A stretch of 32,564 bases of DNA from an uncultured Mailhella sp. (GTDB lineage Bacteria > Desulfobacterota > Desulfovibrionia > Desulfovibrionales > Desulfovibrionaceae): positions 1-32,564 of the forward strand of contig NZ_CALUYL010000032.1 of NCBI RefSeq assembly GCF_944324995.1, written 5' to 3'. The translations under genes were made by a program, and so were the position numbers. Positions 1-32,564 of the stretch are shown here, piece by piece. How positions within the stretch are numbered: the first letter of the stretch is position 1; each line of letters starts with the position of its first letter. The notes beneath the pieces are model-generated. The model searched no databases. It saw only the letters and a program-made list of their open reading frames with translations, and was not told where the DNA came from.

Positions 1-55
1 GAGCAACTGCCTTCTAAGCAGTGGGTCGCAGGTTCGAATCCTGCTAGGCGCACCA
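1..55 (+). tRNA. tRNA-Arg (anticodon TCT), 5' end outside the window
   Basis: The anticodon stem (6-10 with 18-22) closes a seven-base loop whose central bases 13-15 are TCT, which reads arginine AGA codons. The T arm (stem 28-32/40-44, loop TTCGAAT) is perfect and the gene encodes its own CCA (53-55). The acceptor 5' strand and most of the D arm precede the window. A tRNA 3' end abutting phage genes is the classic tyrosine-integrase attachment site, so this may carry attL or attR; that is inference because neither the other att copy nor an integrase is visible. Confidence 0.93.
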
Positions 56-66
56 ACGAAATCAAT

Positions 67-97
67 GGGATATCTGCTTTTTGCAGGTATCCCTTTC
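67..97 (+). terminator. Hairpin after tRNA-Arg, probable terminator
   Basis: An 11-bp stem (67-77 with 83-93, one G-T pair) closes a five-T loop and is followed by a short T-rich stretch (TTTCGTCGTTT). It lies 11 bases after the tRNA CCA end, where a tRNA transcript would be expected to stop. The T tract is weak, so it may act mainly as a processing or stability hairpin. Confidence 0.5.
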
Positions 98-510
98 GTC
101 GTTTCTGAAGCTTTTTCTGCTTCTGTCACCCAGTTGTCACCCGCAAGTCGCGTCGCAGACAACGTTTCTGACCTGCCTTTCTGCAGCGCGCCAGCCCCCT
201 TCTCTCAGCTCTCCGCCTCTTCCGCGACGGGCCTTTGCGCTCTCATCTCCCTTTTCGCCCGTAAGGGCTGGCGCTTCCTTTTCTTCGGCGGCAACGCCGC
301 CATAGAGATGCGCCGCCGCGCCTCCTCCTTCATTCTTTCTCCAGAAAAACAGCTCAAAGTATCATGGCCGCAGCCGGCCGTTACGGGTCCTTCCATGGAG
401 GGCCTGCCGGGGGGCGGAATGGCGTCCTCGTGGAGTACGGGATTTTTTGGTTTTTGTTCCTGGGATTTTGGGACGGAGCCTTTTGACGCTCCCTGTCTGG
501 AGGTGGCGGC
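98..510. other. Leader region with no securely identified gene
   Basis: About 410 bases between the tRNA hairpin and the helicase start. One forward frame is open from position 65 and ends with TGA at 512-514, overlapping the helicase ATG as ATGA, with codon choice resembling real genes after about 190; its best internal ATG is at 308. A second forward frame (364-486) would give a 40-residue glycine-rich peptide with a hydrophobic end, and the reverse strand is also open here. The frames compete and none shows a recognisable domain. A strong ribosome site, GGAGG at 499-503, belongs to the helicase. A coupled small gene ending at 514 is possible but unproven. Confidence 0.4.
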
Positions 511-2100
511 ATGAGCGACATCTCCGATATGGAAGCCCGCGTCCAGGCAGCCGTAGCCGAAGAACAGCGCCAGGGCCAAGCACAGGAAAAGCAGGAGGCC
601 GTGACTCCCGACTTTGTGGCCAAGTGCTCCAATTTCAGGGAAAAGGGAGACGGGCTGCTCCACTCCGCTCTCTTCCGGGGACGCTTCGTCTATGTGCCTG
701 AGTGCCGCCAGTGGTATGAATGGGTCGGACAAAGATGGCAGGAAACTCATGTCCACAAGGTAGAAGCCTCTGTCGATGAAGTCGGTCTCAAGTACAGAGA
801 AGTCGCCTCGCACTATGAACGCCTTGCCCGCCAGGCCAAGGACGCCGGAGACAAGGAAGAAGGCGAGCGCCTGAAGTCCGCCGCAGAAAAAATGTTCAAC
901 CGCGCCTCGTATCTGAACAGTTCCCGTGGCGTGAATGCCTGCATCAAGTTCACCCTGGCCAATTCTGATCCTCTCATCTGCCGTCCGGATATCTGGGACA
1001 AGGACCCGTGGCTGCTCGGCGTGGCCAACGGGGTTGTGGATCTGCGTACCGGGGAGTTCCGGCCGGGGCGTCCTGACGACTTCATGAAAAAAGCCTGTCC
1101 TGTCGAATGGAAAGGCTTGAATACCCCTGCTCCAAAATGGGAGCGGAGTTTGTCCGACACCATCGGCGCTTTCGATGGCGTGTCAGACTACCTGCATAAG
1201 GTGCTCGGCTATGCCATTACCGGTCTTTCTTCCGAGCCCCTTTTCCTGATGCTGTACGGTGAACGCGGACGTAACGGCAAAACCGTCATCATGGAGACGC
1301 TCAAGAAGGTGCTCGGCCCGTACATGGGACCTATCCCTGCGGAGCTCCTTCTGGACAGGGCTGTCCCCAAGGACCCCGACTCAGCAAGCCCCACCATCAT
1401 GAATCTGAACGGGCTGCGCATCGTCTGGGCTTCGGAAACCAATGAAAACAGGCGATTCTCCACTTCTCAGGTCAAGCTTCTTTCCGGTTCCGACTCTCTG
1501 ACGGGCCGGTATCTCTGGGACAGAGAAAATACGGAATTCCGCCCTACCCATACGCTGTTTCTGCTCACCAACTTTCTGCCCCGTGCTCCCGGCCACGACA
1601 CCGCCTTCTGGGAGAGGTTGAAGCTGATCACCTTCCCCTACCGCTTCATTGACGAACCCGTCGGCGAGCTTGACCGCAAACGGAACCCTCATCTGGAGCG
1701 GGAGCTGGAAGAGGAGCTGTCGGGGATTCTTGCCTGGCTTGTCCGCGGATGCCTGGCTTATCAGCGTGACGGCCTCATTACTCCTATCTCCATAAAAAAA
1801 GCCTGCGATGAATATCGTGTGGAAGAAGATGAGATCGCTACCTTCATTGCCCAGTGTCTGACGCCCATCCCGGCAAATGAAATGGAAACGCTGTCTGAGT
1901 CTGAAAAACGCATCGGAGCAAAAGATCTCTATGAAGTCTACCAGGGCTGGCACAAGAAATACATATCGCCCAAGGCGGTACCTTCGATCACACTTTTCGG
2001 CCGTCGAATTTCGTCAAAAATCGAAAAGAGAAAAGCCGGCGGACTTGTCTGGTATTATGGTTACCGCTTTTCGGCCGATGCCGTTGAATTTCAACGCTGA
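511..2100 (+). CDS. Phage replicative helicase, D5/P4 primase-associated family
   Basis: This 529-residue protein is predicted to be the replicative DNA helicase of the phage, a superfamily-3 AAA+ ATPase of the poxvirus D5/P4 alpha C-terminal type. The Walker A motif GERGRNGKT is at residues 250-258. An acidic beta-strand (RIVWASET) lies near 303-310, and the sensor-1-like LLTN is at 351-354, followed by the FWERLKLITFPYRF segment typical of the family. The N-terminal ~130 residues are charged and helical and may be the D5_N linker; no primase catalytic domain is seen, which agrees with a separate primase gene downstream. The start has GGAGG seven bases upstream. The helicase role is family knowledge; loading partner and origin are unknown. 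Confidence 0.88.
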   Translation: MSDISDMEARVQAAVAEEQRQGQAQEKQEAVTPDFVAKCSNFREKGDGLLHSALFRGRFVYVPECRQWYEWVGQRWQETHVHKVEASVDEVGLKYREVASHYERLARQAKDAGDKEEGERLKSAAEKMFNRASYLNSSRGVNACIKFTLANSDPLICRPDIWDKDPWLLGVANGVVDLRTGEFRPGRPDDFMKKACPVEWKGLNTPAPKWERSLSDTIGAFDGVSDYLHKVLGYAITGLSSEPLFLMLYGERGRNGKTVIMETLKKVLGPYMGPIPAELLLDRAVPKDPDSASPTIMNLNGLRIVWASETNENRRFSTSQVKLLSGSDSLTGRYLWDRENTEFRPTHTLFLLTNFLPRAPGHDTAFWERLKLITFPYRFIDEPVGELDRKRNPHLERELEEELSGILAWLVRGCLAYQRDGLITPISIKKACDEYRVEEDEIATFIAQCLTPIPANEMETLSESEKRIGAKDLYEVYQGWHKKYISPKAVPSITLFGRRISSKIEKRKAGGLVWYYGYRFSADAVEFQR

Positions 2101-2369
2101 GGTCATGATTTCATGACAGTATATCCACTTGCCAGGATACTTTCAGGGAAGGTGTCATCCCACTTTTTCTTTGTAACTTCACAGGGATATCTGCGCCATG
2201 ACAGTAGGAAGCGCCTATAGAAGGTGCCAATGCGTTAATACCTAATGCGTTTTTTATACTATTTCTTACTGTTCTTCCTACTATCATGATAGCAATAAAA
2301 ACATATAAAACCGGTATGTTATGATAAGGACTGTTACCATGACGGTTTTACCGGTTGGAGAAAACTTTC
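2101..2369. promoter_or_regulatory. Repeat-rich control or origin region between helicase and primase
   Basis: This 269-base gap is more AT-rich than its flanks. It holds the inverted repeat GTCATGA-TT-TCATGAC (2102-2117), the perfect palindrome CTATCATGATAG (2281-2292), and three direct copies of CATGACAG or CATGACGG (2112-2119, 2197-2204, 2338-2345). AATGCGTT occurs twice near 2229-2251, and AACCGGT/ACCGGTT form an inverted pair around 2309-2356. TATACT (2255-2260) and TATGAT (2320-2325) are possible -10 elements without clear -35 partners. Such motif density fits operators for a repressor or iterons of an origin; which one cannot be told from sequence. GGAG at 2357-2360 is the primase ribosome site. 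Confidence 0.45.
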
Positions 2370-3959
2370 ATGCCTGCTTCTCTCGTTGACCTGTTTGAAG
2401 AATACGGCTTCAGGACGCAGAAGAAGACCGCCACCGAATGGTCGGCTCCATGCCCGTGCTGCGGAGGAAAAGACCGCTGCTCCATCTGGCCTGATGAAGC
2501 CGACGGCCGGGGCTACTACTGGTGCCGGCAGTGTGACGCCAAGGGCGACGGCATTCAGTTTCTGCGCGACTTCGGCAACATGAGCTACCGGGATGCCTGT
2601 CAGCGTATCGGCGTGGCTCCGGTTGAGCATCTCAAAACACCGTCCCTCCCGAAGCATAAAAAAGCGGACCGATTCGAGGCCGCCGAAGAAGAAAACAAGG
2701 CCGCCGTGGACACGCCGGTCTGGCGGAAGCGTGCTGCCGATTTCGTGGCATGGGCCTCGGACCAGCTGCAAAAATCTCCCGACCAGCTTGCCTGGCTTGA
2801 GGCCCGCGGCATTTCCGCTTCGGCGGCCAGAGAGTACCAGTTGGGATTCAACCCCGGAGAAAAAGGAAAAAACTGCATCATCCGCCCCAGGAACATCTGG
2901 GGGCTTCCGCCCGTCATGAAGAACGGGAAGGAAAAGCGTTTCTGGCTTCCTCGCGGCATCGTCATCCCCCAGATTGAGGACAGGGAAGTCCGGCGAATCC
3001 GTATCCGCAGACTGGATGCGGACAGACAGGAATTCCGCCCGGAGCACAAGTACCATGTCGTCGAAGGTTCCGAGATGGATATGCTCTGGCTCCCCTGTAC
3101 CAAGGACAGCAAGGTGGCCGTAGTCGTCGAATCCGAGCTGGATGCCTTCATGCTGCATTCGCTTGCCGGGGATCTGGCCCATTGCGTTTCCAGCATGACC
3201 AGTAACGTGAGGAAACTGTCGCCCTCTCTGCTCGCCAGATTCGAGGCAAGCCTGTGCATCCTGGTTGCGCTCGACTCTGATCAGGCCGGGGCCGCAGGAT
3301 GGCCGAGATGGCATGAAACCTTCCCCCGTGCGAAGCGCTGGCCCGTGCCCGCAGGGAAAGATCCGGGAGAAGCCTTTTCCTGCGGCGAGAACCTGCGTCT
3401 GTGGCTGGAAGCGGGTATTCCTGAAGGTTTGCGGATGGCCATGAGTTCAGGAAACCGCCTTGCTTTGGAAGAGGAAGAAGAAAAGCCCGCGGAAGCAGAG
3501 GAAAGGGAGCACGAAGAGGAATCCTTTGCGGCCTGCTACGGCAACGTTCCTCCGGAAGTTCTCCAGTTCGCAGAGGTGTGGAAAAAAACGCCCATAACCT
3601 ACCGCCGCATTCTCGACATCAGCGGCATTCCGCAAGGATGGACATGGGAGTGCAATGCCGCATGGAGCGCCAATCACATGGCGGAGAAGCACGCCTTCCT
3701 GAAGCTTGCGGAACAGCCGGAAGTCCAGCGCTGGATATCCATGAACCCGCTGACTCGAATTACCGGAGCGACTTTTCTCGATTGGGAGTCGGCCTCTCTC
3801 AATATGTGTTCGACCTGCGCGTTCTCCAGAGTGAAAGGCGGTACACGACCTGTCCACCTGAAGCCGTGCAAGGGCTGCGTCTATAACCCCACCGATTACC
3901 GCTGGGAGGGAGATCTCGGCGATCACTACCACGAAACAGGAGTCCATTATGAAAATTGA
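2370..3959 (+). CDS. Phage DNA primase, zinc-finger plus Toprim
   Basis: This 529-residue protein makes RNA primers for phage DNA replication. An N-terminal zinc finger is visible: C28, C30, C31, C37 and the pair C52/C55, in the CPCCGGKDRC...YYWCRQC layout of P4/T7-type primases. A Toprim core follows, with the glutamate E254 (VVESELDA) and the DSD acidic pair D302/D304. An acidic linker (~370-390) leads to an unusual C-terminal part with a second Cys pair set, C480/C483 and C500/C503, which could bind another zinc. No helicase domain is fused; the helicase is the upstream gene. ATG 2370 is chosen because GGAG lies eight bases before it; an in-frame TTG at 2355 lacks a site. The end overlaps the methyltransferase start. 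Confidence 0.88.
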   Translation: MPASLVDLFEEYGFRTQKKTATEWSAPCPCCGGKDRCSIWPDEADGRGYYWCRQCDAKGDGIQFLRDFGNMSYRDACQRIGVAPVEHLKTPSLPKHKKADRFEAAEEENKAAVDTPVWRKRAADFVAWASDQLQKSPDQLAWLEARGISASAAREYQLGFNPGEKGKNCIIRPRNIWGLPPVMKNGKEKRFWLPRGIVIPQIEDREVRRIRIRRLDADRQEFRPEHKYHVVEGSEMDMLWLPCTKDSKVAVVVESELDAFMLHSLAGDLAHCVSSMTSNVRKLSPSLLARFEASLCILVALDSDQAGAAGWPRWHETFPRAKRWPVPAGKDPGEAFSCGENLRLWLEAGIPEGLRMAMSSGNRLALEEEEEKPAEAEEREHEEESFAACYGNVPPEVLQFAEVWKKTPITYRRILDISGIPQGWTWECNAAWSANHMAEKHAFLKLAEQPEVQRWISMNPLTRITGATFLDWESASLNMCSTCAFSRVKGGTRPVHLKPCKGCVYNPTDYRWEGDLGDHYHETGVHYEN

Positions 3960-5289
3960 ACTCTGGCCCGTAGAAAAGCTGGAAGCGTACCAGCGCGACC
4001 TGAAAGACAGGGAAAAAGCGCTCCCGAAGATGGTCGATGCCCTTCGGGAATGGGGATTCCGCATTCCCCTGCTCGTCTCCGGAGACGGGGAAATCATCGA
4101 CGGCAAGATGCGGTATCTGGCCGCGGTTCAGCTCGGCATGACCGAGGTGCCCGTGGTGGTGGCCAGTGACCTGACACCGACGCAGATCCGCACCTTCCGC
4201 CTTCTGGTGAACCGAAGCGCGACCTGGGCGGAATGGGATGCCGAGGCTCTGGGAGAAGAGCTTGCGGAACTTCGTCTGGACCTTTCCGACCTCAGCCTGA
4301 CCGGCTTCAGCGACAAGGAGCTGGATGCGTTTCTGCAGGGAACAGTCGCCTCCGGAGAAAAAGACCCGGACGAGGTTCCTCCCTTGCCGGAAAAGCCTGT
4401 GTGCAGGCAGGGAGACGTGTGGGTGCTTGGCGTTCACAGGCTCATGTGCGGCGACTCCACTTCCACTTCCGACATCGCCACGCTCATGGCAGGCGAGAAG
4501 GCGGACATGGTCTGGACCGACCCTCCCTATAACGTAGACTACAGCAGCAAGGCCGGAAAAATCAAAAACGACAAGATGACGCCGGAAGAATTCGACGTGT
4601 TTCTTCGGCGGCTCATGCTTTCTGCCTATGACCTGCTCGCCGATGGTGGCGCCATATATGTCGCCCACTCCGAGGCCGGGGACGGCATGGCGTTCCGCAA
4701 GGCGTTCAAGAGTGCGGGCTTCAAGCTTTCCTGTTGCCTTATCTGGAAGAAAAACGCTCCGGTCCTGGGCCGCGGCGACTACCACTGGCAGCACGAACCG
4801 ATTCTGTACGGATGGAAGCCCACGGGAAAGCACCGCTGGCATGGTGACCGCAAGCAGCGGTCATTCTTCGAGCACTATGCCGGAGAAGTGGTGCAGAAGG
4901 TGGGCGACAACGTGTACCAGGTGGCCAGCGGAGACTCCATTCTCCGGTTCACCGGCACCAACATCTTGGTGGAAGACCTGGCCAGCACCATCATCTCGGT
5001 TCCCAAGCCGCAGAAGTCTGAACTTCACCCCACCATGAAACCCGTGGCGCTGGTGGAGCGCATGGTGGCCAATTCTTCCCCCAGAGGCGGACTTGTGGTG
5101 GACGTGTGCGGCGGCTCCGGGACAACGCTCATTGCCGCGGACAGGCTGGCCAGACGGTGCAACATCATGGAATTCGATCCGAAGTATGCCGACGTCATCA
5201 TCAGGCGCTGGCAGGAACTGACCGGCGGAACGGCCATCCATGCCGTGACCGGTGAACCTTTTACGCTCAGCGAGGCTGACCATGACTGA
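3949..5289 (+). CDS. ParB-domain DNA methyltransferase (N4/N6 type)
   Basis: This is a two-domain, 446-residue DNA amino-methyltransferase. The N-terminal ~100 residues are a ParB/Srx-like domain with the signature EIIDGKMRYLAA near 48-59. The C-terminal part is an S-adenosylmethionine-dependent methylase: DPPY at 191-194 is the catalytic motif IV, and DVCGGSGTT at 385-393 is the cofactor-binding motif I. DPPY precedes the SAM motif, which is the beta-class order. The product is N6-methyladenine or N4-methylcytosine; target sequence unknown. No restriction enzyme is adjacent, so it is probably an orphan methylase protecting phage DNA or marking a replication or packaging signal. The start overlaps the primase end by 11 bases and the end overlaps the terminase small subunit gene, so the genes are translationally linked. 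Confidence 0.9.
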   Translation: MKIELWPVEKLEAYQRDLKDREKALPKMVDALREWGFRIPLLVSGDGEIIDGKMRYLAAVQLGMTEVPVVVASDLTPTQIRTFRLLVNRSATWAEWDAEALGEELAELRLDLSDLSLTGFSDKELDAFLQGTVASGEKDPDEVPPLPEKPVCRQGDVWVLGVHRLMCGDSTSTSDIATLMAGEKADMVWTDPPYNVDYSSKAGKIKNDKMTPEEFDVFLRRLMLSAYDLLADGGAIYVAHSEAGDGMAFRKAFKSAGFKLSCCLIWKKNAPVLGRGDYHWQHEPILYGWKPTGKHRWHGDRKQRSFFEHYAGEVVQKVGDNVYQVASGDSILRFTGTNILVEDLASTIISVPKPQKSELHPTMKPVALVERMVANSSPRGGLVVDVCGGSGTTLIAADRLARRCNIMEFDPKYADVIIRRWQELTGGTAIHAVTGEPFTLSEADHD

Positions 5290-6019
5290 AGATATCGACC
5301 TGCTGGATCTGGTGGAAAAGAGCAAGGCCAATGATCTCGCCTTTCTGCTCAAGGCAAAGGAACAGAGCAAGGCCCGCATGAAGCAGAACCCCACCCCGGA
5401 CAACATTTCCGCTTTTCGGCGGGCAAGGGCCGCGGTGGAAGAAGAATCCCGGCGCATTCAAGGAGGCTCGACGGCCATGAAGATTTTCAAGACGCAGCTT
5501 GATGCCTGCACGTTCCTGCGCGACTCCGGGTTCAAAATCAGCAAGAGCGCGTTCAACCGCGACGTGGCAGCGGGCAAGGTGAGCAAGAACGGCGACGGAT
5601 ATTTTGAGGAATCGGCGCTGCTTGGTTACGCGGCGGCACATCTTTCCCCTCTTGCCCAGCTGGAAAACCGCGCCCTTGCCGAGGCTTCCGCCGACAGGAT
5701 TTCGGCCGACGCCAAGCTGAAAAGCTACAGCGCAGAACGTGCCCGCCTGAAGCTGGAAAAGGAAATGGGCCTTCTCATGCAGAAAACCGAGCATGAGGAA
5801 GACCTTGCCTCCCGTGCGCTCTTCTTCCGGAGAGAGATTGAAAACTTCGGCAGGAGAAAGGCCGGCGAGCTCATCCTGCTGGTTCATGGAGACGAAAAGT
5901 TCCTTCCGCAGTTTCTGGAGTGGTGGGACAGAGAAACCGGAGACTGGATGGACGCCTGGGCGGCGGACAGAGAGTTCACGATTCAGAACGAAAACAGAGA
6001 AGACGAAGAGCCGGACTGA
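5282..6019 (+). CDS. Putative terminase small subunit with N-terminal extension
   Basis: This 245-residue protein probably recognises the packaging site for the GpA-type large terminase encoded next. The segment from M66 (MKIFKTQLDACTFLRDSGFK, then ISKSAFNRD) resembles the winged-helix DNA-binding start of Nu1-like small terminases, followed by a long charged helix (~110-180) and a C-terminal acidic tail. The first 65 residues form an extra helical domain (MTEDIDLLDLVEKSK). AGGAGG lies ten bases before the M66 codon (ATG 5477), so a shorter 180-residue product is possible. The start overlaps the methyltransferase stop by eight bases. The assignment rests on gene order and HTH likeness, not on a diagnostic motif. 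Its stop abuts the stop of the reverse-strand gene as TGATCA. Confidence 0.68.
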   Translation: MTEDIDLLDLVEKSKANDLAFLLKAKEQSKARMKQNPTPDNISAFRRARAAVEEESRRIQGGSTAMKIFKTQLDACTFLRDSGFKISKSAFNRDVAAGKVSKNGDGYFEESALLGYAAAHLSPLAQLENRALAEASADRISADAKLKSYSAERARLKLEKEMGLLMQKTEHEEDLASRALFFRREIENFGRRKAGELILLVHGDEKFLPQFLEWWDRETGDWMDAWAADREFTIQNENREDEEPD

Positions 6020-6460
6020 TCAAAGAAGGTTTTTGCCGGCAAATTCAAGGCCTTTTGAAAGTATGAACTTCATTATGTCACTGATGCTTTCTGAAGCCCC
6101 TTCTGCCAAAGCTTCAGTGACGAGTTCTCCGGCAGTATGCGATGAAGTCAGTACATCGGGAACGGCATTCAAAATCTCAAGTCCCTTAAGAGTAAGCACA
6201 GCATCCATGAAACCTATTGGATAACTATAGCCATCGTATTTGAGGTACCCGGAATCCTGCAACCAATCTAGAGTCGATTCAATGAAGTGAACTTCTTCCC
6301 GTTCATCTTTATTTCCTGACTCATACAAGTTGCCTTCCCACCATATCGCATAGTCTTCAACCAGCCTCAAATTGCAGGGAACGGGAAAATTTTCGTAAAG
6401 AATAGCAAATGTTTGCGCTGCAACATTATTAAAATTTTCAATATTCGGAGGAATAGCCAT
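6020..6460 (-). CDS. Unknown reverse-strand accessory protein
   Basis: This 146-residue soluble protein is read against the packaging operon. I see no signal peptide or transmembrane helix. The N half is rich in aromatics and acids (LYENFPVP, YAIWWEG, LDWLQDSGYL), then a helix-like block (VLTLKGLEILNAVPDVL) and a small-residue C-terminal helix. It resembles uncharacterised phage and genomic-island proteins with a winged-helix flavour, but I cannot name a family. AAGGAG lies six bases before the ATG, which is strong support that it is expressed. Its start codon (CAT at 6458-6460) overlaps the start codon of the forward gene at 6459. Its position between terminase subunits marks it as a moron-type cargo gene. 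Any promoter must lie inside the partner gene. Confidence 0.7.
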   Translation of the reverse strand: MAIPPNIENFNNVAAQTFAILYENFPVPCNLRLVEDYAIWWEGNLYESGNKDEREEVHFIESTLDWLQDSGYLKYDGYSYPIGFMDAVLTLKGLEILNAVPDVLTSSHTAGELVTEALAEGASESISDIMKFILSKGLEFAGKNLL

Positions 6461-6689
6461 GAAATCTCCTTATGAAACTTTGGACAGTCAGATTTCCTTT
6501 GTAGTTGAATGTCTGAAAGATGGCAATCTTGGGTATGCCGTAGCAGAAGAACTGGCCAAAAAATATGTGGAGGATGAAAAAGGAGCCCATGTCGTTGGAT
6601 TACTTTTCAAAGAAATAATCAAACTTTCTCGCCAGAATCTCGCCATGTCCTGCCCTTTCCTTCATCAGAATAACAAGTTCAGGGTATAA
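6459..6689 (+). CDS. Small unknown protein, divergent partner of 6020-6460
   Basis: A 76-residue helical protein without recognised domain (MKSPYETLDSQISFVVECLK, then GNLGYAVAEELAKKYVEDEKG). It has a perfect GGAGG eight bases before ATG. The start codon shares bases with the start of the reverse gene, forming CATG at 6458-6461, and its stop overlaps the large terminase start as TAATG. The divergent pairing and small size could fit a two-gene accessory or toxin-antitoxin unit, but nothing in either sequence proves that. It may instead be an ordinary small packaging-operon protein on which the reverse gene was superimposed. Confidence 0.65.
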   Translation: MKSPYETLDSQISFVVECLKDGNLGYAVAEELAKKYVEDEKGAHVVGLLFKEIIKLSRQNLAMSCPFLHQNNKFRV

Positions 6690-8590
6690 TGATGCATACC
6701 TTTCGCTTCACCTCCGGCGAGCAGGATATCTTCCGCCGCCGTCCCTACACTCCCCTTTCGGTATGGGCTTCGGAAAACATCATTGTGAAGGACGGCCCCT
6801 ACGCGGGCAGCCGCTTCCGCCTTGATGTGAATCCGTACCTTGCGGGGATCATGGACACGTGGAGCGACCCCATGGTGGAAGAAACGGACATCTGCGGCTC
6901 GGCCCAGACAGGCAAGACCTCCATCCTCCACTGCGCCATCGCCTACTGTGTGGATATGCGTCCCGGCCCTCGTATGCTTGCCATGCAGGACGACGACACC
7001 ATCAGCAAGGTCATGACGGCCAAACTTCTGCCCCTGCTCAAGGCTTCCCCGGCCATCCGCGGGAAGCTGGGCAAGGTGCGCTCTTCCTACATCGCGTTCC
7101 ATGACGGCACCGGCCTTTTTCTGGCCAGCGCCATGTCTCCGGGGCAGCGAGCCTCCATTTCCATTCAGGACCTGTTTCTGGATGAAGAGGCCCTGTACAA
7201 GCAGATTTCCGGCCAGGGCGTGCCCGTGGCGGAATTCATCGAGCGAACCCGAAGCTACAGCGACAAGCGGAAAATCCTGCGCGTGTCGAAGCCCATCGGC
7301 GGCGAAGAGTCTTCCATTCTGCTGGCGCTCTCGGAGTGTGACGAAGTGCGGCAGTACCATGTGCGCTGCCCGGCCTGCGGCACCTATCAGGTGATGACGG
7401 AACAGGGCCTGACGCTGGCGGAAAAGACCTCCAATCCGCAGGAAGTGGAACGACGCAGACTAGGCCGGTACCGATGCGTCCGCTGCAGCTACCTGTGGAG
7501 CGACCATATCCGCGACCAGGCGGTGCAGCACGGCCGCTGGATGGCGGAAAATCCCGTGCCCCGGCCGCGTCGCGTAGGCTTCCACCTGCCGGCCATTCTG
7601 AGCAAGGCCGTCTCCATCTCCGAAGTGGTGGCGGCAAAGATGCGGGCCGAAGCCTCGGATGCTCCTGCCGTCCGGCAGCAGTACGACAACGGCATCTGGG
7701 CGCGGGCCTACAAGGAAGTGCAGCTTGAAACCAGCGAAGAACAGATTCTCTCCCGCATCGACCCTGACCTGCCGGCGCGGACCGTTCCCGGCGACGCCGT
7801 GGCGCTCACGGCGGGCATAGACGTGCAGGCCCGCGGCTTCTGGTTCGTGGTGCTGGCATGGCGGCCGGACAAAAGCTCCGCCCTGATAGACTACGGGCGG
7901 CTGACGGACTGGGATTCCGTAGGGGCGCTTCTGGAAACGCGCTACCCCTTTGAGGCGGACAGCCCCAGGGCCGGGCAGAGCCTTGCCATCTGGCGCGCCG
8001 GTATCGACTCCGGCGGCACACGCACGGATGAAGCCGTGGTGTCCCGCACCGAGGAAGTGTACAGCTTCGTGCGCCGGCACGGGGAAAACCGGCTCTTTGC
8101 CTGCAAGGGCGCAAGCCGGGAAAGCTACGCTCCTGTGCGGGCCACCAGCATCGACAGGATGCCGTCCTCAAAAATCCGCATTCCCGGCGGCCTCTGGCTG
8201 TACCTGCTGGATACCGGCTATTTCAAGTCGCTGCTGTTCTCCCGCCTTCAGGAAGACGCCCGCCAGCCCTTTACCCTGAACAGGGAAACCGACCAGAGCT
8301 TTGCCCTCCAGATGACTGCTGAAACGCTGGAACGCGGCAGGGATGGGAAAATGGTCTGGGTGCGACACCATAAGAACAACCACTACATCGACTGCTGCAT
8401 GATGGCTTCGGCCTGTGTGGACGACGCCTGGCTGCCCTCCTTCAGCCTCATTCTGGAAGCGGAAATGCAGGCCAGTGCAGCGGCAAAAGGCCCGCATCGA
8501 CAGGCGGACTCTGCCGACGGCGGAAAACCGTCCCGCAGCCCCCGCATGGAACGCACTCTTCCCCAGAGACGGGGATCCTATACCTACTGA
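6689..8590 (+). CDS. Terminase large subunit, lambda GpA family
   Basis: This 633-residue ATP-driven packaging motor and DNA-cutting enzyme belongs to the GpA family. Walker A is GSAQTGKT (residues 70-77), in the typical CGSAQTGKT context. Walker B is LFLDEE with D165/E166. A zinc-ribbon pair C227/C230 and C263/C266 separates the ATPase from the nuclease half. The nuclease begins at TAGIDVQ with D378, a likely metal-binding acid, and ends near the conserved NNHYIDCCMMA. Two Met codons (6689, 6692) are possible starts; the ribosome site AGGG is weak and translation is probably coupled to the preceding gene. The family is used by lambda-type cos phages and some headful packagers, so the end type cannot be fixed here. 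Confidence 0.95.
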   Translation: MMHTFRFTSGEQDIFRRRPYTPLSVWASENIIVKDGPYAGSRFRLDVNPYLAGIMDTWSDPMVEETDICGSAQTGKTSILHCAIAYCVDMRPGPRMLAMQDDDTISKVMTAKLLPLLKASPAIRGKLGKVRSSYIAFHDGTGLFLASAMSPGQRASISIQDLFLDEEALYKQISGQGVPVAEFIERTRSYSDKRKILRVSKPIGGEESSILLALSECDEVRQYHVRCPACGTYQVMTEQGLTLAEKTSNPQEVERRRLGRYRCVRCSYLWSDHIRDQAVQHGRWMAENPVPRPRRVGFHLPAILSKAVSISEVVAAKMRAEASDAPAVRQQYDNGIWARAYKEVQLETSEEQILSRIDPDLPARTVPGDAVALTAGIDVQARGFWFVVLAWRPDKSSALIDYGRLTDWDSVGALLETRYPFEADSPRAGQSLAIWRAGIDSGGTRTDEAVVSRTEEVYSFVRRHGENRLFACKGASRESYAPVRATSIDRMPSSKIRIPGGLWLYLLDTGYFKSLLFSRLQEDARQPFTLNRETDQSFALQMTAETLERGRDGKMVWVRHHKNNHYIDCCMMASACVDDAWLPSFSLILEAEMQASAAAKGPHRQADSADGGKPSRSPRMERTLPQRRGSYTY

Positions 8591-8598
8591 GGAAGACC

Positions 8599-8835
8599 AT
8601 GAGCCGACGACACAATACTCTGGTGTACGACAGGTCGCGCCGCATGACGGTGGCCGAAACGGCAACCTACCTGCAGTGCAGCGAAAGCTGGGTACGAAAG
8701 CTCATTACTTCCGGGCAGTTGAAAGCCGTGCGCATCGGCACAAGAAAGGGACTGCAGATTTCCCTTGCCAGCGTGAAGGAATATCTCCGGCAACAGGAGG
8801 AAAAGGAAGGCAGTCTATCCCTCTATGGAGGATAA
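8599..8835 (+). CDS. Small helix-turn-helix protein (MerR/excisionase-like)
   Basis: A 78-residue basic protein. Residues 16-63 fit a winged MerR/HTH_17 excisionase-type DNA-binding fold: MTVAETATYLQCSESWVRKL, a turn, then ISSGQ-like wing (ITSGQLKAVRIG) and LASVKEYLRQQ helix. It follows the large terminase by eight bases, with GAGGAAG as ribosome site. The place, after terminase and before the connector and portal genes, is unusual for an excisionase; it could be a packaging-specificity factor or a late regulator. The GGAGGAT at its very end would have served a next gene that the defence cassette now separates. Confidence 0.75.
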   Translation: MSRRHNTLVYDRSRRMTVAETATYLQCSESWVRKLITSGQLKAVRIGTRKGLQISLASVKEYLRQQEEKEGSLSLYGG

Positions 8836-8945
8836 CCCGCTAAAAGAAATCATATTACCGTCATAAGATGGCACTATACAAAAAAGCATTTCCCTCTTAT
8901 ATTTTATCGAAACATCTTGCTCTTCAGCCATCATGTGAGACTTGT

Positions 8946-10355
8946 ATGCTACTGAAAAAATTGACCCTTAATAATTACGCCAACTTTGAAAACGCAGAGT
9001 TCAACCTCTGGGATGAAGCAAAGCCTTCGCGTAAGGTCACTATTTTCATTGGTGAAAACGGCGCGGGAAAAAGCAACATTCTTGATGCCATTGCCACATT
9101 CATGAGCTGGTTCGTTGCCCGGATCCGCCGTGAAAACGGTATTGGAAGCCCTATTTCTGAAAAAAAAATAAATAATAATGCAACAACATCATCTATTGAA
9201 ATTTGCATTAATCATGAAAACCAAGATAGTATAGGAATATTGGCAAAGACAAGAAAAGGATATACATCGGAATTAAAAAGTAGCCTTAGCCCTATATATA
9301 AATTATCTTCTTTTTTTTCAGAACAATATACTAAATCATCTTCATCTTCATCACTACCACTATTTGCATACTATAATGCAGAGCGACATATTCACGAAAC
9401 ACCTATAAATTATAAATTATTTAATCTTGACAAGCCAATTAATGGTTACAGTAACAATATATCTATTGGAATTGATTTTAGCCAATTTTTTAACTGGTTT
9501 TATATTCTTGAGAACATAAAAAATGAACTTATTATTAAAAAAATATATGAATTTGTTTTAAAAAATCATAAAAATAAAAATAAAAAAATTAATGGTGATG
9601 TATCAAGCTATTTTCAAAATGAAGTTTTGCAAGAAATATTCAAGCGTTATAAAAATGGTGACATAACTAAAGATATTCTTTTTAGCATAGATGATAGACT
9701 CCATTTTACAACAGATGCAATATCTACTTTCTTACCAGAATACAAAAATATCCGAATTGAAAGACTTCCTTCTACGGCCATGCTCATAGATAAGGGGGAC
9801 ATCTCTCTGGATATTATGCAACTATCACAGGGAGAACGCTCCCTGCTGGCTCTGGTTGCCGATATCGCGCTCCGGCTTACCATCATGAACCCGGAAAAAG
9901 AAAATCCCCTTTTAGGAGAAGGGATTATTCTCATCGATGAAATAGATATCCACCTGCATCCCAGGTGGCAGCGCTCCATTGTACGCAACCTGCAACGAAC
10001 TTTCCCCAATTGCCAGTTCATCATTACGACACATTCTCCTCTTGTGGTCAGCGACCCTCAGGATGTCCAAATTTTTCTTTTGGAAAAAGACTCAGTGACA
10101 GAACTGGACAACCTGTACGGCATGGATATTGAACAGGTCCTGTTTGAAATCATGGACACTCCGCTTCGCCACGAACCACTTCAAAATAAACTCGATGATC
10201 TTATGGACGCCATACAAAATAAAGATTTCAATAAAGCCAGAGAGTTAAAAAAGGAACTGCTTCAAATCCTACCGGAAAATCACCGCGAACTCATGCGAGC
10301 AGATCTTTTTTTGAAACGGATGGAGGCTGTTGATGCGGCTCATCATCAAAAATAA
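8946..10355 (+). CDS. ptuA: Septu-type anti-phage ATPase PtuA
   Basis: This 469-residue ABC/AAA-type ATPase is the sensor and assembly subunit of a Septu defence system, acting with PtuB. Walker A GENGAGKS is at 36-43, the ABC signature LSQGER at 293-298, Walker B LIDEID with D331/E332, and the H-switch TTHSP with H363. The C-terminal helical tail (IEQVLFEIMDTP, then DKARELKKEL-like region) is the layout of PtuA and the retron Ec78 ATPase. The middle (about 9160-9780) is strikingly AT-rich compared with the phage genes, a sign of separate origin. The start is set at ATG 8946 because family members begin with this beta-strand (LLKKLTLNNYANF); an in-frame ATG at 8868 would add 26 residues. It overlaps PtuB. 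Confidence 0.83.
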   Translation: MLLKKLTLNNYANFENAEFNLWDEAKPSRKVTIFIGENGAGKSNILDAIATFMSWFVARIRRENGIGSPISEKKINNNATTSSIEICINHENQDSIGILAKTRKGYTSELKSSLSPIYKLSSFFSEQYTKSSSSSSLPLFAYYNAERHIHETPINYKLFNLDKPINGYSNNISIGIDFSQFFNWFYILENIKNELIIKKIYEFVLKNHKNKNKKINGDVSSYFQNEVLQEIFKRYKNGDITKDILFSIDDRLHFTTDAISTFLPEYKNIRIERLPSTAMLIDKGDISLDIMQLSQGERSLLALVADIALRLTIMNPEKENPLLGEGIILIDEIDIHLHPRWQRSIVRNLQRTFPNCQFIITTHSPLVVSDPQDVQIFLLEKDSVTELDNLYGMDIEQVLFEIMDTPLRHEPLQNKLDDLMDAIQNKDFNKARELKKELLQILPENHRELMRADLFLKRMEAVDAAHHQK

Positions 10356-10950
10356 AGAATGCTCTGAACTAGTGGAATGGAAAAGAAACAATCCTGATAA
10401 AAAATTATATACTCAATTAGACAGTACTGTCCGACAGCCAATTAGAAAAGCCTTACTAAAAGAACAATTTGGCTTGTGTGCCTTCTGCTGTGACCGAGTT
10501 CCAAAAGGTAGCGGAAGAAATGCTCACCTACTTTCACAACACGCCTATCCACATAAAAGTCTTCTCTGGGAGAATCTTGTAGCTAGTTGTGAAAAAAAAT
10601 ATTGCTGTGACCAAGAACAAAGAGGAAGATCTCTTTTTTTTACACCATTAATGCCAGAATGTGAAAAAGAGATAAAATTTTTTGTCTCTGGACGAATAGA
10701 AGGACTTACAGATCGTGCAAAAGAAGCCATTAAAATACTTGGACTAGATAATCATAAACTTTGTGCTATAAGGCGTCGTGCCATCCAGCTTCTCGCTCAA
10801 AGAGAAGGATGTGATCCAGCTGAGCATATTAGCACCCTCGATCCAGAGGAAAGGCATCTTTTAATAAAGGCCATTAATACACCTGATGAAGATGGACTGC
10901 TGCCAGCTTTTGCACCTATACTTGTTAGTTATATAAAATCATTACCTTAA
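10333..10950 (+). CDS. ptuB: Septu-type HNH nuclease PtuB
   Basis: A 205-residue HNH-family nuclease, the effector of Septu. The zinc knuckle CAFC is at 49-52, a histidine in the beta-hairpin position at H65 (NAHLLSQH), and LLWENLVASCE matches the asparagine helix of the family. A C-terminal segment (ILGLDNHKLCAIRRRAI) matches the tail of the retron/Septu HNH group (TIGR02646-like). The usual EHxxPK motif is degenerate here, so activity is not guaranteed. GGAGG lies six bases before ATG 10333 and the gene overlaps ptuA by 23 bases. AT-rich like ptuA. No reverse transcriptase or retron RNA is present, which favours stand-alone Septu over a retron. Confidence 0.78.
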   Translation: MRLIIKNKECSELVEWKRNNPDKKLYTQLDSTVRQPIRKALLKEQFGLCAFCCDRVPKGSGRNAHLLSQHAYPHKSLLWENLVASCEKKYCCDQEQRGRSLFFTPLMPECEKEIKFFVSGRIEGLTDRAKEAIKILGLDNHKLCAIRRRAIQLLAQREGCDPAEHISTLDPEERHLLIKAINTPDEDGLLPAFAPILVSYIKSLP

Positions 10951-11010
10951 ATTATCCCCAACAGTTAAATGAATACATTTAACTGTTGGGGATAATTCTT
11001 ATTTTTTTTT
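10950..11010. terminator. Bidirectional terminator between ptuB and the FRG gene
   Basis: A perfect 22-bp inverted repeat (10950-10971 with 10976-10997) closes an AATA loop and is followed on the forward strand by CTTATTTTTTTTT. It sits exactly between convergent genes, touching both stop codons. The forward T tract makes it a strong terminator for ptuAB; on the reverse strand it is a stable hairpin after a short T-rich end and can serve the FRG gene less well. Confidence 0.9.
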
Positions 11011-11700
11011 CGTCCTTTCCTCTACCATATACGGTTCATCATCTTCAAATCGCCATTTTACATAATTAACCATTCCATCAAGATCTGGAAATAACGTAGA
11101 CTTATCAATACCAAACCGGGCAATATCCCAAAATAATTGTTTTTTATACTCGCTAGAAATAGTTATGACACTGACTTTCGTTCCATTTATACTATCTTCT
11201 CCTTCACAAAGAGGTTTTAATGGGTCAGGATGAACAGTAAATAACCCTCTTTGGCTCTGTATTCTTTTCGAAAAATAGTGCGGTCTAAATCTCATTATTT
11301 TATTAATGTCAAATGGACTTATAGTAAAATCTTTTACCAAATTATTAGTACTTAGTATATATATATTTGCATCTTTATCATAGTTTTTCTCACATGCAAA
11401 AAAAACTGCAACTAAAGGATTTTCAGTCCAATCCATTAAACGTGTTGGTAATCCATGGTGTTGTGCAAGAGCAAGCAATTCCCACGTATTTAAGTTATAT
11501 CCAATATTATATGCTGGAAGTCTCTTAATAAATTCATCAAAAAGTCTTTTTTCTTTTGCTAATGAATACTTTTTTTTATACCGGCCGATTCCAGATAATA
11601 GTTCATAATCTGGATTACTTATTCCGCGATAAACATAGTTACCTCCTCGAAATGGTATGAGAGCTTCATATAACTCAGGAAATGACTTTACCCGTTCCAT
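10999..11700 (-). CDS. FRG-domain protein, probable defence effector
   Basis: This 233-residue protein has an FRG domain: FRGGNYVYRGISNPDYELL at 17-35, then the block LALAQHHGLPTRLMDWTENP around 80-100, with an aromatic PLVAVFFAC strand after it. FRG proteins are found repeatedly in phage-defence islands; their enzymatic role is thought to be nucleotide- or NAD-directed in some cases but is not established, so no reaction is claimed. A weak GAGG lies ten bases before the ATG. AT-rich, convergent to ptuB with a shared terminator, so it is transcribed from its own promoter to the right of the gene. It could be an independent defence gene or a partner of the Septu pair. Confidence 0.83.
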   Translation of the reverse strand: MERVKSFPELYEALIPFRGGNYVYRGISNPDYELLSGIGRYKKKYSLAKEKRLFDEFIKRLPAYNIGYNLNTWELLALAQHHGLPTRLMDWTENPLVAVFFACEKNYDKDANIYILSTNNLVKDFTISPFDINKIMRFRPHYFSKRIQSQRGLFTVHPDPLKPLCEGEDSINGTKVSVITISSEYKKQLFWDIARFGIDKSTLFPDLDGMVNYVKWRFEDDEPYMVEERTKKK

Positions 11701-11739
11701 AAAACTTTACCTCTCATTTAGACGGATTACTTCTCACCT

Positions 11740-11844
11740 TCATCCTTGACACCTTAACCCGCTTTTGGCAAGCTCGTCTTCACGGAGCCTGAGAAACTCC
11801 AACCTAGAGACGGTCAGTCCATCCCGTTTGATGGCTATTTTCAT
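11740..11844 (-). pseudogene. Remnant resembling the C-terminus of a P27-type small terminase
   Basis: A reverse frame gives 34 residues from ATG 11844 (MKIAIKRDGLTVSRLEFLRL, then REDELAKSGL) and remains open upstream to about 11882, where a stop interrupts it. The upstream residues (DRYAAACQAQD) plus the GLTV turn and terminal charged helix recall the C-terminal part of P27-family small terminases. No start region or ribosome site of a full gene is present. It may be a decayed piece of another phage carried with the defence cassette. The likeness is by eye only and the region could be non-coding. Confidence 0.3.
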
Positions 11845-11885
11845 GTCCTGCGCCTGACAAGCAGCGGCATATCTATCGGCTATTT

Positions 11886-11985
11886 AAGGCCGGGAGTAGG
11901 CTAATAAAATACCCTTCGGGGGAATAGGCCTGGGCGTTCTCTAGCGTTTTCTCAGCTCCCGGCCTTTTCTATTTCAGAAAAGGCC
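11886..11985 (+). ncRNA. Structured RNA or attenuator with two exclusive hairpins
   Basis: AAGGCCGGGAG (11886-11896) pairs perfectly with CTCCCGGCCTT (11956-11966), enclosing a C-C-C/TTCG/G-G-G tetraloop hairpin (about 11911-11920) and a possible AGGC/GCCT stem. The closing helix is followed by TTTCT, as in a terminator. GGCCTTTTCT (11961-11970) can instead pair with AGAAAAGGCC (11976-11985), which destroys the long helix. This choice precedes the gene at 12011 by 25 bases. It looks like an attenuator or an RNA element of the phage; no known riboswitch is recognised. Confidence 0.5.
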
Positions 11986-12010
11986 CCTTGAGAAAAACTA
12001 GAGGTGCCTT

Positions 12011-12331
12011 ATGTCCCAGCTTTCCGACCTTCGCATCGGCAAGTCGTTCCCCCAGTTCCTGGACCAGCTGGAAACCATTGAAACCAAAGTCCGCCTTTCT
12101 GCGGAGCTCATGGACATCGTCAACGAAGGCGGTCTGGCCAACATTGACGGCGTCTGCCTCATGATGGCCGAGGCTTCCGATTCCCTTTCTTCCATCGTGG
12201 ACAACCTGAAAGCCATGCACGATAAACTTCTTCAGGATGCCCGTATGGGCGGCACCTGGGTCATTACGCTCTGCCCTGCCCGCTCGGACGACGCTCCCGC
12301 CGCTTCCGAACTGGAGGTGGCCCATGCGTAA
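12011..12331 (+). CDS. Small helical phage protein, unknown function
   Basis: A 106-residue mostly alpha-helical protein (FPQFLDQLETIETKVRLSAE, then MMAEASDSLSSIVDNLKAMH) with an alternating hydrophobic pattern that suggests a coiled-coil bundle; no transmembrane segment. GAGGTG lies five bases before ATG. The gene overlaps the next by eight bases, the stop TAA lying inside ATGCGTAAC. Codon use matches the phage core rather than the AT-rich defence genes. It is the first of three coupled small genes of unknown role located between the defence cassette and hicAB. Confidence 0.78.
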   Translation: MSQLSDLRIGKSFPQFLDQLETIETKVRLSAELMDIVNEGGLANIDGVCLMMAEASDSLSSIVDNLKAMHDKLLQDARMGGTWVITLCPARSDDAPAASELEVAHA

Positions 12332-12572
12332 CCTTCCCGCCTACGATCCGTATCTGGACACCATTCTCTGCATCCGCTCCGCCCATCACAGCCCCGACGA
12401 AGAAGCCGCCCTCATCCAGAACGTGTTTGACGCGCTCCACCTGGTGCAGCACCGCCGCCCGAAAAAGGCCGCGCCGGTTGTGGAGGTCGCCCGGATAGAA
12501 AAACGGCCTTCCTTCATGCCTGTCCTGCTGCTCCCCTGGGGAAAGCCCATCCCGGAGGTCTGCCATGCGTAA
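12324..12572 (+). CDS. Small unknown phage protein
   Basis: An 82-residue protein with an N-terminal helical region (YDPYLDTILCIRSAHHSPDE, then EAALIQNVFDALHLVQHRRP) and a basic, proline-containing tail ending in LLLPWGKPIPEVCHA. ATG 12324 is chosen because GGAGGTGG precedes it by four bases; the open frame continues upstream without a site. Both ends overlap neighbours by eight bases, so translation is coupled. No family recognised. Confidence 0.72.
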   Translation: MRNLPAYDPYLDTILCIRSAHHSPDEEAALIQNVFDALHLVQHRRPKKAAPVVEVARIEKRPSFMPVLLLPWGKPIPEVCHA

Positions 12573-12792
12573 CGAAGTCTCTCCCGTCGGCCCGCTGGCC
12601 GGGGAAGTAGTCAACGAGCTGCTCACGCCCATGATGGCCTATGCCGAACTTCTCAAGGACTCCGGCCGAAAGGCGGAAAGCAAAATGGTCTGGGCCATGC
12701 TCGAAACCCTCGACCGCAGACTCTGCGCCCTGCTCATCGACATCCACCGGCAGGCCCCACAGGTACGGTTGCATCTGCCGGACACGATTTAA
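12565..12792 (+). CDS. Small unknown phage protein
   Basis: A 75-residue helical protein (VVNELLTPMMAYAELLKDSG, then RKAESKMVWAMLETLDRRLC). GGAGG lies seven bases before ATG. Its first codons ATGCGTAAC repeat the start context of the preceding gene, again providing the upstream stop, so the two may have arisen together or been selected for coupling. No signal peptide or membrane helix. It ends two bases before the hicA operator repeat. Confidence 0.7.
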   Translation: MRNEVSPVGPLAGEVVNELLTPMMAYAELLKDSGRKAESKMVWAMLETLDRRLCALLIDIHRQAPQVRLHLPDTI

Positions 12793-12794
12793 AT

Positions 12795-12845
12795 TATATA
12801 CGGTGCATACTCCCTCTTGACAAAAGTATGCACCGTATATACTAT
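12795..12845 (+). promoter_or_regulatory. hicA promoter with inverted-repeat operator
   Basis: A perfect 16-bp inverted repeat, TATATACGGTGCATAC (12795-12810) and its complement (12826-12841), flanks a 15-base spacer that contains TTGACA (12817-12822). TATACT (12838-12843, 15-base spacing) or TACTAT (12840-12845, 17-base spacing) can be the -10. The repeat overlaps both promoter elements, as expected for an operator bound by the HicB ribbon-helix-helix domain to repress the operon. Confidence 0.75.
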
Positions 12846-12893
12846 CTTTAAGTATGAACGCCACCACTCCACATAACTCGGCTGAGGTTTACC

Positions 12894-13106
12894 GTGAAAG
12901 CAAAAGATCTCATCAAAATATTGGAAGCAGCTGGCTTCCTCCTTGTGACCACACAGGGAGGAAGAAAAAGAAAAGGTAATCATCTGAAGTACAAGCATCC
13001 TGACGGGAGATGGACTGTTATTAGTCACGGGGACAAAGACTTCAGCAGACAATATGTGGAGAAGGTAGCTGAACAGGCTGGAATTGATATTTCTTGGAAA
13101 AACTAA
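12894..13106 (+). CDS. hicA: HicA-type mRNA interferase toxin
   Basis: A 70-residue basic protein of the HicA toxin family, which cleaves mRNA and is neutralised by HicB. It has the double-stranded-RNA-binding-like fold pattern: LIKILEAAGFLLVTT, a loop, then GNHLKYKHP with the catalytic histidine at residue 30, and the closing helix VEKVAEQAGI. It starts at GTG 12894. The start of the transcript lies about 50 bases upstream in a repressor-controlled promoter. The partner hicB is 191 bases downstream, a longer gap than usual for this pair. Confidence 0.85.
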   Translation: MKAKDLIKILEAAGFLLVTTQGGRKRKGNHLKYKHPDGRWTVISHGDKDFSRQYVEKVAEQAGIDISWKN

Positions 13107-13297
13107 GCCAGCAGGAACATTTCCTTAAAAAGCTCTGTTATGAAATTTCAAATTAGATATATAAATTATATAAAAAATAAATGGTTATAAATTAAAAATT
13201 TCAATGACAAGCTTTTTTTAATAAAAATCATAGCGGAGCCTTGAAGAAACGCGAAAATGTGGAGGAAAAGGGATTCTCCACAAATACGAGGCTAACC

Positions 13298-13687
13298 ATG
13301 AAATTCCCTATGATCATCTATAAAGATGAACACTCTGATTACTGCGGACTGTTGCCCGATTTTCCCGGTATGTTTCTCGCCGAGAAATCAGTTGACGCTT
13401 TGGTTGAATCCGTACAGGACGCGGTAGAAGTTTGGATGGAAGGGGAAGAGCCGGAAAAATTCCCTGCACCCAGCACCCTGCAGCAAATTTCCGAAACAGA
13501 AGAAGCTAAAGGACATACCCTTGTTTTAGTGGATGTTGATCCTTCTTTCTTAGACACGTCCACCATCAGGATCAGTGTCTCTGTTCCCCGATATGCTCTG
13601 GCCATGATTGATAAGGCCGCTCAAAAGGCAGGGAAAAAACGCTCTACCTATTTGGTAGAAAGTGCTTTAACTGCTGCAACCGCATAG
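13298..13687 (+). CDS. hicB: HicB-type antitoxin
   Basis: A 129-residue antitoxin that should bind HicA and autoregulate the operon. The N-terminal part is the partial RNase-H-like HicB fold (KFPMIIYKDEHSDYCGLLPD, then FPGMFLAEKSVDAL), and the C-terminal ~40 residues form a ribbon-helix-helix DNA-binding domain (IRISVSVPRYALAMIDKAAQ). ATG 13298 has GAGG six bases upstream and matches the usual HicB start; an in-frame TTG at 13241 would add 19 residues. The AT-rich gap after hicA may hold a second promoter giving extra antitoxin, which I cannot confirm. Confidence 0.87.
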   Translation: MKFPMIIYKDEHSDYCGLLPDFPGMFLAEKSVDALVESVQDAVEVWMEGEEPEKFPAPSTLQQISETEEAKGHTLVLVDVDPSFLDTSTIRISVSVPRYALAMIDKAAQKAGKKRSTYLVESALTAATA

Positions 13688-13712
13688 CATAGTTCCTAGG
13701 TTGTTTCACCAC

Positions 13713-13752
13713 GCGGACACCTCCTTTTTCTGAGGTGTCCGCACTTTTTTTT
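13713..13752 (+). terminator. Rho-independent terminator after hicB
   Basis: An 11-bp perfect stem GCGGACACCTC (13713-13723) with GAGGTGTCCGC (13732-13742), an eight-base loop, and the tail ACTTTTTTTTT. It closes the hicAB unit and isolates it from the downstream structural operon. Confidence 0.93.
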
Positions 13753-14097
13753 AATTTTTTTTATTTTTTTAAAAGCGGAACCACCTATTAATTCAACAGG
13801 TTGTCAATTTTTGCATTTTTTGCACTTTTTTGCATAGTGTAACCATTTGATTTTATTGATGTGATAAAATTGTTATTTTCCCCTGTGATACTAAAACACA
13901 CAAAAAGAACAACGATTTCATAGGGATAAAAATTTAAAAAAGATACGCTCCATACGCTCCACACGCTCCACACGCTCCATACGCTCCATACGCTCCATAC
14001 GAGACTGACACATTTCTCCAGCCGTGCTATATCCCCGCAAAAGTGCCCTTCGACTTTGAGAGGGCGAAAATTGCGAACAAGTACGCAGGGTAAGCAC
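13753..14097. promoter_or_regulatory. AT-rich control region ahead of the head operon
   Basis: About 345 bases without a gene. It contains three TTTTTTGCA-type repeats (TGCA at 13812, 13821, 13831, nearly helically phased), AT-rich DNA to 13940 and then six tandem 9-mers (13944-13997). From 14000 the base composition returns to that of the phage genes. No clear -35/-10 pair stands out. The region separates hicAB from the late structural genes and is the likely place for late-gene activation or silencing by a nucleoid protein. Confidence 0.45.
13944..13997 (+). repeat. Six tandem 9-bp repeats, YACGCTCCA
   Basis: The unit TACGCTCCA or CACGCTCCA occurs six times without gaps (T, T, C, C, T, T in the first base), followed by a broken copy TACGAGACT. 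Nine bases per unit is close to one DNA turn, which suits an array of sites for one protein. Such an array may also be a slippage-prone microsatellite. On the reverse strand it would read Met-Glu-Arg repeats but no gene is supported there. Confidence 0.92.
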
Positions 14098-14346
14098 ATG
14101 GCTATTTTCACACGAGCAGAAAAAAGGCGGCAGCTTGAGCTTTGGAACAAGGCTCTGGCCAAGGTGAGTTCTGGTCAGGAATACACCATCGGCTCCCGCC
14201 GCCTGCGCTATGCCGACCTGCCTGAAATTCGGGAGACGCTGGACTGGATAAACTCTCAGCCCACGGTGGAAGACGAACAGGCCGGTCGCGGTCTGCCTTT
14301 CTTTCTGCAGGGCATACCCGGCCGCGGCGGCCAAGGAGGCTACTGA
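14098..14346 (+). CDS. Head-tail connector, gpW/DUF6148-like
   Basis: An 82-residue basic protein (MAIFTRAEKRRQLELWNKAL, then KVSSGQEYTIGSRRLRYADL) matching the small gpW/DUF6148 proteins that sit directly before lambda-type portals. Lambda gpW plugs the portal and forms part of the connector to the tail. ATG 14098 has AGGG upstream; the open frame extends further but without a site. The C-terminus is Gly-rich (PGRGGQGGY). It ends as TGATG overlapping the portal start. Confidence 0.8.
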   Translation: MAIFTRAEKRRQLELWNKALAKVSSGQEYTIGSRRLRYADLPEIRETLDWINSQPTVEDEQAGRGLPFFLQGIPGRGGQGGY

Positions 14347-15920
14347 TGAAGGTCTCCATGAATATGCTCGACCGCATGATTTCCTGGATCTCTCCCAGGG
14401 CGGGCGCACAGCGTATGTTCGCCAGAATGAGCATGGCGGCGGCCTCCGGCCGTATTACCAATGTACGGAATGCCGCCGGAGGCCGGGAAGGCACCATGGG
14501 CAACTGGCATCCGCGCCGGCTGCATCGCCATGAGGAACAGCTCAGTTTCTTCAAGGCCATGGAGAGGGCGGAATCACTGCTTGCCAACGACGGCCATGCC
14601 GTCTCCGCCATTGACGCTCTGACTCTGAACATCGTGGGCGGCGGTCTCAAGCCCCAGAGTTACCCGGACTGCGCCACGCTCGGCATTTCGGAAGATGAAG
14701 GCGCGGCCTTTGCGGAATCCATGGAGCGTGCATGGAAATTCTGGAGCGAGGAAGCCGACGCCGGAGCCGTTCTCTCCTTTGAGGACATTCAGTATCAAGC
14801 CATGCGCTCCATGCTGACCACAGGGGAAATTCTCCATCTTTCCGCCTGGCGCGAGGATGGCAACAGGCTTTTCGGCTTCTGCATTCAGCCGCTGCACCCG
14901 GCCCGTCTCCGTACCCCGACGGACAAGACCGGCGACCATTCCATTCAGAACGGCATTGAACTCGGCCGCTACGGGGAGCCGCTCGCCTACTGGATAGCCA
15001 CGCCCGGCGATGATCAGCCCCTGAACGGTCTGAGCTCCAGCGACTTCATCCGCGTTGAACGGGAAAAGGCCGGCCGCATCATCTGCCTGCACCGCTATCG
15101 CTCGCTTATGCCGGAGGCCATCCGCGGCACCAGCATTCTGGCTCCGGCCATGAAGCAGTTCCGCGATCTCGCCGACTATGTGGACTACGAGCTGGTGGGG
15201 GCGCTCATTGCGGCGAGCTTCACGGTGTTCATCGAAGACGCGAACCCCTCGTTCCCCGGCGGCGGCTTCGGCGGAGCGTCCTCCGCTATTCCGCCGGATT
15301 ACACCCAGCAGATTCAGCCCGGCACCGTGGTGCTCGGTCAGGCCGGCCACAAGCCGCACATCATATCCAGCAACCGGCCCGGCTCCATGTTCGACCAGTT
15401 CTATGAGCGCATCCTGCGGGCGGCCGCGGCATCTACCGGACAGCCTTACGAGAGCGTGGCCAAGGATTTTTCCAAGACCAACTACTCCAGCGCCCGTGCT
15501 GCCCTTCTGGAAGTGTGGAAGCTGCACGCGCTCTATCAGGACTGGTTCGTCCGCTCCGTGCTTACGCCCTACTACCGCATGGTGCTGGAGGAAGCCTGGA
15601 TTCGCGGAATGCTGGCTATTCCCGCCAAAGCCAAGGCTCCGGATTCCGACCCGTTCACGCTTCGCGCCTGGTGCAACTGCGTATGGACGCGGCCGCCCCG
15701 CGGACAGATCGATCCCGTCAAGGAACGGGAGGCCGACAATCTTGCTCTGGCCAACTTCACGGAAACCCACTCGGCCATCTGCCATGCCCGCGGTCTGGAC
15801 TTTGAAACCGTGATTCGCACCAGGCAGCGGGAAAAACGTCTGATGGAAAAACTCGGCCTCGCAGAAAGCCCTTCTCCTGTGTCTGCAACAAAGGACGACG
15901 ATCATGCCGACGAACAATAA
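14346..15920 (+). CDS. Portal protein, lambda gpB family
   Basis: A 524-residue protein forming the dodecameric ring through which DNA enters the head; size close to lambda gpB (533). Typical blocks are GRITNVRNAAGG near the N-terminus, ALTLNIVGGGLKPQ, ISKNRPG-like ISSNRPGSMFDQFYERILRA and the SVAKDFSKTNYSSARAALLE segment, all characteristic of the lambda portal family. The Gly/Ser stretch PSFPGGGFGGASS (about 300-312) is an exposed loop. It overlaps the preceding gene by one base and the protease by 17 bases, in line with one translation unit. Confidence 0.93.
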   Translation: MKVSMNMLDRMISWISPRAGAQRMFARMSMAAASGRITNVRNAAGGREGTMGNWHPRRLHRHEEQLSFFKAMERAESLLANDGHAVSAIDALTLNIVGGGLKPQSYPDCATLGISEDEGAAFAESMERAWKFWSEEADAGAVLSFEDIQYQAMRSMLTTGEILHLSAWREDGNRLFGFCIQPLHPARLRTPTDKTGDHSIQNGIELGRYGEPLAYWIATPGDDQPLNGLSSSDFIRVEREKAGRIICLHRYRSLMPEAIRGTSILAPAMKQFRDLADYVDYELVGALIAASFTVFIEDANPSFPGGGFGGASSAIPPDYTQQIQPGTVVLGQAGHKPHIISSNRPGSMFDQFYERILRAAAASTGQPYESVAKDFSKTNYSSARAALLEVWKLHALYQDWFVRSVLTPYYRMVLEEAWIRGMLAIPAKAKAPDSDPFTLRAWCNCVWTRPPRGQIDPVKEREADNLALANFTETHSAICHARGLDFETVIRTRQREKRLMEKLGLAESPSPVSATKDDDHADEQ

Positions 15921-17187
15921 TATTTCACCCACCCTCCCCCGCGAATGGGCCATTCTGCCGGAAACGCTTGATGTGCTCCTTCATCAAGCGGCCCGTGTGG
16001 CCCGGCAGAATGCCCGCACAACCCCGGAGCCGACGGGCGACCTGGACTATCAGCTCGACGGCTCCGTGGCCATTGTGCCTGTTCACGGTGCTCTGGCCAA
16101 GAACGGCCTGTTTTTCTTCGGCTGGAAGCTGTGCGACGGGATGCGCGACATTGCCTCCTGCCTGCGCCGTGCGGCGGCGGATTCTAGGGTCAAGGCCATC
16201 ATGCTGGATGTGGACTCTCCCGGCGGTACGGTGGACGGCATCGAAGAGCTGGCGGAAGCCGTCTCGCAGGTCGGTCTTATGAAGCCCGTGTACGCCTTTG
16301 CCGACGGTCTCATGGCGTCCGCCGCGTACTGGCTTTCCTGCGGTGCCCGTGAAATCGCCGCGCCGGCCACGGCTCAGGTGGGCAGCATCGGCGTCATTCT
16401 GATTCACCGCGAATACTCCAAAGCCCTCGAAGAAAACGGCATTGCCTGCAACATCATTGCCGCCGGTCACTACAAGGCCGCCGGCAATGCCGTGGAACCG
16501 CTCTCGGAAGAAATGCGCTCCTACCTGCAGGCCGGCGTGGATGAAACCTACGATCTCTTTCTGAAGGCCGTGGAAAAAGGCCGCGGCGTGGACCGCGAAA
16601 AGTCTCTGACCATGGCCGACGGAAAAATATTTTCGGGAAGTGAAGCCCTTTCCAAGGGGCTTATCGACCGGGTCTGTTCCCGGTCGGAATTCCTGCAACA
16701 CATTAAAGAAGGAGTCCCCATGAATTCGACGGAACTCAAGGCTCAGTACCCCGAAGCGGTGTCGGATCTCAAAGCGGAATTCGAACAGGAACACCGGGCC
16801 GCCCTGAGTGCGGCAAAGGAAGAAGGCATGAAAATTGGATGCGAACAGGAACGCGCACGCATGGTGGCACTGGCCGCGGCCGCCATCGGCGAAGAGGCCG
16901 GAGCCACGCTGAAGGAACTTGCGGAATCCGACATGACGCCGGAGCAGTTCGACAAGGTGAAAAAGGTGCTCGCAAGCTCCGGCAGCAAACTCGATGCCCT
17001 GCGTCAGGCACACAGCGGCACGGACGTCGCCCCCCGCGGAGCGGCCCCGCGCAGCGCCGCAGGCTTTGAACAGCTTGTGGACAACTACATGGTGGAACAC
17101 AACGCCAGGCGCGGCGAAGCCGTCAGGGCCATCGCGGAAAAGTACCCGGAAGCCCATCAGAAGTGGCTGAAAGAACTTCAGAACTAG
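15904..17187 (+). CDS. S49-family prohead protease with scaffold domain
   Basis: A 427-residue lambda gpC-type protein. The N-terminal ~270 residues are an S49/SppA-like serine protease: the nucleophile is S139 in DGLMASAAYW and the general-base lysine is K191 in GHYKAAGN; LDVDSPGG is the beta-strand turn of the clan. The C-terminal ~155 residues are helical and charged, as in scaffold. A Met at residue 273 has its own strong ribosome site, so a separate scaffold is also made (next entry). It processes the scaffold and portal during head maturation. Overlaps the portal end. Confidence 0.92.
   Translation: MPTNNNISPTLPREWAILPETLDVLLHQAARVARQNARTTPEPTGDLDYQLDGSVAIVPVHGALAKNGLFFFGWKLCDGMRDIASCLRRAAADSRVKAIMLDVDSPGGTVDGIEELAEAVSQVGLMKPVYAFADGLMASAAYWLSCGAREIAAPATAQVGSIGVILIHREYSKALEENGIACNIIAAGHYKAAGNAVEPLSEEMRSYLQAGVDETYDLFLKAVEKGRGVDREKSLTMADGKIFSGSEALSKGLIDRVCSRSEFLQHIKEGVPMNSTELKAQYPEAVSDLKAEFEQEHRAALSAAKEEGMKIGCEQERARMVALAAAAIGEEAGATLKELAESDMTPEQFDKVKKVLASSGSKLDALRQAHSGTDVAPRGAAPRSAAGFEQLVDNYMVEHNARRGEAVRAIAEKYPEAHQKWLKELQN
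16720..17187 (+). CDS. Nested capsid scaffold (Nu3-like), internal start
   Basis: In frame with the protease, ATG 16720 (residue 273) is preceded by AAGGAG (16709-16714) with a five-base spacer, a better site than most true starts here. The product would be 155 residues: a long charged helix (ELKAQYPEAVSDLKAEFEQE) followed by an Ala-rich linker and a basic C-terminal helix, the standard layout of scaffolds that bind the capsid by their C-terminus. The equivalent nested gene Nu3 in lambda is well known. Expression here is inferred. Confidence 0.75.
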   Translation: MNSTELKAQYPEAVSDLKAEFEQEHRAALSAAKEEGMKIGCEQERARMVALAAAAIGEEAGATLKELAESDMTPEQFDKVKKVLASSGSKLDALRQAHSGTDVAPRGAAPRSAAGFEQLVDNYMVEHNARRGEAVRAIAEKYPEAHQKWLKELQN

Positions 17188-17195
17188 GAGAACAC

Positions 17196-17561
17196 ATGAG
17201 CTACTTTGAAATTCCCCGCAAAACCTTTGTGGCCGGCGCGGCCATCGAATGCAACACGCTGGTGAGCCTGACGGCGGACGGCGTTGTTCCCTGCACGGCG
17301 GAAACGCTGCCTGTCGGTGTGGCCGAAACTCAGGCGCATGATGCCGAAGATGTTGTCGGCGTGCGCCTCATCAATGCGTCCGGCACCGTGGAAGTGCTGT
17401 GCAGCGGTGCCGTGGCCGTCGGCGACAAGCTCAGCCCTGCGGCCAACGGCGCTGTGGCAAAAAGCACGGCCCTTCCTGTGTGCGGCATAGCTCTGACTGC
17501 CGGAGAAGACGGCTCTCTGGTGGAAATGATGCCGCTGCTCAACCTTCAGGCAACGGAGTAA
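17196..17561 (+). CDS. Capsid decoration protein
   Basis: A 121-residue, beta-rich, neutral protein (NTLVSLTADGVVPCTAETLP, then DKLSPAANGAVAKSTALPVC) without membrane or signal segments. Its size, place between scaffold and major capsid, and repeated ADG/AVG turns match head-stabilising decoration proteins (lambda gpD position; DUF2190-type sequence). AGGAG lies five bases before ATG 17196. It should bind the expanded capsid and reinforce it. Confidence 0.8.
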   Translation: MSYFEIPRKTFVAGAAIECNTLVSLTADGVVPCTAETLPVGVAETQAHDAEDVVGVRLINASGTVEVLCSGAVAVGDKLSPAANGAVAKSTALPVCGIALTAGEDGSLVEMMPLLNLQATE

Positions 17562-17564
17562 CCC

Positions 17565-18518
17565 ATGCCCAGAACTTCCGCCATTCTTCGCCCCGACCTC
17601 GGCGCTCTGGCCTACGAATATTCCATGAACGCGGCAAAACAGGGCTTCATCGGTTCCCTCGTGCTCCCGCCCTTCTATACCCCGCTGAAAAACGCTCAGT
17701 ACCCCGTCATTCCTGCGGAAGCCATTCTTGAAGTGGCCGATACTCAGCGGGCAGCCCGCTCGGCCTATGCCCGCGGTGACTGGGAATTCGTGATGGAAAA
17801 TTACAGCTGCTCCGAAAACGGCTGGGAAGAACCTATTGACGACACCGAAGCCGAGCTTTTCCGCTCCTACTTCGATGCTGAGACCGTAGCCGTGGAACGG
17901 GCTACCAGCATCGTGCTCCGGTCCATGGAACGCCGTGTGGCCAAGAAGGTCATGGATACCAAGGTGTTCACGAATGCCGCCGCCAAAGCCGCCTGGAACA
18001 ACTACGGCTCGGCAGATCCGCTGGCCGACGTAAGCGCCGGCAAGGCAACTTTCCGCCATACCGTCGGCCTGCAGCCCAATGCTCTCATCATGGACAAGGA
18101 CGTATTCGACCACATTTCGCTGTGCGAAGCCGTCATCGAGCGCGTGAAATACACCAGCCCCAACGCCATCCGCGGAGCGCTGACCGTTGAGCAGCTCAAG
18201 GCCTATTTCGGCGTGGAGCATCTGCTTGTGGCAGGGGCCGTCTACAACAGTTCCGCCAAGAAGCAGACAAAGAAAATCGAATCCGTCTGGCCCGTCGACA
18301 AGGTCATGCTGGCCTGCATTTCCAGCGGCGGCAACGACCTCAAGGAACCGAGTCTCGGCCGCACCTTCGTGTGGGAAAACGATGCCCCCGACATCATCGT
18401 GACTGAGCAGTACCGGGAAGAACAGACCCGCAGCGACATTTACCGCGTGCGTCAGTACACGGACGAGTGCATTCAGTTCGCCGGAGCCGGCTACATCATC
18501 ACCGGAGTAACCGCGTAA
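17565..18518 (+). CDS. Major capsid protein, lambda gpE-like
   Basis: A 317-residue HK97-fold-type coat protein by size and order. Family-like blocks are LRPDLGALAYEYSMNAAKQG at the N-terminus, GDWEFVMENYSCSENGWEEP, the ALTVEQLKAYFGVEHLLV segment and a GAGYIITGV C-terminus. It is coupled: its stop TAA shares an A with the endolysin ATG. No C-terminal fusion or cysteine cluster. It is the highest-demand structural gene, in keeping with its optimal codons. Confidence 0.9.
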   Translation: MPRTSAILRPDLGALAYEYSMNAAKQGFIGSLVLPPFYTPLKNAQYPVIPAEAILEVADTQRAARSAYARGDWEFVMENYSCSENGWEEPIDDTEAELFRSYFDAETVAVERATSIVLRSMERRVAKKVMDTKVFTNAAAKAAWNNYGSADPLADVSAGKATFRHTVGLQPNALIMDKDVFDHISLCEAVIERVKYTSPNAIRGALTVEQLKAYFGVEHLLVAGAVYNSSAKKQTKKIESVWPVDKVMLACISSGGNDLKEPSLGRTFVWENDAPDIIVTEQYREEQTRSDIYRVRQYTDECIQFAGAGYIITGVTA

Positions 18519-19126
18519 TGGCCAGTTTCGACGTTGCTCTGGAAAAACTGCTTCAGAAGGAAGGCGGCTGGTGCAACGTGCCTGGGGACAAGGGCGGAGA
18601 GACCTACTGCGGCATCTCCAGCCGCTCCTGGCCTGCCTGGGACGGCTGGAGCATCGTCGCCAAGGCGAAAGTCCATGAGTCCTATGAGGAAGGCCCCGCT
18701 GCCTTCAGCAAGCATCTGGCCGGAATCCCTACGCTCTATGCCCGTGTGTCTCAGTTCTACCGCAAAAATTTCTGGAACAAGGCCTGTGCCGACACCATGC
18801 CGCAGGCCCTGGCCGATGAAATGCTGGAGCAGGCGGTCAATCTCGGCGTTCTCAGGGCAGTCATGTTTCTGCAGAAGACCTGCAATGCCCTGAACTTCAG
18901 GCAGGGACAGACGCTTTTCAAGGATCTCTCCGTCGATGGAACCATGGGAGCAAAAACGCTTGCCGCCCTTGACTCCGTTCTGATCGGGCACAGCGCCGGC
19001 GATGTGCTCCGCTGCCTCAATCTTCAGCAGGGCAATTACTACATTGCCCTTGCTGCGGCCAATCCCGTACAGAGAAAATTTCTGGCGGGCTGGCTGAAAC
19101 GTGCTACCGAGGAAAACGATGAATAA
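18518..19126 (+). CDS. Endolysin, GH108-type lysozyme
   Basis: A 202-residue cell-wall hydrolase. The N-terminus carries the GH108 motif with catalytic E15 in LLQKEGGW, followed by GGETYCGISSRSWP. The C-terminal half (NLGVLRAVMFLQKTCNAL, KTLAAL) is the peptidoglycan-binding type 3 domain that follows GH108 in phage lysins. It lacks a signal peptide, so release needs a holin. GGAG lies 11 bases before ATG 18518. Unusually for a phage of this layout, it sits directly after the capsid gene rather than after the tail. Confidence 0.9.
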   Translation: MASFDVALEKLLQKEGGWCNVPGDKGGETYCGISSRSWPAWDGWSIVAKAKVHESYEEGPAAFSKHLAGIPTLYARVSQFYRKNFWNKACADTMPQALADEMLEQAVNLGVLRAVMFLQKTCNALNFRQGQTLFKDLSVDGTMGAKTLAALDSVLIGHSAGDVLRCLNLQQGNYYIALAAANPVQRKFLAGWLKRATEENDE

Positions 19127-19310
19127 AGGTGTGATTGCTGGCGTCGTCAGCATCCTTGTGGCCGTCATGGCCTGGTTCGGCATCGACGTGTCCACGGAAG
19201 AACAGCAGACGCTTATGGAAGGTCTCACGGCCATCTTCGGCGCAGGCGGCATGATTTCTCTCATCTGGGGATGGATTCAGACGCTGAAAAACAAAAAGAA
19301 ACAGGAATAG
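19119..19310 (+). CDS. Small two-helix holin
   Basis: A 63-residue membrane protein. Helix 1 is about residues 5-20 (VIAGVVSILVAVMAWFG), then an acidic turn with ST-EEQQ, helix 2 about 37-54 (AIFGAGGMISLIWGWIQ), and a basic KNKKKQE tail. The layout matches class II-type holins, with both ends possibly cytoplasmic. It overlaps the endolysin end by eight bases; the following genes complete a lysis cassette. Confidence 0.75.
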   Translation: MNKGVIAGVVSILVAVMAWFGIDVSTEEQQTLMEGLTAIFGAGGMISLIWGWIQTLKNKKKQE

Positions 19311-19314
19311 CCGT

Positions 19315-19503
19315 GTGGACCGATTTCTGGAGCTTCTTTCAGTCATCGTGTCTGCTCTGGCTGCGGCACTGGAAAAATGTCGGGCAACCAACCGTCAGGA
19401 TCATGCTGACAGTGTTCGTTCCGATGGTGCTGGCAGCTGGCTGCAACGCTTCGGCGGCAAAGACCGGCGTCCTGCCGACAACTCCGGGAGCCATAGCGAC
19501 TGA
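19315..19503 (+). CDS. Small membrane-anchored protein, candidate inner-membrane spanin (Rz-like)
   Basis: A 62-residue product from GTG 19315: an N-terminal hydrophobic helix (FLELLSVIVSALAAALEKCR) followed by a hydrophilic, charged tail. Similar short proteins of phages carry a membrane anchor and a DP- or DG-containing C-terminus (here VRSDGAGSWLQRFGGK). AGGA lies eight bases before the start. It overlaps, in another frame, a lipoprotein gene (next entry), as in lambda Rz/Rz1. GTG 19313 in the other frame is a competing start, so the exact start is uncertain. Confidence 0.5.
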   Translation: MDRFLELLSVIVSALAAALEKCRATNRQDHADSVRSDGAGSWLQRFGGKDRRPADNSGSHSD

Positions 19504-19624
19504 GTCCTGGTCGTATGAGTATCAGGGACAAACGGTAACTGTGCCCGGCGAATGGATACATCTGCCTGCCTCCGAAGCGGCAGAACTGCAACTCTGGATG
19601 GAACAGGCAGGAGGTCTGCTGTGA
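19403..19624 (+). CDS. Small lipoprotein, candidate outer-membrane spanin (Rz1-like)
   Basis: A 73-residue product from ATG 19403, nested in a different frame inside the previous gene. It begins with a hydrophobic signal and a lipobox-like MVLAAGC, C14 being the likely lipidated cysteine; the remaining 59 residues are polar. AGGAT lies three bases before ATG. The frame is open upstream to GTG 19313, so a longer 103-residue form is possible. A lipoprotein beside a membrane-anchored partner right after holin fits the two-component spanin that fuses inner and outer membranes. Rz1-like assignment is inferred from layout. Confidence 0.58.
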   Translation: MLTVFVPMVLAAGCNASAAKTGVLPTTPGAIATESWSYEYQGQTVTVPGEWIHLPASEAAELQLWMEQAGGLL

Positions 19625-19905
19625 GTCCCGACATCATGTACAACCTCATCTGTGCGCTCCTGGGCGTGAACGTGGCCGTGGTGAGCTACTATCTGCGCCG
19701 GCACGACCGTCAGCACGACATGATTTCCAAGGCCGTGGATGAGCTGAAAAACCAGCGTGTTCTGTGCGTATCGCTCTACGCGAAGAAAGAAACCGTTTCT
19801 CGCCTCCATACGCGCATGGATGAACTGGTCGCGGCAAACGGAGCTCTGGCCCAGCGGGTCGGAGTTCTTGAAGCCTCTCTGGAAGCCTGCCGGGAGGAAC
19901 GCTGA
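19621..19905 (+). CDS. Membrane-anchored coiled-coil protein (DUF2730-like)
   Basis: A 94-residue protein starting at GTG 19621, which overlaps the lipoprotein stop as GTGA and has GGAGG seven bases upstream. A transmembrane helix (7-23, YNLICALLGVNVAVVSYYL) leads to a basic patch RRHDRQHD and a long coiled coil (VDELKNQ, then VSRLHTRMDELVAANGALAQ). Similar proteins (DUF2730) occur in Mu-type phages near the lysis genes. It could equally be the inner spanin. Its function is not established. Confidence 0.72.
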   Translation: MSPDIMYNLICALLGVNVAVVSYYLRRHDRQHDMISKAVDELKNQRVLCVSLYAKKETVSRLHTRMDELVAANGALAQRVGVLEASLEACREER

Positions 19906-20246
19906 TGTTTCGGGATGAAGTAGTAGACGACGTCCGGGCCGTCTTTATGAGTCTCGATGAATTCGGAGAAGAAATCGACTTCGACGGGCACTCCGTGCGG
20001 GCCGTCATCGATGACAGCCATGCCGCCATCTCCACGGGAGGCTCTCAGGGCTTTTCCGATGCCTCCGCTCTCGGTCTCCTGAAGGAAGTCCGCACTCTGT
20101 ACATGGAAGACACCATAACTCCGCGGCCTGTTCCGGAACAGCTGGTGACCATCAACGGCGAGCGCTGGCAGATCGGCCCGGACGACACCAGCGTCAAGGA
20201 AGAAATGGGCGTACTCGTCCTGGAACTGCAACGGGCATACTCGTGA
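19905..20246 (+). CDS. Head-tail joining protein, gpFII-like
   Basis: A 113-residue protein with the beta-barrel pattern of lambda gpFII-type joining proteins (Phage_attach/ATP-binding-sugar-transporter-like): MFRDEVVDDVRAVFMSLDEF, FDGHSVRAVIDDSH, then LVTINGERWQIGPDDTS. It caps the neck after packaging so the tail can attach. The start overlaps the preceding stop as TGATG. Size and order (followed by gpZ-like and terminator proteins) agree. Confidence 0.8.
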   Translation: MFRDEVVDDVRAVFMSLDEFGEEIDFDGHSVRAVIDDSHAAISTGGSQGFSDASALGLLKEVRTLYMEDTITPRPVPEQLVTINGERWQIGPDDTSVKEEMGVLVLELQRAYS

Positions 20247-20253
20247 GGTTCTC

Positions 20254-20868
20254 ATGCTGCCGACTCTTGATATCCGCCTCGATGAAAAGGACGTCACCAG
20301 GTGCAAGCAAATGTGCGCCGCCTTTCCCTCCCTTCTGGAAACGGCTCTTCAGAAGGCGGAGAAAACGACGCGCAGCGTCCTTCGCCGGCACGTCACCAAG
20401 AAGCTCAAGGCAGTCGTGGAACTGCCTGGAACTTCCGTAACCCGTGCCGTCACTGCACGACAGAGAAACGGCGCTCAGGAAGTCCGCATTGCTTCCGGGC
20501 AGACTCCCCTCATCAGCTACAAGATCACGCCTCTGATCCGCGTTCCTCCCAAAGGCATCGCTTCCCGTGACAGACCGCGCACCTGGTACCGTCTTCGCAA
20601 GGGCGGCAAGCTCTACGACGACTCTCGTGTGCGAGGCGAAGATGCAGTCGGCCGCACGTCGAAACTCTTTGTTACCACGGTACGCGGCCGCACCGCGGTG
20701 TTCTACCGGACGGAATCGGATGATGCACTGCATGAAAAGCGAGGCCCCTCCCTGCAGTGGCATATGTACGAAGACGGCATGATCCCTGAAGTACAGGAGT
20801 ACGGCCGGCAAAGCCTGTTCCGCAACCTCGAAAATGAACTGAACCGGCTGGGAGTATCCAGACTATGA
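20254..20868 (+). CDS. Tail completion protein, gpZ-like
   Basis: A 204-residue basic protein with a helical N-terminal half (LLETALQKAEKTTRSVLRRH) and a beta-rich rest (RPRTWYRLRKGGKLYDD, TAVFYRTESDD). The pattern matches lambda minor tail protein Z, found next to the head-tail joining gene. GAGG lies seven bases upstream. It overlaps the next gene start as ATGA. In lambda, Z completes the tail before joining to the head. Confidence 0.72.
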   Translation: MLPTLDIRLDEKDVTRCKQMCAAFPSLLETALQKAEKTTRSVLRRHVTKKLKAVVELPGTSVTRAVTARQRNGAQEVRIASGQTPLISYKITPLIRVPPKGIASRDRPRTWYRLRKGGKLYDDSRVRGEDAVGRTSKLFVTTVRGRTAVFYRTESDDALHEKRGPSLQWHMYEDGMIPEVQEYGRQSLFRNLENELNRLGVSRL

Positions 20869-21332
20869 ACTCTTTTTTCCTTCTTACCGAGCTCTCCGAT
20901 TATCTGTCTCCGGCTCTGGAGAATCTGCCTCTGCCCAGAAAACACAGGGGCAGCCATGAAGAAACGGAAACCGTGCCGAGCCTGATACTCGGCCTTCCTC
21001 CCACCGGTCAGGAAAGCTGGGAGCGCGTGCCCTTTGTCTCCATTCAGGCTCTTTCCGGCAAAGAAACCGAGGACGGGCTGGCCAGCATGGACGTGGGCAT
21101 ACGCATAGCCGTGCGCGGAGAAACCGGCGAAGAGGCAGAAAACCATCTGCACAATGTCCTGAACGCCGTCAGGCACCGCCTGCTCCAGCTCAAAAAGCAA
21201 CCTCTGGCCAAACTGTACCGGCTGGAACCTACCAAAGACGGCATTGTTCCCTGGTGGCGTCCTGATGAACAGGTCTTTCCCTTTGCCGAAGCCTTCATTC
21301 TGACCACCTGGACCTTCAAGGGGATGGAATAA
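20865..21332 (+). CDS. Tail terminator or completion protein
   Basis: A 155-residue protein lying between gpZ-like and sheath genes, the standard position of the tail terminator that stops tube growth. Visible features are an N-terminal helix (SFFLLTELSDYLSPALENL), a beta core (VPFVSIQALSGKE, ASMDVGIRIAVRGETGEEAE) and a C-terminal strand (AFILTTWTFKGME). No diagnostic motif is known to me; the call rests on order and size. Confidence 0.62.
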   Translation: MNSFFLLTELSDYLSPALENLPLPRKHRGSHEETETVPSLILGLPPTGQESWERVPFVSIQALSGKETEDGLASMDVGIRIAVRGETGEEAENHLHNVLNAVRHRLLQLKKQPLAKLYRLEPTKDGIVPWWRPDEQVFPFAEAFILTTWTFKGME

Positions 21333-21355
21333 TCCCCACACCGAGAGGTATTCTC

Positions 21356-22798
21356 ATGGCCTATAAGCATGGCGTTTACATCAGTGAAGCCGATACCAAA
21401 CTGGTCTCGGCCGTAGAAGCAACTTCCACTCTTCCCGTGGTCGTAGGCGTTGCTCCTGTCCACTCTCTGGGCAATACCAAAGCTCCGGTCAACGAACCGA
21501 AGCTCATCTACACCATGACGGAATTCGTGGCCGCCTTCGGCTCTCCGAGGGACGATGAACCCTATACCAGATATCCGCTCTACGAGGCGGCATCCCTGAT
21601 GCTGGACCGCTACAAGGTCTCTCCGCTTGTCTGCATCAATGTGTTCGACCCTGCGGAGCATACCAGCGAGGTCGAAAGCGAAAGCCTCACTCTCGTCAAG
21701 GGTTCGGCCCTGCTCGCTCACGGCGGCGTGTCCGCTCTGCCCCTGAAGGTCAGTGAAGGCAGCCCGCTTACGGAAAACACCGATTTTTCCCTGAACGCAG
21801 GGACCGGCGAGATTTCGATTCTGGAAGGCGGAAGTCTTACCGGGAACGAGACGCTTACCGCCACCTACACCTATGCCGACCCGACCAAGGTCACGTCCAA
21901 GGAGGTGATCGGCGGCGTGGATGAAACAACGCTGAAGCCTACCGGCCTTTCCGCCGTCCAGCGTGTGTTTCCTCTGTTCAGGCTTGTTCCCGGCCAGATT
22001 CTGACTCCGGGCTTCTCCGATGTACCGGCCGTGGGCATTGCCATCGCTTCCGCCTGCACCGACATTTCCGGCGTCTTCCGCGCCCAGGGCCACATTACCG
22101 TGCCCGAAACGCTGAACAACTATACGGAAGCGCCGGCATGGCTCATCGACAACGGTCTGACCGACAGCCATCTCATCTGCACCTTCGGCTCTCCTACCTA
22201 TAACGGTCTGAAGGAACACGGCGACATCCATGAAGCCTGCGGCATCTGCCGCAGGGCTGCGGAGAACGACGACATTCCCTTCTGGAGCCCTTCCAACTAC
22301 GGGCTGAAGGCCGACGGCGTGATGTATGGCGACAGCGATCTGAACCTCGATCTGTCTCAGGCCGCCTACCTGAACGGCAACGGCATTGCCACCTTCATCA
22401 ATTTCACGTCTTCGTTTGTGTTCTGGGGCGACCTGACGACCGCCTATCCCGGTGTGTCCGATGTGAAGGAGGTGCAGATCCCCGTCCGCATGATGTTCAA
22501 CTGGATAGGCAACAGCATCATCCTCACTGCCTTTCAGAAGGTCAGCGCTCCTTTGCGCCGCCGGCTCATCGAAACGGTGTGCGATACGCTCAACGTCTGG
22601 CTCAACGGTCTGACGGCGCGGGAATTCATCCTCGGCGGCCGCGTGGAATTCCTGGAATCGGAAAATCCTTCGACTGATCTCATGGGCGGCATTGCCCGCT
22701 TCCATGTGTATGTCACGCCTCCGAGTGCCGCCGGAGAACTGGACTTCACGCTGGAATACGACGTCGACTACCTCAGCACGCTTTTTGAAGCGGCGTAA
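21356..22798 (+). CDS. Contractile tail sheath protein
   Basis: A 480-residue P2 FI/Mu L-type sheath protein. Typical blocks are MAYKHGVYISE at the N-terminus, SALTLNIV-like VVVGVAPVH, the Rossmann-like VICTFGS and the conserved C-terminal NVWLNGLTAREFILGG and VYVTPPSAAGELDFTLEYD. It makes the outer contractile layer and proves a myovirus-type tail. GAGAGG lies eight bases before ATG. No insertion or truncation seen. Confidence 0.96.
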   Translation: MAYKHGVYISEADTKLVSAVEATSTLPVVVGVAPVHSLGNTKAPVNEPKLIYTMTEFVAAFGSPRDDEPYTRYPLYEAASLMLDRYKVSPLVCINVFDPAEHTSEVESESLTLVKGSALLAHGGVSALPLKVSEGSPLTENTDFSLNAGTGEISILEGGSLTGNETLTATYTYADPTKVTSKEVIGGVDETTLKPTGLSAVQRVFPLFRLVPGQILTPGFSDVPAVGIAIASACTDISGVFRAQGHITVPETLNNYTEAPAWLIDNGLTDSHLICTFGSPTYNGLKEHGDIHEACGICRRAAENDDIPFWSPSNYGLKADGVMYGDSDLNLDLSQAAYLNGNGIATFINFTSSFVFWGDLTTAYPGVSDVKEVQIPVRMMFNWIGNSIILTAFQKVSAPLRRRLIETVCDTLNVWLNGLTAREFILGGRVEFLESENPSTDLMGGIARFHVYVTPPSAAGELDFTLEYDVDYLSTLFEAA

Positions 22799-22809
22799 CG
22801 GAGGCATCC

Positions 22810-23346
22810 ATGGCACTGGCACAGACCAACCTCATTCCCGCACTTCTGGCAGATGCCCGCATCTATAAGGACGGCTATGTTCTTCTGGGCGTAGGCAACA
22901 TTGAACTGCCCAGCATCGAATATATGTCGGAAACGCTTTCCGGTTTCGGCCTGGGCGGTGAAATCGAAGTCCCCGTCAAGGGGCACTTCAAAAGCATGAC
23001 CGTCAAAATCAAATGGAACACGGTCGAACCGGAGGCCGTTCAGCTTCTGGAAACCACCGCCCATCATCTGGACATACGCGGCTCCGTCGAAAAAGTGGAC
23101 GCCGGCACCGGTGAATTCCTTGATCTGCCCGTGAAACTGGTCCTGCAGGCAGCTCCCAAGACAAACAGCCTCGGAACCATGGAACCGGCCAAGAAGATGG
23201 ACGGAGAAACCGAACTGGAAGTCACCTACCTGAAACTCTGGATCAATGGGGTGGAAGAGATGGAAATCGACAAGCTCAACTTCATCTGCAGGATACAGGG
23301 CACCGACCTTCTCCAGGTCATGAGAATCAATCTGGGGATGATCTGA
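22810..23346 (+). CDS. Tail tube protein, P2 FII-like
   Basis: A 178-residue tube protein with the P2 FII/Mu M pattern: MALAQTNLIPALLADARIYK, then GVGNIELPSIEYMSETLSGF and a C-terminal LKLWINGVEEMEID. These form the inner rigid tube through which DNA leaves. It follows the sheath by 11 bases with GGAGG upstream; the stop overlaps the next start as TGATG. Confidence 0.95.
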   Translation: MALAQTNLIPALLADARIYKDGYVLLGVGNIELPSIEYMSETLSGFGLGGEIEVPVKGHFKSMTVKIKWNTVEPEAVQLLETTAHHLDIRGSVEKVDAGTGEFLDLPVKLVLQAAPKTNSLGTMEPAKKMDGETELEVTYLKLWINGVEEMEIDKLNFICRIQGTDLLQVMRINLGMI

Positions 23347-23507
23347 TGGACGCCTACATTGTCGGCCAAGGCGTCAAATTCGAGCGTATTCGTCGGATTA
23401 CCGGCTACCTGGTCGGCGATCTGGACAGGTTCAACAACGGCAAACGTGCAGAAGAGCGCGACCGGGTAAAACACTGCAGCATGAATGACTGGGAGGCGAA
23501 AAAATGA
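23346..23507 (+). CDS. 53-residue peptide matching the C-terminal glycyl-radical region of class III ribonucleotide reductase
   Basis: A short gene between tube and tail chaperone, coupled on both sides (TGATG at the start, ATGA at the end). The peptide carries the segment FERIRRITGYLVGDLDRFNN followed by GKRAEERDRVKH, which corresponds to the extreme C-terminus of NrdD, the anaerobic reductase that makes deoxynucleotides; G20 lies in the radical-glycine position of TGY. The zinc cysteines that precede this loop in NrdD are absent; only one Cys (KHCSM) is present. Comparable short proteins in phage tail operons are commonly labelled reductase, but a free 53-residue piece cannot be an enzyme. 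It might work as a spare radical domain, like YfiD/GrcA for pyruvate formate-lyase, or have another role. Function unknown. Confidence 0.72.
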   Translation: MDAYIVGQGVKFERIRRITGYLVGDLDRFNNGKRAEERDRVKHCSMNDWEAKK

Positions 23508-23815
23508 AGGAAAACATCACGCTGAAATATCCTCTGAATCTGGCAGACGGAAAGTTGAGCAACATTTCCATACGCCGGCCGGACCTCGGCGACCTGCTCG
23601 ACTGTCCTGTGAAGGACGCCTCGGACATAAAGGGCGAAGCCGTTCTTCTGGCCAGACTCTGCGGCATGAACATGGAAGATTTCCGCAAGCTCGACCTCGA
23701 AGACTACCTGCAGGTGCAGAAAAGCTATCTGCGATTTCGCATCGGAAACGATGTCGAAGAAGGAAGTGATGCGTCTGTGCGTGATTCTGTCCCGGCTCAC
23801 GGGATGGGGGCTTGA
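23504..23815 (+). CDS. Tail assembly chaperone, gpE-like (upstream part)
   Basis: A 103-residue protein (ENITLKYPLNLADGKLSNIS, then IRRPDLGDLLDCP) of the P2 E/Mu gp41 type that guides tape measure and tube assembly. It ends at TGA 23813-23815, immediately after GGGGGCT (23806-23812), where a second frame continues. In P2, Mu and lambda a ribosomal frameshift at this point adds the downstream part to a fraction of molecules. The stop position and G run fit that arrangement. ATG overlaps the preceding stop. Confidence 0.85.
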   Translation: MKENITLKYPLNLADGKLSNISIRRPDLGDLLDCPVKDASDIKGEAVLLARLCGMNMEDFRKLDLEDYLQVQKSYLRFRIGNDVEEGSDASVRDSVPAHGMGA

Positions 23816-23900
23816 GGACGTGCGGAGCGTGAAGGTGTGCGACGTGAAAGACTGGCTGGACGTCGCCATGGATGTGGAAAAATCCATGGCCGGCAAGTAG
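23769..23900 (+). CDS. Tail chaperone frameshift extension, gpE'-like
   Basis: A 43-residue frame overlapping the chaperone end in the +1 (equivalently -2) frame (MRLCVILSRLTGWGLEDVRS, then VCDVKDWLDVAMDVEKSM). It carries the acidic, Trp-containing helix expected of the E' extension. Its ATG has AAGGAAG upstream, so independent initiation is possible, but such extensions are usually made only by frameshift at the shared slippery site (GGGGGCTTGA). It stops with TAG directly against the stop of the next reverse gene. Confidence 0.7.
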   Translation: MRLCVILSRLTGWGLEDVRSVKVCDVKDWLDVAMDVEKSMAGK

Positions 23901-24227
23901 TCAGGCTCTCTGAGACTTTTTTAAAGCATCGATCCGGGCAAGCATCTCCTGATGCTCCCGGCGCTTGCGGGCGTTCAGCTCTTCTTCCCATGCCTTCCGC
24001 TCCCGCGCTTTCCATTCCGGCCGCCACTTGCGGTGCCGGACATAGAGCACGGCCCGGCGCACAGCCTCGAACAAACGTCCAGACGCGGCAAAGGCAAGCC
24101 TTGTACCTGTAAACGTAAGGGCCATGCCGTCCAGCACGCGACAGAGACACCAAAGAACCACAATTCCGGCAACGAGAACGGCCAGCACCACCATCACGCC
24201 GGACAGCACACCGTTGACAATTTCCAT
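23901..24227 (-). CDS. Reverse-strand membrane protein between chaperone and tape measure
   Basis: A 108-residue protein with an N-terminal transmembrane helix (VNGVLSGVMVVLAVLVAGIV) and a strongly basic, coiled C-terminal half (RHRKWRPEWKARERKAWEEE). ATG 24227 is chosen because GGAGG is five bases upstream; ATG 24230 is only two bases from it. That ribosome site overlaps the forward tape measure site in the palindrome CTCCGGAG (24234-24241). No family recognised. The reverse direction inside a co-directional late operon marks it as an independently expressed moron, perhaps active in the lysogen; that role is inference. Confidence 0.73.
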   Translation of the reverse strand: MEIVNGVLSGVMVVLAVLVAGIVVLWCLCRVLDGMALTFTGTRLAFAASGRLFEAVRRAVLYVRHRKWRPEWKARERKAWEEELNARKRREHQEMLARIDALKKSQRA

Positions 24228-24248
24228 CATTACCTCCGGAGAAACACC

Positions 24249-26426
24249 ATGGCACAGAATTTCGGCGTAGGATTCATCATTGGTGCCACGGTTGCGGCTT
24301 CAGTCAATTCTGCATTTACCACAGTCTCCAATAAAATCAAACAAACACAAGCACAGATGGGCAAAACCCGACAGGAGATGTCCATTCTGAATAAAGCCAT
24401 CACGCTGCAAAACCAGCGTTCTTCCCTGGTGGATCAGTATCGGGCGTCCGGGGGAACCGATGCAAAGCTTCATGCCGAGCTGCAGCGCGTATCGGCAAAC
24501 TATGTGAAGGCCAGGCAGGAAGCTCTCAAATACGGTGCTTCCGTTGCTGAATGGGAAACGCAGCATCGAAAAGCCGCCGCCACATTGGAAACGCTGAACA
24601 GCAAAAAAGAGCTTCTGTCTTCCATGCAGGGGGAACAGAACAAGCGCTCCATGCTGCGCCAGAATATCGTGGGCGATGTGGCCAGCGTCATGGCTGTGGC
24701 GGCTCCCGTACGCTCCGCCATTTCTTTTGAGTCTGCCATGGCCGACGCGGCGAAAACCATTGACGGTATGCGCGATGAAACCGGCGCTCTCACTCCGGTT
24801 TATTATGAGATGGAAGCCGCCGTAAAGAGTCTGGGGCGTGAGCTTCCTTTGACTCATGACCAGATTGCTTCTCTGTTCGCGGCCGGCGGTCAGCAGGGCA
24901 TGACCGCCATCAGTGACCTGCGCGAATTCGCCACCATGGCCGCACAGATGGCGGTGGCCTTCGGCATGAGCAATGACGAAGCCGCGGATGCCATCGGCGG
25001 CTACAGGACGGCTCTCGGCCTCTCGTTTGAAGATACCCGCTCCATGCTGGATCTGATGAACCAGTACGCCAACACCTCTTCCGCGTCGGAAAAAGGCATT
25101 GCCGACATTGTGCGGCGCATCGGTTCTCTTGGACAGATCGCCGGCGTGTCCGCCAAGCCCATGACGGCGCTGGCCGCAACGCTGGACTCCATGAAGCTCG
25201 CTCCTGAAGTGGCAGCCACGGGCATCAAGAATATGCTTCTCTCCCTGACGGCCGGCAGCGCCGCCACCAAAAGCCAGCGGGAAGCCTTTGCCAAGCTCGG
25301 CATCGATGTGGTCAAGCTCTCCCGGCAGATGCAGAAGGACGGACCGGCTGCGGTCATCAGTGTCCTCGAAGCGGTCAAGCGGCTTCCGGAAGCCGAACAG
25401 CTTTCCATCATGAGCGAGATATTCGGCAAGGAAAGCATCGGCGCCATCGCACCGCTTCTTAAGAACCTGCAACTTGTGAGGCAGAATCTTGAGATTGCCG
25501 GCGACGAGTCCCAGTATGCCGGAGCCATGCAGCAGGAGTTTGCCAACCGCTCAAAGACGACGGCCAACAATCTCGTCATCATGAAAAACAGACTGGCGGA
25601 AATGGGGATTACTCTCGGCTCCGTCGTACTGCCTGCGCTGAATGCCGGTCTTGATACCCTCGGCCCGTACATCTCTGCCATCGCGGATTTTGCCGGAAAG
25701 CATCAGACGCTCACGACCGTTATCGTGGGAGCCGCAGCGGGATTCATGCTGCTCGGTCCTGTGGTTCGCGCCGGCGCTCTGGCCTACAGCCTGTTCCGCT
25801 CTGTACTTCTGGGCGGTCGAGCAGCCATTGCCGCGGTCACCACCGCTCAGTGGGGACTGAATGCAGCATTTTCCGCCAACCCCATCGGCATCGCCGTCAC
25901 GGCCGTCGCGGCTCTCGTGGCCGGGCTTATCTATCTCTACCAGACCTGTGAGCCGGTACGTGCTGCCTTTGACGCTGTATTCGGCTACATCGGAAACATC
26001 ATCAGCAGTGTCTGGCAAAAAATCAAAGGCTTCGGGGATACGCTGAAGTCTCTCGGCAAATGGGCTGGCTTTGGAGGCGATGACGAAGAAGAAGCCGAAA
26101 CGGTTAATCCGGAAGCGGTTGTTCCACCGCCCAAGACTGTCGTTCCACCTCTGCCTCCTGTTCCGCAGGGGTCGCCCTTTGTTCTTCCGGCTCCTTACGG
26201 ATCAGGGGCCGCGTCGCCCTCGTCTTCTCAGGCCGGACAGCCGGTCTCTCAGGGCCAGCTTCCGGGGACCCCCGTCACGGCAAACTTCAGCTTCCAGATG
26301 AGCGGCATTCCCGACAGGGATTTCGCGGAACGGGTCGTCCAGGCAATCCAGGAACGACGTTCCGAATTCGAGCAGCTTCTTGACCGGATTGTCCGGGATC
26401 AGCAGAGGGCGGCCTATGGCGTCTAG
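24249..26426 (+). CDS. Tail tape measure protein
   Basis: A 725-residue protein that sets tail length. An N-terminal hydrophobic helix (FGVGFIIGATVAASVNSAF) is followed by a long coiled coil (about 30-140), then a TP901/core tape measure region (SFESAMADAAKTIDG, SASEKGIADIVRRIGSLGQI). Hydrophobic segments lie near 485-515 and 540-565 (PIGIAVTAVAALVAGLIYLY). The tail has a Pro/Ser-rich linker (VVPPPKTVVPPLPPVP) and a final helical block. ATG 24249 is set by CCGGAG nine bases before it; the open frame continues upstream without a site. Its length matches a tail of roughly 100 nm, an inference from the usual 1.5 Å per residue. Confidence 0.93.
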   Translation: MAQNFGVGFIIGATVAASVNSAFTTVSNKIKQTQAQMGKTRQEMSILNKAITLQNQRSSLVDQYRASGGTDAKLHAELQRVSANYVKARQEALKYGASVAEWETQHRKAAATLETLNSKKELLSSMQGEQNKRSMLRQNIVGDVASVMAVAAPVRSAISFESAMADAAKTIDGMRDETGALTPVYYEMEAAVKSLGRELPLTHDQIASLFAAGGQQGMTAISDLREFATMAAQMAVAFGMSNDEAADAIGGYRTALGLSFEDTRSMLDLMNQYANTSSASEKGIADIVRRIGSLGQIAGVSAKPMTALAATLDSMKLAPEVAATGIKNMLLSLTAGSAATKSQREAFAKLGIDVVKLSRQMQKDGPAAVISVLEAVKRLPEAEQLSIMSEIFGKESIGAIAPLLKNLQLVRQNLEIAGDESQYAGAMQQEFANRSKTTANNLVIMKNRLAEMGITLGSVVLPALNAGLDTLGPYISAIADFAGKHQTLTTVIVGAAAGFMLLGPVVRAGALAYSLFRSVLLGGRAAIAAVTTAQWGLNAAFSANPIGIAVTAVAALVAGLIYLYQTCEPVRAAFDAVFGYIGNIISSVWQKIKGFGDTLKSLGKWAGFGGDDEEEAETVNPEAVVPPPKTVVPPLPPVPQGSPFVLPAPYGSGAASPSSSQAGQPVSQGQLPGTPVTANFSFQMSGIPDRDFAERVVQAIQERRSEFEQLLDRIVRDQQRAAYGV

Positions 26427-26625
26427 CTACAAAACTTTGCAGGGCGATACCTGGGACAGCATCGCCTATGGTCTGTGGGGCAGGGAAAAACTCATGCATC
26501 TGCTCATTCTGGCCAATCCGGAATATGCCGACGTGCTCATCTTCCCCGCAGGAACAGTCCTGGTCGTGCCCGACGTGGAAACATCCACCATGGCCGGCAA
26601 CCTTCCTCCCTGGATGACGGAATAA
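26416..26625 (+). CDS. Tail protein gpX (LysM-like)
   Basis: A 69-residue protein with the P2 gpX/LysM-like pattern (YKTLQGDTWDSIAYGLWG, then LHLLILANPEYAD-like block and FPAGTVLVVPDV). It is the P2-type tail protein that lies between tape measure and gpD. ATG 26416 lies in the last codons of the tape measure gene (11-base overlap) with AGAGGG upstream. Confidence 0.9.
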   Translation: MASSYKTLQGDTWDSIAYGLWGREKLMHLLILANPEYADVLIFPAGTVLVVPDVETSTMAGNLPPWMTE

Positions 26626-26634
26626 GGGGTGCCC

Positions 26635-27402
26635 ATGCTTGCCCGAAGAGTGAAGCTTCATGTGGACATCGGTGGCCACGACGCCACGGACTACATGAAC
26701 GCCAGCGTTATGGAGTTTGAATACATCGACCACGAAAACGGCAAGGCCGACGAAGTCCGTCTTTCTCTCCACGACAGGGACGGTCACTGGTCCGGCGACT
26801 GGAGGCCCAGGAAAGGCACGGAAATCAATGCCTCCTTCACGGTGGTCAACTGGATGGAGAATGAGGGGGATGAAGAAAAGGAAATCACCTTTCCCTGCGG
26901 CCGGTTCACCGTGGATGAAATCGAATTCTCCGGCCCGCCCGACCGCGTGGAAATCAAGGCGCTCTCCGCTTCCCTCACGTCGTCCATCAGGGACACGAAG
27001 CGCACTCAGGCATGGGAACGATATTCCCTGCAGGGCATTGCCGCAGAGATAGCCGGACGCAACGGTCTGGGCCTCATGTACACCGCCAGGGAACACAGCT
27101 TCGGCCGCAAGGACCAGCGTGATGAAGCGGACCTTGCCTTTCTCCAGCGACTCGCCTCCGCCTGCGGCGTCAAATGCAAGGTTCACGAAAACAAGCTGGT
27201 GCTGTTTGAAGCCGACGATGCCGATCAGGCCGAGCCTGTTCTGACCATCCCCAAATCCGGAAGTCAGTTTTCGCCTTCCCGCTATCGCTTTCTCGATTCC
27301 AGTTCCGATACCGGCTATCGACGCGCCGTGGTGAAGTACACCGATCCCGCAACCGGCAAGCTGCAGAAGGCCGAAGTGGAAGTGAAGGGAGAAGACCAAT
27401 GA
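26635..27402 (+). CDS. Baseplate hub gpD, N-terminal part
   Basis: A 255-residue protein of the P2 gpD/T4 gp27 type (late control D). It forms the hub ring under the tube (LARRVKLHVDIGGHDATDYM; KGTEINASFTVVNWME; DLAFLQRLASACGVKCKVHE). It ends earlier than usual single-chain gpD: the missing C-terminal domain is the next gene, in the -1 frame, overlapping as ATGA. GGGG precedes the ATG 26635 start by five bases; GTG 26629 is a less likely start. Confidence 0.88.
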   Translation: MLARRVKLHVDIGGHDATDYMNASVMEFEYIDHENGKADEVRLSLHDRDGHWSGDWRPRKGTEINASFTVVNWMENEGDEEKEITFPCGRFTVDEIEFSGPPDRVEIKALSASLTSSIRDTKRTQAWERYSLQGIAAEIAGRNGLGLMYTAREHSFGRKDQRDEADLAFLQRLASACGVKCKVHENKLVLFEADDADQAEPVLTIPKSGSQFSPSRYRFLDSSSDTGYRRAVVKYTDPATGKLQKAEVEVKGEDQ

Positions 27403-27671
27403 GCGACGACAAGACTCTCACACTTGAAAGCCGTGTGGAAAATTCCACGGAAGCCGTGCAGCTCGGCCGGGCCGAACTGCGGAAGAAAAACGAAAAGGAA
27501 AAGACCGCGGAGCTGGAACTTATGGGGCATCCCAGCCTTGTTTCCGGCTCCAACATCGAGCTTGCCGGCTTCGGTCAATGGGATGGCAAGTACGCCATTG
27601 TGGAAGCTCACCACATGCTGAAGCCCGGCTATACCGTCCGCCTGAAAATCCGCAAGACGCTGGAGGGATGA
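27399..27671 (+). CDS. Baseplate hub gpD, C-terminal part as a separate gene
   Basis: A 90-residue protein (KTLTLESRVENSTEAVQLGR, then LELMGHPSLVSGSNIELAGF) that matches the last domain of P2-type gpD, where HPxLVxG and GFG...GKY motifs and a final YTVRLKIRK strand are conserved. It starts inside the stop of the upstream part (ATGA), in the -1 frame. Either the hub is naturally made of two chains or the gene carries a frameshift; without a ribosome site upstream it depends on coupling. A split of this gene is found in some phages of this group to my recollection, but I cannot verify it. Confidence 0.8.
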   Translation: MSDDKTLTLESRVENSTEAVQLGRAELRKKNEKEKTAELELMGHPSLVSGSNIELAGFGQWDGKYAIVEAHHMLKPGYTVRLKIRKTLEG

Positions 27672-28348
27672 TGTCTTTCGACATGGCAAGCTTTGACCGC
27701 CGTATAAGCGCACTGGAAGGCAACCGCGGAGCCAGCCTGCGCTTTGCCACCGTGTCCACCGTCCAGCCGGAAAAAGGTACGGTTCGCGTCGTACTGGAAG
27801 ACGGCGACGACATGGTGTCATACCCTCTGCAGGTTCTTTTCCCCCGTGCGGGCAAGGATACCGTGCAGGATATGCCCGACGTGGGCGACCGGGTCGCCGT
27901 GCTCTTCTCTGGAGCAGGACTTGAGGCGGGCGTCGTTCTCGGCGGCTACTACTCGGATGCCAATACGGCTCCTTCAAAGAACAGCGACGTCTTTTACCGC
28001 AGGTTTTCCGACGGCACGGAGCTTTCCTATGACCGCAAGGCCCACAAGCTTTCCGCCTCCGTTCAGGGCGACGCTGAGTGTACCGTCAAAGGTTCGGCAT
28101 CGCTCACCGCGGAAGGTGCGATCAAGATCGAGTCGTCCTCCAGTATATCTCTCAAGGCCCCCAGCATCATGCTTTCCGGGGCGATCTCTTCCGAAGGTCA
28201 TGGCGGCGGTGCCGGCACCTTCAGCATAAAAGGCAAGGTGGACGTGGACGGAACCGTGGACAGCACGGGCGACATGAAGGCGGAAGGCATTTCCGTGGCT
28301 CATCATACCCATACCTGCCCGGACGGGCAGACCGACACCCCGCACTGA
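27671..28348 (+). CDS. Baseplate spike, gpV-like
   Basis: A 225-residue spike protein. The N-terminal ~100 residues form an OB-fold domain (ASLRFATVSTVQPEKGTVRV, then DVGDRVAVLFSGAG), followed by a beta-helix of repeated short strands (SASLTAEGAIKIESSSSISL). The C-terminus has a His-rich tip HHTHTCPDG, the HxH iron-binding motif of P2-type membrane-piercing spikes. GGAGGG is four bases before ATG 27671. It pierces the outer membrane on contraction. Confidence 0.92.
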   Translation: MSFDMASFDRRISALEGNRGASLRFATVSTVQPEKGTVRVVLEDGDDMVSYPLQVLFPRAGKDTVQDMPDVGDRVAVLFSGAGLEAGVVLGGYYSDANTAPSKNSDVFYRRFSDGTELSYDRKAHKLSASVQGDAECTVKGSASLTAEGAIKIESSSSISLKAPSIMLSGAISSEGHGGGAGTFSIKGKVDVDGTVDSTGDMKAEGISVAHHTHTCPDGQTDTPH

Positions 28349-28355
28349 GGTTGCC

Positions 28356-28739
28356 ATGAATATAGGATCGCTGGGGGATATTCCCTTTGAAACATCGGCC
28401 TCCTTTGTCAGAACGCCGCGCGACATCAGCCGGAAAATATCCTCCCGGTATGAGACGCACTACGTTCTCGGTGCCAAGCCCCGCCTTGAGTACCTCAGCG
28501 AGGATCTCGACTCCATCACCATGCAGATCCGCCTTGTGGAAATAGGCTTGATTCAGCCGGAAGCGGATCTTGCCAGACTGGCCGATCTCTGCCGTCAGGG
28601 ACAAGTTGTGCCGCTCATTCTCATGGGCGTGAACTGCGGCAACGTCATCATCGAAAGCGTCACGGAACGCTGGCGCGGCAAAGGGGAAAGCGGCCCTTTC
28701 TGCATCGATGCCACGCTGGAACTCAAGGAGTACGTCTGA
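28356..28739 (+). CDS. Tail protein gpU-like
   Basis: A 127-residue protein of the P2 gpU type (PF06995 pattern): LGDIPFETSASFV, GAKPRLEYLSEDLDSIT and a C-terminal CIDATLELKEYV. It is a small tail-tip or adaptor component. It lies between spike and wedge genes and its stop TGA shares a base with the next ATG (TGATG). Confidence 0.83.
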   Translation: MNIGSLGDIPFETSASFVRTPRDISRKISSRYETHYVLGAKPRLEYLSEDLDSITMQIRLVEIGLIQPEADLARLADLCRQGQVVPLILMGVNCGNVIIESVTERWRGKGESGPFCIDATLELKEYV

Positions 28740-29059
28740 TGCCTGAACTTCTCGTGGACAATGCCCCCATCGTCATCGGCGCAAGCGGCATGGAGGAAAT
28801 CACCCAGAACATCCGCATGATCGTGCTGACCTTCATGGGATCGGTCCCTCTTCATCGCAGCTTTGCCCATGACCCTGCCGTGCTTGACTCCCCTTCTCCG
28901 CTGGAAACGGCCCGTCTCATCGGGTCACTGACTACGGCCATTGAAACCTAGGAGCCGCGGGTCAAGGTTGAAAGCCTCCGGCTCGAAAGGCGCACGGATG
29001 CCGACGCCATGCTGGGGCATCTTGTTCCCCGTATCACCTTCAGTCTTCGGGAGTCCTGA
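28739..29059 (+). pseudogene. Baseplate wedge gp25/gpW-like gene interrupted by in-frame amber TAG
   Basis: The full frame would encode 106 residues of a gp25/P2 gpW-type wedge protein. Residues 1-70 (NAPIVIGASGMEEITQNIRM, ALTTAIE-like LIGSLTTAIET) read normally, then TAG at 28949-28951 stands at codon 71. The frame continues without stop to TGA 29057-29059 with the expected tail EPRVKVESLRLERRTD and VPRITFSLRES. Homologues have an aromatic residue before EPRV (WEPRV or YEPRV), so TGG or TAC became TAG by one base. TAG ends other genes here (23898, 26424, 30875), so there is no genome-wide reassignment. Options: inactivating mutation, readthrough, suppression, or a sequencing error. Confidence 0.85.
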
Positions 29060-29061
29060 TT

Positions 29062-30174
29062 ATGCCACTGCTTGATGTCTCTTTTGCAGAAGAGCGCTCC
29101 GACGTCATCGAATCGAATCTCATTGCCGAATATGAAGCCGCCACAGGCAAAACCCTTTATCCGGCCGACCCCGTGCGTCTGTTTCTGGCAACGCTGGCCT
29201 ATCGTCTGGCCGTACAGAATGCCGTCATCAATCTGGCCGGCCGTCAGGGCCTCCTGGCCTATGCCACAGGCGGACACCTCGATCATCTCGGCGCATTGCT
29301 CGGCGTGGAGCGTCTTGCCGCCAAGCCGGCACGCACCATGCTCCGCTATTCTCTGCAGGAAGCGCTGACTTTTTCCGTCACCGTGCCTTCCGGCAGCCGT
29401 GTTGCCACCCGCGACGGTACTGCGGTGTTCAAAACGACGTCCGCCGCAGTCATCGAGCCCGGAGAAACGTTTGTGGACGTGCTTGCCGAAGCCGTGGAAG
29501 GCGGCTCCAAAGCAAACGGACTTGTAGCCGGCCAGCTCTGCGAAATGGTGGACATCGTGGCTTACGTTGCGTCGGCAAGCAATGTCTCCGCCAGCACCGA
29601 CGGAGACGACGAGGAAAGCGACGATCGGCTTCGGGAACGCATCAGGCTCGCTCCGGAAGCGTTTTCCGTCGCCGGACCGGAAGGCGCCTATCGGGCGCTG
29701 ACTCTGGCCGCCAGCACCAAGATTGCTGCCGTGTCCGTCACTACGCCCACGCCCGGAACGGTGGACATCCGGCTTGTCATGGCAAACGGAGAACTCCCGG
29801 ACCCTGCGACCATCGAACTCGTCCAGAAAACGCTGTCTGCCGAAGATGTCCGGCCGCTTACCGACAACGTGCAGGTCGCTGCTCCGGATACGGTCTCCTA
29901 TGACATCACGGGCAAATGGTATGCCACAGCGGATGACTCCACCATGCTCGACACCATCACGGAGGCCGTTGCCGCTGCCGTCGAGTCCTACCGGCTCTGG
30001 CAGCGCAGCCAGCCCGGCCGGGACATCAATCCGTCCGAACTCATTCGGAGGATCATGGATGCCGGAGCCAAGCGCGTAGAACTTTCCTCCCCTGTTTTTC
30101 AGGCCCTGACTGAAACACAGCTCGCCGTGGAAGACGCCGTTTCCATGACCTTTGGAGGGATTGAAGATGTCTGA
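29062..30174 (+). CDS. Baseplate protein gpJ-like
   Basis: A 370-residue P2 gpJ/Mu gp47-type wedge component (MPLLDVSFAEERSDVIESNL, GHLDHLGALLGVERLAAKPA, then DDRLRERIRLAPEAFSVAGP). The SVAGPEGAYRALTLAA segment and the NPSELIRRIMDAGAKRVEL region are typical. It follows the interrupted wedge by two bases and overlaps gpI by eight bases. Loss of the upstream wedge could abolish baseplate assembly even though this gene is intact. Confidence 0.92.
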   Translation: MPLLDVSFAEERSDVIESNLIAEYEAATGKTLYPADPVRLFLATLAYRLAVQNAVINLAGRQGLLAYATGGHLDHLGALLGVERLAAKPARTMLRYSLQEALTFSVTVPSGSRVATRDGTAVFKTTSAAVIEPGETFVDVLAEAVEGGSKANGLVAGQLCEMVDIVAYVASASNVSASTDGDDEESDDRLRERIRLAPEAFSVAGPEGAYRALTLAASTKIAAVSVTTPTPGTVDIRLVMANGELPDPATIELVQKTLSAEDVRPLTDNVQVAAPDTVSYDITGKWYATADDSTMLDTITEAVAAAVESYRLWQRSQPGRDINPSELIRRIMDAGAKRVELSSPVFQALTETQLAVEDAVSMTFGGIEDV

Positions 30175-30877
30175 TCGTCCCTTCCTTGAGCTGCTTCCCG
30201 CGAGTTTGTCCATGGACCGGACCATGCATGGCGTGGCCGACTCCCTGGAGCCGCATCTTTGTGCCGGCGATGCCGCCATAGCCTCCATCCTTCTCATTAC
30301 CCGTCTGTCAGGCGACGGAAAGCCGCTTGCTCCCGCGCTGGAGCGCCTGGTCGAACAGTCCGGCGGCCTGAAAGACCTGGAAGAGAACCTGCTCGACCTC
30401 ATGGCCTGGCAGTATCATGTCGATGATTACGATCTGGCGCAAAGCTATGACGCCAAGCTCGACATGGTTCGCACGTCCATTGCGCTGCACAGGAAAAAGG
30501 GAACCCGATGGGCCGTCAGACGCGCTATCGACGCCGCTTTTCAGGACATCAGCACAACGGTGCTGGAATGGTTTGAATACGGGGCGGAGCCGTACCACTT
30601 CAAGGTGGCCATATCCGTTTTCGGCGACGGCATCATGAAGGATGCCATAGAGCGGGCACACCGCCTCATAGAAAGCAACAAGTCCAAACGATCAATCTGC
30701 GACGGCATCACGCTGGCCCTGGCAAGCTCAGTGACCACGCATTGCGGAACTGCCGTATGCATGGGCACCTGCATAACCATTGAACCGGAACTCATAGACG
30801 CGCTGGACGCCCAGCCGCTGAACTCCTTCTGCGGTCTCGGCACTCACATTGAAAGCTCCATGACCATCTGCTCGTAG
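30167..30877 (+). CDS. Tail protein gpI-like
   Basis: A 236-residue P2 gpI-type wedge protein (FLELLPASLSMDRTMHGVAD, DLEENLLDLMAWQYHVDDYD, RTSIALHRKKGTRWAVRRAI). The LLDLMAWQ and KKGTRWAVRRAI blocks are hallmarks. GGAGGGA lies six bases upstream of ATG 30167. It ends with TAG. The C-terminal ~60 residues (IDGITLALASSV-like, then Cys-containing CGTAVCMGTCITIEPEL) hold several cysteines and look phage-specific. Confidence 0.9.
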   Translation: MSDRPFLELLPASLSMDRTMHGVADSLEPHLCAGDAAIASILLITRLSGDGKPLAPALERLVEQSGGLKDLEENLLDLMAWQYHVDDYDLAQSYDAKLDMVRTSIALHRKKGTRWAVRRAIDAAFQDISTTVLEWFEYGAEPYHFKVAISVFGDGIMKDAIERAHRLIESNKSKRSICDGITLALASSVTTHCGTAVCMGTCITIEPELIDALDAQPLNSFCGLGTHIESSMTICS

Positions 30878-30885
30878 GAGGAAAC

Positions 30886-31605
30886 ATGGCAGATCAGACA
30901 TACAAAACGGTCACCACAAACCTGGGGCGCAACGCTCTTCAGGTTGCGCTGTCTCAGGGCAGCACCGTGCAGTTGACCCACATGGCCGTCGGCGACGGCA
31001 ACGGCTCTCCCGTAACCCCGCAGGCTACCATGACGGCTCTTGTTCATGAGGTCTATCGGGCCAACATCAACCTTTTGACCGTGGACCCGGACAACCCCGA
31101 CCAGATCACGGCGGAGCTGGTTATTCCTCAGTCCGCAGGTGGATTCTTCATCCGGGAAGTCGGTCTCTTCCTGGCCGACGGTACGCTCTTTGCCATCGGC
31201 AACACGCCGCTCACGGAGAAAACCGACATTCAGTCCGGCTCCGCCACGGACATGACCGTCAAAATGGTCTTCAGAGTGCAGGATGCCAGCCTCATTCAGC
31301 TGGTCATCGATCCGGCTCAGGTGCTGGCCACACGCGAATATGTGGACAGCATCAGCTCCCGTGAGCAGAAAACCTGGACTCTGAACGCCCCCGTCGAAAG
31401 CGGCGGAACGCTGACTCTGCCCGACGGACTTTCGTACATCGTGGGCAGAGACCAGCTCCTGCTCTTCTGGAACGGCTATCCCGTCGATGCCAGCGCATTC
31501 GCGGAAACGGGAAACGCCGGCACTGTCTCGACTACCATCAAACTGCTTTTCAGCGCTGCAAGCGGCGACGAAATGCAGATGGTCCTTTTCGGCTCCCGTC
31601 TCTAA
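30886..31605 (+). CDS. Tail fibre protein, gpH-like N-terminal domain
   Basis: A 239-residue tail fibre with the P2 gpH N-terminal (phage_tail_fib) domain: YKTVTTNLGRNALQVALSQG, THMAVGDGNGSPVTPQ, and FFIREVGLFLADGTLFAIGN. The C-terminal ~75 residues (NAPVESGGTLTLPDGLSYIV) form a small separate beta domain. It is short for a full fibre, so it probably is a baseplate-attached base that carries or is joined by the downstream fibre. GGAGG is upstream of ATG 30886. Confidence 0.88.
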   Translation: MADQTYKTVTTNLGRNALQVALSQGSTVQLTHMAVGDGNGSPVTPQATMTALVHEVYRANINLLTVDPDNPDQITAELVIPQSAGGFFIREVGLFLADGTLFAIGNTPLTEKTDIQSGSATDMTVKMVFRVQDASLIQLVIDPAQVLATREYVDSISSREQKTWTLNAPVESGGTLTLPDGLSYIVGRDQLLLFWNGYPVDASAFAETGNAGTVSTTIKLLFSAASGDEMQMVLFGSRL

Positions 31606-31624
31606 CCCTTATCCCGGAGGTAAT

Positions 31625-32173
31625 ATGTCTTCTCTCCTTCTCCACTTTTACGACATGAAAAGCGGTGAATTCCTGTCGTCCCGTGTCGCCCAGAAGAGAC
31701 CGAATGGACAATACATTCTCGATGTCCAGGGCGCGACGTCCGTCGCGCCTCCCGAAGTCTCCGAAGGACAGGCTGCCTGCTGGGACGGCCATGCCTGGCA
31801 GATCAAGGAAGACCACCGTCAGAAGCGCGACAAAGGCGGCGTCATCATCGAAGGTTCGGGCACCGATTTCTGGCTTCCGGAAGACGACTGGAGCTCTCCT
31901 GCCCGGCACATGGAAGACCTCGGCCCCCTTCCCGAAAACGCCCTTCTGGAAAGGCCGGCCAAGCCGGAAACGGAAGTGGAAAAAGAAACACGTCGTGCCC
32001 GCATGGCCGAGCTGGAAAGCTGGTTCAGGGCGCATGACTACATCGGCGTAAAAATCGCCACAGGCCGGGCCAGCGCCGAGGAATATGCCGAAGAAATCGC
32101 CCTCATGAACCAGTACGCTGCGGAAATGGATGCCCTGCGTGCGGAAGAAAACCTGCTCACCGAAGGAGAATAA
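31625..32173 (+). CDS. Tail fibre assembly-type protein
   Basis: A 182-residue protein. The N-terminal half has a beta pattern (LLLHFYDMKSGEFLSSRVAQ; WDGHAWQIKEDHRQKRDKGG) similar to phage tail fibre assembly chaperones, and the C-terminal part is an acidic coiled coil (ELESWFRAHDYIGVKIATGR, then EEIALMNQYAAEMDALRAEE). GGAGG lies five bases before ATG 31625. Position between two fibre-like genes supports a chaperone role; similarity is by eye only. Confidence 0.65.
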   Translation: MSSLLLHFYDMKSGEFLSSRVAQKRPNGQYILDVQGATSVAPPEVSEGQAACWDGHAWQIKEDHRQKRDKGGVIIEGSGTDFWLPEDDWSSPARHMEDLGPLPENALLERPAKPETEVEKETRRARMAELESWFRAHDYIGVKIATGRASAEEYAEEIALMNQYAAEMDALRAEENLLTEGE

Positions 32174-32174
32174 C

Positions 32175-32564
32175 ATGGCCTACCCTGCTCTTTTCCGTCA
32201 TCTCTTTGGCGACAATCCCGTGCGTCCCTTCAAATTCCGCAAGGAACTCATTCCGCTGGACGTGGACAAGTTTAACCAGTGGTATGACCAGATGGAGACT
32301 TGGCGGAAAAGCCTTATCGGCTGCCTTATCCCCACGACCATGGCCACTCTTCCCTCGTGTCTCGGCATTCCCGACGGTTCGCTGTTCCTTTTCGAAGATT
32401 ATCCTGAACTGAAGGAGAAATATGACGCCGGCGGCTTCAACGGTATGCTGCTTGAATCTACGGCCACCTCCGAAGAAAAAGACGCCTGGCGTGGCAAATG
32501 GATAAAACATCCGCAAGGGCTTGGATTATATGCACCTCGTTTGCAAGGACTGTTTTTGCGGAAC
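32175..32564 (+). CDS. Tail fibre or tail-tip protein, 3' end outside the window
   Basis: The first 130 codons of a gene that runs off the window. It starts MAYPALFRHLFGDNPVRPFK and continues with a region (LPSCLGIPDGSLFLFEDYPE) and a C-terminal PRLQGLFLRN pattern resembling the ADRxGRFLR-type motif of collar-type fibre proteins. AGGAG precedes ATG by six bases. Likely a receptor-binding or second fibre protein; the full length is unknown. Confidence 0.65.
   Translation, partial: MAYPALFRHLFGDNPVRPFKFRKELIPLDVDKFNQWYDQMETWRKSLIGCLIPTTMATLPSCLGIPDGSLFLFEDYPELKEKYDAGGFNGMLLESTATSEEKDAWRGKWIKHPQGLGLYAPRLQGLFLRN

Follow-up and report, generated by a model that had tools for sequence, protein, structure and literature searches.

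A free NrdD tail bearing the radical glycine, encoded in a phage tail operon, as a probable subunit of a two-chain class III ribonucleotide reductase

Why would a contractile-tailed phage carry, between two genes of its tail operon, a 53-residue open reading frame that looks like the very end of the class III ribonucleotide reductase (RNR) NrdD? The stretch of DNA analysed here, referred to below as the window, spans contig C32 from end to end (32,564 nucleotides) and comes from the genome of an uncultured Mailhella sp. It belongs to a contractile-tailed phage, with genes for a primase, a methyltransferase, terminase, portal, protease, major head protein, sheath, tube, tape measure and baseplate. 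The features on which the analysis centres are:

21356..22798, plus strand: tail sheath gene (PHROG 23, E = 1.4e-69)
22810..23346, plus strand: tail tube protein gene, the upstream overlapping neighbour of the peptide gene (Pfam Phage_tube, E = 2.6e-39)
23346..23507, plus strand: free NrdD glycyl-radical tail peptide, 53 residues (Pfam NRDD, PDB 8p23 and three more copies elsewhere in the genome)
23403..23405, plus strand: codon GGC of Gly20, aligned with the radical glycine Gly711 of P. copri NrdD (8p23 alignment)
23504..23815, plus strand: tail assembly chaperone gene (Pfam Phage_TAC_7, E = 8.1e-12)
24249..26426, plus strand: tape measure protein gene (PHROG 28, E = 1.2e-110, over the whole frame)

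The start of the tape measure gene was placed at an in-frame ATG behind a Shine-Dalgarno-like stretch, the open frame itself beginning at 23952. The ATG of the peptide has one base in common with the stop of the tube gene, and its own stop overlaps the ATG of the chaperone gene. Another frame, 23751-23900, runs across the 3' part of the chaperone gene, the position expected of a frameshifted product of the E/E' type found in P2-like phages, and is a candidate for such a product. The order sheath, tube, peptide, chaperone recurs in a locus of another genus (L095) and in five viral loci (L226-L230), all five of which encode one identical peptide.

The initial annotation had described the peptide as a free NrdD C-terminus carrying the radical glycine and devoid of any other reductase domain, and on both points it was right. 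Residues 11-43 of the peptide match positions 532-562 of the 562 positions of Pfam NRDD (PF13597; E = 6.8e-8; 32.1 bits, above the curated cut-off of 26.2 bits), i.e. about the last 32 residues of the family alone. The peptide also matches positions 585-617 of the 618 of NCBIfam PRK14704 (E = 1.2e-12), PHROG 487 (E = 1.8e-7) and the C-terminal end of P. copri NrdD in PDB 8p23. At E ≤ 1, no Pfam family other than NRDD was matched, the glycine-radical domain of pyruvate formate-lyase (Gly_radical, PF01228) included, and a search of Pfam and PHROGs together returned NrdD families alone and no known tail protein family. In the 8p23 alignment, Gly20, Tyr21 and Arg28 correspond to Gly711, Tyr712 and Arg719 of P. 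copri NrdD, a numbering that assumes an offset of 4 between the 743-residue chain in 8p23 and the 739-residue published numbering. Gly711 is the radical site of that enzyme, and Tyr712 and Arg719 are named as contacts (PMC11226230). The C-terminal glycine motif and the tyrosine and arginine contacts of a class III RNR are all found here in a separate peptide. In the manner of an autonomous glycyl radical cofactor, it is a small stand-alone protein resembling the radical-glycine-bearing C-terminus of a glycyl radical enzyme, that enzyme being NrdD and not pyruvate formate-lyase.

Conservation was assessed in an alignment of 33 free tails, the window peptide among them, which were hand-chosen from 74 fetched places and are not all of the fetched tails. 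The glycine is invariant (33/33), as is the equivalent of Tyr712, and the equivalent of Arg719 is kept in at least 90% of them. The dN/dS of the window tail is 0.095 against L095 and 0.296 against L229, for which the corresponding values are 0.085 and 0.177 for the tube gene and 0.267 and 0.448 for the chaperone gene; it lies below 1 in every pair tried. A chance resemblance to NrdD, which the initial annotation had allowed for, is rejected by the profile E-values, the glycine found in all 33 tails and these dN/dS values. The window ORF is, on this evidence, a free NrdD tail bearing the radical glycine and under purifying selection.

The same annotation had envisaged an intact host NrdD awaiting repair by the phage peptide, in the way that GrcA/YfiD restores pyruvate formate-lyase, and the host genome does not fit that picture. 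It contains four free-tail copies with a common core: the window peptide, C1:361289, C1:26721 and C22:33266. The first of the chromosomal copies, C1:361289, is a 61-residue tail gene situated 11 nt downstream of nrdD, and the core of the window peptide is 86.5% identical to it. The copy C22:33266 follows an endolysin-like gene (assigned by eye) in a prophage-like place. A weak match at C5:38327 (L005) was set aside as not NrdD, its frame having no recognisable NrdD tail. The host main chain is an NrdD (Pfam NRDD, E = 3.5e-188) with an ATP-cone (E = 1.2e-22), a barrel and a Zn-cysteine region, so that the partner chain expected of a two-chain class III RNR, with NrdD barrel and ATP-cone, is present. 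Its end, however, is degenerate: the Pfam NRDD match stops at position 547 of 562, and in the genus of the host the main chain ends in a stub, ..KQIKGYIRDSR.., whose glycine aligns with the radical glycine and which is without the preceding threonine, the Arg719 equivalent and the conserved end. A partner that is otherwise complete and is then cut by oxygen, as in the GrcA/YfiD system, is not what is encoded here, the normal tail being a separate chromosomal gene. The stub has likely, though not certainly, lost its function; because it keeps a glycine at the aligned position, the free tail could be auxiliary in this genus. An NrdG activase is also encoded nearby:

L002:2518-3048, minus strand: nrdG-like radical-SAM gene near nrdD (Pfam)

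A search for the class I/II large chain (PF02867), which matched 11 of 14 control genomes, came back empty for the host genome (98% complete), so that NrdD is the one RNR detected there.

Is the split nrdD a peculiarity of this host? Free tails were found in 44 of 149 genomes of the bacterial family, in 11 of its 44 genera, and 74 tail places were fetched with their surrounding DNA. In 40 of the 44 genomes, a tail gene is preceded on its own strand by an NrdD without the normal tail, which is whole in 39 cases and cut by a contig end in one (L116). Two more carry a partial NrdD as judged by eye (L112, L125); the remaining two have a fused gene (G081) and remnants only (G047). The Gly-Tyr pair after the Zn-cysteine region is absent from 23 of the 40 main chains and survives as a degenerate stub in the other 17, those of the host genus among them. 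Conversely, in the tail-negative genomes, NrdD reaches model position 559-562 in all cases among the matches listed. G001 and G008 have both an intact and a split NrdD. Of the 44 tail-bearing genomes, 13 are without PF02867, whereas the other 31 have it and therefore possess a reductase besides NrdD. The free tails are about 50-80 residues long and have their own start, usually with a ribosome-binding-like stretch (loci listed before L123); L123 has no ATG, GTG or TTG start in range. Since tails have their own starts and copies also lie away from nrdD, an intron or programmed bypass joining nrdD to its tail is not supported by the sequences. An assembly error is unlikely as the cause of the split because the arrangement recurs in 40 genomes. 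Degenerate tail copies occur at L140-L143 and L318. At L142 (about 5896-6137), a broken tail is accompanied by what is left of nrdD and nrdG; the genome in question has a full PF02867 reductase.

Beyond the family, a scan of genome contigs returned at least 587 relatives. Among the best 80 of the 587, which lean towards query-like sequences, 63 are free tails that follow an NrdD without TGYL, with an nrdG match in the locus in 56 of these 63; 8 are free without an NrdD and 9 are fused and full-length. The free tails in these best 80 come from records of Bacilli, Erysipelotrichaceae, Butyricicoccus, Oscillospiraceae and Lachnospiraceae, and also of Mogibacterium, Anaerobiospirillum, Desulfovibrio and others. 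In a sample of the phylum, 17 of 395 genomes matched, comprising 12 from the family, 4 with a second, longer form and 1 with a full NrdD; outside the family, the tail is rare in the phylum. When genomes were drawn evenly from the class of G531 (Massiliimalia), 57 of 196 matched, for the most part within NrdD frames of full length, and only 9 of the 57, G531 included, have a match in a frame of less than 300 residues. Widespread as it is, the split form is thus in the minority in this class. The second form consists of frames of 103-142 residues in which a different NrdD tail is preceded by an N-terminal part, and was seen in the Desulfobacterota genomes G218, G250, G278 and G413 (loci L312, L313, L314, L315 and L316). 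G218 and G250 have, besides this tail, an NrdD with an intact motif, as in the YfiD system, whereas the NrdD of G278 has RVTSHGTH where the motif would be RITGYFTK.

The remaining copy in the host genome, C1:26721, lies in an oxygen-defence operon, where it is flanked on one side by genes for desulfoferrodoxin and double rubredoxin and on the other by a frame judged by eye to be rubredoxin-like and by a flavodiiron oxidase gene; the genes of this operon were named by Pfam in the host genome only and by eye in other genomes. PF02867 is missing from six of the nine genomes of the host genus (these six being 97-99% complete), each of which carries a tail placed between desulfoferrodoxin/rubredoxin and flavodiiron oxidase (L075, L076, L085, L086, L087 and L109). 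None of the three with PF02867 (G089, G147, G042) has a tail in this operon: G089 and G147 (the latter 87% complete) have other tails only, and G042 has neither NrdD nor tail. As a control, flavodiiron oxidase was matched in 13 of 17 chosen genomes outside the six, and the tail motif stood beside it in none of the 13. The association between the oxygen-operon tail and the absence of PF02867 is suggestive, comparing as it does six with three genomes of one genus, one of the three only 87% complete, and it is not an independent correlation because the six are related.

Copies are also numerous in phages. A scan of IMG/VR gave at least 400 relatives, and the best 80 of these 400 all lie in frames of less than 500 residues. 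Four viral contigs among these best 80 (L241, L260, L282, L294) encode their own tail-less NrdD together with a free tail. The glycine is present in 151 of 151 matches, a count biased by the fact that the matches were partly selected by a pattern containing that glycine. Glycine and tyrosine are kept in the phage-borne copies, one of the 151 having Phe for Tyr. The initial annotation had named loss of the glycine among homologues, or an association with tail genes alone, as points against a role with NrdD. Neither is seen: TGYL is kept at 72 of the 74 fetched places, the two exceptions (L142, L143) being degenerate copies, and tails located away from nrdD in other phage-like regions lie beside lysis, fibre, early or packaging genes (by eye), which argues that the peptide is not tied to tail assembly. 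The location between tube and chaperone genes had been called puzzling; the order is kept in the near relatives found, and other phage-like regions give the gene different neighbours. The phage-type cores are on average slightly closer to the tails of their own host genus than in shuffled pairings (mean identity 0.843 versus 0.819), with none of 10000 shuffles as high as observed, for copies that are not independent; for 8 of the 21 phage-type copies, the top-ranking genus is that of their own host, and L136 (on account of its motif), L140 and L141 were left out of the comparison. Strict adaptation of phage tails to their hosts finds weak support in these figures, the own host being matched only weakly better than other hosts, and it was not adopted. 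The phage-type tail L138 and the tail of its host, L135, have an unusual extra residue in common.

Gene structure, conservation and co-occurrence are established at the level of sequence. The reading we propose for them is that the peptide is, with good probability, a separable subunit that bears the radical in a class III RNR made of two chains, and that phages carry copies of it. The tail peptide would dock in the barrel of the main chain, and NrdG would place the radical on its glycine. Damage by oxygen would then cost only a replaceable peptide of 50-60 residues. A phage copy, made together with the late tail proteins, might keep dNTP synthesis going when the host peptide falls in amount or is destroyed by oxygen. 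Of the earlier proposal that the peptide acts with host NrdD, what survives is that it probably does so. With the host NrdD already split, the phage appears to contribute one more copy of an ordinary subunit and not, as YfiD would, to patch an enzyme that is whole. Against the subunit reading stand the odd location of a dNTP-synthesis gene in a late tail operon, the presence of PF02867 in most tail-bearing genomes and the Gly-Tyr stub kept by 17 of the 40 main chains. On a wider scale, we lean, with less assurance, towards the view that class III RNR is widely a two-chain enzyme whose radical sits on a disposable subunit of about 60 residues, cells and phages drawing on a shared, interchangeable pool that includes the copy among oxygen-removal genes. 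The damaged part, and not the whole enzyme, would be replaced, and phage copies may keep up or retune dNTP synthesis.

The main chain might instead be self-sufficient, the stub bearing the radical and the free tails serving as emergency spares after oxygen cleavage, as YfiD does for pyruvate formate-lyase. The stub of the host genus does retain Gly-Tyr at the aligned place, and apparent true spare parts stand beside a motif-intact NrdD in G218 and G250. We nevertheless regard this as unlikely, given what the stub is missing (the preceding threonine, the Arg719 equivalent and the conserved end) and the complete absence of Gly-Tyr from 23 of 40 related main chains. The 86.5% identity of the peptide core to the tail beside host nrdD also makes competition conceivable, with the phage peptide filling the barrel of host NrdD and blocking or altering it, perhaps so as to evade dATP control or impede rivals; the C-terminal domain of P. 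copri NrdD takes part in dATP regulation (PMC11226230). A pure blocker would need neither the catalytic glycine nor the tyrosine, however, and with both kept in the phage copies, such an antagonist is quite improbable.

Two further readings detach the peptide from NrdD function. Were it a structural or assembly component of the phage tail, its likeness to NrdD a leftover, the conserved gene order in L095 and L226-L230 would be accounted for, but the same core occurs away from tail genes in other phage-like regions (by eye) and beside nrdD in hosts, and we give this reading very little credence. Slighter still is the chance that it is a functionless passenger: the gene is small and has degenerate relatives elsewhere, whereas the low dN/dS of the window copy and the overlap of its start and stop with the stop and start of its neighbours speak for a maintained gene.

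Known systems resemble this one in part. YfiD/GrcA of E. coli and Y06I of phage T4 are likewise small stand-alone versions of the glycyl-radical end of a large enzyme, one of them phage-encoded, with a link to oxygen damage (PMC8683613). They serve pyruvate formate-lyase, whereas the window peptide resembles NrdD; YfiD has 127 residues against about 50-80 in the free NrdD tails; and the partner of YfiD is cut by oxygen, whereas the normal tail is already missing from the gene for the NrdD main chain. The NrdD enzymes of P. copri and T4 have the same end motif, Zn-cysteine region and ATP-cone, with NrdG in the operon or nearby, but are single chains, while here the last 35 or so residues with the radical glycine form a separate gene. 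Class II NrdJa/NrdJb is another RNR divided in two towards the C-terminus (PMC9669993), but it is an enzyme without a glycyl radical and the division falls at other domains. In phage genomes, nrdD is also interrupted (T4-like phages, phiAS4 and others), by introns, inteins, homing endonucleases or unexplained breaks in the phages' own RNR genes, and the passages of that source on such splits describe no free radical tail (PMC3653736). Searches of open-access full text in PubMed Central yielded no description of a split or stand-alone NrdD tail. As far as such searches reach, free radical tails as such are already known from YfiD and Y06I, and what is new is a two-part class III RNR with an oxygen-operon copy and many phage copies. 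A large RNR phylogeny removed sequences of less than 400 residues, and free tails would be hidden in it for that reason (PMC9531940).

Oxygen cuts glycyl radical enzymes at the radical, and according to a 2021 paper just two spare parts had been validated, both serving pyruvate formate-lyase, with the suggestion that others might exist (PMC8683613). The peptide described here is a sequence-based candidate for such a part in RNR, an enzyme needed for DNA synthesis, and in some tail-bearing organisms no other RNR was detected. If the proposal is true, it would help to account for the restart of DNA synthesis in gut anaerobes that have been exposed to oxygen. It would also provide a natural two-part system in which glycyl radicals can be studied, and a further class of phage metabolic genes whose small size makes them easy to miss.

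Variants of the tail were also seen. At L318:4920-5150, a relative of the tail is without the glycine motif and keeps both ends. At L199, L204, L270, L277 and L291, from viral contigs and gut bacteria, tails are joined to another N-terminal part in frames of 97-242 residues.
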